The position numbers and the translations under genes were made by a program. Shown piece after piece: positions 1 to 58,649 of a stretch of 58,649 nucleotides of DNA. Source of the DNA: an uncultured Clostridia bacterium (GTDB taxonomy: Bacteria > Bacillota > Clostridia > Oscillospirales > Ruminococcaceae); contig CALZUA010000002.1 in NCBI GenBank assembly GCA_945829235.1, positions 1-58,649 on the forward strand, read 5' to 3'. Under the pieces are notes generated by a model. It searched no databases. It saw only the letters and a list, made by a program, of their open reading frames with translations, and was not told the DNA's origin. Positions within the stretch are counted from its first letter, which is position 1. Each line of letters starts with the position of its first letter.

Positions 1-3000
1 TTCCCATTTATCGAGCAGATTACTAATAGAACAGACGACCAGAGAATTTCTTCTTTGGTCGTTTCTAATATTCGCATAGCTAACGAGTTTATTACGGTAT
101 AGGGAAATAAAGCCATTTGTCGAATTATCGGTTGTCCCTTGTTCCGTTCGGTGTGTTCAACATCAGACGGCTTCCACGGGATATCCAAATGATGTAGTGC
201 GGCGAGTTTCGTCTGAATGTTCGCGCCCGTTCCGAGCTTGCTTGTGCTTGCCAGAACGATACGCTTTTGTCCCGAACGCAGCTGCGCGAACATCTCGTTT
301 CGCTGCTTTTGGTCTTTAGCGTCACCCGCTGTACAAATTTCGCTTGCAGGAATTCCGCGCCGAACCAACTCCTCTTTGATGTAATCGTACACGGAAAATC
401 TGCCGTCATCGGAGTTTACCGCTATGTCGCAGAAAATCGCTTGAACGCCTTTCTGCTCGGCAGTATTTTGGTAAATCTCCATCACCTTGTCGATACAGAG
501 GTTCACCTTGCTGTCGGGTGTGTTTTCGATTTCGGGGTTAATTGCACGCGCGTCCAGACCGAGCAGACGCGCTTCGTGTGTTACTTTGAGCATATTGTCC
601 ACTGTAGGGTCAACCGTTCCGTTGTGAATTGCCTCGGAACGCTTTGCAAGAACCTGCATATACGCCTGTTGGAACTCGTTAGGTTTTGCCACTATAGTTT
701 GCGGCTTGCCACCCTCAAGCTCGGGAACAGGCAAATTCAGCATATCCGCTGTCCTGATGTCTGCAAACTCTTTGTACATCTGCATTAACTCCGGCAAGTT
801 TGTGAACTTGGCAAAGCGCTTTTTTGTGCGGAAACCATCGCCTGCGGGTTTAAGCTCGAGCTGGGACACAACCTCGCCGAAATTTGACGCCCAATCATCA
901 AAATTCTGCAATCCTGCGGCGGAGAGTAGGTCGGGACGGAGATAACGCTGCATTGTGTAAAGCTCGGTCATACTGTTCGTTACGGGCGTTCCTGTCGCGA
1001 AAAGTATGTTTTTCTCTCCGTATGTTTCGTTAAGATACTGCGTTTTCATCAAAATATCCTCGGATTTCTGCGCGGCGGTTGTCTGAACGCCCGAAACGTT
1101 GTTCATCTTCGATACAACCAAGCCGTTTTTGTAATTGTGCGCCTCATCGACAACCAAGCTGTCAAAGCCAAGCTGCTCGAACGTGAGGGAAGTGTCCTTT
1201 GTTTTCGCTGTATCGAGCAGCTTTTCGATTTTCGCCTTAATGCGCTTTTGTTCGCGCTGTAAGTCTTTTATGCTCGCTCTGTCGGTATATTGATTAAGCT
1301 CATTCAGTCCCGTTTGAATGCTGTCAAGCTCTTTTTGGAGGAACTGCTGCCGGTACTCAACCGACATAGGTATTTTCTCGAACTGTTCGTAGCTCATCAC
1401 GACCGCTGCATAGTCGCCCGTGCAGCAGCGCCCGATGAACTTCTGTCTGTTGTCCTTTGAGAAGTCTTTGTCGCCTGCAACCAAGATTTTAGCCTGCGGG
1501 TAGAGCCGCAGCCACTCGTTTGCCGTCTGACCGACAAGCGCCTTTGGAACGACCACGCAAGCCTTGTTTATCAGCCCAAGACGTTTCTTTTCCATTGTCG
1601 CGGCAATCATCTCAAACGATTTTCCCGCGCCTACGCAGTGCGCAAGCAGCGTGTTGCCGCCGAATTTCGAGCGCATAACCGCGTCAAGCTGATGTGGTTT
1701 AAGCTGAATAGACGGCGACATTCCGGGGAATGTTTGGTGCGAACCGTCATAATGCCGTCCGACAATGCTGTTAAACAGCTCGTTGTAGCGCGTGACGTAC
1801 TTTTCGCGGCGCTTGGGTTCGTTCCAAACCCATTTTGAGAACGCCTCGTTCATTTGCCGCGCTTTTTCGGCGGCAAGCTGCGTTTGCTTCTGATTTACCA
1901 CATATTTGTAATTTCCATCGTCCAATTTCACGCAATCTTTGATTGTTATATCGCGGTGATTGAGCAGATTTTCAAATATGTGATACGCGCTCATACGTTC
2001 CGTGCCGAATGTATTTATCGCGGCAACGCTTCGGTCGCCTGTTTTGTTTTCGAGCTTGTACTCTCCCGCATAGGTTCTCCGTAGTGAAATGAATGGGACA
2101 TCTCGTCCGAGGTACTCTTTGAGGAATTTTTCGTAGTCCTTTACGTCTATCCAAGACGCGCCGAGGTGCGCTGTTATATCTCCCGCATTTATTGTCGGGG
2201 GCAGGACAGAGGTGAGCACCGAAACGTTCCTTGCGAACAACTCGGGGTTTTCCTTTGCGGCAGCTTCGGCTGTTCGGAGCTTAACGCGGACGTTGCCCGA
2301 GAGGTACTCGGACGTTTCCTCATAGCCCTCGAACGGCTCGTCTGCGTTGTATTTTTCGGGGTTAAGGTAAATCATTTCGCTTTGCACAAGCTCGTTCGTC
2401 ACATTTTCGGGCGTTTTCCCGCAAAGCTCCGAGATATACTCGATGTCCACGCGCCCTTTCATATCAATCGAAACCTGTAGAGCCTCCTGCGGAGTTTCAA
2501 CGTGCGAGATTTCGGCTGTTGGCTTGATTGTGCGCTGCGAGAAAATATCCGATTTTTCGACTGTTTTCTTCTCCGCATTAACGATTTCGAGCGAACAGAG
2601 CGTGTTATAATCGTCATCGTTGCCGAAAACGCTCGTGTTCTGTCTGTCGTTAATGCTGCCAAAATTCTTTGTAAAGCTGTCGTATTGCTCGTTCAGCTTG
2701 TTCTGAAGAACGTGTAGCTCATCGTCAGTGCAGTTTTGCGACTGCGCGTCAATCAGCTCACGCATTGTCAGCCGCAGTTCGTGCAGCCCTTTCATACGTT
2801 CGAGGTCTTTGCCGGTTTGCTTAACCTCGGTCATTATGTTGTTCTCGCGGAAGTACATTTTGCCGTCAATGAGAGTGTGCGTGAAGTTCCGCACGTCTGC
2901 TGTTGCGGGAATAACGCCGCGCTCTTTTTCCTGTCGTTCGGCACGCTTTTGAACGGCAATGTTCGCGCGGAGCTTTGAAACGGCTCGGTCGAGCTGTTCG

Positions 3001-6000
3001 GAGAGCTTTTCGCCCTCGATGGGCGAACAGGTGACCTCTTGACCGAACGCGCCCGAGGTGTATTCGAGCTTTCCGAGAACCATATCGGGATTGTCGATGA
3101 AATACTGATTTACGGTTATTCCATCGGGATTTTTCGCGGTAAAGCACCAATCGGGGCTTTCGACCGCCATTCTCTCGCGCTTTTGCAGGAAGATAATGTC
3201 CGAGGTAACCTCGGTGTTCGCGCCCTTGAAAGCGTTGTTCGGCAGACGTATTGCGCCGACTAAATCTGCACGTTTCGCGAGATATTCACGCACTTTCGGG
3301 TTTGCTTTATCGAGCGTGCCTTTTGACGTGATGAACGCAACCACGCCGCCCGGGGCTATCTTGTCGAGCGTTTTCGCGAAAAAGTAGTCGTGAACGAGGA
3401 AATGCTCCTTGTCGTAACGCTTGTCGGCTATTCCGTAGTTTCCGAACGGAACGTTGCCGATTGCTGCGTCAAAAAAGTTGTCGGGGAAGTCCGCTTTTTC
3501 AAAGCCTTGAATACGAACGTCTGCTTGCGGGTAGAGCTGCTTTGCGATACGTCCCGTAATGCTGTCCAACTCCACTCCGTAGAGCTTGCTGTTCTGCATT
3601 TTTTCGGGAATACAGCCGAAGAAATTTCCCACGCCCATCGCCGGTTCGAGCACGTTGCCCTCTTTAAAGCCGAAGCTGTCGAGCGCCTTGTACATCGCGC
3701 CGATAATCTCGGGCGAGGTGTAGTGAGCGTTCAAGGTACTTTCTGCCGCCGCCTTGTACTCATCGTCCGTGAGCAACTCGCGAAGTTGTTTGTATTCCTT
3801 ACTCCACTGCTCGTTTTCCGCGTCAAATGCCTGCGGCATACCGCCCCAACCGACATATTTCGCAAGGATTTGTTGTTCATCGGGTGTTGCAAGGCGGTTT
3901 TCCTGCTCGATTTTTTTCAGCGTTTCAATCGCCACGATGTTATTCTGGAATTTGGTTTTCAGTCCACCCGCGCCGATTTCGGTTTCCTCGGTTATGCGGA
4001 AATTGTGCTTTTCCTGCTCGGCGGGAATTGTGCTATATGTAGCACGTTTTTCTTGTGCCTCGCGTTCGATTTCGGCAACAAGCTCCTTTTGCTGTTGTGT
4101 GAGGAATGTGTTGCTTGAATTGACAAGCGAAATATCGTCCATAATAGCCGAAATCGTGCCGTACTCCGCGCCAAGCATCGGAAGGTAGTTATATTCTTTA
4201 TTGCCGAAATGCAAAGTGACCGCAATGGTATCAACGTTCATTGCATTGTTTTCATCGGCGGTGTAGAGCTTATCGGCGTTCGCATAGGCTTCGTTAAATT
4301 CGGGAATGGAGTAATGCCTGTCGCTGTCAAGCCCGATTGCAGCGAAATCAACATTGCTGAACGGTGAAACCGTAACATAAGGTGCTTCTTCCGCAGCCTT
4401 TGCCTTTTCCTCTTGCTCTCTGTATTGCCTGTCAAGCTCCTCGTGCCTGTCAAATTCCTGTCGTGCGGCGGTTATAAGAGCTTCTCCGAGAGTTTCCCAA
4501 GAGTGAGTTATCTCAAAACCGCCTTTGGTGCGGAAAGTTATTCCGCTGTCGGTTCTCTCCGATGAAATATCTACTCTGCCAATGCCATAAGTCGGCGGAA
4601 CTTCATAAAATGAGATGTGGTTTATATAGCCGTAGATTTTCTGCGCAAGCTCCGCGCTGATATTTTCGCCGTTGTGGTAACGTGCGGCAAGGCTTTCAAG
4701 CTCGTCTGCGTGCAGTCCTGCGCCGATATACCAATCATCTTTGCCGTTGTATTTCGGCGCATTGTCGTAATCGAACAGCTTATCGCCCAAATCGTCCATT
4801 TCATCGCTTGCAAGCTGATTTTCCGCTATCAAACCGATATTGTCCGTCAGCGTTCTTCTAGCCTTGCGTTCTTCGCGGTCGAGCGTAAAGTCGGGTACTT
4901 CGGTAAATCCCACTCTGTCAACGAAATTTACGGTTGTTGCACCGTTTTTTCGCATTACAACAATATCCCCGACTGAAAGAGAATGCCCGTAGAAATCTTT
5001 CGGGTGATTGACATTAAACCGTTCGTAAATATCTTCGAGAGTTTCGTTCGGCTTGAGTCTGCCGCGATAAACTCTGTTGTAATTCTCACGGTCGATATAC
5101 AAACCGTGTTTTTTGAGGTAATCGCTGTCGGAAAAGCGGTAGTCACGCAAACTGTCGTTGTCTTTGAGCTGAAATATCGCATAAATCGGCTCGGGGAGTG
5201 CATAGAACTTGTCAAGGTAATCAGGCTCACGGTTTGAAAAATCCTCTTTGCCGGACATAAATTCCGCGAGAGCATCGTCAAAGCCGTCCATATCTCTGTC
5301 AACGGTAGTCTGCTTGCAGGTCGCCAAAAGATAGTCAAGCGGGTCGTCTTTTGTCATAGCCTCGAAAATCTCGTCATAATCCATATAGGTGTAAACAAGT
5401 TGACCGCCTGCGGAGCTGTCGGGATTGTAATATACCCACTTCACTTGCTCGGCTTCGGGATTTACATAGAATTTGTCAAGGTCGGTGGGTATTTCGTCCG
5501 AATGTTCTTCGAGCGTTCTTTCCTCGCGAATTTCATAATACAACGAATTTGAAACTAATTCGCTGATTGAATTAAGATAATCGCGGTTGTTCCGCATTTC
5601 GTCAAAAGCGTGGTCGCTGCTGCTCTGAAGAGCAACGGCGGCTCTGTTTGCGAAAAATTCGCGGAATTCCTCGGTGTTTTGCGAAGCAGCCGCCTTTTCA
5701 AGCTCATCGGAATATTTAAGCATAAAATCGTGAAGATTATGTGCGTCCGCAACAATTCTGCTGTCCTCAATGCTCATACTTCCGTCATAGACGTAAGGAT
5801 TTTCGTCCATATCGTTGTCAAAGTAGCGTTCTGAAAAGGGAATACCCATTTCCGCTGCTTTCTGCCGCGTCTGCTCGAGGTTGGTGAGATTTTTGTCAAC
5901 ACGTTCGGTTACTTCGGAGATTATTCGCGCTCTAAACTCGCTGTTCTGATGAAACTCGTTATAAAGCGCAGCTGTTTCAGCAACAGAAAGCTCTGATTGT

Positions 6001-8399
6001 TCTTTTTCCGTCACAAGCTGCGTGAAGTAGTCGTTTAACGCTTTTTCCGCTTCGAGCGCAAATTCCTGCTTGTCGGAGTTTTCGTGCGCGTTTCTCACCG
6101 TGTTGTCTTCGTAAAGTGCGCTGCTTGCAATATCGATAAATTCATCGGCAGCGCGGTTCTTCTCGGTTTCGGCAGCCGTTTTCAGAACCTCGGCAGCACC
6201 TTGATATTTGCTGTACTGCGAAAGAAAATCTATCACGCCGCCGTAACCGTCGCCGATGTCCTGCCTTTCGGAAATGCTGTTGCCGTTGGGAAGATTTACC
6301 GTAAACTTGGTTTTTGCGTAGCCGAGATGAACTCGCTCGATTTCGCCGTTTTTGTACGCCTCATAAACCTTGTTGAAATCGTTGCCGTACTTGTCGATTT
6401 CCTGCTGACGTTTTTCAATCCAATCGCTGTCAGCGCGTTTCATCAGCGTATCGAACTCGAGGACGGAGTAGGTTTTGCCCTCCTCAAACACCGCGCTCTC
6501 GCTCCATTCACAAGTGATTGTCGGCACGGAATTTGTGCTATATGTAGCACGATTATCCGAAATGCTGTCCAATGTAATCTGTTCGGAATTTTCTTGGCTG
6601 TCCTCCAAAATTTTTTCTTCAGACCCCTTGACAATATTGCGGCTTTTGTGTATAATAGTATTAAAGCCAAGTTTGTTTACGCCCTTGGGGAATTGTAGCC
6701 CAAGCACACGGAACATTTCTTGGCTTTTCTCTTTGTCACAATACAGTACGTTGTTCAACTCTATATTTCTTGTAATAAACTTGGAAAAGTTTTCTCTTCC
6801 ATATACACTTGTAATAAAGTTTGAATCAACAACATCGAGATTGTACTTGCCATTTCCATTTGGCTTAACTGTTACAACAAGCGGACAGTTTTCTTTATCA
6901 ACTTGAGATAGGACAAGGAGAATGCTGTCTTTTCTTGAGGTTGAATCCAATATCATTACTGGACTTTCGATAAAAGACGGTAGACTTTTGATTTGTTCTA
7001 TATCAAGCCCGTGGGTATGTTCTATCAAATTTTTTGTCTTAATCGCCTTTTTAAGATGATATTGTGAATACAGCATAGGCAGCTGCTCACACCCAACATC
7101 AATCAAAATCTGTGGAGTATCGCAAACTTTTAAGTCGTTGTAACGGCTTGCAGTACCGTTCAGAACCTCGTCCACCTGTTCCGCAAAACTTTTTTCGGAA
7201 ATAAAATCGGCAGGAGCTTCATCAGCTTCTGCCGTTTGATTTATCCTCTCTGTTGGAGAACCAACTCCGTCATCACGATGTGGTCTACTTCCAACCGTTT
7301 CATCTTCTCCCACTTCTCGATTTCCACGAACGTTGTCGGACGGGGATTGTTCTTCGCGTACTCCTGTTCCAAATTCCACGCCATTTCCTCGGCTTCCTTG
7401 TCTATCTGCCGCGGTATCAGCTCCCACAACATTCTGCCCCTCAAGCCCGGAATGTCCAGCGGGTAATTCTGCTCCATAAACCTCTGCCACGCTCTCCCGT
7501 AATAACCTATCGGCTTGCTCATCAGCTCCTGCTCCTCGTCCGTCAGACCGAGCGAGAGCTCCTCCAGATACACGAACGTCTTCGGGTCGAGGCGATACGT
7601 CCGTCCGTTCTCCGTCTTGACTTCGGGATAAAACTTCTTGTCCTCTTCGCACCAAATCTGCTTGATTTCCTCTTTCATACAAAGACCTCCTTTGAATTTC
7701 GTTTATATTCTTTTCCATCGAAAGCAGAACCGCTTTCGCGTTTTTCTGAACGTATTCGAGCAGCTTTTCCATTTCTGCCTTATTGTGCAGCATATCGAGC
7801 GCCGATAAATCGAGCGCGTCTGCACTTTTGTACTTGAAGCTGCTCTGATAACCGCAGCGCGCCGCGACAACCGCCCTTACCATCGAGCTTGCGGATTTGA
7901 CAAAGCTGTTTCTTTCCGCAGCGGGAATTTGAAGCGTACCGGCAATTTCGGGAAATCCCGCGCGGGTTTGACGGTCGGAGAGAACGTCAACGCAGTTTGT
8001 TATGCTGTTGAAGTCATATCCTTCCTGTGCCGAAAGCGCTTTTGTAAGCTCACTTGCCGTGTTTTTGTCCAAGCGCCAGCGGGATTTGATTTCCTTGCCG
8101 ACTGTTTGAGAAATGTCGAAATAATGCTTCAGATTGCCGTTTTCAAATGCCGCGATTGATTTCTGTTCTCGGGTAACCTGTCTGCCGAGTTTTTTCCACG
8201 TTTCATAGTCCGTCACCATATCGGCATTCGGATTTGCGTGAAAAATCATCATCGCGTGGTCGGACGGGAGCTTGTAGTGCTTGCCCGAAAAAGAAAGAAA
8301 ATCCTTGAACGCGCTGCGGTCGGTAAAGAGCTTATCGGTGATATCCTCATACTGCTCACGAACCTCGCGCTCTCTTTCTGTTTTTCCGATTTGAGCCAT
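1..8399 (-). CDS. Giant polyvalent protein: ArdC-like, PBECR3-like nuclease, YodL, N6-methylase, SNF2 helicase (C-terminus cut off)
   Basis: One reading frame stays open from the ATG at 8399 (AGGAGGAAG ribosome site just upstream) to base 1, at least 2,799 residues. Seen in order: an ArdC-like N-terminus (about 1-235); a charged low-complexity linker (240-386) that overlaps another gene in a different frame; a PBECR3-like domain (about 390-593) ending FRVLGLQFPKGV..IIHKSRNIV; LPD-like segments; a YodL domain (about 1060-1165); an N6-adenine methylase (GWGGMPQ near 1516, LEPAMGVGNFFG near 1583, NVPFG near 1653); and an SNF2 helicase (CVGAGKS near 2253, DEAH near 2420). Such polyvalent proteins are thought to enter the recipient with the transferred DNA and protect it from restriction. 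The last 50 or so residues leave the family pattern: the expected helicase motif VI is not found after PWKPSDVE. Confidence 0.88.
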   Translation of the reverse strand, partial: MAQIGKTEREREVREQYEDITDKLFTDRSAFKDFLSFSGKHYKLPSDHAMMIFHANPNADMVTDYETWKKLGRQVTREQKSIAAFENGNLKHYFDISQTVGKEIKSRWRLDKNTASELTKALSAQEGYDFNSITNCVDVLSDRQTRAGFPEIAGTLQIPAAERNSFVKSASSMVRAVVAARCGYQSSFKYKSADALDLSALDMLHNKAEMEKLLEYVQKNAKAVLLSMEKNINEIQRRSLYERGNQADLVRRGQEVLSRSQDGERTDVSPRPEDVRVSGGALARSDGRGAGADEQADRLLRESVAEVYGAELPAGHSGLEGQNVVGADTAADRQGSRGNGVEFGTGVREEQSPSDNVRGNREVGEDETVGSRPHRDDGVGSPTERINQTAEADEAPADFISEKSFAEQVDEVLNGTASRYNDLKVCDTPQILIDVGCEQLPMLYSQYHLKKAIKTKNLIEHTHGLDIEQIKSLPSFIESPVMILDSTSRKDSILLVLSQVDKENCPLVVTVKPNGNGKYNLDVVDSNFITSVYGRENFSKFITRNIELNNVLYCDKEKSQEMFRVLGLQFPKGVNKLGFNTIIHKSRNIVKGSEEKILEDSQENSEQITLDSISDNRATYSTNSVPTITCEWSESAVFEEGKTYSVLEFDTLMKRADSDWIEKRQQEIDKYGNDFNKVYEAYKNGEIERVHLGYAKTKFTVNLPNGNSISERQDIGDGYGGVIDFLSQYSKYQGAAEVLKTAAETEKNRAADEFIDIASSALYEDNTVRNAHENSDKQEFALEAEKALNDYFTQLVTEKEQSELSVAETAALYNEFHQNSEFRARIISEVTERVDKNLTNLEQTRQKAAEMGIPFSERYFDNDMDENPYVYDGSMSIEDSRIVADAHNLHDFMLKYSDELEKAAASQNTEEFREFFANRAAVALQSSSDHAFDEMRNNRDYLNSISELVSNSLYYEIREERTLEEHSDEIPTDLDKFYVNPEAEQVKWVYYNPDSSAGGQLVYTYMDYDEIFEAMTKDDPLDYLLATCKQTTVDRDMDGFDDALAEFMSGKEDFSNREPDYLDKFYALPEPIYAIFQLKDNDSLRDYRFSDSDYLKKHGLYIDRENYNRVYRGRLKPNETLEDIYERFNVNHPKDFYGHSLSVGDIVVMRKNGATTVNFVDRVGFTEVPDFTLDREERKARRTLTDNIGLIAENQLASDEMDDLGDKLFDYDNAPKYNGKDDWYIGAGLHADELESLAARYHNGENISAELAQKIYGYINHISFYEVPPTYGIGRVDISSERTDSGITFRTKGGFEITHSWETLGEALITAARQEFDRHEELDRQYREQEEKAKAAEEAPYVTVSPFSNVDFAAIGLDSDRHYSIPEFNEAYANADKLYTADENNAMNVDTIAVTLHFGNKEYNYLPMLGAEYGTISAIMDDISLVNSSNTFLTQQQKELVAEIEREAQEKRATYSTIPAEQEKHNFRITEETEIGAGGLKTKFQNNIVAIETLKKIEQENRLATPDEQQILAKYVGWGGMPQAFDAENEQWSKEYKQLRELLTDDEYKAAAESTLNAHYTSPEIIGAMYKALDSFGFKEGNVLEPAMGVGNFFGCIPEKMQNSKLYGVELDSITGRIAKQLYPQADVRIQGFEKADFPDNFFDAAIGNVPFGNYGIADKRYDKEHFLVHDYFFAKTLDKIAPGGVVAFITSKGTLDKANPKVREYLAKRADLVGAIRLPNNAFKGANTEVTSDIIFLQKRERMAVESPDWCFTAKNPDGITVNQYFIDNPDMVLGKLEYTSGAFGQEVTCSPIEGEKLSEQLDRAVSKLRANIAVQKRAERQEKERGVIPATADVRNFTHTLIDGKMYFRENNIMTEVKQTGKDLERMKGLHELRLTMRELIDAQSQNCTDDELHVLQNKLNEQYDSFTKNFGSINDRQNTSVFGNDDDYNTLCSLEIVNAEKKTVEKSDIFSQRTIKPTAEISHVETPQEALQVSIDMKGRVDIEYISELCGKTPENVTNELVQSEMIYLNPEKYNADEPFEGYEETSEYLSGNVRVKLRTAEAAAKENPELFARNVSVLTSVLPPTINAGDITAHLGASWIDVKDYEKFLKEYLGRDVPFISLRRTYAGEYKLENKTGDRSVAAINTFGTERMSAYHIFENLLNHRDITIKDCVKLDDGNYKYVVNQKQTQLAAEKARQMNEAFSKWVWNEPKRREKYVTRYNELFNSIVGRHYDGSHQTFPGMSPSIQLKPHQLDAVMRSKFGGNTLLAHCVGAGKSFEMIAATMEKKRLGLINKACVVVPKALVGQTANEWLRLYPQAKILVAGDKDFSKDNRQKFIGRCCTGDYAAVVMSYEQFEKIPMSVEYRQQFLQKELDSIQTGLNELNQYTDRASIKDLQREQKRIKAKIEKLLDTAKTKDTSLTFEQLGFDSLVVDEAHNYKNGLVVSKMNNVSGVQTTAAQKSEDILMKTQYLNETYGEKNILFATGTPVTNSMTELYTMQRYLRPDLLSAAGLQNFDDWASNFGEVVSQLELKPAGDGFRTKKRFAKFTNLPELMQMYKEFADIRTADMLNLPVPELEGGKPQTIVAKPNEFQQAYMQVLAKRSEAIHNGTVDPTVDNMLKVTHEARLLGLDARAINPEIENTPDSKVNLCIDKVMEIYQNTAEQKGVQAIFCDIAVNSDDGRFSVYDYIKEELVRRGIPASEICTAGDAKDQKQRNEMFAQLRSGQKRIVLASTSKLGTGANIQTKLAALHHLDIPWKPSDVEHTERNKGQPIIRQMALFPYTVINSLAMRILETTKEEILWSSVLLVICSING
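4030..4045 (-). repeat. ICE stem-loop GTGCTA-N4-TAGCAC, in-frame copy 1
   Basis: Copy of the dispersed ICE stem-loop, here inside the polyvalent gene. On the coding strand it adds the residues RATYST without breaking the frame. Confidence 0.8.
6535..6550 (-). repeat. ICE stem-loop GTGCTA-N4-TAGCAC, in-frame copy 2
   Basis: Second in-frame copy in the polyvalent gene, 26 codons after the PBECR3-like domain. It again encodes RATYST. Confidence 0.8.
6628..6730 (+). ncRNA. Antisense promoter plus structured RNA unit inside the nuclease domain
   Basis: On the strand opposite the polyvalent gene, TTGACA (6628-6633) and TATAAT (6651-6656) are exactly 17 bases apart. The sequence just downstream can form an outer stem AAGCCAAG/CTTGGCTT and an inner perfect stem CTTGGG/CCCAAG closing the loop GAATTGTAG, then a pyrimidine-rich TTTTCTCTTT tail. 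It is homologous to the six free-standing units at 35487-36171. On the coding strand the same bases encode the last residues of the PBECR3-like domain. Transcription is inferred from the promoter only. Confidence 0.55.
7241..7678 (-). CDS. TnpV-like protein nested out of frame in the polyvalent gene
   Basis: A 145-residue protein starts at 7678 behind a near-perfect ribosome site (AAAGGAGGT, 6 bases before ATG). It resembles the transposon-encoded TnpV family (core IGYYGRAW, then a charged helical region ending in a conserved ELVLQ-type tail). It lies wholly inside the polyvalent gene in another frame, over that protein's low-complexity linker. A free copy at 36189-36626 differs at 26 of 145 residues while many codons differ silently, so this frame looks selected; in the free copy the linker frame is closed by a stop. 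The role of TnpV is unknown. In both loci the next sequence downstream is PBECR3-related. Confidence 0.65.
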   Translation of the reverse strand: MKEEIKQIWCEEDKKFYPEVKTENGRTYRLDPKTFVYLEELSLGLTDEEQELMSKPIGYYGRAWQRFMEQNYPLDIPGLRGRMLWELIPRQIDKEAEEMAWNLEQEYAKNNPRPTTFVEIEKWEKMKRLEVDHIVMTELVLQQRG

Positions 8400-8417
8400 T
8401 TCTTCCTCCTAAAATAC

Positions 8418-8446
8418 ATTTTAGCACATTAATGCGTAAAAGTCAA
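8418..8446 (-). promoter_or_regulatory. Promoter of the polyvalent gene
   Basis: Read on the minus strand: TTGACT, 17-base spacer, TAAAAT, about 20 bases before the ATG at 8399. The spacer resembles those of promoters at 36692-36720 and 38127-38156 (shared TTAATGT(G/A) block next to the -10). Confidence 0.6.
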
Positions 8447-8514
8447 TACCTTATTATAAAAAATTAAAAAAATGCGGTCAAATGCAATTTCTTACACTTG
8501 ACCGCAGCGGGTGA

Positions 8515-9861
8515 TTATCTCTTATGCTTGGGCTTGGGCGCGGGTTTGTCCTGTTTCTCGGTCTTGTTTTCGGTCTTTTTCTCGGGGTTAAGCTCCTTGA
8601 CCAACTTTTCCTTTATGCTGTCAAGTTTCGCTTTGTCGGCTTTGTTGACCGAAATAGTGGTTGTATCTGCGATTTTCGCCTGATACTTCACACCGGCTTT
8701 GTCAAGCTCACCCATCAGAGAGGCTGCGAAAGTGTTGCTCTGCTTTGCAAGGTGCGCGATATCGTCCTTGTCGCCAAGCTCTGCATACTTCACGCCTTTG
8801 TATTCGACCTTGCCAAGCAACTGATACTCGCCCAGAACCGCCTTGTCGAGCTTTTCGTGCAACTCTTTGGTAATGGGGAACGCGTACTGCGAATAATCGC
8901 CGGTGTTCGTCTGATAGGACGGCATAGACACAAATGCTTTATCCTCACTGTTTGTCATAACCTTAACGTCATTAACCACAAAACAGCTGTCAACCGTAAT
9001 TCGTCCTACGGCTTTAATACTGCTGTAATTTTCATTTTCAACGGGCTTGAGCTTAACTTTTATCGAAGAACTCGAGCGTTCTGCAGGGGGAAGTTCGTTC
9101 TTCAGCGTTTTATCGGGTGAGGCGATGAGCTTATTGTAGTTGTCCATTACAGCCTTATTCATAGCCTCTCTCGCTTCTGCCGTTATCGGAAACGCTATTT
9201 CGTAATACTCGCTGCCAAACTTTTTGCTCGGCATAGACACAAACGCGCCGTTTTCACCCTCCATAACCTTAATTCCGCGAACGGCAAGCTCTCCGTTGAT
9301 TACAACGCTTGCAAGAGCCTTGACGTTTGAACCGTTCTCGATTTTTGAGATTGACGAAACCTCGAATGTTGTGCTTTTCTCCATTTTTCTACCTCCTGTC
9401 AGATTGTATTCAGTATGTTCAGCCGCCCACTTGTCAAACGGAACGAACGATGGTTTGCCGTATGTTCCGTCTTCCAAAAGGGGATAGCTGTACACCTTAT
9501 CAAAGCCGATCTCGGCGGCTGTCTTGCGGAAAACCGCCATTATTTCGCCGTCCATAGGCAAATCCTCGCTCCGTGTGAAATCTTCTACAAGAACATTTTC
9601 ACCCGCGCGAACGTACAGAATATCGTACGCTTCCGTGCCGCTATCGACACCGAGTGCAAGACGTGCGCAGGGCGTTCCGTCATCGTAGAGAGCCTTTTCG
9701 GAATTGTAAGGCTCATTTCGCAGCTCGTCAAAACGCCTTTTCGCTTCTTCAAATGTGTTGAAATACTCGAGTTTCGAGCGCTGTTCGAATTTTCCCGGAA
9801 TAGCCCACGTGCGCAAGTCGGGGATTACATAAACGCGCAAATCCTGTTTATCTTCAGCCAT
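8515..9861 (-). CDS. Protein with two SpoVG-type domains and an LPD/YodL-like N-terminus
   Basis: 448 residues. Residues 1-155 resemble the small polyvalent-associated domains found in ICE proteins. From residue 160 there are two SpoVG-like repeats, each with a strand pattern ending AFVSMPS followed by an AFPIT helix. The tail is Lys/Pro rich. SpoVG proteins bind nucleic acid. A second start is likely: the ATG at 9384, in frame, has AGGAGGT 6 bases upstream and would yield only the SpoVG part (289 residues), which suggests two fused genes. It lies between ssb and the polyvalent gene, so a role in handling transferred DNA is plausible but inferred. Confidence 0.72.
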   Translation of the reverse strand: MAEDKQDLRVYVIPDLRTWAIPGKFEQRSKLEYFNTFEEAKRRFDELRNEPYNSEKALYDDGTPCARLALGVDSGTEAYDILYVRAGENVLVEDFTRSEDLPMDGEIMAVFRKTAAEIGFDKVYSYPLLEDGTYGKPSFVPFDKWAAEHTEYNLTGGRKMEKSTTFEVSSISKIENGSNVKALASVVINGELAVRGIKVMEGENGAFVSMPSKKFGSEYYEIAFPITAEAREAMNKAVMDNYNKLIASPDKTLKNELPPAERSSSSIKVKLKPVENENYSSIKAVGRITVDSCFVVNDVKVMTNSEDKAFVSMPSYQTNTGDYSQYAFPITKELHEKLDKAVLGEYQLLGKVEYKGVKYAELGDKDDIAHLAKQSNTFAASLMGELDKAGVKYQAKIADTTTISVNKADKAKLDSIKEKLVKELNPEKKTENKTEKQDKPAPKPKHKR

Positions 9862-9884
9862 AGCTCATTTCCTTTCTGCATTGA

Positions 9885-10298
9885 TTAAAACGGATAATCG
9901 TCATCGCTGTTCTGCTGATATTCGGGCAATTCCTGCGGCGGCTCGGGGATAGGAGGCGCGGACGGAGCTGCCGTCTGTTTAGGTTCGCCCGTAAAGCACA
10001 CCCTGTCAACGATAAGCTCGTGCCAGAGCGCAGGATTTCCGTTTTTGTCGGTGTATTCGCGTATCTGCATTTCGCCCTCGAGGAAAATCATACGTCCCTT
10101 GCCGAAATATTTGCTAATAAACTCCGCTGTTCCGCGCCAAGCGACAACGTTGAAGAAATCCGTGACTCTTTCGCCGTCCTTGTTCTTGTGGCGGCGGTCA
10201 ACCGCAACACGAAACGTTAAAACGGTAATACCGGCGGGAATGGTTCTCAATTCAAGGTCGTTTACAATTCTGCCCATAATCTGAAAGTTGTTATACAT
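9885..10298 (-). CDS. ssb: Single-stranded DNA-binding protein
   Basis: 137 residues: an OB fold beginning with NFQIMGRIVNDLELR, with the usual FFNVVAWRGTAEFI strand, a Pro-rich linker and an acidic tip ending DDDYPF, the signal that docks SSB partner proteins. It would coat the single DNA strand during conjugative transfer. AGGAGG precedes the ATG. It is the next gene downstream of the serine-rich membrane protein and topB. Confidence 0.93.
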   Translation of the reverse strand: MYNNFQIMGRIVNDLELRTIPAGITVLTFRVAVDRRHKNKDGERVTDFFNVVAWRGTAEFISKYFGKGRMIFLEGEMQIREYTDKNGNPALWHELIVDRVCFTGEPKQTAAPSAPPIPEPPQELPEYQQNSDDDYPF

Positions 10299-10313
10299 AA
10301 TTATTCCTCCTAA

Positions 10314-11051
10314 TCAAACTTCTTCCGAACTGTCTGTGCTGCTTGAACTGCTTGAAACGCTTGTGCTTGTCGAAACTATCGTTTCGGTGCTGCTTGACGA
10401 GCTTTCATCTTCGGAGCTTTCGGTTTCGCTGCTCGAACTGTCTGCGCTCTCGGAACTCGATGTATCGGAACTGCTTGAACTACTCGAAGTTGATGTGCTT
10501 GACGAACTCGATATTTCTGCGCTGCTCGAGCTGCTTTCATCGGAGCTTGTCGCTTCGCTTTCGTCCGAGCTGATTCCTTCGGAAATCTCCGAACTCGAAC
10601 TATCTTCTTCCTGCATTTTGCCCATCTTCGGCGCGTTGGCAAAAAGAAACATTAAAACCACAATCGCCGCTGCTGCAAGGCAGATATAGTGCATTTTCGA
10701 GCCGCCGCTTGATTTTTTCGTCTGCTTCAAAATCAGCGGGAACTCGTTTTCCTCGATAATTTCAAGCTCATCGTGGTTTTCGAGCGTTTTGAAGCTCTCT
10801 TTTGTGATATCGCTGCCGAGAATAACGGTTTTGTTGTCCTTATCGACAGCGTACTCAACGTATTTCACGTCAACCACATCAACCTTGTTCTTCTTGACAA
10901 ATGCCTTAAACTCGGCATTCTCACGCAATTCCTGTTCCGAAAACGGAATACCTTCTTCATCAACGTCCGTCTGGTCGGGCGTGATGAAAAGCGTTTCAGT
11001 CACGTCATCATAGTAAATGAGCGTAACTTTGAAAAAGTAAAACTTGTCCAT
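10314..11051 (-). CDS. Membrane protein with serine-rich tail, function unknown
   Basis: 245 residues. A soluble N-terminal part (1-115) is followed by one membrane segment (about 120-140, hydrophobic YICLAAAAIVVLMFLF). The C-terminal 95 residues are almost all Ser with scattered Glu, Asp and Thr. The C-terminal side is probably outside the cell, where such low-complexity stalks are common. The start codon overlaps the topB stop (TAATG) and AAGGAGG precedes it, so the two genes are translationally coupled. No family was recognised. Confidence 0.7.
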   Translation of the reverse strand: MDKFYFFKVTLIYYDDVTETLFITPDQTDVDEEGIPFSEQELRENAEFKAFVKKNKVDVVDVKYVEYAVDKDNKTVILGSDITKESFKTLENHDELEIIEENEFPLILKQTKKSSGGSKMHYICLAAAAIVVLMFLFANAPKMGKMQEEDSSSSEISEGISSDESEATSSDESSSSSAEISSSSSTSTSSSSSSSDTSSSESADSSSSETESSEDESSSSSTETIVSTSTSVSSSSSSTDSSEEV

Positions 11052-13177
11052 TATTTTCCTCCTTTCTTCTGTTTTTTGCTGTTATCGAACTCCATCGAAA
11101 ACCCGACGTGCAGTTTACCGTTCTTGTCCTCCCACGTCTTGTCTGAAAAAGAAATAATCGCGTCATAGGTCGCGTCCTTGTCCTTGCTTTTCAGACCGCC
11201 GACCTTGACTTTTCCCTTTGTGAGCAGGGATTTCATTACGGTTGACGTGAGCTTTTTGCCCTTTGACGTCCAGAACAAATCATCGCCCCAAAGTCGGAAA
11301 ATGCAGGATTTCGGATTGTTTTCGCAGTAGAAAACCGTTTGTTCGCCTTTTTTGTATTCATAGACTGCGCCGCCGCATTTCGGACACTTGCCAAGCGGCT
11401 CTTTTTTCGGTGCAAGGGAAACGTGTTCCCGTCCTGCCTCACTCTTAATAATGTCGCAAATCGCCTTTTTAGTTGCTTCTACAACATTTTCGGGCGTTTC
11501 CGTGCCGTTCTCGACAGCAGCAAGCTGCTGTTCCATTTCAGCTGTCATCTCAACGCTTTTCACGTTCTCGGGCAGAATGTCGATTATCTTGCAGCCTTTA
11601 TCCTCGGCTATCAGCGACTTGCCCTTGCGCGATATGTAGCCGACTTTGATTATGCGCTCAATCGTCATTGCTCTGGTTGCAGGAGTACCCAGACCGCGCT
11701 CGGAAACGTAGCTGCTCAATTCCTTGTCCTCGATACGTCTGTCGATGTTCTCCATCGCTCTTAACAGCGTGCTTTCGGTGTAATGCTTCGGCGGCTGGGT
11801 TTCGCACTCGGAAATCGTGAGCTTTTTTGCTTCAAAGCTCTCTCCCTCGGAAAAGTTACCCGCCGTGCCGTTTTCATCGTCCTCGTCCTGCTCAATGTAG
11901 AATTTCTTCCAACCGAGCTTTACGGGTACTTTGAACTTGCTGCGGAACGTTTCGCCGTTCACCTCGAAGATAACCGAAGTTTCGTTGTACTGATATTCGG
12001 GACTTAAAGCCGCGAGAAAACGCGTCATAACCATTTCGAGAATTGCTTTTTCCTCTTTGGTAAGCTCGGTTTTGTCCGCGTTGTCGATGTTTTCGGTCGG
12101 CAGAATTGCGTGATGGTCGGAAACTTTCGCGTTGTTGACAACGCGGCTGTCGATATTCAATCCTGTCAAAAGTAGCTCGTCAACAGCGGGTTCATTGAAA
12201 AACCGCAGTTTCCCGACAAGCCCCTCTAGCTTTGCTGCCATATCCTCGGTGATGTAGTTGCTGTCGGTTCTCGGATAGGTGAGCAGCTTTTTTTCGTATA
12301 ACGACTGCATAATCGTGAGCGTTGTCGCTGCCGAAAAGCCGAGCTTATCGTTCGCTTCAGCCTGCAGAGAGGTGAGCGAAAAGAGCAGGGGACGGTTTTC
12401 TTTTTTCAGCGTTGTTTCAACGGATTTTACCGTGCAAAGCTGATTTTCGCACTTTGCCTTGACGGTTTCGGCAGCTTTTTTATCAGAGAAACTGTCCTCA
12501 TCGCCGTCAAACCATTCCGCGCCGTTTTCAAGCCGCAGTTTGTAGTACGGCTTTTTAACAAACGCGGCGATTTCGCGGTCGCGCTGCACAATCATATTCA
12601 CAACGGCAGTCTGCACGCGCCCAATCGAGCATTTGCCGCCGCAGTAAATCGAGTAGAGCCGCGAGAGGTTCATTCCCCAAAGCCAATCCACCTTGTTTCG
12701 AGCAAGTCCCGCAGCATAAACTCTGTCCTTGTCCTCATAGGGAAGAAGATTGCTGAAACCCTGCCGAATACTCTCGGCGGTAAGCGATGAAATCCAAAGG
12801 CGCTTGACGGGCTTTGTGCAGCCGATATATTCGTAGATGTATCGAAAAATGCACTCGCCCTCGCGCCCCGCGTCCGTTGCCTCGATTATTTCGTCAACAT
12901 CTGCGCTGTTCATCAGCTCGGTGAGATTGTCAAGAACATCTTCCGCGTCCTCGAGCGGCGTAAACTCGAAATCGGGAACTATCGGCAAGTCTGCCAATTC
13001 CCATTTTTCGTACTTGCTGTCGTATTCCTCGGGACGTTTCACGCGGACAAGGTGACCGCGCGCCGAAGTCACAATAAATCCGTTTCCCGTCAGAACGCCG
13101 TTTACTTTCTCGTTTGCGCCGATTTCTGCGGCGATGTCACGCGCCACGGACGGCTTTTCAGCTACCACTAATTTCAT
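11051..13177 (-). CDS. topB: DNA topoisomerase III
   Basis: 708 residues, type IA topoisomerase. The TOPRIM domain starts KLVVAEKPS and has ATDAGREGE at 100-108. The catalytic tyrosine is Y301 in LLTYPRTDS. A four-cysteine zinc ribbon (CPKCGG, then a CENNPKSC pair) lies near residue 600. It cuts and reseals single strands, and in ICEs of this type probably resolves transfer intermediates. It overlaps the upstream coiled-coil gene by 20 bases. Length and motifs are normal for ICE-borne TopB. Confidence 0.95.
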   Translation of the reverse strand: MKLVVAEKPSVARDIAAEIGANEKVNGVLTGNGFIVTSARGHLVRVKRPEEYDSKYEKWELADLPIVPDFEFTPLEDAEDVLDNLTELMNSADVDEIIEATDAGREGECIFRYIYEYIGCTKPVKRLWISSLTAESIRQGFSNLLPYEDKDRVYAAGLARNKVDWLWGMNLSRLYSIYCGGKCSIGRVQTAVVNMIVQRDREIAAFVKKPYYKLRLENGAEWFDGDEDSFSDKKAAETVKAKCENQLCTVKSVETTLKKENRPLLFSLTSLQAEANDKLGFSAATTLTIMQSLYEKKLLTYPRTDSNYITEDMAAKLEGLVGKLRFFNEPAVDELLLTGLNIDSRVVNNAKVSDHHAILPTENIDNADKTELTKEEKAILEMVMTRFLAALSPEYQYNETSVIFEVNGETFRSKFKVPVKLGWKKFYIEQDEDDENGTAGNFSEGESFEAKKLTISECETQPPKHYTESTLLRAMENIDRRIEDKELSSYVSERGLGTPATRAMTIERIIKVGYISRKGKSLIAEDKGCKIIDILPENVKSVEMTAEMEQQLAAVENGTETPENVVEATKKAICDIIKSEAGREHVSLAPKKEPLGKCPKCGGAVYEYKKGEQTVFYCENNPKSCIFRLWGDDLFWTSKGKKLTSTVMKSLLTKGKVKVGGLKSKDKDATYDAIISFSDKTWEDKNGKLHVGFSMEFDNSKKQKKGGK

Positions 13178-13496
13178 CGGGCTTGTCCTCCTTTATCGGC
13201 TCGTTTGGGCTGATTGTGCTATTTGTAGCAAAATTTTTGTCGTTCTCGCTCTTGTCGAAAATTCCTGCCTCGATTGCCTGCTCGATTTCATCGAACGTTA
13301 TGCCTTTTTTCGAGAGCTTTTCGGAAAACTGCTTCATCTGCAGACTCAAGATTTCCTTTTCAAGAACCTCGATTTCTTCCTTTAACGCATTTGCACTCGC
13401 TTGTTCTGCTTCAGAACGAGCCGAGTGCGCCTCGACTTTCTTCTGCTTGGCGGCAATTTTCGCTCGGATTTGAGCGATTTTTGCTGATGTGTTCAT
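13158..13496 (-). CDS. Small coiled-coil protein (DUF4315-like)
   Basis: 112 residues. Residues 1-70 are a charged coiled coil of Lys/Glu/Ala heptads; the tail is polar. Small proteins like this (DUF4315 type) commonly precede topB in Clostridial ICEs; the family assignment is tentative. AGGAGG lies just before the ATG. It overlaps topB by 20 bases. The coding sequence includes a degenerate copy of the ICE stem-loop (13216-13231), translated FATNST. Confidence 0.65.
   Translation of the reverse strand: MNTSAKIAQIRAKIAAKQKKVEAHSARSEAEQASANALKEEIEVLEKEILSLQMKQFSEKLSKKGITFDEIEQAIEAGIFDKSENDKNFATNSTISPNEPIKEDKPDEISGS
13216..13231 (-). repeat. ICE stem-loop, degenerate in-frame copy 3
   Basis: GTGCTATTTGTAGCAA: one arm has lost a base of the GTGCTA/TAGCAC stem. 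It lies inside the coiled-coil gene and encodes FATNST, parallel to the RATYST copies in the polyvalent gene. Confidence 0.6.
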
Positions 13497-13498
13497 TG

Positions 13499-13789
13499 CT
13501 ACCTCCTAAATTTTCGCTTTTCGCGGATTTTGTGGATAGAGTAAGCCACAATAGCTGCAAGCAATATCCCGACATCAATCCAACTAATGTGAAACTGCGG
13601 AGAATTGTCGGCAGAATTTGTGGCACTGTCTGTTTCCGATTTTTCATCGGTCGTTTGCGATATTTCAGTTTGCGTTGAGCTTTCTGACGGCGTATCAAAA
13701 AAGTATGCCTTTATAGAGAACGCCAAGATTGTAATAACAGCTGTTAAGGCAATACACCAACAAATGCGTTGCTTTATGCTTTTTTTCAT
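13499..13789 (-). CDS. Small two-span membrane protein
   Basis: 96 residues. Membrane segments at about 8-28 and 70-86 flank a Ser/Thr/Glu-rich loop of some 40 residues, with a basic C-terminus (IREKRKFRR). No family recognised. Its position between the CD1108-type protein and the coiled-coil gene suggests part of the transfer envelope machinery, but this rests on context only. Confidence 0.55.
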   Translation of the reverse strand: MKKSIKQRICWCIALTAVITILAFSIKAYFFDTPSESSTQTEISQTTDEKSETDSATNSADNSPQFHISWIDVGILLAAIVAYSIHKIREKRKFRR

Positions 13790-13815
13790 AAAGCTTTCAT
13801 AGAGTTTTTTTATAA

Positions 13816-15288
13816 TTATTCACCTCCTTCCCAATAGTCAAGCAGGCTTTTGACAAATCCCTTTGACGTTTCAAAGCGAATTTTTTCATTTTCCGTGAAA
13901 TTGTAGATTTCCGGATAATTTAGATTTGAACCGCCCTTGTTGTGATAGTCTTTGACGGTGTACAATTTGACGGTAAGTTTCGTATGATTGTGTGGACAGT
14001 ATGGGTGACCCGCGCAATACTTGTTACCGTTCTCATCTACCGCGCATTTACAACCGGGCGTTTTCTTTTTCTTGCAATTCTCTCCCGGACAAGCGTTTCC
14101 TGTCGTTTCGGTTGTAATCTTATACAAAAATGTTTCTCCCCAACGACAAGTGTTATCATCGACGGCTTTCACAAATTCTTCGAAATCGGCTTTTGTAAAG
14201 TCAAAATCGTAGATTTCTGCGTCAGTTACTCCATCGGCGCGTTGTTTCTCTCTTGTCATAAGCACAAATAATAAAGACATATAGTCGGAATAATCGTCCA
14301 CTTTGAATTTTTCTATAATGGAATTTATTGTGCTGTTTTTACCCGAGGCTGGATAGAATGTTCGGTCGTTGTACTGAATAATCTTTCGCGGTTCTGTTGT
14401 ATCGCTGTTGCAGAAAGAAGTAACCTCATCTTTAAGACTATCCTTGACTTTGCTTTGAATTACTTCATCAGCTAGAGCTTTATAATCGTTGTATCCATCA
14501 TAAATCTGCTCGGGAGTTTGGCTTGATAAATCATCCACAAGCCAAGCACCACCGCCTGCAACGGTTCCCGCCGCAGATGTAGCGAATTGAGCAATCATAG
14601 AAGACGCAATAATAATCAATAGAATAGCACCGATTATGATAAAGCTCCAAGGCGCTGTTGAAATGATAAGATTAACAACCTTTCCTACAACCTTTACGAC
14701 AATTTTCGTTGCGGATTTTGCTGCTTTTGCCGTTTTTTTGGTCGCTGCTTTTGTTTGCTTAACGTTTCGCTTTATTCTGTTAACCTTGCGATTAACCGAT
14801 GTCGCTAGCGCTCTGCGTCCTTTTTTCGTTGCAAGTGTTCTAACGGTTTTGGCAGAGGTTTTGATTGTCCTGCCGGTAAATTTTGCTCCCGAAACAGCAG
14901 CTTTTGAGACTGTTTTTGCTCCCGAAACAGTAGTTCTTGCAGCGTCAACCGATTTCTTTGCGAGTCGAATATCGTCATTGTCAACCTTGCCGATGGCGTT
15001 TCCCGCGCTGCTGATAACCTTTGAGCCTGCTTTCACGGTCAGAGCAGCGGATTTTGTTGCCGTCTTTCCCACAACTCCAACAGCCTTCTTCAGCTTTCCT
15101 TTGGCGGTTGCTTTTTGGAGGCTGTGGAACTTGAGTTTCATCAACTTGATGTTTTTCTGCGTTAAACCGGGTGCGTGGATTGTCTTTTTTATTGTGTTTC
15201 CGCAGACCTTAACGTTTCGCCCGCCTAACCGCACGGTGGAACTTGCGACTTTGAGCGATTTGTTTATCTGCGAACTTAATTCTCTCAC
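13816..15288 (-). CDS. CD1108-family ICE protein, transfer-associated membrane protein
   Basis: 490 residues from a GTG start (AAGGAGG 9 bases upstream). The first 210 residues are very basic and Ala/Lys/Thr rich. One membrane segment follows (about 222-245), then an outer domain with a cysteine- and histidine-rich stretch (CPGENCKKKK, CKCAVD, CAGHPYCPHNH) that could bind zinc. Relatives in other ICEs usually continue into an NlpC/P60 or lysozyme-like wall hydrolase; none is evident, so this may be a short form. It follows virB4 directly, the normal place for the wall-opening component. Confidence 0.65.
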   Translation of the reverse strand: MRELSSQINKSLKVASSTVRLGGRNVKVCGNTIKKTIHAPGLTQKNIKLMKLKFHSLQKATAKGKLKKAVGVVGKTATKSAALTVKAGSKVISSAGNAIGKVDNDDIRLAKKSVDAARTTVSGAKTVSKAAVSGAKFTGRTIKTSAKTVRTLATKKGRRALATSVNRKVNRIKRNVKQTKAATKKTAKAAKSATKIVVKVVGKVVNLIISTAPWSFIIIGAILLIIIASSMIAQFATSAAGTVAGGGAWLVDDLSSQTPEQIYDGYNDYKALADEVIQSKVKDSLKDEVTSFCNSDTTEPRKIIQYNDRTFYPASGKNSTINSIIEKFKVDDYSDYMSLLFVLMTREKQRADGVTDAEIYDFDFTKADFEEFVKAVDDNTCRWGETFLYKITTETTGNACPGENCKKKKTPGCKCAVDENGNKYCAGHPYCPHNHTKLTVKLYTVKDYHNKGGSNLNYPEIYNFTENEKIRFETSKGFVKSLLDYWEGGE

Positions 15289-15299
15289 CGTGCGCCTCC

Positions 15300-17711
15300 T
15301 TATTCGCCGAATTTAGTGGTCATCATCTTGTAGAGCTTGGTGTCGGTCGGGAACTCGTCCTTAAACGGCAGACAACCGTTCATTCCGCAGTAAATCAGAC
15401 CGCTGCCCGGATTTGCGCCCGTGACGAAATCCATCATTGTGTCGGTTATCTTCAGCAGGTGCGCGAGCTTGTCGCGGTCGCTTGCCGCTTGATTGAGCAT
15501 AAGAATAAACTCCGAGTTGGAGAGCATTGACCGCGCCGTGTCGCTTCGGAGCAAATCCTCGACATTTTGCGTGATTCCCGTAGGAATACCGCCCCATTTT
15601 CTCGCTCTTTTGTAAAGCTCGAAAAGGAAGTTGGAACTTTGCTCTGACTGAAAAAGAAGATAAATCTCGTCAATGTAAATGCGCGTTCTTATGCCTCTTG
15701 CGCGGTTTTTCACAATCGCGTCCCAAAGGTTTTCAAGAACGACCATCATTCCAAGCGGTTTGAGCTGCTTGCCGAGGTCTTTGATATCATATACTACAAT
15801 TCTGTTGTTAACATCAACGTTCGATTTGTGCGAGAACGCTCTCATCGAGCCGTTGACGTAAAGTTCAAGCGAAACAGAAAGACTTCTCGCTTCATCGGAC
15901 GGGTACTCCTTCAGTGCCTCGTAGTAGTCCTTAAGGGTGGGCATTTCCTTTGTGTTGCCGAGCAGAAATTCGTGATAAACCTCGTGCAAAACGTTGTCTA
16001 TTATCGTTTTCTGTTCGGGTGTAATGCCGCTTGAACCCATTATAGTCTCGAAAAATGACAAGAAAAAGTTGTACTTGCCCGAGATAACGTCCTCACCCGC
16101 CTCATACTCGGCAAGCGAGATTTCAAGCGGGTTGAGGTGACTTTGGCTGTTCTCGGAAATGTAGATAACCTCGCCGCCAAAATTCTGCGTGAGTGTCGTG
16201 TATTCGCGCTCGGGGTCAATGATGATAATCTCATCATTTGTCCCGAGAATTGCGTTGACTATTTCGCGTTTTGCCGAGAACGATTTGCCCGAACCGGGGC
16301 AGCCGAGAATAAAGCCGTTCGCGTTGGTAAGGGACGTTCGGTCGAAGATAACGAGGTTGTTCGTTATCGAGTTAAGACCGTAATAGAAACCGCCGTTCTG
16401 CGACAACTCTTTACTGTTAAACGGCAGGAAAACGGCGGTGCTTTCGGTTGTGAGCGTTCGGCGCACAGGCAAGCGATTTGTGTTTCCAAGCGGCAGGCAG
16501 ACCGCAAGCGCGTCCTCCTGCTGAAACGCTGCGCGAGTTGTCGTGCAGACTTTTTGACGGAAAATCGCCTCGATTTTTTCGGTGTTGCTCTCAAGCTCCT
16601 CGAAGCTCGAACCTGTTATCATCACAACGAGGTTTACAAGGAACATCTTCTGATTTTTGCTTGTGAGGTCAGAAAGCAGCTCCTCGCCCTCCTCGAGCGA
16701 TTGTTTCAAGTCATCGTTGATAACATCAGAGTAAACGCCGTTCTGCTGCGCCTTTTTCTCCTTCTGGAGCTTGTTTGAGCGCATAGCTGTGAGCTGCCGT
16801 TTAACGACTTTAATCGCGTCCGCCGGGTCAACGGGCGCGATATTTACGGTCGTGAGCAGCGGAACAGGCATTTCGCAAATTTGAGTAAGCAGATTGTCCG
16901 AAAGCGCCGAGGGTAATTGCTTCAGATAAATCATTCTCGCCCATTTATCGCCGAACATAAAGTAGTCTTTTTTGAACTCGAAATAATCGGGGCAGCACAA
17001 CGATTTTTCCGCGCAGCGTTTAAATTCGGACGCGGAAATCGGGCGAACCTCGGTGTTTGCGCCGCGAAAAATATCGGTCAGAATGCGCACGCGCTCGTTT
17101 GCTTTCAGCTGGGTAATCTCGCTTTGGAGTTTTTGGAAACAAGTGCGCATATAAACCTCGCGCGTTGTGAATTTCTGCTTTGCTTCTTCGAGGTCAACAG
17201 CCTGCACAGTCAAGGTGAGATACTTCTTTGTGGTAATGCCGTTCTGTCCCTGTTCCATCTTTTCGCGGAGCATTTGGTTGTACTCGTCACGGAACTCGTC
17301 AAAGCCATCGTCCTTGTGCGGCAGCGTGATTTTGCGCTCGAACTCTTTCTGATTTATAACGTCGTTGTGCAGCGTTATTTGGATATCATCAGAGGTATCG
17401 AAGCTGTTGAGCAGGTCGCTGTATGCAAGCATAATTCGCTCCTGCTCGGTTTCATCGGCAGCGGTGTAGCAGATGTCTGAAAAAGAGTAGGTTTTAGAGA
17501 AGTGGTTTTTGGTAACCTCCATAATGTAGGTGCTGCGAAAACGCTCGTAGGGGATTGTGTCCTGCACCGATTTCGCAATTTTACGCACCTCAACCTTTTT
17601 CTTTGCGTTCTTTTTCGGCTTCTTTTTTTTCTGCTTTGCCAAGCGCTTTTTGTCAGTTTCCTTTGCGCTGTTTTTTGTCTTTGCCGCCTTTGTTGTCTTT
17701 GTTTTCTTCAA
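15300..17711 (-). CDS. VirB4-type conjugation ATPase
   Basis: 803 residues. It begins with a very basic Lys-rich leader (1-45) and has Walker A GCPGSGKS near residue 467, a following IIIDPEREY strand, and Walker B-like RIYIDEIYLLF near 680. VirB4 proteins power assembly of the mating channel. The likely start is TTG at 17711, with AAGGTG 7 bases before, inside the end of the PrgI-like gene (59-base overlap). The downstream CD1108-type gene starts 12 bases after the stop. The order PrgI-VirB4-CD1108 is standard for this ICE class. Confidence 0.92.
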   Translation of the reverse strand: MKKTKTTKAAKTKNSAKETDKKRLAKQKKKKPKKNAKKKVEVRKIAKSVQDTIPYERFRSTYIMEVTKNHFSKTYSFSDICYTAADETEQERIMLAYSDLLNSFDTSDDIQITLHNDVINQKEFERKITLPHKDDGFDEFRDEYNQMLREKMEQGQNGITTKKYLTLTVQAVDLEEAKQKFTTREVYMRTCFQKLQSEITQLKANERVRILTDIFRGANTEVRPISASEFKRCAEKSLCCPDYFEFKKDYFMFGDKWARMIYLKQLPSALSDNLLTQICEMPVPLLTTVNIAPVDPADAIKVVKRQLTAMRSNKLQKEKKAQQNGVYSDVINDDLKQSLEEGEELLSDLTSKNQKMFLVNLVVMITGSSFEELESNTEKIEAIFRQKVCTTTRAAFQQEDALAVCLPLGNTNRLPVRRTLTTESTAVFLPFNSKELSQNGGFYYGLNSITNNLVIFDRTSLTNANGFILGCPGSGKSFSAKREIVNAILGTNDEIIIIDPEREYTTLTQNFGGEVIYISENSQSHLNPLEISLAEYEAGEDVISGKYNFFLSFFETIMGSSGITPEQKTIIDNVLHEVYHEFLLGNTKEMPTLKDYYEALKEYPSDEARSLSVSLELYVNGSMRAFSHKSNVDVNNRIVVYDIKDLGKQLKPLGMMVVLENLWDAIVKNRARGIRTRIYIDEIYLLFQSEQSSNFLFELYKRARKWGGIPTGITQNVEDLLRSDTARSMLSNSEFILMLNQAASDRDKLAHLLKITDTMMDFVTGANPGSGLIYCGMNGCLPFKDEFPTDTKLYKMMTTKFGE

Positions 17712-18147
17712 TTTTTAGCACCTTCTTTTTGTTGTTGGATTTTGCAGCCTTTGGCGCAGCTGCGGCTTTGCGTTTTGAATACTTGATGTATTCTTTCTTC
17801 TTCGCAAGCTCGTTTGCGTTCATTTCCTCACGGAAATTCCAGAACACAGGAAGCTCGATGTACTTACGCTTCTGCGGTTCTTTCCATTTTTGCCGGTATA
17901 GAACCACAAGAAGCTGCTCGAACGTCATTCCGTTGTATTTCACGAAACCAAAGCCAAAAACGGGAACGGCTATGAGAATAACAAGCCAGCTGGTCGCGTC
18001 ATCGCCGAGATAGTCTTTACCGAAAATGTAGAGCGGAACACAGATGGCAAGCGCGACAGCTACCGAGAAGAACTGCCGCACCGTCAGACCGAACAGGAAT
18101 TTCTCCTTGTATTCCGTGATTTCTTTCGGAATTTTAATTTCAATCAA
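17653..18147 (-). CDS. PrgI-family conjugation membrane protein (VirB3-like)
   Basis: 164 residues. The N-terminus (IEIKIPKEITEYKEKFLFG) and two close membrane segments (about 25-43 and 50-68) are typical of the PrgI family, the Gram-positive counterpart of VirB3, which works with VirB4. The C-terminal 50 residues are Lys/Ala rich and overlap the start of virB4 in another frame. GGAGGGTG precedes the ATG. Confidence 0.82.
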   Translation of the reverse strand: MIEIKIPKEITEYKEKFLFGLTVRQFFSVAVALAICVPLYIFGKDYLGDDATSWLVILIAVPVFGFGFVKYNGMTFEQLLVVLYRQKWKEPQKRKYIELPVFWNFREEMNANELAKKKEYIKYSKRKAAAAPKAAKSNNKKKVLKIEENKDNKGGKDKKQRKGN

Positions 18148-18163
18148 TCATATCACCCTCCTA

Positions 18164-19129
18164 TTACATCGCGCCACATATTCGTTTCGCCCAAGCGCTT
18201 GAACTCATTACGCCAATGCCAAGCGTTATTGATGTTATAAGTCCAAACCATCCGTCCATTGCACCCGATTGACTGGCGAAATTTAGTAATGCGTTGTTTA
18301 CTGACGAATAGGCTATGAACATTATTGCTATAATCAATGACTGCAATGTGACAGCAGCATAAGATTTCAAAAAACCCTTTCCAATATCAGATAAGCCATC
18401 GCACACAAGGGTTGAAAGCGGAATAGGCGCAACAAGAGTATAGACTGTCAATTCAAACAGGCGAGATATAATTATTACGTTCGCGATTATCATTATTATT
18501 TTCATTATCAAGCCTTCAACGAAAATGAAAATATTTAGAATTATGGGGGAAAAGTTTAAAAAGCCTGCGTCATACCCTGCCGAACAAAGTAAGGCATCTT
18601 GATATGAAACAAAATATTGTGCCGCAGCAACTTCTTTAGCATCAGAGTTTTGTATAAGCTCTTGCCATTTCATATAAATGGCTTGCCCCCATATATCATC
18701 TTCAGACGGAACTTCTATACTACCGCCAAAAGAAGGAATTGAATTATCGTCAATGACAATAAAACCATTTTGAGTCAAATCACCGACAGTATTTACAAAA
18801 CTGTTAAAGCCTTTGTAAATTAATGTAGTGATGAATTCAGCATTTTCAACGCATAATTTTGCCAAAAGACACTTGATAATTAGCAACATCACATTTTCCC
18901 AAGTAACCCATTGCAAATTAAGGGATTTTGAGATGAAGTTAATAAGGAAAAACATTACGCAAAGCGTAAGGGCTGTCCCTTTTATTACCTCAATCAAATT
19001 AGGAACTGAACTTGTGGCGGTTTGGAGCAGAGTGTCGTTGGTTAATAAATCAATAATTAGCTTATACATCGAATTAAGCTCTCTAATTATTTGATTTATG
19101 CTATCCATACATTGCTGATAGCTCCACAT
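18164..19129 (-). CDS. VirB6/TrbL-like polytopic channel protein
   Basis: 321 residues if started at the ATG at 19129, which has AAGGAGG 9 bases upstream; a further upstream start is open but lacks a ribosome site. There are five or six membrane segments, including ALTLCVMFFLINFI and IIMIIANVIIIS, with a long outer loop between spans 2 and 3. Topology, length and place between the pilin-like and PrgI-like genes fit the VirB6 role of inner channel subunit. Sequence in this family is poorly conserved, so the call leans on context. Confidence 0.72.
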   Translation of the reverse strand: MWSYQQCMDSINQIIRELNSMYKLIIDLLTNDTLLQTATSSVPNLIEVIKGTALTLCVMFFLINFISKSLNLQWVTWENVMLLIIKCLLAKLCVENAEFITTLIYKGFNSFVNTVGDLTQNGFIVIDDNSIPSFGGSIEVPSEDDIWGQAIYMKWQELIQNSDAKEVAAAQYFVSYQDALLCSAGYDAGFLNFSPIILNIFIFVEGLIMKIIMIIANVIIISRLFELTVYTLVAPIPLSTLVCDGLSDIGKGFLKSYAAVTLQSLIIAIMFIAYSSVNNALLNFASQSGAMDGWFGLITSITLGIGVMSSSAWAKRICGAM

Positions 19130-19171
19130 AGAATTCTTCCTCCTTTCTCTAAACAAAACAGCGCGGAAATC

Positions 19172-19187
19172 GTGCTATATGTAGTAC
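19172..19187 (-). repeat. ICE stem-loop, copy 4 (leader of virB6-like gene)
   Basis: GTGCTATATGTAGTAC, one mismatch from the main form, 43 bases upstream of the VirB6-like start and inside the pilin/VirB6 intergenic gap. Confidence 0.7.
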
Positions 19188-19210
19188 AATTTCCGCACCG
19201 CATCTCGAAA

Positions 19211-19618
19211 TTAAACAGGGGAAGTTGTAATTCCGAACAGGTTTAAGGATTTTGTGACTGCGAAAACGATAAATCCTGCAACCATCGTTGTAAGTCCTCT
19301 TTGTTTACCCTCGGGGTCATCGCTTTTTACAGAAAAGCCAAACATAACTGCTCCTACAAAAGCTACCACCAAACCGACACGCCCTATCCAGTCGGCGAAG
19401 AAAACAATAGTCTTATCAAACATTGCTTCTGCTTCTCCGCTTCCGCCTCCGCCTCCGCTTGTGTCATCTGCAAACGCGGACGCTGCTGTCAACATCATCG
19501 TGGACAACATCATCGTGAGCGACAGCGAGATTTTTCTGCGCTTTGCGTTCAAGACAGAAAAGAAAGACTTTACGGGATTTTTTGCCGTCTGCACGGCGGG
19601 TTTGTTTTTGTTTTCCAT
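19211..19618 (-). CDS. VirB2/TrbC-like pilin subunit
   Basis: 135 residues. A basic N-terminus is followed by a long signal-like segment ending TAASAFADD (about 35-52), a Gly-rich linker, then two hydrophobic helices (about 72-96 and 108-124). That is the shape of VirB2/TrbC pilins, which form the extracellular part of the mating channel. AAGGAGG lies before the ATG. It sits between virD4 and the virB6-like gene. Confidence 0.7.
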   Translation of the reverse strand: MENKNKPAVQTAKNPVKSFFSVLNAKRRKISLSLTMMLSTMMLTAASAFADDTSGGGGGSGEAEAMFDKTIVFFADWIGRVGLVVAFVGAVMFGFSVKSDDPEGKQRGLTTMVAGFIVFAVTKSLNLFGITTSPV

Positions 19619-19674
19619 TTCGGAAACCTCCTTAAAAATAGTTTATATGTACAACCGCTTTTGCGGAAGTATCC

Positions 19675-21813
19675 TTAAAAACTGTCCGAGAACATCTCGA
19701 AATCATCTTCGCCGAATTCTTTCATCTCGGACATATCGAACGACATCATTTCATCGGGATTTGGCAGTTCCTCGTCCGAGAAATCGGGTTCATCGTCATA
19801 TAGCAGACGTTCGCTGCTTGACGTATCATCGGAAAACTCCTCGTCAAGAGTTGTTTTCGGTGTTTCGGTTTCCATATTTTCCACCTCCATAAATTCATCA
19901 TCATCGGGAATATCAAGGTCGGCAAGCGCCTTTTCGTCATACTCGGGCTTTGCCAAGGATACCTTTTCGGTGTGACTTTCTGCCGTATCGGGCGCTTTTT
20001 CCGTGTGCAAATCGTCTATCAGATAGGCGAACTTTTTGTTGCTGTCCTCAAGATATTGATAATTCTGATGTTTTTCGATGTTAAATTTGTGGCAGAAGAA
20101 CGGATTTAGCGCGCGAACTATCAGAATGCAGCGGTCGGGCTTCATTGTTTTAAGCTCGTCCGTCATCATCAGCTCACGTCCCATAATGCTGTTGTTCTCG
20201 GACGTTGACGGATTTCGGTGACTTTTGGTTCGGTTGTGCGAAACGACATCAATCGTTTCCTTGCCCAACGCTTTGGAAATCGCTTCAAGCGTACTCGCTT
20301 CTTGACCGCCCAAAAATAAAAGACTGTCGCAGTTACCCGTGACAATCTCCCAAGACTTATCGTACATTTTTTTGAGCTGTGCCAAGTTTTGAATGATAAT
20401 GTTTGCCGAGATTTCCATTGAACGCATTGTTGCAAGGAGCTTATCAAAATCGGGGATAGTTCCGATATTTGCGAACTCATCGAGCAGGCAGCGGACGTGG
20501 ACGGGCAGCCTGCCGCCGTACTTGAAATTCGCAGTATCGTACAACGTATCGAAAAGCTGCGTGTACATCATCGCCGCGAGGAAATTGAACGTCGCGTCAG
20601 AGGACGGAATAATAACGAAAAGCGCGGTTTTTTTGTCGCCGAGCGTATCGAGATGAATGTTGTCCGTGTAAGTCAAATCAGCGACTTCGGGGAGATTGAA
20701 TGCCGAAAATCGAACAGCCGCAGATATGAGAATTGATTTTGCGGTTTCCGCAGGCGCTTTCTTAAAATCAGCGTAAAACGAAACCGCCATACTGTGTGGA
20801 TTTTCCTCTCGAAGCTCGTCCATCATATCATCAAGCGGAGAGCGGTGGTTTTCGTCCTGTTCGGAGATTTCCGCTAATCTCATCATCTTCATAACGGTGG
20901 AGAAATTTCTGTCAAGCGACTTTCCGTTCGCGTCTTTCGCGTCCTCTTTTTCTAGGAGATAAAAGGCAATCGCAAGCGTGAGCGCCTTTGTACTATCGTC
21001 CCAGAACTGGTCGCCGCCCGAAGCACCCTCTTGCTTGGTGTTTTTCATCAGACAGTTGACCATTTTCATCACATACGTCTTGTTCAGATTGCCGTCTTTG
21101 TCGTAAACGTAGTTAAACGGATTGTAGTTGTTGCTGTGGGACATATCAATCAAATTAAAAACGCGGATTTCATAACCCGCGTCTTTCAATAATTTACCGC
21201 AAGAGCGAAGCAGCTCGCCTTTAGGGTCAGTCACAACGTAAGAGGTGTTAAGCTGCATTAAGTTCGGCTTAACGTAAAAGCGAGATTTTCCCGAACCCGA
21301 ACCGCCTATTACAAGCACGTTCAAATTTTCTCGGTGCTGCCGTGTATTCAGCGACATTCGGACTTCCTGCGTCAGAATGATGTTGTTATCCGTTTCAAAA
21401 GGAGATTTTGGTGTTTCCGTAATGGTTTCCTTGCCCTTTTTCTTTTCAGATTTGTCGGCAAGGAGTTTTTCCTCCTTTTCGGTTGCCCATCGCGCCGAAC
21501 CGTGTTCAACGCCGCGCCGGTGCAAACGCTTTCGGGACGTGTATTTCAGTAGAATATATATGCCGATTGCAAACGCAGCGCCCAGAACAAATGTCAACGC
21601 AAGCGAACCGGGAGTTGAAAGGTGCGAAAAGACTGTTTCGGGGGAAGTCAGCGCTTTCTCGATGTTTTCCGTGAATACGTTAAAATCTATTTCGCCTTTT
21701 TCTGTTTTTGACAGGTCAAACCCTGTGCCAAATCCTGCGGCAACATAAAGTGCCGCGAGAACGAGAATAGCGATAAGAGTTATTGATATAGGGTCTAATT
21801 TCTTTTTTCTCAT
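19675..21813 (-). CDS. VirD4/TraG type IV coupling protein
   Basis: 712 residues. Two membrane segments in the first 90 residues, Walker A GGSGSGKS near 171 within LVIGGSGSGKSRFYVKPN, Walker B CLLDEFANIG near 443, and an acidic tail. It links the relaxase-DNA complex to the secretion channel. The start overlaps the stop of the PcfB-like gene by four bases (ATGA), a translational coupling also seen for pcfB-pcfC in enterococcal plasmids. Confidence 0.94.
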   Translation of the reverse strand: MRKKKLDPISITLIAILVLAALYVAAGFGTGFDLSKTEKGEIDFNVFTENIEKALTSPETVFSHLSTPGSLALTFVLGAAFAIGIYILLKYTSRKRLHRRGVEHGSARWATEKEEKLLADKSEKKKGKETITETPKSPFETDNNIILTQEVRMSLNTRQHRENLNVLVIGGSGSGKSRFYVKPNLMQLNTSYVVTDPKGELLRSCGKLLKDAGYEIRVFNLIDMSHSNNYNPFNYVYDKDGNLNKTYVMKMVNCLMKNTKQEGASGGDQFWDDSTKALTLAIAFYLLEKEDAKDANGKSLDRNFSTVMKMMRLAEISEQDENHRSPLDDMMDELREENPHSMAVSFYADFKKAPAETAKSILISAAVRFSAFNLPEVADLTYTDNIHLDTLGDKKTALFVIIPSSDATFNFLAAMMYTQLFDTLYDTANFKYGGRLPVHVRCLLDEFANIGTIPDFDKLLATMRSMEISANIIIQNLAQLKKMYDKSWEIVTGNCDSLLFLGGQEASTLEAISKALGKETIDVVSHNRTKSHRNPSTSENNSIMGRELMMTDELKTMKPDRCILIVRALNPFFCHKFNIEKHQNYQYLEDSNKKFAYLIDDLHTEKAPDTAESHTEKVSLAKPEYDEKALADLDIPDDDEFMEVENMETETPKTTLDEEFSDDTSSSERLLYDDEPDFSDEELPNPDEMMSFDMSEMKEFGEDDFEMFSDSF

Positions 21814-23642
21814 CGTTTCTTCCCCTTACCAAGCTCGATTTTCGGCGTAGGAGCTGCTTTTTTGCTGCTTGTTGATTTAGCGATTTTGTTCTGCAGGAGG
21901 CTTTGGCTCTTTGCCTTGCTGATGATGTTTCTCGCGTTTTCTTTGGGAATACCGAAATCCTTTGCGATTTTGTCCTCGAGGTTGATTGTATTCGCATTAT
22001 AAAATTTCGACTTATCGCCGAGCTGAACCGTGAACGTCTGCGTGCCTGTTCGTTCGATGTGGATTTCCTGCGAAATTCCTTTTTCGTCAATCGTGCGCTC
22101 GGCAATTTTTGACTTGATTTGGCTGTCGATTTTTACAGCCTTTGCAACAGCCAATTCAGCCTGCTGCTCCGACATACCGAGTTTATCTTTACAAATGTTA
22201 ATCATCTCGGTTTTGCTCATCGTTTCGGGGGAGAGCGCAGCAGACTTGTCGCCGTTCTGAAGAAGAATATGCGTTGTTTCACCGTCCTTGAAATTCACCG
22301 CGTCATAGCGAACCTCGCGCAGCGAAACGTCATCGGACGGGTATCTGATGTTTGTTTTCAGCGCGTTCAGATTATCGACCTGCGAATGTGAATTGAATTT
22401 CTTCTCGTCAAGACCAAGTTCTCTGCAGAGCTTATTTGCTGCCAAATCTGCCTGCATTTCCGAATAACCCAGCTTTTCTTTCAGAATTTCCTTAACCTCG
22501 GGCTTGCGCATTTTTTTGTCAACCGTAATCTCAACGCTATTCCCGTCACGCTCGTTAAAAAGCTCAACTTTAATTGTGTTACCATCTTTCAAAGAGTTGA
22601 CCGTTTCGGTATTATACTCGCGCTGTAACTCATCGATTTTCCCTCCAAGAGATTTCTCAAATGCATTTGTTTGCGAAATATCATATACAACAGTCGTTGT
22701 AAAAAGCTGTTTCCCATTCTCATCAAGCACGGGATTTCCGTTATCGTCAACCTGCGGCGCGAAAATCTCGACACCCTTTGCATCCTCGTTCATCTTGAAG
22801 CCTTGCTTTTCCCAAAACGCTTTGCCGGCAACCTGTTTCGCGTCAGGCATTTGTTCCTCGACAAGCTCCATATTTCTATCGCTGTATGTGGGAAATTCGA
22901 TTTCCGTTTTCGATAAGAATTCGTCATAGTATTTCCCACGCAATTCGGCATTGTCCCGCGAATTTTCGATATCCTCAATTTGCGATTTGATTTCAATCTG
23001 TCGTTCGGTTTCGGGAACGTTCGGTGCTATGCCTAAATTCTCCTCGATTTCAGCGTAAGCCGCTTTATATTCGTTCTTCAAAACAGCGACCTGTTCAGCG
23101 TATTCGGCGGGGTAAACGCACTTGATTTTATCGCCGTCATTCACAAATTGACACTCAACGCCGTTTTCGTTCAGCAGCGCCTTAATAGCGGCGGCATTGT
23201 TAGGACTTACCGAAAATGACTTGACACTCTCGGGTGCGCCTTTAAGCCGTTCCTGCATAATTTCCTGCGTTATCTGGTTAATTACTGCCTTGTCGCGTTC
23301 GAGAAATTCAACGGTTTTCTTTTCTCCCTCGCCAACAATCGCGACAGGAACGTTATACTTTGCAGCTTTTTCTGCAATGATTTCCGCGTCACGCGCCAAA
23401 AAATTGCTGTTGCTTAAAATAGTGCAATGCGCTTTTTCAGCCTCGGCTATCAGTCTGGCGTTAGAAACCGCGCCATTGTTTGTGGCTTTGCTGATGACCT
23501 TTTGAACGCCTTTCTTTCCAAGACTTGCAGTGCCTGCAAGCAGATTTTTCGCAGCAGGCGCAAGCATTCTTATAAGCTCGAGCGCCGTTTCGACTGTTTT
23601 GGTGCTGCCCGACAATACCGCCGATGCAACTTCGTCTGTCAT
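21810..23642 (-). CDS. PcfB/DUF3801-like conjugation accessory protein
   Basis: 610 residues. The N-terminal 150 residues resemble PcfB/DUF3801, a small protein encoded just before the coupling ATPase in Gram-positive conjugation systems and reported to link it to the relaxosome. The rest holds an ArdC-like patch (FWEKQGFKMN, later VVYDISQTN) and three helical repeats of the type EILKEKLGYSEMQADLAANK near 390, 475 and 565. The tail is Lys rich. AAGGAGG precedes the ATG, and a stem-loop copy sits in the leader. Confidence 0.65.
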   Translation of the reverse strand: MTDEVASAVLSGSTKTVETALELIRMLAPAAKNLLAGTASLGKKGVQKVISKATNNGAVSNARLIAEAEKAHCTILSNSNFLARDAEIIAEKAAKYNVPVAIVGEGEKKTVEFLERDKAVINQITQEIMQERLKGAPESVKSFSVSPNNAAAIKALLNENGVECQFVNDGDKIKCVYPAEYAEQVAVLKNEYKAAYAEIEENLGIAPNVPETERQIEIKSQIEDIENSRDNAELRGKYYDEFLSKTEIEFPTYSDRNMELVEEQMPDAKQVAGKAFWEKQGFKMNEDAKGVEIFAPQVDDNGNPVLDENGKQLFTTTVVYDISQTNAFEKSLGGKIDELQREYNTETVNSLKDGNTIKVELFNERDGNSVEITVDKKMRKPEVKEILKEKLGYSEMQADLAANKLCRELGLDEKKFNSHSQVDNLNALKTNIRYPSDDVSLREVRYDAVNFKDGETTHILLQNGDKSAALSPETMSKTEMINICKDKLGMSEQQAELAVAKAVKIDSQIKSKIAERTIDEKGISQEIHIERTGTQTFTVQLGDKSKFYNANTINLEDKIAKDFGIPKENARNIISKAKSQSLLQNKIAKSTSSKKAAPTPKIELGKGKKR

Positions 23643-23665
23643 AAAAATTCCTCCTTGTTATATTC

Positions 23666-23681
23666 GTGCTATATGTAGCAC
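23666..23681 (-). repeat. ICE stem-loop, copy 5 (leader of pcfB-like gene)
   Basis: Exact GTGCTATATGTAGCAC, 24 bases before the PcfB-like ATG and just ahead of its ribosome site. Confidence 0.85.
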
Positions 23682-23725
23682 ATTTTTTGTGAACTGAATT
23701 TTGCGAGTGAACACCCCCTTAAACA

Positions 23726-23758
23726 CAAAAAAAGCGGAGAACTTTTACATTCTCCGCT
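23726..23758 (-). terminator. Intrinsic terminator after the lipoprotein gene
   Basis: Read on the minus strand, AGCGGAGAA/TTCTCCGCT forms a 9-base stem followed by seven T. Nearly the same hairpin follows the second lipoprotein copy at 36770-36803. Confidence 0.8.
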
Positions 23759-23776
23759 TAATATTCAGTTTGAATT

Positions 23777-23792
23777 GTGCTATATGTAGCAC
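23777..23792 (-). repeat. ICE stem-loop, copy 6 (between two terminators)
   Basis: Exact GTGCTATATGTAGCAC between the hairpins at 23726-23758 and 23793-23823, downstream rather than upstream of the lipoprotein gene. Confidence 0.85.
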
Positions 23793-23823
23793 AAAAGCCG
23801 ACTGTTTTGAGCAATCGGCTTTT
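23793..23823. terminator. Terminator hairpin directly after the lipoprotein gene
   Basis: AAAAGCCGA/TCGGCTTTT, a 9-base stem with A and T tracts on either side, so it can act in both directions. Confidence 0.7.
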
Positions 23824-23830
23824 TGTTTAA

Positions 23831-24964
23831 TTATGAAATTTTTTCAAAGTTGCCGTTGAGCTTGTTGCTTAATGCTGTTTCGATGTCTTTTCGAGAGCCA
23901 ATTACAATTTCTGAATATGAAATTTCTCCGCTTGTCAAGTCAATGACAGGATTTTTAATGCGCACAATGAGAGCTGCGCCATCAACGGAAGCTTCTTTAT
24001 CGAATGTATAACCAACATTCGGGTGATAAGTTATATCCATTGTATAAAAGAAGTAAGCGTATTTTGTTTCTGTAATCTTTCCGAAATATCCCTCGGAGCG
24101 TTCAATTCCAACATAAGCAGAGTTAAAATTGATGTTGTCAAGTTTTCTTATTTCGGTAGTGCTTGCATAAAGCGCGCCTATATTTATTCCCGAAACACCG
24201 TTTATGATGCTTTTGTTTGAGTCCCTGTCCATATTGTTGACCTTATTATTAACGAAATCATCGGATATCTTTTTGAACGCTGCAACATCTTTCTCGCTCA
24301 AATCATCAGCTGACAAAATGTATTTCTTATCAGCCTGAATGGTGTATTCCCGCGAGGTTTCTTCGATTATGTATTCTTTATTCAGCGACTCAATCGCTTC
24401 ATCGGTAAGCGAAATGATAATCTTGTCGCCGTTTTTGTATTTTTCCGTTGTTTTCTTGCCATCGACGCGTTTCATCGAGAAACTATAGGGAGAACCGACA
24501 GCGCCGCTGTATGAAAAAGAAACCGTACATTCGGGCGAAATGCCGCTTGTCTTGATTTCGACATTCTTGAAAATATCGAGCTTCTCTTTTTCTTTAAGTC
24601 CTGAAACGGTAATTTCCTGTTCGGTGTTAATAGCGGCAACGCCCGCGTTTTCGAGAACAGAATTGTCTGTTTTAACCTTGACAGTGATTACATCGCCGTT
24701 CGACAAGCTGCCGTTGTTTTCGATTGTTTCAAGAGAAAACGAGTTTACCACGCTTGCGACCGTGTACTCGTTCATATCGCCGAGCAGGGAAGCTATGTAA
24801 TTCTGATTTATAGTCGCGGTTGCCTGTCCCGAGCCGCTGTAACCCTCGAACTTAACGCTCACGCACTCGCTGCAGTCAACCAAAACCGCCGATTTGCAGC
24901 CCGTAAAGCAGATTACTGCTCCGAAAATCAGAACAGAAAAGAAAGAAATAATTTTCGCTTTCAT
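23831..24964 (-). CDS. Lipoprotein, ICE copy (paralogue at 36838)
   Basis: 377 residues from the ATG at 24964 (AGGAGGTAC ribosome site). A signal peptide ends in the lipobox FTGC, so it is a secreted lipoprotein. The body has repeated beta-rich modules with NGDVITVKVKTD and NGDKIIISLTDEA, resembling Clostridial surface proteins of unknown function. It stands alone with its own promoter and two terminators, between parB and the pcfB-like gene. The copy outside the ICE matches it along the whole length; the last third is nearly identical. Confidence 0.75.
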   Translation of the reverse strand: MKAKIISFFSVLIFGAVICFTGCKSAVLVDCSECVSVKFEGYSGSGQATATINQNYIASLLGDMNEYTVASVVNSFSLETIENNGSLSNGDVITVKVKTDNSVLENAGVAAINTEQEITVSGLKEKEKLDIFKNVEIKTSGISPECTVSFSYSGAVGSPYSFSMKRVDGKKTTEKYKNGDKIIISLTDEAIESLNKEYIIEETSREYTIQADKKYILSADDLSEKDVAAFKKISDDFVNNKVNNMDRDSNKSIINGVSGINIGALYASTTEIRKLDNINFNSAYVGIERSEGYFGKITETKYAYFFYTMDITYHPNVGYTFDKEASVDGAALIVRIKNPVIDLTSGEISYSEIVIGSRKDIETALSNKLNGNFEKIS

Positions 24965-24996
24965 AAAGTACCTCCTAAAGAACATAGTTTTTCTTA

Positions 24997-25025
24997 ATTA
25001 TAGCACGACTGTGAATAAATGTCAA
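24997..25025 (-). promoter_or_regulatory. Promoter of the ICE lipoprotein gene
   Basis: On the minus strand TTGACA, 17 bases, TATAAT: a full consensus. The second lipoprotein copy keeps the same spacer region but has decayed boxes (TTAACA, TATTAT). Confidence 0.8.
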
Positions 25026-25031
25026 TAGCGC

Positions 25032-26039
25032 TTACCAACACAATTTTCTGATTTTCTCGAGAACGTTTTTAAGGTCGCTGTCCTGTTTTACGCTTTCAAG
25101 AAAATCACGAAGAACGTCACGTTCGCTCTCGGTGAGCGTAAGCGTGAATATTTTTTCGGGCTTTGTATCGTCCTCGTCAAAATCGCTGTCCTCATCGTCC
25201 TCATCGGCGCTTTCATCATCATCATCGAAATCATCGCCGAAATCGTCCTCATCAAAATCATTGTCGAATTTTTGTGCAAAATCACGATTTTTTTCTTTGC
25301 CAATTTTTTTATCGTCAATTTTTTCGGATTTCTCGGAATTTTGGATTTCCTTGACCGCCTTGTGCGTAATTTCAGCTGTTGGTGCGCTCTTTATCAGTTC
25401 CTGCTGCTTGTCGGGGGAGAGCTTCGCAACCTCGTTCGCGGTTGAGATTGACATTTCGCCATTTTTGACCGCCTCGTCAACCTCGGCAATTGCGTTGTTG
25501 CGAATGTTCTCGATTTTCCCGACCTGCGCGGGGGAAACCTGCAGCGTGTTCGCGATGATTTCCCGAACGCGTCCTTTTATGTGCTTGCCCTCGTCCTCGA
25601 GCTGCTGAATAGTCTGCTTTAACATCTCATATTCAGCCATAGTTTCCGCGTCCGTGTACTTGCGCTGCGTTGCGTTAAGCATAATAAGGTTCAGCCGCGC
25701 TTCAGCTTCCGTGCGCTCACCGTCAACATAACAGGGAATAAGCGTGCTTGTGAGCCTGTCCTGCTCGATGAGCAGCTTGACAGCGCTGTACCGGCGATGT
25801 CCGCTGATAAGCCAATAGCCATCGCCGCCGCTGTCCTTGCAAACGACAAGATTGTGTTTCAGACCTTGCCTTTCGATATCATCGGCAAGCAGCTCGATTT
25901 CGGATAAAGAATAGAAATTCTCCTTATTGAGCTTGATTTCGGAAAACTCAATCATCTGCATATTATCGAGAAAACTGTCGGCAGAGGCTGATTTCATATC
26001 CTTGCCGATACTCGCGTTAAACGAAAAGTTTCTCGCCAT
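25032..26039 (-). CDS. parB: ParB-family partition/regulatory protein
   Basis: 335 residues. The N-terminal ParB domain has the LISGHRRYSA motif, used for CTP binding in this family, near residue 80. A central KorB-like helix-turn-helix follows (VSPAQVGKIENI near 170-182). A very acidic Asp/Glu stretch (about 250-295) and a short C-terminal dimer region follow. It starts 3 bases after parA. The pair probably stabilises the excised circular ICE or controls transfer genes. The acidic insert is unusually long. Confidence 0.9.
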   Translation of the reverse strand: MARNFSFNASIGKDMKSASADSFLDNMQMIEFSEIKLNKENFYSLSEIELLADDIERQGLKHNLVVCKDSGGDGYWLISGHRRYSAVKLLIEQDRLTSTLIPCYVDGERTEAEARLNLIMLNATQRKYTDAETMAEYEMLKQTIQQLEDEGKHIKGRVREIIANTLQVSPAQVGKIENIRNNAIAEVDEAVKNGEMSISTANEVAKLSPDKQQELIKSAPTAEITHKAVKEIQNSEKSEKIDDKKIGKEKNRDFAQKFDNDFDEDDFGDDFDDDDESADEDDEDSDFDEDDTKPEKIFTLTLTESERDVLRDFLESVKQDSDLKNVLEKIRKLCW

Positions 26040-26041
26040 AA

Positions 26042-26806
26042 TTACTCACCAATCCTTTCAAGAATTTCGTCCGTCAGCTTTTTGAAACTGTCGGACGCGT
26101 TAGTCCAATTCATATATTCAGAAGCGGAAACGCTGAAATTTATCGAATTTTTGATAACTCGGCTGTACGGAATAACCGTGTTCATCGCCTTTTTACCGAG
26201 ATTTCCGTGCAGCATTTCGAGCAGCTGCACATCAGACGGGTTGTCCTTGTCGAAACGGTTTGCAAAGCACCCGCCGAATTTCGTCCCGCAGCGGCTTATG
26301 ATATCCGTTACAGTCGGAATACCTTGAATGGAGAACAGTCCAAGCTCGATAGGAACGAAAACAATGTCGCACGCGCCGAGAACGGCTTTTGTCAGCTCGT
26401 TCAGAGCAGGCGGCATATCAATCAATATGTAATCATATTTTTTGCCGCCATACCACGGCATTTCTGAAAAAGAAAATATTTTCTCGACCTGTTTGAACTG
26501 CGTTTCTTCGTCCAATGCGCCGAACTCCGGCAGGATTTTATTCAACTCGGCTGTTGCCGTGATGATATCGATGTTCGGATAACGCGTATTACATTTGGCA
26601 TTTGCGGGTGTAACAACGTGCTTAATCAGAGCCTCGGCAAGTCCCGCTTTTGGCTCGTCCACAAAAAAACGAGAGCAGTTCGCTTGCCCGTCCAAATCGA
26701 CCACAAGCACAGATTTGTCTTTAAGCGCAAGCTGCTGCGAGATGTTTATGACGGAAGTCGTTTTCCCGACACCGCCCTTGTTGTTGTAAAGTGCGATTGA
26801 TATCAT
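26042..26806 (-). CDS. parA: ParA-family partition ATPase
   Basis: 254 residues. The deviant Walker A motif NKGGVGKTTS is at residues 8-17, Walker A' VVDLDGQ near 40, and Walker B DYILIDMPP near 125. It is the partner of the ParB gene three bases downstream. Its leader carries a structured RNA (26863-26919) and a stem-loop copy (26829-26844), an arrangement repeated at 30266-30373. Confidence 0.93.
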   Translation of the reverse strand: MISIALYNNKGGVGKTTSVINISQQLALKDKSVLVVDLDGQANCSRFFVDEPKAGLAEALIKHVVTPANAKCNTRYPNIDIITATAELNKILPEFGALDEETQFKQVEKIFSFSEMPWYGGKKYDYILIDMPPALNELTKAVLGACDIVFVPIELGLFSIQGIPTVTDIISRCGTKFGGCFANRFDKDNPSDVQLLEMLHGNLGKKAMNTVIPYSRVIKNSINFSVSASEYMNWTNASDSFKKLTDEILERIGE

Positions 26807-26828
26807 ATTTTTCCCTCTTTCTTAAATT

Positions 26829-26844
26829 GTGCTATATGTAGCAC
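26829..26844 (-). repeat. ICE stem-loop, copy 7 (leader of parA)
   Basis: Exact GTGCTATATGTAGCAC, 23 bases before the parA ATG and 19 bases after the structured RNA at 26863-26919. Confidence 0.85.
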
Positions 26845-26862
26845 ATTTTCAGCCTTAACCTT

Positions 26863-26919
26863 ATCGGAACGGAACGCGGCAGGCTGTCGCCGCGCTCGAG
26901 GAGCTACCTTTGTTCCGAT
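26863..26919 (-). ncRNA. Structured leader RNA, copy A (upstream of parA)
   Basis: Minus-strand fold: outer stem ATCGGAAC/GTTCCGAT, single-stranded AAAGGTAGCTCCT, inner stem CGCGGC/GCCGCG. The copy at 30314-30373 keeps AAAGGT(A/C)GCTCCT but has quite different, still complementary, stems, which points to a conserved RNA fold. No known family was recognised. Confidence 0.6.
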
Positions 26920-26928
26920 TACTAGCAA

Positions 26929-27216
26929 TTATTCATCGTCCGTTTTGGAACTTGAAACATCTTTGTGATTATTCCTTGAAATAACCATATGAATAATTGT
27001 TGTAATAAGTATTATTACAAGACCGATTATCCTAAAAATGAGCGAGAGGCGGTTAGTGTGAATTACTCCGCCGGAATACAGCACATCAAAAATTATCGAG
27101 ATAACTATTATAAAAATTCCGCAGGTTGACCACGCAGTAAGTTGGTGAATGATTTTTTTGTTCTTATCTGCCATTTTTACCTCGTTTTTGGTGCTCGTTT
27201 CTTTGTTAGTGTTCAT
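26929..27216 (-). CDS. Small two-span membrane protein
   Basis: 95 residues. A polar N-terminus of 25 residues, membrane segments at about 31-50 and 61-80, and a polar tail (NNHKDVSSSKTDDE). GAGG lies before the ATG, with a stem-loop copy upstream. No family recognised. It sits between the HTH regulator and parA; a role in exclusion or signalling would be a guess. Confidence 0.55.
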   Translation of the reverse strand: MNTNKETSTKNEVKMADKNKKIIHQLTAWSTCGIFIIVISIIFDVLYSGGVIHTNRLSLIFRIIGLVIILITTIIHMVISRNNHKDVSSSKTDDE

Positions 27217-27238
27217 ATTTGTTCCTCTTTTCTTAACT

Positions 27239-27253
27239 GTGCTATTTTAGCAC
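27239..27253 (-). repeat. ICE stem-loop, copy 8 (short-loop form)
   Basis: GTGCTATTTTAGCAC: the same 6-base stem with a 3-base loop, 23 bases before the small membrane gene. Confidence 0.75.
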
Positions 27254-27256
27254 GTT

Positions 27257-27874
27257 TCAGCCCTTATCGTCGATTTTATCAAGCAGAACCGTCAGAAGCT
27301 CTGGTGAAACATCTGCCGGTATTTTTGCCGAGAAGTCTTTTCCTTTGAGAATTATTACACTCGGCGCGGGATTTTCTGTCGGCGGGGGAGTGCTGTCAGC
27401 ATTATTGACCTCGCTGCCGAGAAGAAAAGCTGCCGACACGCCGAACTTTTGAGCAATCTCGTTTATGGTCGCGATTGTTAGCTCAATTTCGCCGCTTTCG
27501 TACTTCTGAACGGTTCGGAGAGCTTTTCCGAGCGATTTCGCAAACTCGGTTTGAGTAAGCCCGCGTTCTATACGCAGCGCCCTTATCCGCAAACCGATTG
27601 ATTTGCCGTCCAAACCATTGCTTTCCTGCGTTTTTTCAAGCCCGCAAAGCCAATCCATAGAAACATTGAACGTTTTCGCTATTTTTACGAGATTAAAAAT
27701 CGCCGGTTGCATTCTGTCTGTTTCGTATGCCGACAGCGTGGACTGCGGAATATCGAGCAACGCGCTAAATTCCTTCTGATTTTTTCCAACGCTTTTGCGA
27801 ACTGCGCAAATTCTTTCGCCGAATTTCAGCTTCAAAACCTCGGGTCTGCGATACAATTTTTCTTTGCGATACAT
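27257..27874 (-). CDS. Transcription regulator with two XRE-type HTH domains
   Basis: 205 residues. Two helix-turn-helix units: about 18-72 (NQKEFSALLDIPQSTLSAYE) and 97-152 (LTQTEFAKSLGKALRTVQKYE). A Pro-rich C-terminal tail follows. Tandem XRE domains in one chain are uncommon and would let one protein touch two half-sites. GAGGTG precedes the ATG. By position it is a candidate ICE transfer regulator. Confidence 0.85.
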   Translation of the reverse strand: MYRKEKLYRRPEVLKLKFGERICAVRKSVGKNQKEFSALLDIPQSTLSAYETDRMQPAIFNLVKIAKTFNVSMDWLCGLEKTQESNGLDGKSIGLRIRALRIERGLTQTEFAKSLGKALRTVQKYESGEIELTIATINEIAQKFGVSAAFLLGSEVNNADSTPPPTENPAPSVIILKGKDFSAKIPADVSPELLTVLLDKIDDKG

Positions 27875-27888
27875 TTTTCACCTCACGT

Positions 27889-28605
27889 TTACCCGATAAT
27901 CACGGGCAATTTCTTCAGCACAATTCGCTCATCGGGGTCTGTTTCCTCTTGGAACACAAAGCCGTGCTCGGCGAGCTTCGATATAAGGTCATCATAAGCC
28001 TGCTTGCCGAGGTTTCGGATACGGCGCAGCTCCCGAAATGTCAATTTTTCCAAATCACCGATTTTGTTGATTTTTGCACGTTTAACGCAGTTAAAGCAGC
28101 GAACAGAAAGGTCTAATTCCTCGATATCCGTATCTTTCGTCATTATTTCGGCGGCTTCGGCGGCGGGGTTTGTCTTTGTAATGCACAATTCTCGAAGATA
28201 GGCGACCGCGCTTTCAAGCTCTGCCGAACGGTGCTGCTCGATAGTATTGTTTACCTCGTCTTGAGTTGCTTTATAAATGCCGTTTTTAAGATAATTCAAG
28301 CACTGGGGATTGCAGAGCCGTTTCAGCGCGGACGTTTGGATTTGACGAACGCGTTCCTTTGAAATCCCCAATATTTCCGCGATTTCCACAAGCGTTTTTT
28401 CGTACTTAAACCGCAGATAAATAACATCTTTTTCACGCAGCGAGAGATAGGTGTGCAGAACGTATTCAACCGTTCCTCCCAAATCGCCGGGAATTTTGTA
28501 TTCCCAATCATCGCCGATTGCCTCGGAAATCTCATCGATTAAGTTAAAGGGATAGTCCCTGAATTCAGCGTACATCTCAAGCATATCTTCGTTTTGCTCA
28601 AACAT
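27889..28605 (-). CDS. Sigma-70 region 4 fused to an RNA polymerase alpha C-terminal-like domain
   Basis: 238 residues. Residues 55-95 match sigma region 4 (LSLREKDVIYLRFKYEKTL, then GISKERVRQIQ). Residues 170-225 match the helix-hairpin-helix fold of the alpha-subunit C-terminal domain (ELDLSVRCFNC, then LRRIRNLGKQAYDDL). There is no region 2, so it is not a complete sigma factor. It probably binds DNA at promoters and recruits or mimics polymerase parts. AGGAGG precedes the ATG; it ends 15 bases before the HTH regulator. Confidence 0.82.
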   Translation of the reverse strand: MFEQNEDMLEMYAEFRDYPFNLIDEISEAIGDDWEYKIPGDLGGTVEYVLHTYLSLREKDVIYLRFKYEKTLVEIAEILGISKERVRQIQTSALKRLCNPQCLNYLKNGIYKATQDEVNNTIEQHRSAELESAVAYLRELCITKTNPAAEAAEIMTKDTDIEELDLSVRCFNCVKRAKINKIGDLEKLTFRELRRIRNLGKQAYDDLISKLAEHGFVFQEETDPDERIVLKKLPVIIG

Positions 28606-28620
28606 AATTTACCTCCTTTT

Positions 28621-29418
28621 TCATTTAAATAACAGCGGGTCAACACAGATGACTTGCTCGTATGTTTCGTCATAAATCATAAAAACATTATGTTTATCTT
28701 CGGTGATTGCTTTAAAAACCTCACTATCATCACAGTGCAGGGGACAAAATATTCTGTAATATATGCTCTGACGATATTTCAGTTTTTTCCAAGTCGTCTT
28801 TGTGTCTGCCCCAGACGGACATACAAACAAACCTTGCGCCACATCGGTCTCACATATTGTTTCTGCTAAATGGAGCAGTTCGTTGCAACCTGCCGCGGCG
28901 TCTATATCGTATGGCGATATGCGGATAGATAGGTACATTGCAAGGCAGGCGAGTGCAAATAGTCCAAATCCTATACTCATAAACAACCACTGTGAGAGAC
29001 AAAGCATTGCCATTGCGACAAGAAAAGATAACAACGCTGCACACATCGCCGCGAAGAGACCGGTTTCGCATTTATGACTCTTTTGGATAGAAGGCATCAG
29101 CTGCTCTTTTATTTTTTGGAATATAGACCTCTCCTGCTCCGTAGGGATTTGAAACACCTCTGCTAAATGCTCCTGACGCCCATTTCGCGCAAGTTGGGAA
29201 TACGAAGGGAAAGAACCCTGCTCTGTAACTTCGGTATCGGAAACTGCTTCAATGATTTGAGGCAGCTGCTTTTCGTCCACAACTTCAATTTTGAGCGTTT
29301 CGGGCTTGCTTGCCGGTTCAGAACGCGCCGGCTTTACGATTGTTTCTTCCTCGTCAATCAGATGGACGGGCGTAATCTCACGCATAATCGGTGTTTGCTT
29401 TTTCAATGATACTGCCAT
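28621..29418 (-). CDS. Membrane protein of unknown function (pairs with the gene at 29515)
   Basis: 265 residues. A polar N-terminal half (1-120) is followed by two adjacent membrane segments (about 126-148 and 150-170) and a soluble C-terminus ending VICVDPLLFK. The upstream gene has the same general plan of soluble part, double span, soluble part, so the two may act together. GAGG precedes the ATG; a stem-loop copy lies upstream. No family recognised. Confidence 0.6.
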   Translation of the reverse strand: MAVSLKKQTPIMREITPVHLIDEEETIVKPARSEPASKPETLKIEVVDEKQLPQIIEAVSDTEVTEQGSFPSYSQLARNGRQEHLAEVFQIPTEQERSIFQKIKEQLMPSIQKSHKCETGLFAAMCAALLSFLVAMAMLCLSQWLFMSIGFGLFALACLAMYLSIRISPYDIDAAAGCNELLHLAETICETDVAQGLFVCPSGADTKTTWKKLKYRQSIYYRIFCPLHCDDSEVFKAITEDKHNVFMIYDETYEQVICVDPLLFK

Positions 29419-29442
29419 AAATTTACCTCTTTCTTAAACGTT

Positions 29443-29458
29443 GTGCTACATATAGCAC
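29443..29458 (+). repeat. ICE stem-loop, copy 9 (inverted orientation)
   Basis: GTGCTACATATAGCAC on the plus strand, opposite to most copies, 25 bases before the membrane gene at 29418. Directly followed by copy 10. Confidence 0.8.
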
Positions 29459-29463
29459 AAAAT

Positions 29464-29479
29464 GCGCTATATGCAGCAC
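29464..29479 (-). repeat. ICE stem-loop, copy 10 (variant stem)
   Basis: GCGCTATATGCAGCAC, a variant with changed stem bases, 5 bases from copy 9. Confidence 0.6.
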
Positions 29480-29514
29480 GATTATTTACCTGTCTGAAAA
29501 GAAAAATCAGCGGA

Positions 29515-30246
29515 TTAAGCTGTTTCTTTTTCTTCGATGATTTTGCAGAGCTTCGACATTTTTTCACGCAGCGTTTTGGCATCGCTTGTTTCTTCGTAAT
29601 CGTGTTTGAAACATTTAATTGCAAGCGCGATACCAAACCCAATAGCTATTGCAATGCAAACGCCGAACGGAATAAACCATTGCCAAGCTAAAGCATACGA
29701 AAAAACAAGGCAGGGCAATGAAATGGACACCGCAATGGCAATTATGCATTTCAAGATATTTGAAGAGTCATAATATTTATTATCATAGACAAATTCGTGT
29801 TTGCTATAGTCGCATTCTGCCCTATAAAGTTCTTTCATCGTTTCAGCAGTTTCGCCGTCAACCTTTTCGATAAGCTCCGACAAAGGCATTTTTCCACAAA
29901 CGAAAATTTCGTAGGTGTTTGAGTCAACATTACAAGGGACATTTCTATGAACCATTTCCCCACTTTTCTTGGTTTCTTCTTCATCGGGAAAAGCTAACAC
30001 AAGCTCAAAATTCAAAGTGCGCTCGAATTGGGGTAAGGCTCTGAAGCGGGAGATGAAAAACAATGTGCCTTCGGGAATTTGCAAATTCAGACGATGAAGC
30101 GTGATTGTTTTCGCAGCCCTTACCGGCACATTTCTTTCCGGGTTAAAGATAGATTTGTTGTCGCGTTCGAGCAACTCGAGCATATCGAGCTTTTCAAGCG
30201 CTTTGTAAATAAGTGTGTCGGTGTAGTTGATTTTCTGAAGTTTCAT
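29515..30246 (-). CDS. Membrane protein of unknown function
   Basis: 243 residues. An N-terminal soluble domain (1-165; HRLNLQIPEGTLFFI and FELVLAFPDEEE strands) is followed by two membrane segments (about 168-188 and 190-208) and a charged helical tail. No family recognised. Its leader carries structured RNA copy B and stem-loop copy 11, the same arrangement as at parA, which suggests shared control. Confidence 0.6.
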   Translation of the reverse strand: MKLQKINYTDTLIYKALEKLDMLELLERDNKSIFNPERNVPVRAAKTITLHRLNLQIPEGTLFFISRFRALPQFERTLNFELVLAFPDEEETKKSGEMVHRNVPCNVDSNTYEIFVCGKMPLSELIEKVDGETAETMKELYRAECDYSKHEFVYDNKYYDSSNILKCIIAIAVSISLPCLVFSYALAWQWFIPFGVCIAIAIGFGIALAIKCFKHDYEETSDAKTLREKMSKLCKIIEEKETA

Positions 30247-30265
30247 AATAATACCTCTTCTTTCC

Positions 30266-30281
30266 GTGCTATATGTAGCAC
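30266..30281 (-). repeat. ICE stem-loop, copy 11
   Basis: Exact GTGCTATATGTAGCAC, 20 bases before the ATG at 30246 and 33 bases after structured RNA copy B. Confidence 0.85.
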
Positions 30282-30313
30282 AATAAAATTTTCCTCTTTC
30301 TGTACTGATATAT

Positions 30314-30373
30314 CACACGGCGGGGGCGGCGAAAGAGGTGAACCGCCCCGTTAGGAGCGACCTTTGCCGTGTG
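30314..30373 (-). ncRNA. Structured leader RNA, copy B
   Basis: Minus-strand fold: outer stem CACACGGC/GCCGTGTG, single-stranded AAAGGTCGCTCCT, inner stem GGGCGG/CCGCCC. It shares the AAAGGT(C/A)GCTCCT segment with copy A at 26863-26919, with both stems replaced by other complementary pairs. Confidence 0.6.
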
Positions 30374-30375
30374 TT

Positions 30376-30400
30376 GTTAAAGCTCCGAGGAGCGTTTAAC
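30376..30400. repeat. Flanking palindrome, right of pair (3' of the 89-residue gene)
   Basis: GTTAAAGCTCC and GAGC-TTTAAC arms form a near-perfect stem. A second copy at 30697-30721 lies on the other side of the gene at 30401-30670. Confidence 0.7.
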
Positions 30401-30670
30401 CTAGTTGCGTCCGATGAAATGAATAGCACTTCTCTTGACTCGAAAAACATTGTCGTAAGAGAGTGTGAGGTCAATGTAGCTTTTGGTTATGCGTTTTACA
30501 ATACCAGAAATATAGTCAACACAATTATTGTCACTCGAAGAATTGCAAATTACTACAATCTTATCACCAACATTTGTCTTGTTAAGAAATGCGGTTATAC
30601 ATTCTGCTGACATTGACAAAACCGGCTCTGTCGTATCGGAGATGAATATCGTTTTGTTTTCTTTTTTCAT
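30401..30670 (-). CDS. Small hypothetical protein flanked by palindromes
   Basis: 89 residues, beginning MKKENKTIFISDTTEPVLSM and ending FRVKRSAIHFIGRN; soluble, with alternating beta-like segments (DKIVVICN, YIDLTLSYDNVFRVKR). No family recognised. GAGG precedes the ATG. The gene is bracketed by two copies of a 25-base palindrome, which may mark it as an inserted cassette. Confidence 0.5.
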   Translation of the reverse strand: MKKENKTIFISDTTEPVLSMSAECITAFLNKTNVGDKIVVICNSSSDNNCVDYISGIVKRITKSYIDLTLSYDNVFRVKRSAIHFIGRN

Positions 30671-30696
30671 AACTTAATAACCTCTTTTCCTTCCTT

Positions 30697-30721
30697 GTTA
30701 AAGCTCCGAGGAGCATTTAAC
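30697..30721. repeat. Flanking palindrome, second copy (5' of the 89-residue gene)
   Basis: Differs from the copy at 30376-30400 by a single base (G to A next to the TTTAAC arm). Confidence 0.7.
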
Positions 30722-30733
30722 CTGTTTTGTTCT

Positions 30734-31003
30734 CTACCAATCTTCCTTAACCTTATGCGGAGAACTATTTTTCCCGCGAGTGCGAAAAGCAGCAGGGAAT
30801 TCACTCCCGACAGCGTCTTTCGAATAAAAATTCTGACGGTTGATATTGTTTTTATCGTATCGCATAGGTACAAGGTCACGATTAAAACCCACCAAATCGA
30901 AAAATTCGGCTTCTGACACTTCCATAGCCTGATTATCGTCATAGGGGTCGAACGGTGAAGTGATGAAATAGCGAAAGGGAGATGAACCACAATAAACAAA
31001 CAT
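30734..31003 (-). CDS. Small hypothetical protein
   Basis: 89 residues from the ATG at 31003, chosen because AAAGGAG lies 7 bases upstream. Soluble and mixed in character (MFVYCGSSPFRYFITSPFD at the start, HKVKEDW at the end). No family recognised. It is the second gene in from the integrase end, in an accessory region. Confidence 0.5.
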   Translation of the reverse strand: MFVYCGSSPFRYFITSPFDPYDDNQAMEVSEAEFFDLVGFNRDLVPMRYDKNNINRQNFYSKDAVGSEFPAAFRTRGKNSSPHKVKEDW

Positions 31004-31038
31004 AATGATACTCCTTTCTGAATTTGTAATAATTAGTT

Positions 31039-31110
31039 CTACCAATCTTCTTTGATTTTGAAAATCAAGTAGATGATAAGGCACTTAATTGCGTTTATAA
31101 ACTTTTTCAT
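31039..31110 (-). CDS. Possible 23-residue hydrophobic peptide
   Basis: ATG at 31110 with GAGG 5 bases before it. The product starts MKKFINAIKC and ends FKIKEDW, with a hydrophobic middle (LIIYLI). The last four residues match the end of the gene just downstream. Small hydrophobic peptides of this kind can be type I toxins or membrane peptides, but nothing else supports that. Confidence 0.25.
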   Translation of the reverse strand: MKKFINAIKCLIIYLIFKIKEDW

Positions 31111-31353
31111 AACTGCCTCTATATCTAAACCCCTTTGGAAAGGGGAGAATTATCTCGAACGCAGCGGTTAAGCTGCGCTCTTTTGAGGGGAAAAATATAT
31201 GTCAACCCCTTTGTATGGGAGGGGTTTGCGGGGTTTTGTTGTCGGTCAATCCGAGAAGATAATCGACCGATGTGTTTAACAGCGCCGCTATACTTATTAA
31301 AATAGGAATGCTCGGAATTCTGTCCTTTCACAAGAATTCTCCTTTTTGAATTT

Positions 31354-31369
31354 GTGCTACATATAGCAC
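31354..31369 (+). repeat. ICE stem-loop, copy 12
   Basis: GTGCTACATATAGCAC on the plus strand, same orientation as copy 9; lies between the integrase 3' region and the accessory genes. Confidence 0.8.
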
Positions 31370-31379
31370 GTTTTTTTCG

Positions 31380-31590
31380 GTAGACCCGAACGATTTTACT
31401 TTCGCTGAATGCGCCGCGATTGAAAATCGTCTGAAAAGTCACCTCGCGCACGTTTTCCTACCGATTTGACCGGGGTTCGTTTCAAAACGTAAAAGTCAGC
31501 TTTCTCCCCTTGCCGAAATAATCGGACTTGCACCGATGAGCGCGTGAACACGCTCCCGCCTAAAGCGGTACTCCGAAATATTTTCAAAAC
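31380..31590 (-). other. Structured non-coding stretch 3' of the integrase
   Basis: No convincing gene. Minus-strand hairpins are dense: CCGC/GCGG, GAG-CGTG/CACG-CTC, ATCGG/CCGAT closing the 7-base loop TGCAAGT (like a tRNA T-arm), and GGGG/CCCC around CGTTT/AACG. It could be a structured RNA expressed from the integrase transcript. A complete tRNA cloverleaf could not be drawn. Confidence 0.35.
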
Positions 31591-31636
31591 TGAAAAAGAA
31601 AAAGCAGGGAAGTGTGAGCTTCTCTGCTTGTGAATA

Positions 31637-32539
31637 TCATTGATATATCTTGTCCAAATGTGATGTGTGACGGGACGTCTGGAGTGCGAGTGTCGCCGCC
31701 ATATGAAGATAACGCTGCGTTGTCTGAATGTTTGCGTGACCGAGTATTAAACGCAGCGTTTCTAGGTCGCCACCGTCTGCTATATAATATGTAGCGAACG
31801 TGTGCCGGAGTAGATGTGGGTGTAATCGCGGCATTTCGCTTTGCTTTTTCAGCCGCTTGAACATCTGCTTAATCAGATTGTCGGTACATCGACCATTATT
31901 CTCGCTAATAAAAAGAGGCTCGTTCAAGCCTGCATTTTTTCGATATATGCCAACATAGGTCTTTAGCAGGGAAGTGCTCATCAATCCCATCGGAACGATA
32001 CGCTGTTTGCCACCTTTACCCTTGACGATTAAGGACGGCTTACCGAGTTTAAGGTGAACATCACCGACGTTCAGCCGCAGCAGCTCACCGCGCCGTAGTC
32101 CGCTGTCAAGCATAAGCACAACCATACACTTGTTTCGCATTCCCGTTTTTGTTTCCGAAAAACAGGACAGCAGCGTGTTTATCTCCTCATTGTCCAAGAT
32201 TTCCTGCACTTTGAAATGGGCTTTCGGGAGTTTAAGGTACTTGCTGATATCCTCGATATAACCATTTTCAATGCAGTAATTGTAAAATGTTTTTACGGCT
32301 CGAAGTGCGTTCTGAACGCTAGCGTCGGAGAGTTTGTCACCGTTCCGCTTCACGCTGTCCCGCAGCTGCGCCCCGTAGAGCTTGAAATTATCCAATGTGA
32401 GTAATTTCTCATCATCAGAGTCGCCAAGCCACTCAAAAAACTCCTCGAGGTTGTCTTTATACCAATCTATTGTTTTTTTGGTATTGTTCCTAAATTTCTG
32501 CTCGACAAGGAATTTTTTGTAAATTTCAGAAATCATCAT
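31637..32539 (-). CDS. int: Tyrosine recombinase (ICE integrase)
   Basis: 300 residues, XerD-like. An N-terminal SAM-like core-binding domain (1-105) is followed by a catalytic domain with Arg149 (SGLRRGELL), His242 and Arg245 (HPHLLRHTFA), His268 (LGHAN) and Tyr277 (TTQRYLH). It ends about 90 bases from the tRNA-Asn fragment and points into the element, the usual arrangement for site-specific ICE integrases. It should recombine the tRNA 3' end with the circular ICE. No excisionase gene was recognised next to it. Confidence 0.93.
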   Translation of the reverse strand: MMISEIYKKFLVEQKFRNNTKKTIDWYKDNLEEFFEWLGDSDDEKLLTLDNFKLYGAQLRDSVKRNGDKLSDASVQNALRAVKTFYNYCIENGYIEDISKYLKLPKAHFKVQEILDNEEINTLLSCFSETKTGMRNKCMVVLMLDSGLRRGELLRLNVGDVHLKLGKPSLIVKGKGGKQRIVPMGLMSTSLLKTYVGIYRKNAGLNEPLFISENNGRCTDNLIKQMFKRLKKQSEMPRLHPHLLRHTFATYYIADGGDLETLRLILGHANIQTTQRYLHMAATLALQTSRHTSHLDKIYQ

Positions 32540-32630
32540 ATTTTTCCCCCTTTTCTAGATAATCTCTGAAAAGATTATACCACAGCACAACATAAATTGC
32601 AAATATTTAACCCCAAATGCTGTTAAAAAA

Positions 32631-32676
32631 ACTGTTAATCAGGGTGTCACTGGTTCAAGTCCAGTCGGGGGAGCCA
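32631..32676 (+). other. attR: tRNA-Asn(GTT) 3' fragment
   Basis: Contains the anticodon loop CTGTTAA, the 3' anticodon strand, variable loop, a perfect T-arm (ACTGG/CCAGT closing TTCAAGT), acceptor strand CGGGGGA, G and CCA. The 5' half of the tRNA is absent, as expected at the distal end of an element that inserted into the 3' end of a tRNA gene. The 46-base fragment gives an upper limit for the att core. Confidence 0.88.
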
Positions 32677-32759
32677 GCCGGTGCGACCGGCAACGAAATT
32701 CGCTCCTAGTTTCATCTAGGGGCGAATTTTTATGCCCGGAGCTGACAAATCTATTTTTA
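32674..32759 (+). repeat. tRNA-proximal hairpin-terminator module, copy 1
   Basis: Starts at the CCA of the tRNA fragment: GCCGGT/ACCGGC hairpin, then a terminator whose arms CGCTCCTAG and CTAGGGGCG pair, then five T. A second copy follows 94 bases later. Confidence 0.8.
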
Positions 32760-32767
32760 TGGCATAA

Positions 32768-32852
32768 CCAGCCGGTGCGACCGGCAACGTATTTCGCTCC
32801 TAGTTTCATCTAGGGGCAAATTTTTATGCCCGAATCTGACAAATCTATTCTT
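32768..32852 (+). repeat. tRNA-proximal hairpin-terminator module, copy 2
   Basis: Same hairpin and terminator as copy 1, again starting with CCAGCCGG although no tRNA precedes it. About 88 percent identical to copy 1 by eye. Confidence 0.8.
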
Positions 32853-32886
32853 CTTACATACACATCAGCGTGACGCTGAATCCTTT

Positions 32887-32919
32887 TTCGCTCCGAGTTA
32901 GTTCTTGGGGTGAATTTTT
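32887..32919 (+). terminator. Third related terminator
   Basis: TTCGCTCCGAG and CTTGGGGTGAA pair over 11 positions, partly G-T, followed by five T. A more diverged relative of the two terminators upstream. Confidence 0.65.
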
Positions 32920-32989
32920 CGCTCGCTTTTACCGTACATCAAGGCTCTCCTCGTTGCTTGCGGGATATTGTCAACTATATAATGTTATT

Positions 32990-33216
32990 CAAAAAATAAA
33001 AGGCTGAATAATCAGCCTTTTACGTTCCTTTTCTCGGTAGGGTTCACGCGCTTTTATAGTTCCCACTTAACGGTAGGGTTCACACGCTTTTAAGGTTCCC
33101 ACTTAACGGTAGGGTTCACACGCTTTTAAAGTTCCCACTTAAAACGGAAGGAATGCCGCCGCAGGATATTTTTAACCTTGCAATAATATTATACACGATT
33201 TTTCTCGTTTTGTCAA
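32990..33216 (-). ncRNA. ToxI-like repeat RNA unit 1
   Basis: Minus-strand transcription unit: TTGACA (33211-33216), 17 bases, TATAAT (33188-33193); three full repeats and one decayed repeat at a 36-base period (GGGTTCAC core starts near 33038, 33074 and 33110 on the plus strand); terminator AAAGGCTGA/TCAGCCTTT with a T tract at 32991-33000. Each repeat has an A-rich linker and the core CCCTACCGTTAAGTGGG. Its terminator differs from those of units 2-5. Resemblance to the ToxI antitoxin repeat is from memory. Confidence 0.7.
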
Positions 33217-33285
33217 CCCCTAGCGAAGTTTTTATTTGGAATTGTTGCCGAGTTATTCTGCGGTAAGATAAAAATCTGTTCAAAC

Positions 33286-33499
33286 AAAAAGGCTACGCCG
33301 AAACGTAGCCTTAACTAAAAACTTCCACTTATACGGTAGGACTCACCTCTTGTACCACTTCCACTTATACGGTAGGACTCACCTCTTGTACCACTTCCAC
33401 TTATTACGGTAGGACTCACCTCTTTTTACAGAAGCCGAAACTTCCATACCGAGCATTTCTGCTCACTCTTATTATATCACAGTAATCTGTTTTTGTCAA
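33286..33499 (-). ncRNA. ToxI-like repeat RNA unit 2
   Basis: TTGACA (33494-33499), 17 bases, TATAAT (33471-33476); leader hairpin GAGC/GCTC; three repeats of 36-37 bases; terminator GGCTACG/CGTAGCC with five T. The repeat core AGGTGAGTCCTACCGTATAA continues with GTGGA. GGT can pair with ACC and TCC with GGA in the crossed order of an H-type pseudoknot. This unit is the closest to the ToxI repeat as remembered (AGGTGA, then CTACC, then TAAGTG). Confidence 0.72.
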
Positions 33500-33566
33500 C
33501 CCTTTTGCATAACTTTTTAAAGTCTGAAACAAGATTTATATGTAACACAATTTCGGATTTCATAAT

Positions 33567-33827
33567 AAAAAGGCTACGCCGAAACGTAGCCTTAACTTTA
33601 AACTCCCACTTAACGGCAGGGTCCTCCTACTTTGATACTCCCACTTAACGGTAGGGTCCACCAACTTTTAAAACTCCCACTCACAGTAGGGACCACTGCT
33701 TCTAAAACTCCCACTCACAGTAGGGACCACTGCTTTTAAAACTCCCACTTACACGGCAGGGACTTCCGCTTTTATACCGAGCATTTCTGCTCACTCTTAT
33801 TATAACACAGTAATTTGTTTTTGTCAA
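33567..33827 (-). ncRNA. ToxI-like repeat RNA unit 3
   Basis: TTGACA (33822-33827), 17 bases, TATAAT (33799-33804); five repeats of 34-35 bases; the same terminator as unit 2 (33567-33593). Repeats include both forms of the first pseudoknot stem: GGT/ACC and CAGT/ACTG. Confidence 0.72.
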
Positions 33828-33894
33828 CCCTCTTGCAAAATTTTTTCAAGTTTGAAACAAGATTTATACGCAACACAATTCCGGATTTCATAAT

Positions 33895-34105
33895 AAAAAG
33901 GCTACGCCGAAACGTAGCCTTAACGCTTTTACCAGTCCCACTCACAGTAGGGTACACTGCTTTTACCAGCCCCACTCACAGTAGGGTACACTGCATTTAC
34001 CACTCCCACTCACGGTAGGGTACACACGCTTTTACAGAAGCCGCAACTTCCATACAGAGCATTTCTGCTCACCCTTATTATATCACAGTAATTTGTTTTT
34101 GTCAA
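33895..34105 (-). ncRNA. ToxI-like repeat RNA unit 4
   Basis: TTGACA (34100-34105), 17 bases, TATAAT (34077-34082); leader GAGC/GCTC hairpin; three repeats at a 34-base period (TAGG at 33948, 33982, 34016); terminator 33895-33921. Confidence 0.72.
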
Positions 34106-34169
34106 CCCTCTTGCAAAACTTTTTTCAAGTCTAAAACAAGATTGATATGCAACACACTTTATCGCATAC

Positions 34170-34375
34170 AAAAAGGCTACGCCGAAACGTAGCCCTAGCT
34201 CCCACTTCTACGGTAGGGTTCTCCTCTTTGATAGCTCCCACTTTTACGGTAGGGTTCTCCTCTTTGATAGTTCCCACTTCTACGGTAGGGTTCTCCTCTT
34301 TTTACAGAAGCCAATACTTCCATACCGAGCCTTTCAGCTCACATTTATTATATCACAAAAATCTGATTTTGTCAA
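34170..34375 (-). ncRNA. ToxI-like repeat RNA unit 5
   Basis: TTGACA (34370-34375), 17 bases, TATAAT (34347-34352); three repeats at a 36-base period (TAGG at 34214, 34250, 34286); terminator GGCTACG/CGTAGCC (34170-34194). Its promoter starts 38 bases after the stop of the zeta-like gene on the same strand. Confidence 0.72.
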
Positions 34376-34412
34376 TCCTCTTTCACAACTATTCGGGTAT
34401 AAATAATGCAAA

Positions 34413-35414
34413 TTAAGGCTTTGGCGGGGGATTTGAACAAGCGGGATTGTCGTCTAATTCCCGCTTAACAATTTCGGCAGGATTTTGTTGCGGGTGTTTT
34501 TTTAGTTCATACAAGCACTCTTTATTTCGGTTAAACAACAAAATGTTGTTGAACTCACCCGATTGATACAGGAGAGAAATGTTATTGGGAATTGCCTTTA
34601 CGGTTTCATCGAATTTCTCTCTCGGAACAGCACGCGCTAAAAGTCCAAGTCGTTTCATTTCGTTAAACCTATTGATTGTACTTTGCCAGGAGGCTTGCTT
34701 ATCGGTACACATAACGGCAAGATTAACGGAATAACACGTTTTCTTGAGATATCGGCAGGTGTTCAGCGGAACCGCAGAGGTTCTGCAAGTACCTTCGATA
34801 ATGAGATTATAATGCTCTGAACCTAACCTTTCAATCAATGCGTTCACGATGCTGTTGGAGAATTTTTGTGTGTGATTTGCCGCATTATTGCCGTAAAGGT
34901 TGCAGATAATTTCAAAGTTTGGGTGTTGCTCTCTAAATCTGTCGCCGTCAAGGACAATTGTATTAGGATTTTCGTTTTGAATAATATCGTGAATTGTGGT
35001 TTTACCTGCGCCGCTTTGACCGCCTAAAAGGAAGGCTTGCGGGTTTTTGACAGGCGTTTTATTTTGGGTAAGCATTTTGTAGCATCTTTCAAAAGCGCGT
35101 TTGAAATCGCCTTCGCTGTATTCTGAGCAATTGTCTATTTCGTTATTCATCGCTTGCCTGAGCGGGGTGTGCTCGCGGATAAAGTCACGAATTTCCAAAA
35201 GACGTTTTTCGATGCTATTCAACGCATCAAAATTGTTCTCAAAAGGCAACCTATGGTAGATATCCCACAGCTCGTTTTCCGAAGCCCGAATATCATCGGG
35301 CATTTTCTTGTCCGAATAAAGATAGTTTCTTGTAACAAAGCCGTCCACACTTGCTATAAATTCGTTCAAAATCTCGTGCTTAAACGAAATTTCGTATGCG
35401 TTTGTTTTATCCAT
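34413..35414 (-). CDS. Zeta-toxin-like P-loop kinase
   Basis: 333 residues. The kinase part has Walker A GGQSGAGKTT (131-140) and LDGDRFREQHP (155-165), the place of the catalytic Asp in zeta/PezT toxins, which phosphorylate UDP-N-acetylglucosamine and block wall synthesis. An N-terminal helical extension of about 125 residues could be a built-in inhibitor or partner domain; this is inferred. No epsilon-type antitoxin gene is next to it. GAGGAGG precedes the ATG. It lies between two blocks of small RNA units: ToxI-like ones behind it and divergent ones in front. Confidence 0.82.
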   Translation of the reverse strand: MDKTNAYEISFKHEILNEFIASVDGFVTRNYLYSDKKMPDDIRASENELWDIYHRLPFENNFDALNSIEKRLLEIRDFIREHTPLRQAMNNEIDNCSEYSEGDFKRAFERCYKMLTQNKTPVKNPQAFLLGGQSGAGKTTIHDIIQNENPNTIVLDGDRFREQHPNFEIICNLYGNNAANHTQKFSNSIVNALIERLGSEHYNLIIEGTCRTSAVPLNTCRYLKKTCYSVNLAVMCTDKQASWQSTINRFNEMKRLGLLARAVPREKFDETVKAIPNNISLLYQSGEFNNILLFNRNKECLYELKKHPQQNPAEIVKRELDDNPACSNPPPKP

Positions 35415-35486
35415 AGAAATTCCTCCTCAAAGTGTTTCCAAATAACGGATTATCAACCGTTTTTTTTAATAATTTTGTTTGTTTAC

Positions 35487-35590
35487 TTGACAATTTGAAA
35501 GAAATATGATATAATCATAACAGAATTGTTAAAGACTGAATGGGCTAGGGGATTTTCCTTGAACCCTATGTGCTTTAACAGTTCTGTTTT
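35487..35590 (+). ncRNA. Small RNA unit 1 (most diverged)
   Basis: TTGACA 35487, TATAAT 35510. Outer stem from AGAATTGTTAAAG and CTTTAACAGTTCT, then TTTTT. The inner GGG/CCC hairpin differs from the other units. Confidence 0.65.
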
Positions 35591-35621
35591 TATGTTCGGC
35601 AATTTTTTTTGCTCACACCCC

Positions 35622-35723
35622 TTGACAAAACGGAAACTCCGGTGTATAATGACATAGTAGTCAAGAATGTTTGTTAATTCGGATAATTGTAGTCCCTATC
35701 TTTCAAACATTTTTGGCTTTTTC
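35622..35723 (+). ncRNA. Small RNA unit 2
   Basis: TTGACA 35622, TATAAT 35645. Outer stem AGAATGTTTG/CAAACATTTTT, inner GGA/TCC around TAATTGTAG, T tract. Confidence 0.7.
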
Positions 35724-35733
35724 ATTTAACCCC

Positions 35734-35835
35734 TTGACAAAACGCAAACTTTGGTATATAATAACATCGAGGTCAAGAATGTTTGTTAATTCGGAGTATT
35801 GTTCTCCCCATCTTTCAAACATTTTTGGCTTTTTG
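35734..35835 (+). ncRNA. Small RNA unit 3
   Basis: TTGACA 35734, TATAAT 35757. Outer stem as unit 2; inner GGAG/CTCC around TATTGTT; T tract. Confidence 0.7.
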
Positions 35836-35845
35836 TTTTAACCAC

Positions 35846-35947
35846 TTGACAAAGCTGCCGTTTTGGAGTATAATAATAACGAAGTCAAGATTGTTTACGC
35901 CCTTGGACAATTGTAGCCCAAGCACACGGAACTATTCTTGGCTTTTT
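35846..35947 (+). ncRNA. Small RNA unit 4
   Basis: TTGACA 35846, TATAAT 35869. Outer stem GTCAAGA/TTCTTGGC, inner CTTGG/CCAAG around the AATTGTAG loop, T tract. Confidence 0.7.
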
Positions 35948-35958
35948 CATTTAACCCC

Positions 35959-36060
35959 TTGACAAAACGCAAACTTTGGTGTATAATAACATTAGAGTCA
36001 AGACTGTTAAAAGCCTCGGGCAATTGGAGCCCCTGAAACTTGAACAGTTCTTGACTTTTC
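35959..36060 (+). ncRNA. Small RNA unit 5
   Basis: TTGACA 35959, TATAAT 35982. Outer stem GTCAAGA-CTGTT/AACAG-TCTTGAC, inner GGG/CCC around CAATTGGAG, T tract. Confidence 0.7.
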
Positions 36061-36071
36061 TGTTTAACCCC

Positions 36072-36171
36072 TTGACAAAACCGCGTTTTTGGAGTATAAT
36101 AATAACGAAGTCAAGATTGTTTACGCCCTACGGGAATTCTAGTCGTAGCACACGGAACATCTTGGCTTTTT
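36072..36171 (+). ncRNA. Small RNA unit 6
   Basis: TTGACA 36072, TATAAT 36095. Outer stem GTCAAGAT/ATCTTGGC, inner CTACG/CGTAG around GAATTCTAG, T tract. Confidence 0.7.
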
Positions 36172-36188
36172 GTTTTGCCAACAATCCG

Positions 36189-36626
36189 TTAACCACGATG
36201 TTGGAGAACCACATCTTCCATTACTCGGTGGTTAACCTCCAGCCGTTTCATCTTCTCCCATTTTTCGATTTCGAGAAACGTTGTAGGGCGGGGATTATTC
36301 CGAGCGTATTGCTGTTCCATATTCCACGCCATTTCTTCAGCTTCCTTGTCAATCTGCCGCGGTATCAGCTCCCATTTCAGCCGTCCTTTCAGCGACGGGA
36401 TTTCTTCGGGATAATTCTCCTCCATAAACCTCCGCCACGCTCTGCCGTAGTAGCCGATAGGATTGCTCATCAGTTCCTCTTCTTCCTCGGTCAACCCAAG
36501 CGACAGTTCCTCCAGATACACGAACGTTTCCGGGTCGAGCCTGTACGTCCTGCCGTTCTCGGTTTTAGTTTCGGGGTAGAACATTTGGTCCTCTTCGCAC
36601 CAGATTTGTCTGATTTCCTCTTTCAT
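36189..36626 (-). CDS. TnpV-like protein, free-standing copy
   Basis: 145 residues, 82 percent identical by my count to the nested copy at 7241-7678. It has a moderate ribosome site (GGAGGGC) and its own promoter. Downstream on its strand come sequences related to the PBECR3 3' end, as in the ICE, but the body of that domain is missing. This suggests a decayed copy of the same TnpV-PBECR3 arrangement. TnpV function is unknown. Confidence 0.65.
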   Translation of the reverse strand: MKEEIRQIWCEEDQMFYPETKTENGRTYRLDPETFVYLEELSLGLTEEEEELMSNPIGYYGRAWRRFMEENYPEEIPSLKGRLKWELIPRQIDKEAEEMAWNMEQQYARNNPRPTTFLEIEKWEKMKRLEVNHRVMEDVVLQHRG

Positions 36627-36691
36627 AAAATTGCCCTCCTAATAAAGAATAATTTTTCCGAAGCAAAATTGTTTTTGCTCTTCTAAATATT

Positions 36692-36720
36692 ATTTTACTA
36701 CATTAAACCGCTAAAGTAAA
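36692..36720 (-). promoter_or_regulatory. Promoter of the free TnpV-like gene
   Basis: TTTACT, 17 bases, TAAAAT on the minus strand. The spacer shares the TTAATGTAG/GTGC block with the promoters at 8418-8446 and 38127-38156. Confidence 0.5.
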
Positions 36721-36769
36721 TGCCTTTTATAGAAAAATTTAAAAAAGGGAAGAAGTGCCTAAATTATCC

Positions 36770-36803
36770 GAAAAAGCGGAGAACCTTTCATTCTCCGCTT
36801 TTG
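36770..36803. terminator. Terminator after the second lipoprotein gene
   Basis: AGCGGAGAA/TTCTCCGCT with A and T tracts on either side; almost the same as the hairpin at 23726-23758. Confidence 0.8.
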
Positions 36804-36837
36804 CTATTAAAGCTAAAGGTCATCTTCGGTAATGTAT

Positions 36838-37974
36838 TTAGGCAATCTTGTTGAAATCGCCCTTGAGCTTGTTGCTTAATGCGGTGTCGATGTCCTTCCG
36901 AGCGCCTATAGCAAGTTCAGAATATGAAATTTCCCCGCTTGTCAAGTCAATGACAGGGTTTTTAATGCGCACAATGAGCGCTGCGCCATCAACGGAAGCC
37001 TCTTTAGAGAATGTATAGCCAACATTTGGGTGATAAGTTATATCCATTGTATAAAAGAAGTAGGCGTATTTTGTTTCGGTAATTTTCCCGAAATATCCCT
37101 CGGAGCGTTCAATACCGACATAAGCAGAGTTAAAATTGATGTTATCAAGTTTTCTTATTTCGGTATTACTTGCATAAAGCGCACCTATGTTTATTCCCGA
37201 AACGCCGTTTATGATGCTTTTGTTTGAGTCCCTGTCCATATTGTTGACCTTATTATCAACGAAATCATCGGATATCTTTTTGAGCGCGTCAACATCTTTC
37301 TCGCTCAAATCGTTTGCTGACAAAATGTATTTTTTATCAGCCTGAACGGTGTATTCGCGCGAGGTTTCTTCGATGATGAACTTTTCTTTCAAGGAATTAA
37401 CCGCGTTGTCGTTAAGCGAGATAATTACTTTATCGCCGTTTTTGAATTTTAATCCCGACAATTCTTTGCCGTCAACGGTTTTCACCTGAAAATCATAAGG
37501 AGAACAAGCAGAGCCGCTGTATGAGAAAGTGACAGAACATTCCGGTGATGTTCCGTTAGTTTTAAAGGTTATGTCCTTGAAAATATCGACTTTCTCTTTT
37601 TCTTTCAGCCCCGAAACGGTGATTTCCTGTTCGGCGTTAAGAACAGCAACACCCGCGTTTTCAAGAACGGAGCTGTCAGTTTTGACCTTTACGGTGATTA
37701 CATCGCCGTTCAACAAGCTTCCATTGTTTTCGATTAGTTCAAGTGAAAACGAGTTTACTACGCTTGCGACCGTGTATTCGTTCATTTCACCCAGCAGGGA
37801 CGCTATGAAATTTTTATTTATTGTCGCGGTTGCTTTTCCCGAGCCGCTGTAGCCCTCAAACTTCACGCTCACGCACTCGTTGCAGTCTACCAAAATTGCT
37901 GACTTACAGCCCGTAAAGCAGATTACTGCTCCGAATATCAGAACAGAAAAGAAAGAAATTACTTTTGCTTTCAT
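36838..37974 (-). CDS. Lipoprotein, chromosomal-side copy (paralogue of 23831)
   Basis: 378 residues from the ATG at 37974 (GGAGGTATT ribosome site). Signal peptide and lipobox FTGC as in the ICE copy. The middle third, around residues 150-200, is the most diverged; the C-terminal 120 residues are nearly identical (NKVNNMDRDSNKSIINGVSG shared exactly). The upstream promoter equivalent to the ICE copy has decayed, but another promoter lies at 38127-38156. Function unknown. Confidence 0.75.
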   Translation of the reverse strand: MKAKVISFFSVLIFGAVICFTGCKSAILVDCNECVSVKFEGYSGSGKATATINKNFIASLLGEMNEYTVASVVNSFSLELIENNGSLLNGDVITVKVKTDSSVLENAGVAVLNAEQEITVSGLKEKEKVDIFKDITFKTNGTSPECSVTFSYSGSACSPYDFQVKTVDGKELSGLKFKNGDKVIISLNDNAVNSLKEKFIIEETSREYTVQADKKYILSANDLSEKDVDALKKISDDFVDNKVNNMDRDSNKSIINGVSGINIGALYASNTEIRKLDNINFNSAYVGIERSEGYFGKITETKYAYFFYTMDITYHPNVGYTFSKEASVDGAALIVRIKNPVIDLTSGEISYSELAIGARKDIDTALSNKLKGDFNKIA

Positions 37975-38126
37975 AAAATACCTCCTGAAGAACATTGTTT
38001 TTCCTGATAATAACTTAACTGTAAATAAATGTTAATTTGCTGGTAAAATTCTCCTGATTTTGGATATTCCTCCTCAATTTAGTAGCTTTTTTTAGAATCA
38101 AAACTGCAGTAGTGCTTCTAAAAATC

Positions 38127-38156
38127 ATTTTAGCACATTAAACCGCTAATAGTCAA
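38127..38156 (-). promoter_or_regulatory. Promoter-like site upstream of the second lipoprotein
   Basis: TTGACT, 18 bases, TAAAAT on the minus strand, with spacer bases shared with 8418-8446 and 36692-36720. It lies about 155 bases before the ATG at 37974. The rest of 37975-38220 holds no gene I can support. Confidence 0.5.
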
Positions 38157-38229
38157 TATCAAACTTGTACAAACTTTATTGTTAAATGTGCCAAAATTTG
38201 TGAAACCCGATAAAAGTCACTGTAAACCA

Positions 38230-38315
38230 TTGACAAAAAGTTTTTTATATGATAAAATATTATCGATAAAAGATGTATAGGACAATGACGTCGCGAGATA
38301 TCATTGTCCTATTTT
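38230..38315 (+). promoter_or_regulatory. Promoter followed at once by a hairpin terminator, upstream of the chemoreceptor
   Basis: TTGACA (38230-38235), 17 bases, TAAAAT (38253-38258), then a 12-base stem ATAGGACAATGA/TCATTGTCCTAT and seven T. The gene begins 44 bases later, so the hairpin either ends a short RNA or acts as an attenuator. Confidence 0.6.
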
Positions 38316-38358
38316 TTTGGAAATATTTTGACAGCTTGCAAAATGGGGTGCGATTTAT

Positions 38359-40332
38359 ATGAAAAAAACTCATTCGATAAAGTCAAAGATTGTGGTTTTG
38401 GCAATTTTACCGATGCTTTTGATATCGGTAATTCTGTTGGTGTACGCGTTTGTCGGCGGGATTATGAACACAAACTCGGCGCTGACCGACAGTATTCGTG
38501 AAACAGCAAAAATTTCCGCGCAGGCAATAACAAATCGGCTTGTGGTGTACGAAACCGCGGTTAACGAGGCGGCATCGAACGAGCTGTTCCGAAACGCAAA
38601 CTCCGATACCGACAGCATTATGCAGTTCCTCAACGAGGTCAAGGAAAGAAACGGCTTTTTGCGGATTGGGTTCACCGATAAAAACGGCATCAATCAGAAC
38701 GGCAGTGACTTCTCCGAGCGGCAGTATTTCAAGGATTGCCGCGAAACGCTGAAGCCCGTGACCTCCGACCCCTATGCGTCAAAGGACGGAAACGGCGCGT
38801 TGTCGGTACTGTTTTGCGCGCCGATTTTGCGCGGCGGCAATTTTTGCGGTATTGTGTACGGCGCGGCGGACGCGAAGCTGTTCACAGACATCATCGCAAG
38901 CGTTGTTGTCGGAAATGACGGCAAAAATTTCATCATCGACAACACGGGCACGTTTATTGCTCACAATGATTTTTCCTACGCAAGCAATCTTGTGAATTAT
39001 ATTGAACAGGCAAAAACCGACGCTTCTTTATCGGGGCAGGCGGCAATTATCTCGGAAATTCTGAAAAATCGCACCGGCTCAATGGTGTATAACGACGGCA
39101 AAATGCAACGTATAATGTGCTATGTTCCCATTGAAAAGGGAAGCAAGTGGGTGCTTGCGGTAACGGTGAGCTATTTTGAGTTCATCGGCAAACAGTTGGT
39201 TGGGCTGATTGTTTTGGCAACGGTTGCTATTGTGGTGATAGCGGTGAGCATTGTTCTTATTCTGAAAGCCTCGGCGCGGATTGTCAAGCCTGTTCGCAGT
39301 TGTACAAAACGAATTGAGTTGCTTGCTGAGGGCGACCTGAAATCCGATATGCCTGAAATGGAGAGCTTCAAGTCAAACGATGAAACGGGCATTCTCGTGG
39401 AGTCAACGCGGCGGAATATCCGTCATTTGAACAGTATGATAAGGCACATTTCGGACAGCCTTGAGCAGATGGCTTCGGGTGATTTTACGCACGAAACCGA
39501 GGGCAAATTCCGCGGTGATTTTGCACCGATAAAGGCTTCTCTCGACAACATTGTCGGTTCGCTTCACTCGGTTCTCGCGGATATCGACAGCGCTTCGGCG
39601 GCGATGTCGGAGATATCGGAGCAGGTTGTTGACACATCTTGCAGTCTTGCGGAAGGTGTAAATCACCAGACCGAGCTTATCGGTCAAATCGGCGACACCT
39701 TCGAGGAGATGCGGGAGAGCATCAAGCTGAATGCGGAAAACACCGCAAACGTGCTGGAGCTTGCCTCGAAAACAAAGTCGGGTGTAAAGACAAGCGGCGA
39801 GCAGATGAACGAGCTTCTCGAGGCAATGCGGGAAATGGAAAAATTGTCGAAGGAGATACGCTCGATAAACGACACGATAAGCGACATTGCGTTCCAGACG
39901 CACATTCTCGCGATAAACGCGTCGATTGAGGCGGCGGCAGTCGGTGACGCGGGCAAGGGCTTTACGGTTGTTGCGAACGAGGTCGGGCATCTTTCGGCGA
40001 AATGCGCTGAGTCGGTTTCTCGTACAACCGAGCTTATCGAGCGTACGGTCAAGGCGATTGACAACGGCACGCGGCTTGCGGAAACGGTTTCCGAGTCGTT
40101 TGGCGATGTTGAGGACAACACCGCCGCTGTTGAGATGAACATCGCCGACATCTCGGCTTCCTCGCAGGAACAGGCAGAGCGCATTGAGAGCGTTTCGGAG
40201 AAGATGAACACGATTTCCTCGGTTGTGGAAGCGACAGCGGTTTCCTCCGAAAAATCCGCCGAAATCAGCGAAAAGCTCAAAGACGAAGCCGAAACGCTCA
40301 AGAACATAGTTTCCGGTTTCAAGCTGAAATAA
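38359..40332 (+). CDS. Methyl-accepting chemotaxis-type receptor
   Basis: 657 residues. First membrane span at about 10-32, an extracellular dCache-like sensor domain (about 35-275), second span near 283-306, HAMP (about 307-360) and a long coiled-coil signalling domain. The hairpin tip reads [20 protein letters not shown]; the usual QTNLLALNA...EAARAGE is changed at several places, including loss of the conserved Arg. It would sense a small molecule and signal to CheA/CheW, which are not in the window. The ligand cannot be predicted. Confidence 0.9.
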
Positions 40333-40372
40333 TTTCAATCCATAATTTTATTTTTGAAAACATACTCCGGTC

Positions 40373-40408
40373 AGCCGAGCTTTAAAAACAAGCTCGGCTG
40401 AAACTTTT
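40373..40408 (+). terminator. Terminator of the chemoreceptor gene
   Basis: AGCCGAGCTT/AAGCTCGGCT, a perfect 10-base stem, with a TTTTT tract at 40404-40408. Confidence 0.75.
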
Positions 40409-40504
40409 TGCTGAAGATAATTCAAAAATATCGTGAAAATCTCGCTAAATTAGAAAAAAATTGCAAAAAATGAATTTTTTCTTTTAAAATCTGTCATTTT
40501 GTAG

Positions 40505-40590
40505 TTGACAAATCAAAAGAATGGTGCTATAATATAGACATAGAAACAAAGGCGTTTCGGGTTTTTCCGTTATGCCTTTTTTCTTTTTAA
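40505..40590 (+). promoter_or_regulatory. Promoter plus early terminator-like hairpin for the ATP-grasp operon
   Basis: TTGACA (40505-40510), 17 bases, TATAAT (40528-40533), then AAAGGC/GCCTTT enclosing CGG/CCG, followed by a T tract, just before the first gene. Transcripts must read through it, so attenuation is likely. Confidence 0.6.
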
Positions 40591-40601
40591 TAAGGAAAGA
40601 G

Positions 40602-41927
40602 ATGAATTTTATGAACACACCTGTTGCAGACGCGGGCGCAATCAATGAACTGCTTGCGAGATACGGAGTGAAATTCGGAATTTACAAGAACGGCACGTTC
40701 AAGGAACAGCTTTTCCCGTTCGACGCAATTCCGCGCGTGATAACCGCAAAGGATTTCTCCGCAATGGAAAAGGGACTTGTCCAGCGCGTTGACGCTCTGA
40801 ACCTGTTTTTACAGGATATTTACGCCGACGACAAAATTATAAAGGACGGGGTTATACCGGAGGATTTTGTCTACATTTCAAAGGGATATCTTGCGCCATG
40901 CGAGGGGATAAAGCCGCCGAAGGGTATTTACAGCCACATTTCTGGCATCGACCTTGTGCAGGCGAAGGACGGCGAGTGGTACATACTCGAGGATAATTTG
41001 CGCATACCGTCAGGCGCGAGCTACCCGCTGATTGCACGCGAGCTTTGCCGAATGGCAAGCCCTTACACCTTTGAGAACAGTCACATTGTTGACAACCGAA
41101 ACTACGCGGCACTTCTGCGCGGCGTGATGGATTATGTGAACTGCGGCGGAATTAACGTAATTCTGACGCCCGGAAGATACAACGCGGCTTATTTTGAGCA
41201 CAGCTATTTTGCGGAAAAAACAGGTTCTGTTCTTGTGCAGAATACCGACCTTTTTGTTGAGGACAACATTCTGTATATGAAGGACTATCAGGGCGGAAAG
41301 ACGCGAGTTGGCGCTGTTTATCGGAGAATTTCCGATGAATACCTAGACCCGATGACGTTCCTGCCCGAGTCGCTTATCGGCGTTCCGCACATAATGGACG
41401 CTTACCGCGCGGGAAATGTCGCGATAATAAACGCACCCGGAAACGGCGTTGCCGATGACAAGGGAATTTACTATTTCGTTCCGAAGATGATAAAATATTA
41501 TCTCGGCGAGGAGCCGGTTCTCAAGAACGCGCCGACTTATCTGCCGTTCTACGAGGAGGACAGAAAGTATGTTCTCGACAACCTGGAAACGCTGGTTGTC
41601 AAGGACGTATCGGAAGCGGGCGGTTACGGAGTTGTATTCGGACGGGATATGACAAAGGAACAGCTTGCCGATTGGCGAAAGCTGATTACCGAGCAGTCGC
41701 GCAGGTTTATCGCACAGGAGGTTATTGATTTCATCGATTTGCCGATAACCGACAACGGCGATACCGTTATGAGAAAAGCAGATTTGAGAGCGTTTGTGCT
41801 CTCGGGAGATAAAACGAGAGTTTGGGCAAGCGGACTTACGCGTTTTTCAAGAGTCGCGGATTCGTTTGTAGTAAACTCATCGCAAGGAGGAGGCTTTAAA
41901 GACACATGGGTGCTATCACAAGACTGA
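40602..41927 (+). CDS. Circularly permuted ATP-grasp protein (COG2308 type)
   Basis: 441 residues from the ATG at 40602 (AAGGA 5 bases upstream; the ATG at 40611 is also possible). Typical segments of the circularly permuted ATP-grasp family are visible: GVKFGIYKNG near the start, YILEDNLRIPSGASY near 130, then VVKDVSEAGGYGVVFG near 345. Such enzymes are predicted to join carboxyl and amino groups, making amide or peptide bonds. It heads an operon with alpha-E, transglutaminase and aspartoacylase-like genes. Substrate unknown. Confidence 0.85.
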   Translation: MNFMNTPVADAGAINELLARYGVKFGIYKNGTFKEQLFPFDAIPRVITAKDFSAMEKGLVQRVDALNLFLQDIYADDKIIKDGVIPEDFVYISKGYLAPCEGIKPPKGIYSHISGIDLVQAKDGEWYILEDNLRIPSGASYPLIARELCRMASPYTFENSHIVDNRNYAALLRGVMDYVNCGGINVILTPGRYNAAYFEHSYFAEKTGSVLVQNTDLFVEDNILYMKDYQGGKTRVGAVYRRISDEYLDPMTFLPESLIGVPHIMDAYRAGNVAIINAPGNGVADDKGIYYFVPKMIKYYLGEEPVLKNAPTYLPFYEEDRKYVLDNLETLVVKDVSEAGGYGVVFGRDMTKEQLADWRKLITEQSRRFIAQEVIDFIDLPITDNGDTVMRKADLRAFVLSGDKTRVWASGLTRFSRVADSFVVNSSQGGGFKDTWVLSQD

Positions 41928-42619
41928 ATATCAACAATCTTTTTTGGCTGGGAAGATACGTTGAACGCGTTTTTACAACGCTTAACAGCTTTTTCAAATA
42001 CGCCGACAGGTTTATCGAGGGCGGACAGGCGGCTTATGAGAAATATCTTGCCGATATAAACGTTCCCGATATCTACAAAAGCTCGGAGGTGTTTTTCGAC
42101 AGGTACGTTTTTGATTTGAACGATGAAAATTCGATTATCTCAAACCTTGACCGTGCGCTCGGAAACGGAATTGTTCTGCGTGATGAAATCAAAACGCCGT
42201 CGCTATCGTACTTGCAGCTTGCAATGGACAGATTCAAGGCATGCAAGGGCACGACAAAAATCCGTTATGATATGTTGCCGGTGCGGGATGCGATTTACGC
42301 GTTCTGGGGAAGCGTTGATAACAATATGACAAATCTCGAGGCTCTGCGGATAATTCATCTCGGAAAATCGGTTGAGCGGCTTGACTTGTACCTGCGGCTG
42401 GGCTATCCAATCGAGGATATTTTCGTGCAACTCGACAATCTCTTAAAACACGTTTACCGCAGATTTGACACAATTTCAAGTATCATAAATCTTGACAATC
42501 TCGAAGCGCTGAAAAATGCCGCAAGCAGTCGTGCTGATTTGAAGGCTTTGTGCGCTGAGCTTCTTGATAACGTCGATAATCTTGTAGAGGTGAATTTCGT
42601 TGAAGCGGTTGCGGTTTGA
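41906..42619 (+). CDS. Alpha-E domain protein (COG2307 type)
   Basis: 237 residues, all helical. It begins with LFWLGRYVER, the conserved start of alpha-E domains, with later Arg/Glu pairs (RIIHLGKSVERLDLYLR). Alpha-E proteins occur almost always next to COG2308 ATP-grasp and transglutaminase genes; their role is unknown. It overlaps the ATP-grasp gene by 22 bases, with AAGGAGGAGG inside that gene's end. Confidence 0.88.
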   Translation: MGAITRLNINNLFWLGRYVERVFTTLNSFFKYADRFIEGGQAAYEKYLADINVPDIYKSSEVFFDRYVFDLNDENSIISNLDRALGNGIVLRDEIKTPSLSYLQLAMDRFKACKGTTKIRYDMLPVRDAIYAFWGSVDNNMTNLEALRIIHLGKSVERLDLYLRLGYPIEDIFVQLDNLLKHVYRRFDTISSIINLDNLEALKNAASSRADLKALCAELLDNVDNLVEVNFVEAVAV

Positions 42620-43376
42620 GTATGAAACAAGGCTGGAGTTTTCGCACAGTGTGGCGGGGCATTGCTTTACACTGCGCTGCACTCCGTTTTCCGATGAACG
42701 ACAGACAATTTCCGAGGCAAATTGCGAGATAACGCCAAACGCGGGTGAGATTTGGCACAGCCGCGACAGCTTTGGGAATATGCTTGTTTGCGGGCGAATG
42801 GACTTTCCGCACGATGAGTTTTCGTTTAAGGTGAGCGGCGAAGCGCATATTGTAAATTCGTGCGAAACGGTCGGAACGGTTGCGCCGTTTTACCGGTTCA
42901 GTACTCCGCTTACAACAGCGGGCGAGCAGATTTCATTGTTTTACGAGAGCATAAAGCCGAGTTCATCGGGAGTTATTTCGAGAGCGCTGGAGCTTTCCGA
43001 GAGCTTATACAACTCGATGAGCTATGTCAAAGGAGTGACGGGAACGCAAACAACCGCTGAGCAGGCAATGTCACAGCTTTGCGGTGTTTGTCAGGATTAC
43101 GCGCATATATTTCTGGCACTTTTGCGGATTGAGAAGATACCGTGCCGATATATATCGGGACTTGCGTTTGAAACGGGAGAAACGCACGCTTGGGTTGAGG
43201 TATATGACGGCGGGCATTGGACGGGGATTGACCCCACGCAAAACCGTCTTATCGGCGACCATTACATAAAGCTATGCCACGGGCGCGATTACTCGGACTG
43301 CCCGATAGAGCGCGGAATTTACATAGGAAGCGCGCAAAGCGTTCAGACAGTTTTGTCGAGAATTACAGAAATCTAA
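42600..43376 (+). CDS. Transglutaminase-like cysteine protease/amidase (COG1305 type)
   Basis: 258 residues from a TTG start (AGAGGTG 7 bases upstream), overlapping the alpha-E gene by 20 bases. An N-terminal beta domain starts LRFEYETRLEFSH. The catalytic triad is visible as Cys in GVCQDYAH, His in THAWVEV and Asp in GIDPT. In such clusters it is predicted to cut or transfer the product of the ATP-grasp enzyme. No signal peptide, so it acts in the cytoplasm. Confidence 0.87.
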   Translation: MKRLRFEYETRLEFSHSVAGHCFTLRCTPFSDERQTISEANCEITPNAGEIWHSRDSFGNMLVCGRMDFPHDEFSFKVSGEAHIVNSCETVGTVAPFYRFSTPLTTAGEQISLFYESIKPSSSGVISRALELSESLYNSMSYVKGVTGTQTTAEQAMSQLCGVCQDYAHIFLALLRIEKIPCRYISGLAFETGETHAWVEVYDGGHWTGIDPTQNRLIGDHYIKLCHGRDYSDCPIERGIYIGSAQSVQTVLSRITEI

Positions 43377-43379
43377 GTC

Positions 43380-43421
43380 AACGCCGCACAAAATGCGTTA
43401 ACGTAAATTGTGCGGTGTTGA
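43380..43421 (+). promoter_or_regulatory. Hairpin between operon genes 3 and 4
   Basis: AACGCCGCACAA/TTGTGCGGTGTT can pair over 12 positions. No T tract follows, so it is more likely an mRNA processing or stability element than a terminator. Confidence 0.5.
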
Positions 43422-43445
43422 CTAAAATTAAAGGGAGTGGTAATA

Positions 43446-44390
43446 ATGACAACGGTTATAGCAAGCGCAGGTCTTGCCGTAAACGAGCGGGTTGAAATCC
43501 GCAGAAACAGGATAACGGGAAGAAGTACCGAAAAGCCGTCGGGAAAGCGCGTGTGCATTGTCACGGGAACGCACGGCGACGAGCTTGAGGGGCAGTATGT
43601 CTGCGCGGAATTGGCGAGAATTTTGGGCGAAAATTTGTCGCAACTGAACGGAACTGTCGATATTTATCCGGCAATAAATCCGCTTGGTATCGACAGCATA
43701 ACGCGGGGAATCCCGCTTTTTGACCTCGATATGAACCGAATTTTCCCCGGAACATCGGAAGGCACAATGGCAGAGTGTCTTGCGGCTGATATAATTTCGG
43801 ACATAAGCGGCGCGGATATTTGCATTGACATTCACTCGAGCAATATTTATCTGAAAGAAATCCCGCAAATCAGGATTAACGAAATCAGCGCAGAGGAGCT
43901 TGTGCCTTACGCGAAAATGCTCAACTGTGATTTTATTTGGATACATTCAGCGGCAACGGTGCTTGAAAGCACGCTTGCGTACAGCTTAAACGTGACGGGA
44001 ACAAAGACGCTGGTTGTCGAGATGGGCGTTGGAATGAGGATAACAAAGGAATATTGCCGCCAGCTTACCGCGGGCATTTTCAATCTGCTGAAAAATCTCG
44101 GAATGTGGACGGGCGAGGTCGAGGAAATTCGCGAGCCTATTGTTTCGGGAGAGGGGACGGTTGAATTTGTGAACAGCGACGCAGACGGCATTTTTGTGCC
44201 GTGCGTTGAGCACTGGGTTGAGATTGAAAAGGGCGAGCACATCGGCGATGTGATAAACCCGACTACCGGACAAACCGTTGAGCGGGTGACAGCGCCCTGC
44301 CGCGGGAAAATTTTCACCTTGCGCGAGTTTCCGATAGTGTACGGCGGTTCATTGATTGCGAGAATACTTGGAGGTGAGGAAAATGCATAA
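43446..44390 (+). CDS. Aspartoacylase/succinylglutamate desuccinylase-like zinc hydrolase
   Basis: 314 residues from the ATG at 43446 (GGGAG 8 bases upstream). M14-like fold: zinc ligands in GTHGDELEG (His and Glu) near residue 40 and a later His in CIDIHSS near 120, with Glu in VVEMGVG. The C-terminal 90 residues form a beta barrel like a lipoyl/biotinyl domain (APCRGKIFTL). It would hydrolyse an N-acyl amino acid or peptide amide. Next to the amide-forming ATP-grasp gene it may release or edit the product. Confidence 0.85.
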   Translation: MTTVIASAGLAVNERVEIRRNRITGRSTEKPSGKRVCIVTGTHGDELEGQYVCAELARILGENLSQLNGTVDIYPAINPLGIDSITRGIPLFDLDMNRIFPGTSEGTMAECLAADIISDISGADICIDIHSSNIYLKEIPQIRINEISAEELVPYAKMLNCDFIWIHSAATVLESTLAYSLNVTGTKTLVVEMGVGMRITKEYCRQLTAGIFNLLKNLGMWTGEVEEIREPIVSGEGTVEFVNSDADGIFVPCVEHWVEIEKGEHIGDVINPTTGQTVERVTAPCRGKIFTLREFPIVYGGSLIARILGGEENA

Positions 44391-45309
44391 GCAGGTTGTT
44401 TATTCAATTCAGTCACCTTATCGTCAACCGATGGACGTAATCGGATTTAAGTTCGGGAAAGGCGAGAAGGCGCTTTGCGTTGTCGGGGCAATGCGCGGAA
44501 ATGAGGTTCAGCAGTTGTTCGTGTGCTCGCGGCTGGTGAGCAGGCTGAAAGAGCTTGAGCGCGAGGGCTGTATCTGCGAGGGCAAGGAGATTATGATAAT
44601 TCCGTGCGTGAATTATTACTCGATGAACATCGGCAAGCGCTTTTGGACAATGGACAACACCGACATCAACCGAATGTTCCCGGGCTACGATTTGGGCGAA
44701 ACCACTCAGCGTATCGCGGACGGGCTTTTCAAGGAGCTTCAGGGCTACACCTACGGCGTTCAGCTTGCAAGCTTTTACCAGCAAGGCGATTTTTTGCCGC
44801 ACGTTAAGCTGATGGAAACGGGATTTACGCGGCACGAGGAGATGAAGGATTTCGGCTTGCCGTATGCGTTTGTGAGAACGCCGCGCCCGTATGACACGAC
44901 AACGCTGAATTACAATTGGCAGGTGTGGGGAACGAACGCGTTCTCGCTTTACACAAACGCGACCGATGACCTTGACGAATGCTCGGCGAAAACGGCGGTT
45001 GACGCGATAATTCGGTTTATGGTGCGGCGCGGGATAGTGAAAACGCGCGTCGGGAGCGGCTATATGACCGAAATCATTAGTGAGGACAGGCTTTTGCAGA
45101 TACATTCAACGTCCTCGGGAATTTGCCGGAGCTTTGTGAAAACGGGTGATGAACTGCACAGCGGCGACTTGCTCTGCGAGATAACCGACCCGCTGGAGGG
45201 CGATATAATCTCGAAAATCTATTCTCCCGTGAACGGAATTGTGTTTTTCCGCTATAACAGACCGCTGGAGTTTGAAAAAAGCGTACTATACAAGATAATA
45301 CGCTTGTGA
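44383..45309 (+). CDS. Aspartoacylase-like paralogue lacking zinc ligands
   Basis: 308 residues from the ATG at 44383 (GGAGGTGAGG upstream), overlapping the preceding gene by 8 bases. Same fold and length as that gene, but GTHGDE is replaced by GAMRGNE and the second zinc His by QLASFYQQ. The Glu remains. It is therefore probably not a zinc hydrolase in its own right and may be a partner or binding subunit of the active paralogue. Confidence 0.8.
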   Translation: MHKQVVYSIQSPYRQPMDVIGFKFGKGEKALCVVGAMRGNEVQQLFVCSRLVSRLKELEREGCICEGKEIMIIPCVNYYSMNIGKRFWTMDNTDINRMFPGYDLGETTQRIADGLFKELQGYTYGVQLASFYQQGDFLPHVKLMETGFTRHEEMKDFGLPYAFVRTPRPYDTTTLNYNWQVWGTNAFSLYTNATDDLDECSAKTAVDAIIRFMVRRGIVKTRVGSGYMTEIISEDRLLQIHSTSSGICRSFVKTGDELHSGDLLCEITDPLEGDIISKIYSPVNGIVFFRYNRPLEFEKSVLYKIIRL

Positions 45310-45313
45310 ACTG

Positions 45314-45877
45314 TTAAATTTTAATAATCTCATCGGCAAGCTGTTCGCACTCGGACAAATCGTGCGTCACGAGAACAACAGTCTTGCCTTTGATTTTTGA
45401 TTTTGTGTAGTTGATGACAACGTTTTTGGTTTCGCTGTCCAACCCTTTAAACGGTTCATCGAGAAACAGAATATCATAATCCGCGAGAAGTGCGCGAACA
45501 AGAGCGGTTCTGCGTTTCATACCGCCCGAAAGCGTTCTCGCGGCTTTTTCTGCGCAGTCGCCCAAACCAACCGCGGCAAGCTCCTCCTCAACCTGCTTTT
45601 TTGAGAAACTCTTGCCCGTGACAAGCCTAATATTTGCCGAAACGGTGAGGTTTTCGCAGAGTCTGTTTTCTTGGAAAACAGCGCTTATTTTGTCACTCTC
45701 GCGGACAACCTCGCCTCTGTCGCACGGCAAAAGCCCCATCAGAATATTGAGCAACGTGCTTTTCCCGCAACCCGACGCGCCGAGAATTGCTGTCGTTTTT
45801 CCCATCTGAAATTCGTGCGAAAAATCGGTCAGAACCTTGTTGTCGCCGAACGATTTGCAGATATTTACAGCTTTCAT
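45314..45877 (-). CDS. ABC transporter ATPase, NitT/TauT type (short)
   Basis: 187 residues. Walker A GASGCGKST, signature LSGGMKRRTALVRALL and Walker B DILFLDEPF are intact, and VLVTHDL gives the switch His. It lacks the 50 or so C-terminal residues of most SsuB/TauB proteins. It pairs with the permease and binding protein upstream; the substrate is unknown. Confidence 0.9.
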   Translation of the reverse strand: MKAVNICKSFGDNKVLTDFSHEFQMGKTTAILGASGCGKSTLLNILMGLLPCDRGEVVRESDKISAVFQENRLCENLTVSANIRLVTGKSFSKKQVEEELAAVGLGDCAEKAARTLSGGMKRRTALVRALLADYDILFLDEPFKGLDSETKNVVINYTKSKIKGKTVVLVTHDLSECEQLADEIIKI

Positions 45878-45889
45878 CGTCCACCTCCG

Positions 45890-46636
45890 TTACATCTTCT
45901 CAACGCGCTTTTGCACGAGCTTAACCGCGAAAATAAACAGCTTCTCGCACAAAAAGCTGAGCAAAATCACCACAAGCGTCCAAGCAAACAAATCTGCGGT
46001 TTCGAGGTAAATTTTGGACATAAAGAGATTTTCGCCGATTGAGCCGTCTGGGATTCCGATAACTTCGGCGGCAATGCCCGATTTCCACGAAAGCCCGATT
46101 GCAAGCCGCGAAGCCGAGCGGAAATACGGCAAAAGCTGTGAGAGGTAAACGCCCGCGAAACGCCTTCCCACGGGAATTTTGAACACCTTTGCCATTTCGT
46201 CCAGCTTTTTGTCGAGGTTGTCAATACCCTCGAGCATATTCGAGCAGACAATCGGCACGCAAATCAAAATCGATACCAGCACCGACAAATTCTCCGAGCC
46301 AACCCAAAACAGCGCAAGAATTGTGAACGAGGCAACGGGGATTGATTTCATAGCGGAAATCAGCGGCGAGAAAAGCGTTCTGATTATCGCGAATTTTCCC
46401 GAGAGCACCGCGAGAGCTGTTCCGATAACAAGCCCAAGCAAAAATCCGAACAAAATTCTCGACATTGAGAAAAGAATACTGCTCCAAAAATCCCAAGACG
46501 GCAAAAGCTCCCAAAGCCGACAAACCGTGTCAATCGGCGATACAAGCAGAATTTTGCTGTTCACGCAGACCGAAACAATCTGCCAGACAATCAGCCAGAA
46601 CAACACGCTTGCCGCAGTAATGAGAGTTTTTTTCAC
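45890..46636 (-). CDS. ABC transporter permease, NitT/TauT type
   Basis: 248 residues with six membrane segments. The cytoplasmic loop carries the EAA-type sequence (LPYFRSASRLAIGLSWKSG) that contacts the ATPase. The family imports nitrate, sulfonates, taurine or thiamine precursors. It lies 12 bases before the ATPase gene. A strong hairpin sits between it and the binding-protein gene. Confidence 0.9.
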   Translation of the reverse strand: MKKTLITAASVLFWLIVWQIVSVCVNSKILLVSPIDTVCRLWELLPSWDFWSSILFSMSRILFGFLLGLVIGTALAVLSGKFAIIRTLFSPLISAMKSIPVASFTILALFWVGSENLSVLVSILICVPIVCSNMLEGIDNLDKKLDEMAKVFKIPVGRRFAGVYLSQLLPYFRSASRLAIGLSWKSGIAAEVIGIPDGSIGENLFMSKIYLETADLFAWTLVVILLSFLCEKLFIFAVKLVQKRVEKM

Positions 46637-46661
46637 GGTTTCGCCTCCTTAAAAAGCCGAG

Positions 46662-46687
46662 ATTCCCCCGCGTAAAAACGGGGGAAT
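46662..46687 (-). promoter_or_regulatory. Strong hairpin between binding-protein and permease genes
   Basis: ATTCCCCCG/CGGGGGAAT, a perfect 9-base stem with no T tract directly behind it. It probably stabilises the upstream mRNA or partly terminates, so that the binding protein is made in excess. Confidence 0.6.
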
Positions 46688-46732
46688 GTGAAATTCAGTT
46701 TCTTACCGGTTTATAACCTTTTTCGACAGCTG

Positions 46733-47845
46733 TTACTTCGTGTAGTAGAAGTCATCAGCGGGCATTGCGCCGCCAACAGACGCGGGGAGCTGGTCGAAAA
46801 GCACCTGCAAATAACCCGAGAGCTTCGATTTCATTTCATCGCCGGTGATGCAGACGATGTGGCAGTTAGGGATAGCTTTCTTTGCAACAGCGGCGGGAAC
46901 GATATCGTATTTTCCGACAAGCTCAGCGGCATCGTCGATGTTCTCGTTGACAAACTTAACCGAAGCTGAATAGTGGCTCAAGAAATCCTTTACTGCATCG
47001 GGGTAACTCTCAGCGAACTCTTTTCTAACGACAACAATTCCCGTGAGCAATGAGCTTGAAAGCCCCAAATCGTTCCAAGCATCGTTGAGGTCGATGGCAA
47101 CGCGAACGCCCTCATTTTTCAACTGCGCGGTTGTCACAAACGGTTGCGGGAGCATAGCAACGCTGTTTTCGTTAGCCAGAAGCGCGGCAAGACACTCGGC
47201 GTGTTCGCTCTTCCACTCGATGTTGACGTCATTTTCAAGACCGTTGCTCTTGAGGATAAAGTTGAGCGCGTATTCGGGAGTTGCGCCCTTGCCGGCGGAG
47301 TAGATTGTCTTGCCTTTGAGGTCGGCGATTGACTTCACGGTATCGCCGTTCTCGCAAAGGTACAGAACGCCGAGCGTGTTTACGGCAAGCGCCTGAATTT
47401 TACCCTCAGTTTTCTTGTAGAGCACAGCGCCGAGGTTCGCAGGAACGCAAGCGATGTCAACCTTGCCTTGTGCGATAAGCGGAGAAAGCTCATCGGCGGA
47501 CGCCGCGATTGTGAACTCGTAGGGGAGATTTTCCTTCTCGTCATCGTCCATAAGCTTTGTCATACCCATAGCCGTAGGACCTTTGAGAGCGGCAACCTTG
47601 ATTGTTTCGGGAGAATTAGTTTCGGTTAACGAGGAACTCTCTGTTGACGAAGAATTTGACGAGCTTTCGGTGGAAGAACTCTCGGTTTTCGATGAACTCG
47701 AGCTTTCGGTTGTCGATGAACTCGAGGTGCTCGAAGAACTTGTTGAACTTGTCGAAGAGCTTGACGAGCCACCCGAGCAAGCGCTGAAGGTGAGCGCGCA
47801 CATTGCCGCCATAAGAGCGGCGCTTAATCTTTTTTTGATATTCAT
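46733..47845 (-). CDS. ABC transporter substrate-binding lipoprotein
   Basis: 370 residues. Signal peptide with lipobox FSAC, then a Ser/Thr/Glu-rich linker of about 60 residues, then a periplasmic-binding-protein type II fold (TIKVAALKGPTAMG, later KTIYSAGKGATPEYALNFIL). It tethers the ligand-binding domain to the membrane. Ligand unknown; the domain resembles NitT/TauT binding proteins. Confidence 0.9.
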   Translation of the reverse strand: MNIKKRLSAALMAAMCALTFSACSGGSSSSSTSSTSSSSTSSSSTTESSSSSKTESSSTESSSNSSSTESSSLTETNSPETIKVAALKGPTAMGMTKLMDDDEKENLPYEFTIAASADELSPLIAQGKVDIACVPANLGAVLYKKTEGKIQALAVNTLGVLYLCENGDTVKSIADLKGKTIYSAGKGATPEYALNFILKSNGLENDVNIEWKSEHAECLAALLANENSVAMLPQPFVTTAQLKNEGVRVAIDLNDAWNDLGLSSSLLTGIVVVRKEFAESYPDAVKDFLSHYSASVKFVNENIDDAAELVGKYDIVPAAVAKKAIPNCHIVCITGDEMKSKLSGYLQVLFDQLPASVGGAMPADDFYYTK

Positions 47846-47872
47846 AGAATATCTCCTTTCTTTTTGTGGGAG

Positions 47873-48136
47873 TTAAGCTCCCGTGTTTTCCTTTGAATAA
47901 ACCGATTTTGAGGTGACGCCTTTAAGTCTGCCGAGCTTGCCCGAGAGCGTGGAAATTATATCTGCGGGCGCGTCCACGACAATGCTGATAATATTCAGCC
48001 CGCGTTCGCGATAGGGAAGCCCCATTCTGCTCTGAATGAATTTTCCGTATTCGTGCAAAAGGTTGTTCACCGCGGGCACGCTTGCATCGTCGCTGATTAT
48101 CATAGAGATAATGGCAACACGGTTTTCCTGTTCCAT
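47873..48136 (-). CDS. TM1266-family putative regulator (NikR C-terminal-like)
   Basis: 87 residues from the ATG at 48136 (AAAGGAG upstream). ACT/ferredoxin-like fold with NRVAIISMIISD, then RMGLPYRERGLNIISIVVD, a pattern I associate with the TM1266 family of putative regulators linked to iron-only hydrogenase systems. No hydrogenase genes are in the window. It is the first gene of the transporter operon and follows the two-hairpin leader. Confidence 0.75.
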   Translation of the reverse strand: MEQENRVAIISMIISDDASVPAVNNLLHEYGKFIQSRMGLPYRERGLNIISIVVDAPADIISTLSGKLGRLKGVTSKSVYSKENTGA

Positions 48137-48153
48137 AAAACTCCTTTCCAAAC

Positions 48154-48178
48154 AAAAAGCGCGTCCCGAAAGACGCGC
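48154..48178 (-). terminator. Leader terminator before the TM1266-type gene
   Basis: GCGCGTC/GACGCGC with a TTTTT tract, ending 18 bases before the start codon, so it must be read through for expression. Confidence 0.75.
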
Positions 48179-48233
48179 AATTCAACACGAAACAATCCGT
48201 CCGTAAGACGAATGTAAGATATCGTAAACAGCA

Positions 48234-48316
48234 GTCTTTCGGTTTGATAAATCTCACCGTCAGTTAAAATAAATGTGAAGCGTTCCCTTGAATAAATCTC
48301 GGGTTCGGTTAATCAC
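48234..48316 (-). promoter_or_regulatory. Leader with two look-alike hairpins (candidate riboswitch)
   Basis: Minus strand: hairpin 1 (about 48280-48306) CCC-GAGATTTATTCAA-GGG and hairpin 2 (about 48240-48259) CGGT-GAGATTTATCAA-ACCG. The loops are nearly identical and the stems differ but pair. A transcription terminator follows at 48154-48178. I do not recognise a known riboswitch class. Confidence 0.55.
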
Positions 48317-48322
48317 TCAAAT

Positions 48323-48351
48323 ATTATACAACATTTTTCCTGTTTTGTCAA
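48323..48351 (-). promoter_or_regulatory. Promoter of the TM1266-ABC transporter operon
   Basis: TTGACA (48346-48351), 17 bases, TATAAT (48323-48328) on the minus strand; the leader is about 180 bases long. Confidence 0.8.
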
Positions 48352-48355
48352 GAGG

Positions 48356-49711
48356 TTAATCATCTTTATCGTCATTTCGATGAGAAACCTTTTCGTGAAG
48401 ATCCTTGACCTTATCACGCAGGCGTTTTTTGCGAGGCTTTTCTTCAACAGGCTCAGGTTTTTCTTCAACAATAGTTTCCTGCTCATCGCAGACGTAATCG
48501 GGGGTTATATAATCAACATTCCCGACGTAGGACGCGGTTTGTTTCGGGAGCTTACGTTTTTTCAGACGATTTTCGATGAACTCCTTGACGAGCATATAAA
48601 CAACCGCGCAGACAGGCACACCAAGAAACATTCCCATAACGCCGAAGAAACCGCCGCCGATAATAATTGCAATCAAAATCCAAACTGCGGGAAGACCTGT
48701 CTGGTCGCCGAGAATCCAGGGAGCAATGATATTTCCATCGATGATTTGGAGAATGACTATGAAAATCACAAACCAAAGCGCTTTAATCGGCGTATCGCTG
48801 AGCAAAAGTAGCAGACAGCAGGGAATTGCGCCGATAAACGGACCGATAAACGGGATAAGGTTGAACACAAACATAATCACGGCAATCAGCGGTGAGAACG
48901 GAATGTTCATACATACGCAACCAATGAAACAAAGAACCGCAACGATAAATGCTTCGATGATTTTTCCGACAATAGAGCCGAGAAACTTTTGCGAAGCTTC
49001 ACGGCAAACACCGAGGAAGCGTTGAGCACGTTCAGGCTTGAGAAACGCGAACATAAACTTCTTCGTTTGACCGACAAACATTTCCTTTTTTGCAAGTAGA
49101 TAAACCGACAGAGTAAGTCCGATAAACACGTTTTTCAGCACATCGATAACCGACCAAATTCCCGAGGCAACGTTTTGTGCAAAGCCGAGAAGCTGGCTTG
49201 AATACTGGTTCCAGATGTCCTTTATAAACTTGTCGAAATCGTTAAGCGGAGCATCGAGAAATTGCGCGAGCGTTGGGTTATCCTCGGAAATATCCGTGAG
49301 GAAATTACGCACCGTGGCGATGTAGCCGTCCATGTTGTTGAAGATAACGATAATGTTGGTGACGAGTTGCGGGATAACGAGCATAATTACCATCGTCAAA
49401 AAACCGAGTATAATCAGCATTGTGATAACCAGTGAAAGCACACGCGCACGGGCCTTGAGCCGCCTGTCAGCCGAGTGCGACCACTTCCTGAACGCACCGT
49501 TTTCGAGCTTCATCATAAGCGGGTTGAGCAAATACGCGCAGAAGATACCGATTATAATAGGCGTGGCAACCGCGGCAAAGCCCGACAGCTTTTCGGAAAC
49601 CACGTCGAAGTTGAAAATCAGTAAAATAGCAAGCTCGCTCGCAACGATTGTGCAAAGCGCGTAGAATGCTATTGTGAAATATTTCGAGTTCCAGTTAATT
49701 TTCATAGGCAA
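48356..49711 (-). CDS. AI-2E family transporter-like membrane protein
   Basis: 451 residues with about eight membrane segments in the PerM/YdiK arrangement. The conserved glycine- and proline-rich loop near the end (GGFFGVMGMFLGVPVCAVV) is typical. Members export small molecules or ions; some act as Na/H antiporters, so the AI-2 name should not be taken literally. The C-terminal 70 residues are charged and cytoplasmic. Its promoter is at 49741-49769. Confidence 0.88.
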   Translation of the reverse strand: MPMKINWNSKYFTIAFYALCTIVASELAILLIFNFDVVSEKLSGFAAVATPIIIGIFCAYLLNPLMMKLENGAFRKWSHSADRRLKARARVLSLVITMLIILGFLTMVIMLVIPQLVTNIIVIFNNMDGYIATVRNFLTDISEDNPTLAQFLDAPLNDFDKFIKDIWNQYSSQLLGFAQNVASGIWSVIDVLKNVFIGLTLSVYLLAKKEMFVGQTKKFMFAFLKPERAQRFLGVCREASQKFLGSIVGKIIEAFIVAVLCFIGCVCMNIPFSPLIAVIMFVFNLIPFIGPFIGAIPCCLLLLLSDTPIKALWFVIFIVILQIIDGNIIAPWILGDQTGLPAVWILIAIIIGGGFFGVMGMFLGVPVCAVVYMLVKEFIENRLKKRKLPKQTASYVGNVDYITPDYVCDEQETIVEEKPEPVEEKPRKKRLRDKVKDLHEKVSHRNDDKDD

Positions 49712-49740
49712 GCTCCGTTAAATCAAACTACTCCAACATA

Positions 49741-49769
49741 ATTTTACCACACATTTGAGCAAATGTCAA
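49741..49769 (-). promoter_or_regulatory. Promoter of the AI-2E family gene
   Basis: TTGACA, 17 bases, TAAAAT on the minus strand. The -35 box overlaps the end of the amidohydrolase gene. Confidence 0.7.
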
Positions 49770-50554
49770 GAGTTTTCTCCGAGCAGACGGAGCGCATTTT
49801 CGGATAAAATCAGGGATTTTTCTTTTTCGGAGAGTGGAATTTTGTCGAAACGCTCAAGCTCCTCTTTAGAACTCCACATCGGGTAATCCGTTCCCCAAAG
49901 CACTCTGTCGGCACCAAATTTTGCGATAAGCTCGGCGGCGTGCTCGGGAGAAAGCGCGTAGAGTGAGCTGGAGCAGTCGGTGTAAATACCCGTGCCCTCG
50001 AGCACGGAAACCGCTCTGTCCCAAAGCGACCAGCCCGCAAAATGCGCGCCGATAACGGTCAGTTTGGGGAATTTTTGGACAACGCGCAACAGCCGTTCGG
50101 GAGCGGAGAAATCATATCTCGTGTCGCCCATATGGAACAAAATCGGCAAGCGACCTTCTGCGGCTTCGTAGATAGGAAAAGCGCGTTCATCGTCAAGGTT
50201 AAAACGCTGGAAATCATTGTGTATCTTGATTCCCCTCAGCCCGAGCGAAATCATTCGGTCAATCTCGCCCGCAATATCGGGGTAATCAGGGTGCATTGTG
50301 CCGAAGCCAATCAGCTTGTCGGGATAAGCCGCGACGCTTGCGGCGATAAAATTGTTGATTGATTGAACCTGCTCGGGAACGGTTGCCACTGATTGAACAA
50401 TAAACCGCGAAACACCCGCTTCCTCGCCGTCCTTGAAAAGATTTGCGAGAGTGCCGTTGTATTTGACGTTAATGTTGTAAAAATCCTCGATACCGCAAAC
50501 CGCACGGTCTGCGATTTTATCGGGATAAATATGCGCGTGAGCGTTGATAATCAT
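49766..50554 (-). CDS. Metal-dependent amidohydrolase (amidohydrolase 2 type)
   Basis: 262 residues, TIM barrel. Metal-binding HAHIYPDKIAD at the start, KIHNDFQ and LFHMGDTR in the middle, GAHFAG, and the final Asp in WGTDYPMWS. The family hydrolyses or decarboxylates small ring or amide compounds; the substrate is unknown. It lies 14 bases downstream of queA and is probably co-transcribed with it. Confidence 0.85.
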   Translation of the reverse strand: MIINAHAHIYPDKIADRAVCGIEDFYNINVKYNGTLANLFKDGEEAGVSRFIVQSVATVPEQVQSINNFIAASVAAYPDKLIGFGTMHPDYPDIAGEIDRMISLGLRGIKIHNDFQRFNLDDERAFPIYEAAEGRLPILFHMGDTRYDFSAPERLLRVVQKFPKLTVIGAHFAGWSLWDRAVSVLEGTGIYTDCSSSLYALSPEHAAELIAKFGADRVLWGTDYPMWSSKEELERFDKIPLSEKEKSLILSENALRLLGENS

Positions 50555-50568
50555 AGAAATCCACTTCC

Positions 50569-51579
50569 TTAAAAGATTGCCGTGCAGTCGCCGAAGGAGA
50601 AGAAACGATATTTTTCTTCAATGGCAATTTTGTACGCGTTGAGCGTTTTTTCACGTCCGAGAAATGCTGAAACAAGCATAATGAGCGTGCTTTCGGGGAG
50701 GTGAAAATTGGTAATCATCCCGTCCACGCACTTAAACTCGTAGCCAGGATAGATGAAAATGCCGGTATCGTCGGTGAGTTTGCCGCTTTGCGCAGCGCTT
50801 TCGAGGGTACGGCATGAGGTTGTCCCGACCGCGATAACCCGTCCGCCGCGAGCCTTTGTTTGCTTGATTTTCTCGGCGGTTTCTTGGGGAATTGAGTAGT
50901 GTTCAACGTGCATTTTGTGTTCGAGAATATTGTCCTCCTTGACGGGACGGAACGTTCCAAGCCCAACGTGAAGCGTGACAAAAGCGGTATCTACGCCCAT
51001 TTCGCGCGCTATCTCAAACTCACGTTCGGTGAAATGCAAGCCTGCTGTCGGAGCGGCGGCAGAGCCTGTTTCGCGGCAGTAAATTGTGTTATAGCGGTCC
51101 TTGTCCTTGAGCTTTTCGGTGATATATGGCGGGAGCGGCATCTGCCCGATTCTGTCCAAAATATCGAAAAAATCCCCCTCAAACGTGAACCGCACAATCC
51201 TATTTCCTCCGTCCTCGTTTCCGATAATCTCGGCGGAGAGCCCCTCGGGGAAATCCACGACAGCGCCGGGCTTCAGACGGCGACCGGGTTTTACCATAGT
51301 TTCCCAGTCCGTCAGACTTTTTCTGTTCAGCAGAAGGAATTCCACGGGAACACCGGTTTCGCGTTTTGTACCGTAAATTCTCGCGGGAAAGACCTTGCTG
51401 TCGTTCATCACGAGTAGGTCACCTTTTTTCAGGTAATTGCATATATTGAAGAAACGGTCGTGAGTAATTTCACCTGTTTCCCTTGAAATAACCATCAGCC
51501 GCGAGCTGTCGCGGGGTTCTGCGGGAGTTTGAGCGATAAGCTCGGGCGGTAAATCGTAGTAAAAATCACTTTTCAGCAT
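50569..51579 (-). CDS. queA: S-adenosylmethionine:tRNA ribosyltransferase-isomerase
   Basis: 336 residues from the ATG at 51579 (GAGG upstream). QueA makes epoxyqueuosine in tRNA during queuosine synthesis. Typical sequences are [15 protein letters not shown] at the start, DSSRLMV, GTFRPVK and, near the end, NFHLPESTL. An upstream extension is open but has no ribosome site. Promoter at 51614-51642. Confidence 0.95.
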
Positions 51580-51613
51580 TGTTTTAAACCTCGTTTTTCT
51601 AAACATCGTTTTT

Positions 51614-51642
51614 ATTTTAACACTTTTCACAAATTTTGTCAA
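51614..51642 (-). promoter_or_regulatory. Promoter of queA
   Basis: TTGACA (51637-51642), 17 bases, TAAAAT (51614-51619) on the minus strand, divergent from the lysine riboswitch promoter. Confidence 0.75.
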
Positions 51643-51683
51643 CCTTAGACGTGCAATGTTTATAAAAAAATTGCGTAGAAGTA

Positions 51684-51712
51684 TTGACAAACGCGAAAAG
51701 TTGTGGTAAAAT
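51684..51712 (+). promoter_or_regulatory. Promoter of the asd-dap operon
   Basis: TTGACA, 17 bases, TAAAAT, ahead of the lysine riboswitch. Confidence 0.75.
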
Positions 51713-51739
51713 GAGATAAGTTCAGCATACGGACGGAAA

Positions 51740-51965
51740 TTAGTTTTCGTCTTGTGTTAAACGATATATCCGGTAGAGGTGCGGTGATGATGAGTAGCGG
51801 CGACAGAGCTTGTCGGAGAGCAGTCGTGAAAGGCAAAACCGCCGAGGAGCGCGTAATCCGATGTGCGCGTTATCCGGTTGTGCGTCGAACAGGCGTATGA
51901 CTGTCATCGAGTTGCTTGATGGAGCGCTGCCGCAAAATATTTTGTTTTGCAGTAACAGCATAAGA
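51740..51965 (+). promoter_or_regulatory. Lysine riboswitch (L-box)
   Basis: Contains the characteristic core pieces in order: AGAGGTGCGG, GATGAGTAG, GTGAAAGGCAAAACCGCCGA and a final GGAGCGCTGCCGC closing strand. It lies upstream of asd, dapA and dapB, the diaminopimelate/lysine pathway, which is the expected target. Lysine binding should favour the terminator that follows. Confidence 0.9.
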
Positions 51966-51968
51966 GCG

Positions 51969-51996
51969 ACCGATGACATTTTATCATCGGTTTTTT
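51969..51996 (+). terminator. Riboswitch-controlled terminator
   Basis: ACCGATGA/TCATCGGT stem followed by six T, 40 bases before asd. Confidence 0.85.
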
Positions 51997-52035
51997 ATTT
52001 TAATTTTATCATTATAACAAAGGAAGGTTACAGAA

Positions 52036-53118
52036 ATGAAAGAAAAGTACAATGTGGGAATTATCGGAGCAACGGGAATGGTCGGACAGCGTTTTGCTAT
52101 TCTTCTTGAAAATCACCCGTGGTTTAACGTGAAGGTGCTGGCAGCGTCCTCGCGTTCGGCTGGAAAGACCTATAAAGAGGCTGTCGGAGAGCGTTGGTTT
52201 ATGGACGTTCCGATGCCCAAAAATATGGAAAATATCGTAATCAAGGACGCTGAGGCTGATGTTAATGAAATCGCTTCGGAAGTTGATTTCGTATTCTGCG
52301 CGGTTAATATGAAGAAGGACGAAATCAAGGCTCTCGAGGAGAAGTACGCAAAGGCAGAGTGCCCCGTTATGTCCAACAACTCGGCAAACCGCGGTGTGCC
52401 TGATGTTCCGATGATTATTCCCGAGGTTAACGCAGACCACGCGGCTGTTATCGAAACGCAGAAAAAGCGTCTTGGAACAAAGCGCGGATTTATTTCGGTC
52501 AAGTCAAACTGCTCCATTCAGAGCTATGTACCGGCGCTTTCTCCGCTGAGAAAATTTGGAATTACGGAAATTCTCGCGTGTACCTATCAGGCAATTTCGG
52601 GCGCAGGCAAGACCTTTGCAACTTGGCCCGAGATGGTTGACAACATTATCCCCTACATCGGCGGTGAAGAGGAGAAGTCCGAGCAGGAGCCGCTCAAGGT
52701 TTGGGGACATATCGAAAACGGCGTTATCGTAAACGCTGAAAAGCCCTCTATCACAACTCAGTGCCTTCGTGTTCCCGTTTCAAACGGACACTTTGCAGCT
52801 GTTTTCGTAAGATTTGAGAACAAGCCGTCTATGGAGGAAATCAAGAAGATTTGGGCTGAATACACGGCAGAGCCGCAGGCTTTGAACTTGCCGTCTGCAC
52901 CCAAGCAGTTCCTGCACTATTTTGAGGAGGACAATATGCCGCAGACCACGCTTCACCGCAATCTTGAAGGCGGTATGGCAGTTTCTATCGGCAGACTTCG
53001 TCCCGACACGCAGTTTGACTACAAGTTTGTCTGCCTGTCGCACAACACCTTGAGAGGCGCAGCAGGCGGCGCTGTTGAAATGGCAGAGCTTCTTGCAGCA
53101 AAGGGTTATCTTGACTGA
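52036..53118 (+). CDS. asd: Aspartate-semialdehyde dehydrogenase
   Basis: 360 residues. NADP-binding GIIGATGMVGQRF at the start and the active-site Cys in SVKSNCSIQ. Length and sequence fit the archaeal/fungal-like branch of Asd that occurs in some Clostridia. It reduces aspartyl phosphate to the semialdehyde, the substrate of DapA downstream. First gene of the riboswitch operon, with AAGGAAGG upstream. Confidence 0.95.
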   Translation: MKEKYNVGIIGATGMVGQRFAILLENHPWFNVKVLAASSRSAGKTYKEAVGERWFMDVPMPKNMENIVIKDAEADVNEIASEVDFVFCAVNMKKDEIKALEEKYAKAECPVMSNNSANRGVPDVPMIIPEVNADHAAVIETQKKRLGTKRGFISVKSNCSIQSYVPALSPLRKFGITEILACTYQAISGAGKTFATWPEMVDNIIPYIGGEEEKSEQEPLKVWGHIENGVIVNAEKPSITTQCLRVPVSNGHFAAVFVRFENKPSMEEIKKIWAEYTAEPQALNLPSAPKQFLHYFEEDNMPQTTLHRNLEGGMAVSIGRLRPDTQFDYKFVCLSHNTLRGAAGGAVEMAELLAAKGYLD

Positions 53119-53150
53119 TAGTTTTTCGATTTATCGAGAAAGGTGATTTT

Positions 53151-54041
53151 ATGAGCAATACTATCTTCACGGGCTGCGCTACGGCGATAGCTACACCGAT
53201 GAATTCGGACGGAAGTATAAATTATGATGAATTCGGCAGACTTATCGACTGGCAGATTGACAACATAATCGACGCGCTCGTAATCTGCGGAACAACAGGC
53301 GAGAGCGCGACAATGACCGACGAGGAGCATATAGAGGTTATTCGTTACGGCATTAAGCGGGTTGCGGGACGTGTTCCCGTAATCGCGGGTGCGGGCTCGA
53401 ACGATACCGCTTATGCTGTCGAGCTGTCAAAGGAAGCCGAAAAAGCGGGCGCAGACGCTCTGCTTCAGGTTACACCTTATTATAATAAGGCTTCGCAGCG
53501 CGGTCTTGTAAAGCACTTTACGGCAATCGCAGACGCTGTGAATATCCCGATAATGCTGTACAACGTGCCGTCAAGAACAGGTTGCAACATTGCAGTTGAT
53601 ACATACATCGAGCTTGCAAAGCACCCGAATATTACGGCTGTAAAAGAGGCGAGCGGCAAAATGGAAACCGTAATGGGAATTGCCGCGAACACCGACCTTG
53701 ACATTTATTCGGGCAACGACGACGAGGCGCTTTGCTGTCTGGCGCTTGGCGGAAAGGGACTTATTTCGGTAACGTCAAACGTTGCTCCGTTGATGAAGCA
53801 CAACGAAATCTCCCTTTACCTTGACGGCAAAAGGGAAGAAGCGCTCGAAATCGCGAAGAAGCTGTTCGCGCTCGACAAGGCAATGTTTATGGACGTAAAT
53901 CCCATTCCCGTTAAGGAAGCACTGAATTTAGCGGGATTTAAGGCGGGCGAGTGCAGACTGCCGCTTTGCTCGATGAGCGATGAGATGAAGGCAAAGCTGA
54001 AGGCTGAAATGGAAAAAGTCGGGCTTTTGAACATTGTCTGA
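53151..54041 (+). CDS. dapA: 4-hydroxy-tetrahydrodipicolinate synthase
   Basis: 296 residues, TIM barrel. GTTGESATM near 45, the active Tyr in LYNVPSRTG and the Schiff-base Lys in TAVKEASG near 165. It condenses pyruvate with aspartate semialdehyde. It follows asd by 32 bases with its own ribosome site (AAAGGTG). Confidence 0.96.
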   Translation: MSNTIFTGCATAIATPMNSDGSINYDEFGRLIDWQIDNIIDALVICGTTGESATMTDEEHIEVIRYGIKRVAGRVPVIAGAGSNDTAYAVELSKEAEKAGADALLQVTPYYNKASQRGLVKHFTAIADAVNIPIMLYNVPSRTGCNIAVDTYIELAKHPNITAVKEASGKMETVMGIAANTDLDIYSGNDDEALCCLALGGKGLISVTSNVAPLMKHNEISLYLDGKREEALEIAKKLFALDKAMFMDVNPIPVKEALNLAGFKAGECRLPLCSMSDEMKAKLKAEMEKVGLLNIV

Positions 54042-54059
54042 TTTTAGAAGGAGCGTAAA

Positions 54060-54818
54060 ATGACAAGGATTTCAATTTCAGGCGCGAACGGCAGAATGGG
54101 TCGCGTTATCGCGGCTCTGGCAAAGGAACGCGCCGATTGTGAAATAGTATCGGGAATTGATAAAATCACGGAAAAATACGATGATTTTCCGATTGTCGGA
54201 AACGTTTTCGATTTGCCCGAAAAGCCCGATGTGATTATCGATTTTTCGCACCCGTCAACGCTTGACGATTTGCTCTCGTACTGCAAGATGAACAGTGTTC
54301 CGTTGGTTATCGCAACAACCGGTTATACAGACGAGGAGCGCTCGAAGATAACAGCTGCGGCTTCTCAAACACCGATTTTCTTCACGTTCAATATGTCGCT
54401 CGGAATAAATCTGCTCGCGGAGCTTGCGCGTAAGGCGGCGCAGATTTTGGGTTCGCAGTTTGACGTGGAAATTGTCGAAAAGCACCACAATCAGAAGAAA
54501 GACGCGCCTTCGGGAACGGCGATAATGCTTGCCGAGGCGATAAACGAGGAGCTTGGCAACAGCAAGCGTTATATCTATGACCGTCATTCCGTTCGGCAGC
54601 CGCGCGGCAAGGACGAAATCGGAATGCATTCGGTGCGCGGCGGAACGATTGTCGGCGAGCACGACATTATTTTCGCGGGACACGACGAGGTGATAACCCT
54701 GTCGCACTCCGCGCAGTCGAGAGAGGTTTTTGCGGCGGGCGCGGTGAACGCGGCGGTATTTCTTGCGGGAAAACCCGCGGGACTTTACGCGATGAGCGAT
54801 TTGATTAAGGAGGGCTGA
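54060..54818 (+). CDS. dapB: 4-hydroxy-tetrahydrodipicolinate reductase
   Basis: 252 residues. Nucleotide-binding SGANGRMGRVI at the start, VIDFSHPSTLDD, ATTGYTDEE, and the catalytic EKHHNQKKDAPSGTA near 140-155. It reduces the DapA product. AAGGAG precedes the ATG, 19 bases after dapA. Confidence 0.96.
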   Translation: MTRISISGANGRMGRVIAALAKERADCEIVSGIDKITEKYDDFPIVGNVFDLPEKPDVIIDFSHPSTLDDLLSYCKMNSVPLVIATTGYTDEERSKITAAASQTPIFFTFNMSLGINLLAELARKAAQILGSQFDVEIVEKHHNQKKDAPSGTAIMLAEAINEELGNSKRYIYDRHSVRQPRGKDEIGMHSVRGGTIVGEHDIIFAGHDEVITLSHSAQSREVFAAGAVNAAVFLAGKPAGLYAMSDLIKEG

Positions 54819-54820
54819 AA

Positions 54821-55267
54821 ATGAAACTTGATGTAACCGAAAATGTTTCTGCGGTATCTTTCAATAACGTTCCGCTTGATCGGACAATTATGGAGGACAC
54901 GCTGAAAATTGTTGCAAACGCGGGGATTAACGTTGATATGATATCGATGACCGCGCCGACTTCCGAGATTTTCAGCTTTGGTTTTACGGTAAAGGACGAT
55001 GATATCCCGAAGCTGTTGGGAATTGTAAAGGAGTTGCGCGAGAAGGACTGCGTTGCGCCGATGATAAACAGCGGCAACCGTAAAATTGTAATTAAAACGG
55101 GCACAATGACTAACACAATCGGATTTGCGGCAAGAGTTTTCGAGATTTTGAACGGCTTGTCCGCGATGATTTTGATGATAACAACGGGCGAGGACGAAAT
55201 CTCCGTTCTTATCAGAAATGCGGACGCGGACGCAGTCTGCGCGGCATTTGAAAAGGAGTTTAAATGA
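54821..55267 (+). CDS. ACT-domain protein (aspartokinase regulatory-like)
   Basis: 148 residues made of two ACT folds: NVSAVSFNNVPLD with VDMISMTAP in the first and GFAARVFEILNG in the second. It looks like the regulatory part of an aspartate kinase without the kinase domain. In the lysine operon it may sense lysine or another amino acid, or act on a separate kinase. It starts 3 bases after dapB; AAGGAGG precedes. Confidence 0.8.
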   Translation: MKLDVTENVSAVSFNNVPLDRTIMEDTLKIVANAGINVDMISMTAPTSEIFSFGFTVKDDDIPKLLGIVKELREKDCVAPMINSGNRKIVIKTGTMTNTIGFAARVFEILNGLSAMILMITTGEDEISVLIRNADADAVCAAFEKEFK

Positions 55268-56196
55268 TTTTAGCGGCAAATTTGGTTTCGGAGGACGCCG
55301 CGTCAACGAGCAGTTCGCTTGAGGAGGCGTTCCCCGACCTTTCGGGAAATCCCGAGCAAACGCTTACGGCATTGGGGAAGTTCTTCAATAATATTTGGGA
55401 AGCGTTTTTGCGGGCAATTCCGTCAATTCTTTTGGCAATCGCGATTTTGGTTGTTGGGATAATATTGACGAAAATTTGTGTAAAGCTGATGTCAAAAGGG
55501 CTGTCAAAGACAAAGCTCGACTTGACGGTAGTGAAATTCACAACGCAGGTCACGAAAATTCTGCTTTACGTTTTGCTTTTGACTGTGGTTTTGAGTATGG
55601 TAGGAATACCGGCAACCTCGATTATCACGGTAATCGGCACCGCAGGTGTTGCAATCGGACTTGCCTTGCAAAATTCCCTGTCGAACGTAGCGGGCGGATT
55701 TTTGCTGATGATAACTAAGCCGTTTAAAATCGGCGACTACATAATCTCAAACGGTGTTGAGGGCACTGTTTCGCAGATTTCGATACTCCACACGCGTTTG
55801 GATTCCGTGACAAATCAAGCGATTTTCATACCGAACGGGCTTGCGATAAATGCGGTTGTTGTCAACAATTCGCAGAACGCCGAGCGCCGTGTTGATGTGG
55901 ATTTTTCGATATCCTACAAGGACGATTTCGAGCTTGCGCGTCAAACGATAACTGACATCATCAAGTCGCACGAAAAGGTTGACAAGCAACGTGAGATTTT
56001 CGTTCGTATGAGCGAGCACGGCGAGAGCGCGATTATTATCACATCGCGTTGCTGGTGCAAAAACGCTGATTATTGGCAGGTGCATTTTGACTTAATCGAG
56101 CAGGTTCGCGCGGCGTTTATCGAGAAGGATATTGAGATACCGTTCAAGCAAATCGATATCAACATCAACGCTCTTCCCGACAACAAATCCGAATAA
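55264..56196 (+). CDS. mscS: MscS-family small-conductance mechanosensitive channel
   Basis: 310 residues. Membrane spans near 55-75 and 100-120, then the pore helix GTAGVAIGLALQNSLSNVAGG and the beta domain beginning FLLMITKPFKIGDYI. It opens under osmotic downshock. It overlaps the ACT gene by four bases (ATGA) with AAGGAG upstream, so it belongs to the operon although it has no obvious link to lysine synthesis. Confidence 0.93.
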   Translation: MILAANLVSEDAASTSSSLEEAFPDLSGNPEQTLTALGKFFNNIWEAFLRAIPSILLAIAILVVGIILTKICVKLMSKGLSKTKLDLTVVKFTTQVTKILLYVLLLTVVLSMVGIPATSIITVIGTAGVAIGLALQNSLSNVAGGFLLMITKPFKIGDYIISNGVEGTVSQISILHTRLDSVTNQAIFIPNGLAINAVVVNNSQNAERRVDVDFSISYKDDFELARQTITDIIKSHEKVDKQREIFVRMSEHGESAIIITSRCWCKNADYWQVHFDLIEQVRAAFIEKDIEIPFKQIDININALPDNKSE

Positions 56197-56200
56197 AACT

Positions 56201-56230
56201 AAATCCGAGGTGAGAGCCTCGGATTTTTGT
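56201..56230. terminator. Bidirectional terminator between mscS and the acetyltransferase
   Basis: AAATCCGAGG/CCTCGGATTT with T tracts on both strands; serves the two convergent genes. Confidence 0.85.
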
Positions 56231-56851
56231 TTATTTCCCGACTTCCTGAAGAGCCTCTTTATCGAATTCGCGATTCTTGAAATAGTATTTCTTATCATCA
56301 TCGGTGATTTCTCTGATAACCCGACAAGGATTTCCGGCGGCGATTACGTTTGGGGGAACGTCCTTTGTGACAACCGCTCCTGCGCCGATAACCGAGCCTT
56401 CTCCGATATTAACCCCGGGGCAAATCACAACATTTCCGCCAATCCAGCAGTTGTCACCAATTGTAATGGGAATGCCGTATTCAAGCATTGTGTTTCTCAT
56501 CTCATAATGAACAGGGTGACCCGCAGTATAAATTGAAACATTCGGCGCTATGAAAACGTTATTTCCGATTGTAACCTTGGCAACATCAAGCACGGTAAAA
56601 TTATAGTTTGCGAAAAAGTTGTTGCCGACCTCGATGTTCTTGCCGTAATCACAGTGAAAAGGCTGCATAATCGCCAAATTTTTACCCGCTTTTCCGAGAA
56701 TATCCCGCAAAAGCTCTTCAAGCCTTTTTACATCACGCGGATTTGTATTGTTGAACTCAAAAATTTTACAGCGGTTTTCAAGCATTAGCCTGTTACATTC
56801 TTCATCGGCGATATAAGCAAGACTGTTGTTTTTTCTTGTAATATTATCCAT
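56231..56851 (-). CDS. Sugar O-acetyltransferase (maltose/galactoside type)
   Basis: 206 residues from the ATG at 56851 (AAAGGAG upstream). N-terminal Mac domain, then left-handed beta helix with hexapeptide repeats. The catalytic His lies in YTAGHPVHYE, with GDNCWIGGNVVICPGVNIGE and GAVVTKDVPPN typical of the Maa/LacA group. It transfers acetyl from acetyl-CoA to a sugar hydroxyl. Confidence 0.9.
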   Translation of the reverse strand: MDNITRKNNSLAYIADEECNRLMLENRCKIFEFNNTNPRDVKRLEELLRDILGKAGKNLAIMQPFHCDYGKNIEVGNNFFANYNFTVLDVAKVTIGNNVFIAPNVSIYTAGHPVHYEMRNTMLEYGIPITIGDNCWIGGNVVICPGVNIGEGSVIGAGAVVTKDVPPNVIAAGNPCRVIREITDDDKKYYFKNREFDKEALQEVGK

Positions 56852-56869
56852 AAAATCTCCTTTACCGAT

Positions 56870-56895
56870 AGTCCGCCGATTTTGCTCGGCGGACT
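56870..56895 (-). promoter_or_regulatory. Hairpin between the FtsX-type and acetyltransferase genes
   Basis: AGTCCGCCGA/TCGGCGGACT, a perfect 10-base stem. No T tract on the minus strand, so read-through into the acetyltransferase gene is possible. Confidence 0.5.
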
Positions 56896-56900
56896 TGATT

Positions 56901-58649
56901 TTATTCTGTACGGAGTGCCTCGACAGGGTCTTTCTTTGCCGCAATTCTCGCGGGGAAAAGTCCCGCAATAAGCGTAAGCAGCATACTGATAACCACGAGA
57001 ATAACACCGCCCTGCCACGGGAGCTGTGACATTCCCGAGATACCAGTGAGATACTCGATGATAATGTTAATCGGGATATTCAGCAGGAGCGTCACGCCAA
57101 TTCCGATAGCGCCCGCCGCAAATCCAACGATAAGCGTTTCCGCGTTGAAGACGTTGGAGATATCGCGCTTTGATGCACCAATCGCGCGCAGGATACCGAT
57201 TTCCTTGGTTCTTTCGAGAACCGAGATGTAGGTGATAATTCCAATCATAATCGACGAAACAACCAGCGAAATCGCCACAAACGCAATCAAGATGTACGAA
57301 ATCGAGTCGATAATTGTCGAAACGGAAGAAATCATCAAGCCGATATAGTCGGTGTAGTTGATAACGTCCTCGGGCTTATCCTCGGCGGTTTTTTGGTCGT
57401 TGTAAGCCTTGATGAAGCGAGTGATTTTCTCCTTGCCGTCAAAATCCTTTGCGTAAATCGAGATTGACGACGGCTCGGCAAGGTCGGCAAGACCGAGCTT
57501 TTGCAAATTCCCGTCATAGGTTGCCTCGGTAGTTTCTGGCTCCTGCATAAGCTTCATCATTTCTTGGAGCTGGCTTGTTGTGAGAACGGTCATCATTGCC
57601 CGAGAAATAGTCGCGGGAGTTGCCATGCCGTAAAGCGCGGTCTGTTGTTGCTCGGGAGGGAGCTGAGCAATCTGCGCAAGCTGTTCGGGCGAGAGGGAAG
57701 AGGTGACGATTTCGGCAAGCTTTTGCTGTTGTCCCTCAGACATCATCTGCATAACTCTCGCAAACGCTTCTTCTTGCGTCATCGGCTTCTTTTCAACACC
57801 GTCAACCGTAAATTCAATTCCTGTGAACACGTCAACCTTGGGATTTTCAAGCTGTTTTTTAACAAGCTCACTGTCGTTTGTGCGCTGAATCATAAACTCG
57901 GTGAGCGCGTGAGTGTAACCGATACCGCCGCTGTTTGTTGAGCTCAACAGGCTGTCGCTGTCGGGACGAACAACGCCGACAACCTTGATTTCGGGTGATT
58001 TTTCGAGAACGCTGTTCATATAATCCTTGTCGCCGCTCATATCGTCATAGCCGCCCTTATCGTTTGCCTTGTACAAGTCGGAGGTTGTGAGCAAACGGAA
58101 GGACATTGACATAAGCTGGTCGTAGGTGAAGGTGAGGTCGCCGGTATCAAGCTCGATGTTTTCGCCCGCCATAAACTTTGCCATCATATCGGTAAGCTCC
58201 TGCTGGTCGCGCAGACCGAGAGCGTAAAGGGCAACATCGGACAACTCGTTGTGCTCGTTTACGATGAAAACAACTTCGTTATAGCTTTCCGGCAACCGTC
58301 CCGCAAGCACTTCGTACTGCTCTTCGTTAGTCTGATTGTTGAGCATCTCGTGCCAGAAATTTGTCGCATTCATATTGCCCGAACCGCCGAGCATCGTTGA
58401 GTAAGTGCCGCCCATCTGACTGATTGTGCCGGACATTTCCGAGCCGAGCATTGCTTCCATAACGGTCGAGGGGTTAACTCTGATGATATTCTCGTTCAAA
58501 TCCTTGCCGTAGATATAGAGCTTGGGCGAGTAGCTGTACTGAATTTCGGTGATGCTGTCTTTGATATTATCGGGGTTTGACTCAAGATACTCCTTGAAAT
58601 CCTTGAGGTTGTTTTTGGTGATTTCCGAGAGCATACTCTTGACCATTTC
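56901..58649 (-). CDS. FtsX/MacB-type ABC permease, N-terminus beyond the window
   Basis: At least 582 residues; the true start is outside. A long extracytoplasmic part with a Gln-rich stretch (LSPEQLAQIAQLPPEQQQ) is followed by three C-terminal membrane segments and the FtsX signature ERTKEIGILRAIGASKRDIS. It ends LFPARIAAKKDPVEALRTE, the standard tail of these permeases. They usually export peptides or lipids or regulate wall enzymes with a partner ATPase, which should lie to the right. Confidence 0.88.
   Translation of the reverse strand, partial: EMVKSMLSEITKNNLKDFKEYLESNPDNIKDSITEIQYSYSPKLYIYGKDLNENIIRVNPSTVMEAMLGSEMSGTISQMGGTYSTMLGGSGNMNATNFWHEMLNNQTNEEQYEVLAGRLPESYNEVVFIVNEHNELSDVALYALGLRDQQELTDMMAKFMAGENIELDTGDLTFTYDQLMSMSFRLLTTSDLYKANDKGGYDDMSGDKDYMNSVLEKSPEIKVVGVVRPDSDSLLSSTNSGGIGYTHALTEFMIQRTNDSELVKKQLENPKVDVFTGIEFTVDGVEKKPMTQEEAFARVMQMMSEGQQQKLAEIVTSSLSPEQLAQIAQLPPEQQQTALYGMATPATISRAMMTVLTTSQLQEMMKLMQEPETTEATYDGNLQKLGLADLAEPSSISIYAKDFDGKEKITRFIKAYNDQKTAEDKPEDVINYTDYIGLMISSVSTIIDSISYILIAFVAISLVVSSIMIGIITYISVLERTKEIGILRAIGASKRDISNVFNAETLIVGFAAGAIGIGVTLLLNIPINIIIEYLTGISGMSQLPWQGGVILVVISMLLTLIAGLFPARIAAKKDPVEALRTE

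Follow-up and report, generated by a model that had tools for sequence, protein, structure and literature searches.

MuF_C genes of mobile elements contain a conserved antisense small-RNA gene, a candidate RNA antitoxin that also occurs in toxin-free arrays

A small-RNA gene that lies antisense within the coding region of a predicted nuclease, and recurs elsewhere as a toxin-free array, raises the question of how the RNA and the nuclease are related. We analysed a 58,649-nt stretch of DNA from an uncultured Clostridia bacterium (contig CALZUA010000002.1), hereinafter the window. An earlier note on this DNA had placed a promoter-hairpin unit at 6628-6730 opposite a polyvalent gene, and the analysis confirms it. 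Specifically, the unit, on the plus strand, is antisense to the polyvalent ORF, which is open there, and consists of one hairpin with its own promoter and a T-run (Table 1). Exact TTGACA-N15..19-TATAAT sites number 15 in the window, compared with 0.03 expected from shuffles.

Table 1. Coordinates of the RNA units and neighbouring genes in the window
Feature	Position	Strand	Basis or best match
Polyvalent protein ORF, 2799 aa, extends beyond window edge	3..8399	-	ORF, domain matches
LPD25 domain, aa 623-733, past linker	6201..6533	-	Pfam; coordinates derived from aa range
Antisense promoter of cis RNA unit, TTGACA-17-TATAAT	6628..6656	+	Kept in homologues; codon skew
Cis RNA unit: outer stem, 7-nt loop on inner stem, T-run	6661..6728	+	79.5 bits with model R1, which was made using this unit; covariation
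MuF_C domain (PF18819), predicted PBECR-type RNase, aa 460-561	6717..7022	-	Pfam match
Zeta toxin gene (PF06414), one flank of array	34413..35414	-	Pfam match
Array unit 0, promoter and long hairpin, unlike other units	35487..35595	+	Best identity 57%
Array unit 1	35622..35721	+	91% to cis unit of L008 (G018)
Array unit 2	35734..35833	+	90% to cis unit of L021 (G231)
Array unit 3	35846..35946	+	87% to the window's own cis unit
Array unit 4	35959..36059	+	97% to cis unit of L012 (G031)
Array unit 5	36072..36170	+	90% to cis unit of L009 (G015)
TnpV-like gene (PF14198), other flank of array	36189..36626	-	Pfam match

The domain next to the unit was misnamed in the earlier note. The label PBECR3 is ruled out: the polyvalent ORF matches MuF_C with an E-value of 8.2e-22 and 77.7 bits (Pfam gathering cut-off 27.6), and PF18812 has no match in the ORF or in the window's genome. 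MuF_C and PBECR3 both fall within the PBECR group of predicted RNases, according to excerpts of PMC5512222, which also call the MuF-C of phage Mu itself inactive. The suggestion that the unit encodes the end of the domain holds for the last few residues of MuF_C; the rest of the unit covers the linker. A PDB sequence search with MuF_C gave no relative at E < 0.07 and nothing convincing, and a single-protein query against genome contigs and viral contigs gave no confirmed relative.

At gathering score, an Rfam scan of the window returned a lysine riboswitch alone, with no family for the cis unit or the array, and cis units of five other loci (L009, L012, L014, L022 and L061) had no match. With the threshold relaxed to E = 10, four matches appeared on 32500-36250, none of which reached its gathering score. 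The window yielded no tRNA gene.

In mobile elements, the coding region of MuF_C genes holds a complete small-RNA gene, antisense and just past the domain. An antisense promoter of at least 10/12 (-10 box accepted as TATAAT or TATACT) lies there in 37 of 41 MuF_C matches at the Pfam cut-off, versus 5.8% of 1218 control windows; the 41 matches are not independent because several come from one genome or contig (L021, L036 and L039; L030 and L038; L024 and L037; L048 and L056). The unit is absent from L013 and L035, and L057 is frameshifted. Homologous MuF_C genes retain both promoter and stems, contrary to the first outcome that the earlier note had named as a refutation. The sharing of one stretch of DNA by a predicted nuclease gene and a structured RNA gene, noticed earlier in the window, is real and conserved. 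The T-run and a near-constant promoter-loop distance are kept among diverged proteins. In-gene duplicated units are present at L009, L111 and L113. No clear antisense unit was seen at 11 PBECR4 loci, where the best promoter (10/12, L159) lacks a stable fold.

The earlier note had allowed that codons might fully explain the boxes. The amino acids do not account for them, because synonymous codons are strongly skewed. Specifically, the Val codon beneath the -35 box is GTC in 34/34 units versus 12% elsewhere, in units picked by best promoter score (L011, L013, L015, L035, L057, L058 and L059 omitted). When the test was redone without the promoter anchor on 39 loci, leaving out L015 and L057, the Ser and Ile skews were weaker.

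The unit is conserved as RNA, with strong covariation in the hairpin. We counted 84 double-change cells versus 22.1 ± 4.0 after shuffling, and 38 versus 11.4 ± 2.5 in free units alone; alignments A5, A6 and A8 were fitted to the RNA model and lean toward its structure, and A5 omits units missed by model R1, among them L036, L038 and L039, which have a different loop. Stem covariation and the kept loop span very different sequences, including orphans that have no cis target.

Such RNA genes also occur toxin-free, as single units and as arrays. The array at 35487-36170 (plus strand) comprises six promoter-hairpin units with start-to-start distances of 135, 112, 112, 113 and 113 nt, and sits within a conjugative-element region. 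Five of the six units resemble cis units of MuF_C genes (87-97%), and the best partner of four of these five is from another genome (90-97%), which fits the earlier idea of the array as a bank of inhibitors. The remaining unit, at 35487, is missed by RNA model R2 and has no known cis partner in the set compared. The free units had been described as reading antisense with stops; five of the six do read as a MuF_C-like tail, and stops interrupt the frame in three of these, the other two being open. Free units with stops still keep an intact hairpin. A plain terminator is ruled out by the unit's own promoter and by the existence of free units.

The order of zeta toxin gene and array also occurs in G018 (L121), as judged by ORF sequence, and a toxin-free array is also present in a sister genome. 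A plasmid search with the array gave a single record, R. albus pRUMAL01. Orphan units were found in seven relatives that have no MuF_C match, a count that excludes 36-nt model matches in G001, G009 and G037, weak ones in G074 and G098, and G025, which has a partial MuF_C by custom profile. Four orphan units (L125, two at L127, L129) do not match the strict promoter pattern. Chromosomal orphans are single, and two chromosomal sites are common to different species.

The hairpin past MuF_C also occurs in an Opitutaceae (Verrucomicrobiota) plasmid and in two phages of E. coli, with weak promoter boxes (8/12) in all three. MuF_C is present in 27 of 30 viral stretches retrieved by the RNA core pattern, a count not independent of the protein because that pattern also encodes the peptide GLQLP. 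E. coli itself contains unannotated arrays of variable composition in prophage-like regions. Their hairpins are up to 98% identical to phage cis units, and hairpins 3-5 have no known cis partner in the set compared.

We consider it probable that the RNA, whose gene lies inside that of the toxin, serves as antitoxin to a predicted RNase of PBECR type, and that free arrays are banks of trans-immunity. In this proposal, MuF_C would act as a PBECR-class RNase effector, with the RNA as its antitoxin; being encoded within the toxin gene, the antitoxin would go wherever the toxin goes. Free RNAs, from orphans or arrays, would recognise and block MuF_C proteins that arrive with invading elements or phages. 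Each array unit would cover one MuF_C allele, and the array would be a bank of immunities. Arrays probably originated as copied cis units whose coding frame then decayed. A type III-like mechanism, in which the folded RNA inhibits the protein directly, is judged likelier than pairing with the toxin mRNA. Two publications speak against an RNA antidote: excerpts of PMC5576092 propose small downstream ORFs as immunity proteins of MuF toxins in general, and by the title of PMC11699363 one MuF-related prophage toxin has two immunity proteins.

Pairing with the toxin mRNA, which would lower translation or trigger decay, with free units doing so in trans, is unlikely. The cis unit is by construction a perfect complement of the toxin mRNA; array units share 87-97% identity with cis units and are therefore complementary to the corresponding mRNAs as well, and known type I antisense RNAs overlap toxin 3' ends. 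However, pairing alone would need no kept fold, and covarying stems with a retained loop are seen even in orphans. The unit also lies mid-gene in long polyvalent ORFs, distant from the start codon, and pairing would give no protection against a toxin entering as protein, an entry that is itself a prediction in excerpts of PMC5512222.

The constant association of the RNA with the MuF_C domain would also suit a cofactor, guide or co-delivered partner rather than an inhibitor, but the units persist and multiply in the absence of the domain, which makes this reading quite improbable. Marginally less probable still is a DNA element, either a swap point for toxin domains or a hairpin for single-stranded DNA transfer, with promoter and terminator secondary. 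The location at the domain border, the in-gene duplications and the conjugative setting of the array are in its favour, whereas the promoter boxes and spacing are maintained with codon bias to suit, compensatory divergence is ill-suited to identity-based recombination, and the chromosomal orphans occur singly, at sites that species have in common. That the boxes and stems arose by chance or mirror a conserved protein tail is hardly credible: a protein signature (GLQLP) can be recognised in the tail, and array units still read it, but codon skew and covariation contradict this, as do the T-run and spacing kept despite protein divergence and the intact hairpins of free units with stops, and a chance origin of the unit is ruled out by control windows, codons and covariation.

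A wider form of the antitoxin proposal seems to us evenly balanced. PBECR-group RNases of mobile elements may generally be paired with structured RNA antitoxins, the MuF_C antidote being overprinted antisense and skipping-rope RNA being the PBECR3 antidote; cells or rival elements may assemble heritable arrays, one unit per allele, as acquired immunity, in the conjugative-element region and in the E. coli prophage-like regions. If true, this would provide a partner class for RNases predicted in polyvalent and MuF-type proteins, account for unannotated intergenic hairpin arrays of E. coli and other bacteria, and offer a candidate function for skipping-rope RNA. The same bases would then be seen to maintain a protein tail on one strand and a structured RNA gene on the other. 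RNA antidotes in mobile-element conflicts would become directly testable in laboratory E. coli via phages PhiR5_2 and PhiR12_3.

Rfam skipping-rope RNA (RF02924), which has no known function, adjoins standalone PBECR3 genes, a sister family of MuF_C, after the stop codon on the same strand, an association that favours the antitoxin proposal and was seen with a PBECR3 profile built from loci many of which share genomes with skipping-rope loci. Like the MuF_C unit, it is a structured RNA with its own promoter next to a predicted RNase of the PBECR group; it differs in fold, and the MuF_C unit is antisense within the gene. MuF polymorphic toxins of temperate phages share MuF-type toxin domains thought, in excerpts of PMC5576092, to enter the host; immunity is proposed there to come from small downstream ORFs and would here be an RNA.

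Type III toxin-antitoxin systems (ToxIN and kin) similarly tie a predicted RNase toxin genetically to a small structured RNA and have orphan RNA arrays. Their toxin is ToxN (in ToxIN) instead of MuF_C, and their RNA consists of short tandem repeats placed before the toxin on the same strand, whereas the MuF_C unit has one hairpin, brings its own promoter and terminator, and runs antisense inside the toxin gene beyond the domain. A genuine ToxIN with ToxI repeats is present in the window's own genome. In type I systems with 3'-overlapping antisense RNA, such as txpA/RatA and bsrG/SR4, the RNA gene likewise lies over the 3' part of the toxin gene, and the MuF_C unit is, as in type I, an antisense complement of the toxin mRNA. 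The toxins of txpA/RatA-type systems are small membrane peptides, with overlap at the transcript 3' end. Unlike these, the MuF_C RNA gene is embedded in the coding sequence of a protein with several domains, has a covarying fold and occurs in free arrays.

The promoter and the hairpin that the earlier note had placed antisense to the polyvalent gene are confirmed, and its interpretation, in which the RNA may act against the nuclease, holds in outline. The domain they overlap is MuF_C (PF18819), a predicted PBECR-type RNase domain, instead of the named PBECR3 (PF18812). Specifically, the unit covers the final MuF_C residues and the linker. Units antisense inside MuF_C genes are hereinafter designated cis units, and units without the toxin free or orphan units. 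The window also contains conjugative-element genes, encoding a T4SS coupling protein, a VirB4/TraG-type ATPase, a topoisomerase, a ParA-like ATPase and an integrase.

Features in the window and in compared loci (L) and genomes (G000, the window's own)
Feature	Position	Strand	Detail
Polyvalent ORF	3-8399	(-)	MuF_C aa 460-561, LPD25 aa 623-733
Cis promoter TTGACA-17-TATAAT	from 6628	opposite to polyvalent ORF	
Cis hairpin	6661-6728	opposite to polyvalent ORF	ends with T-run
Array of six promoter-hairpin units	35487-36170	(+)	zeta-toxin gene on one side, TnpV-like gene on the other
Unannotated tandem hairpin array, E. coli	L182 1503-1895		further arrays L188-L191
Skipping-rope RNA RF02924	L131-L149, L162-L181; G000:C16:2234-2330 (L173)		

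MuF_C, called at E <= 0.001, is present in 11 of 120 relatives, 19 of 297 family genomes, 17 of 391 class genomes (10 above the cut-off) and 4 of 398 phylum genomes; these sets overlap, and each counts the window's own genome. For all 41 matches above the Pfam cut-off, 180 nt past the domain were scanned and scored out of 12 against the consensus promoter. On the antisense strand, 37 of the 41 contain a promoter scoring 10 or better, 31 one scoring 11 or better and 23 one scoring 12, compared with 3, 1 and 0 on the sense strand and with 5.8%, 2.0% and 0.8% of 1218 control windows (same loci, both strands, ten weaker matches included). The offset of this promoter relative to the end of the domain is +89 to +110 in 35 of the 37, the exceptions being L011 (+161) and L015 (+48), a standalone gene with skipping-rope RNA instead. 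The four matches short of 10 are L013 and L035, which are without the hairpin, L034, which has the hairpin and a 9/12 promoter, and the frameshifted L057. The antisense score never reaches 9.5 in the ten sub-cut-off matches.

Conservation of the unit is not explained by the protein. All 34 cis units tested use GTC for the Val beneath the -35 box, a codon used for 165 of 1396 Val residues in the remainder of these ORFs, and the Ser codon beneath the -10 box is AGT in 19 of 19, compared with 276 of 1745. A second test, on 39 loci without promoter anchoring (codons starting +70 to +115), gives GTC for 36 of 48 Val codons versus 213 of 1671 elsewhere (p 9e-22), AGT for 30 of 81 Ser codons versus 335 of 2051 (p 1e-5), and ATA for 42 of 88 Ile codons versus 609 of 1884 (p 0.004).

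The fold is likewise conserved. In the pooled model-fitted alignment A5 (31 cis and free matches, 30 distinct), 92% of cells pair and 16 of 19 pairs show double changes, with 84 double-change cells against 22.1 +- 4.0 in shuffled and 8-19 in slid controls. Free units alone (n = 16) give 38, against 11.4 +- 2.5 and 2-13, respectively. The inner loop of model-aligned units is a 7-mer, chiefly AAUUGGA or AAUUGUA, and its bases 2 and 3 are invariant across 62 distinct units (A5, A6 and A8), a set biased in that viral members were retrieved by a pattern containing the loop and that L036, L038 and L039, with the loop UACCAUU, lie outside it. A loop was detected in 39 of 40 cis units, and in these 39 its centre lies 65-71 nt from the -35 box. 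Stem and loop size are reminiscent of a tRNA anticodon arm. Some BECR toxins cleave the tRNA anticodon arm, and one may speculate that the hairpin serves as an anticodon-arm decoy.

The hairpin is likewise present 3' of MuF_C in two E. coli phages (PhiR12_3 and PhiR5_2) and an Opitutaceae plasmid, where the boxes score 8/12. Scanning viral contigs for the RNA core and T-run yielded 30 stretches, 27 of which (all except L100, L105 and L109) contain a MuF_C domain, recognised with a purpose-built profile, whose end coincides with the core or is no more than 50 nt away. The best-scoring -35 starts with TTG in 22 of 24 viral units examined, and viral promoters score 7-11 of 12, except that of L091, truncated by the locus end.

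Units also occur alone. The RNA search model R2 matches 18 of 120 relatives, own genome counted, and seven genomes that gave no match in the MuF_C search of the 120 relatives carry orphan units (G002, G005 with two, G006 with two, G007, G010, G033 and G040). Judged by neighbouring ORFs, one chromosomal orphan site is common to G005, G002 and G007, and another to G010 and G005. The strict promoter pattern is matched by 7 of 11 units of loci L121-L129, the others being in L125, L127 (two) and L129. Genome G018 has a two-unit array flanked by zeta-like and TnpV-like genes, as in the window, and MuF_C on a separate contig. Among named sequences, the window's array is closest in DNA to a Ruminococcus albus plasmid; R. 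albus pRUMAL01 carries three units in a region devoid of annotated genes, and we read the pieces beside the first as decayed MuF_C-like sequence.

The array appears, from its sequence, to be a bank of cis-unit-like RNAs. The best cis matches are L008 for the unit at 35622 (91%), L021 for 35734 (90%), the window's own cis unit for 35846 (87%), L012 for 35959 (97%) and L009 for 36072 (90%); unit 35487 has no match among cis units (best 57%). The L009 ORF carries a second, different in-frame unit with an exact promoter. The window has two TnpV-like ORFs, one (7241-7678 (-)) within the polyvalent ORF in another frame and one (36189-36626 (-)) adjoining the array; their occurrence in both places suggests that the array region derived from a polyvalent gene region.

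E. coli has arrays as well. At E <= 1e-3 the PhiR5_2 unit has matches in 416 of 5426 E. coli genomes, in only 9 of which the match spans 80% or more of the unit. A query made of the leader plus hairpin 1 of an array in strain SMN013SH2, itself unannotated, matches 117 of 5426 at E <= 1e-10, and in 112 of these the match spans 80% or more of the query; among 20 matches listed, 19 have no annotation beneath them and one has a polyvalent gene. All five arrays read (L182, L188-L191) lie downstream of ssb, ProQ/FinO-family and PerC-family genes, and contain 3 to 5 hairpins by the core pattern, their make-up differing between strains. The L182 leader is TTGCTC-17-TATAAT-like. In L190, hairpin 1 is 94% identical to the PhiR5_2 unit and hairpin 2 is 98% identical to that of PhiR12_3; in L188 and L189, hairpin 1 is 94-95% identical to the unit of L192. 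Within a set of 20 loci, hairpins 3-5 are 65-79%, and an apparently fused hairpin in L189 82%, identical to the nearest cis unit.

Further elements were noted. At 33005-34375 (-), five promoter and tandem-repeat units with terminators (repeats of 34-36 nt, 13 core repeats counted) resemble type III (ToxI-like) antitoxins in orphan form, with no toxin gene adjoining; they share ~76% identity across 764 nt with a ToxN-adjacent ToxI region (L007), which lies on a different contig of this genome. In L130 (genome G025), an incomplete MuF_C gene and its unit (7398-8423) have ToxI-like arrays on both flanks, which links both kinds of RNA at a single site. Tandem 94-nt repeats (32674-32919) adjoin the integrase and a stretch resembling a tRNA 3' end, and are maybe an attachment region; no tRNA gene was called in the window. 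A lysine riboswitch (RF00168) lies at 51766-51937 (+).

Because the structured RNA is tied to the toxin gene and is also kept alone, the simplest reading is that it would be the antitoxin of the predicted MuF_C toxin. The association of the sister family PBECR3 with skipping-rope RNA lends support. This RNA lies directly 3' of standalone PBECR3 genes in 8 of 9 loci checked, and follows five further PBECR3 and seven weak MuF_C-like standalone genes (exceptions, L133 and L150); conversely, a PBECR3-like gene precedes the RNA in 16 of 20 skipping-rope loci. Skipping-rope RNA is likely the RNA partner of this predicted RNase. Of five PBECR3 domains within longer ORFs, those in L139, L142, L143 and L146 have a TTGACA-17-type antisense promoter (11-12/12) just past the domain and a stable fold, L140 being the exception. 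A unit of the MuF_C type is also present in L143, at 1079-1146 (-).

According to PMC5512222, PBECR domains, MuF-C among them, are predicted RNases, phage Mu's own is called inactive, and polyvalent and MuF proteins are proposed to enter together with DNA. If the toxin enters as protein, an RNA acting on protein would protect the recipient, whereas one acting on mRNA would not. PMC5576092 proposes protein immunity for MuF toxins generally. No RNA partner of MuF_C or PBECR was recognised in a search of journal papers, mostly those outside subscription access. Because two defining features of type III toxin-antitoxin systems were tested and do not hold for the MuF_C system, it is not filed as type III; the RNA is filed as a putative antitoxin, in a variant form of RNA-antitoxin systems.
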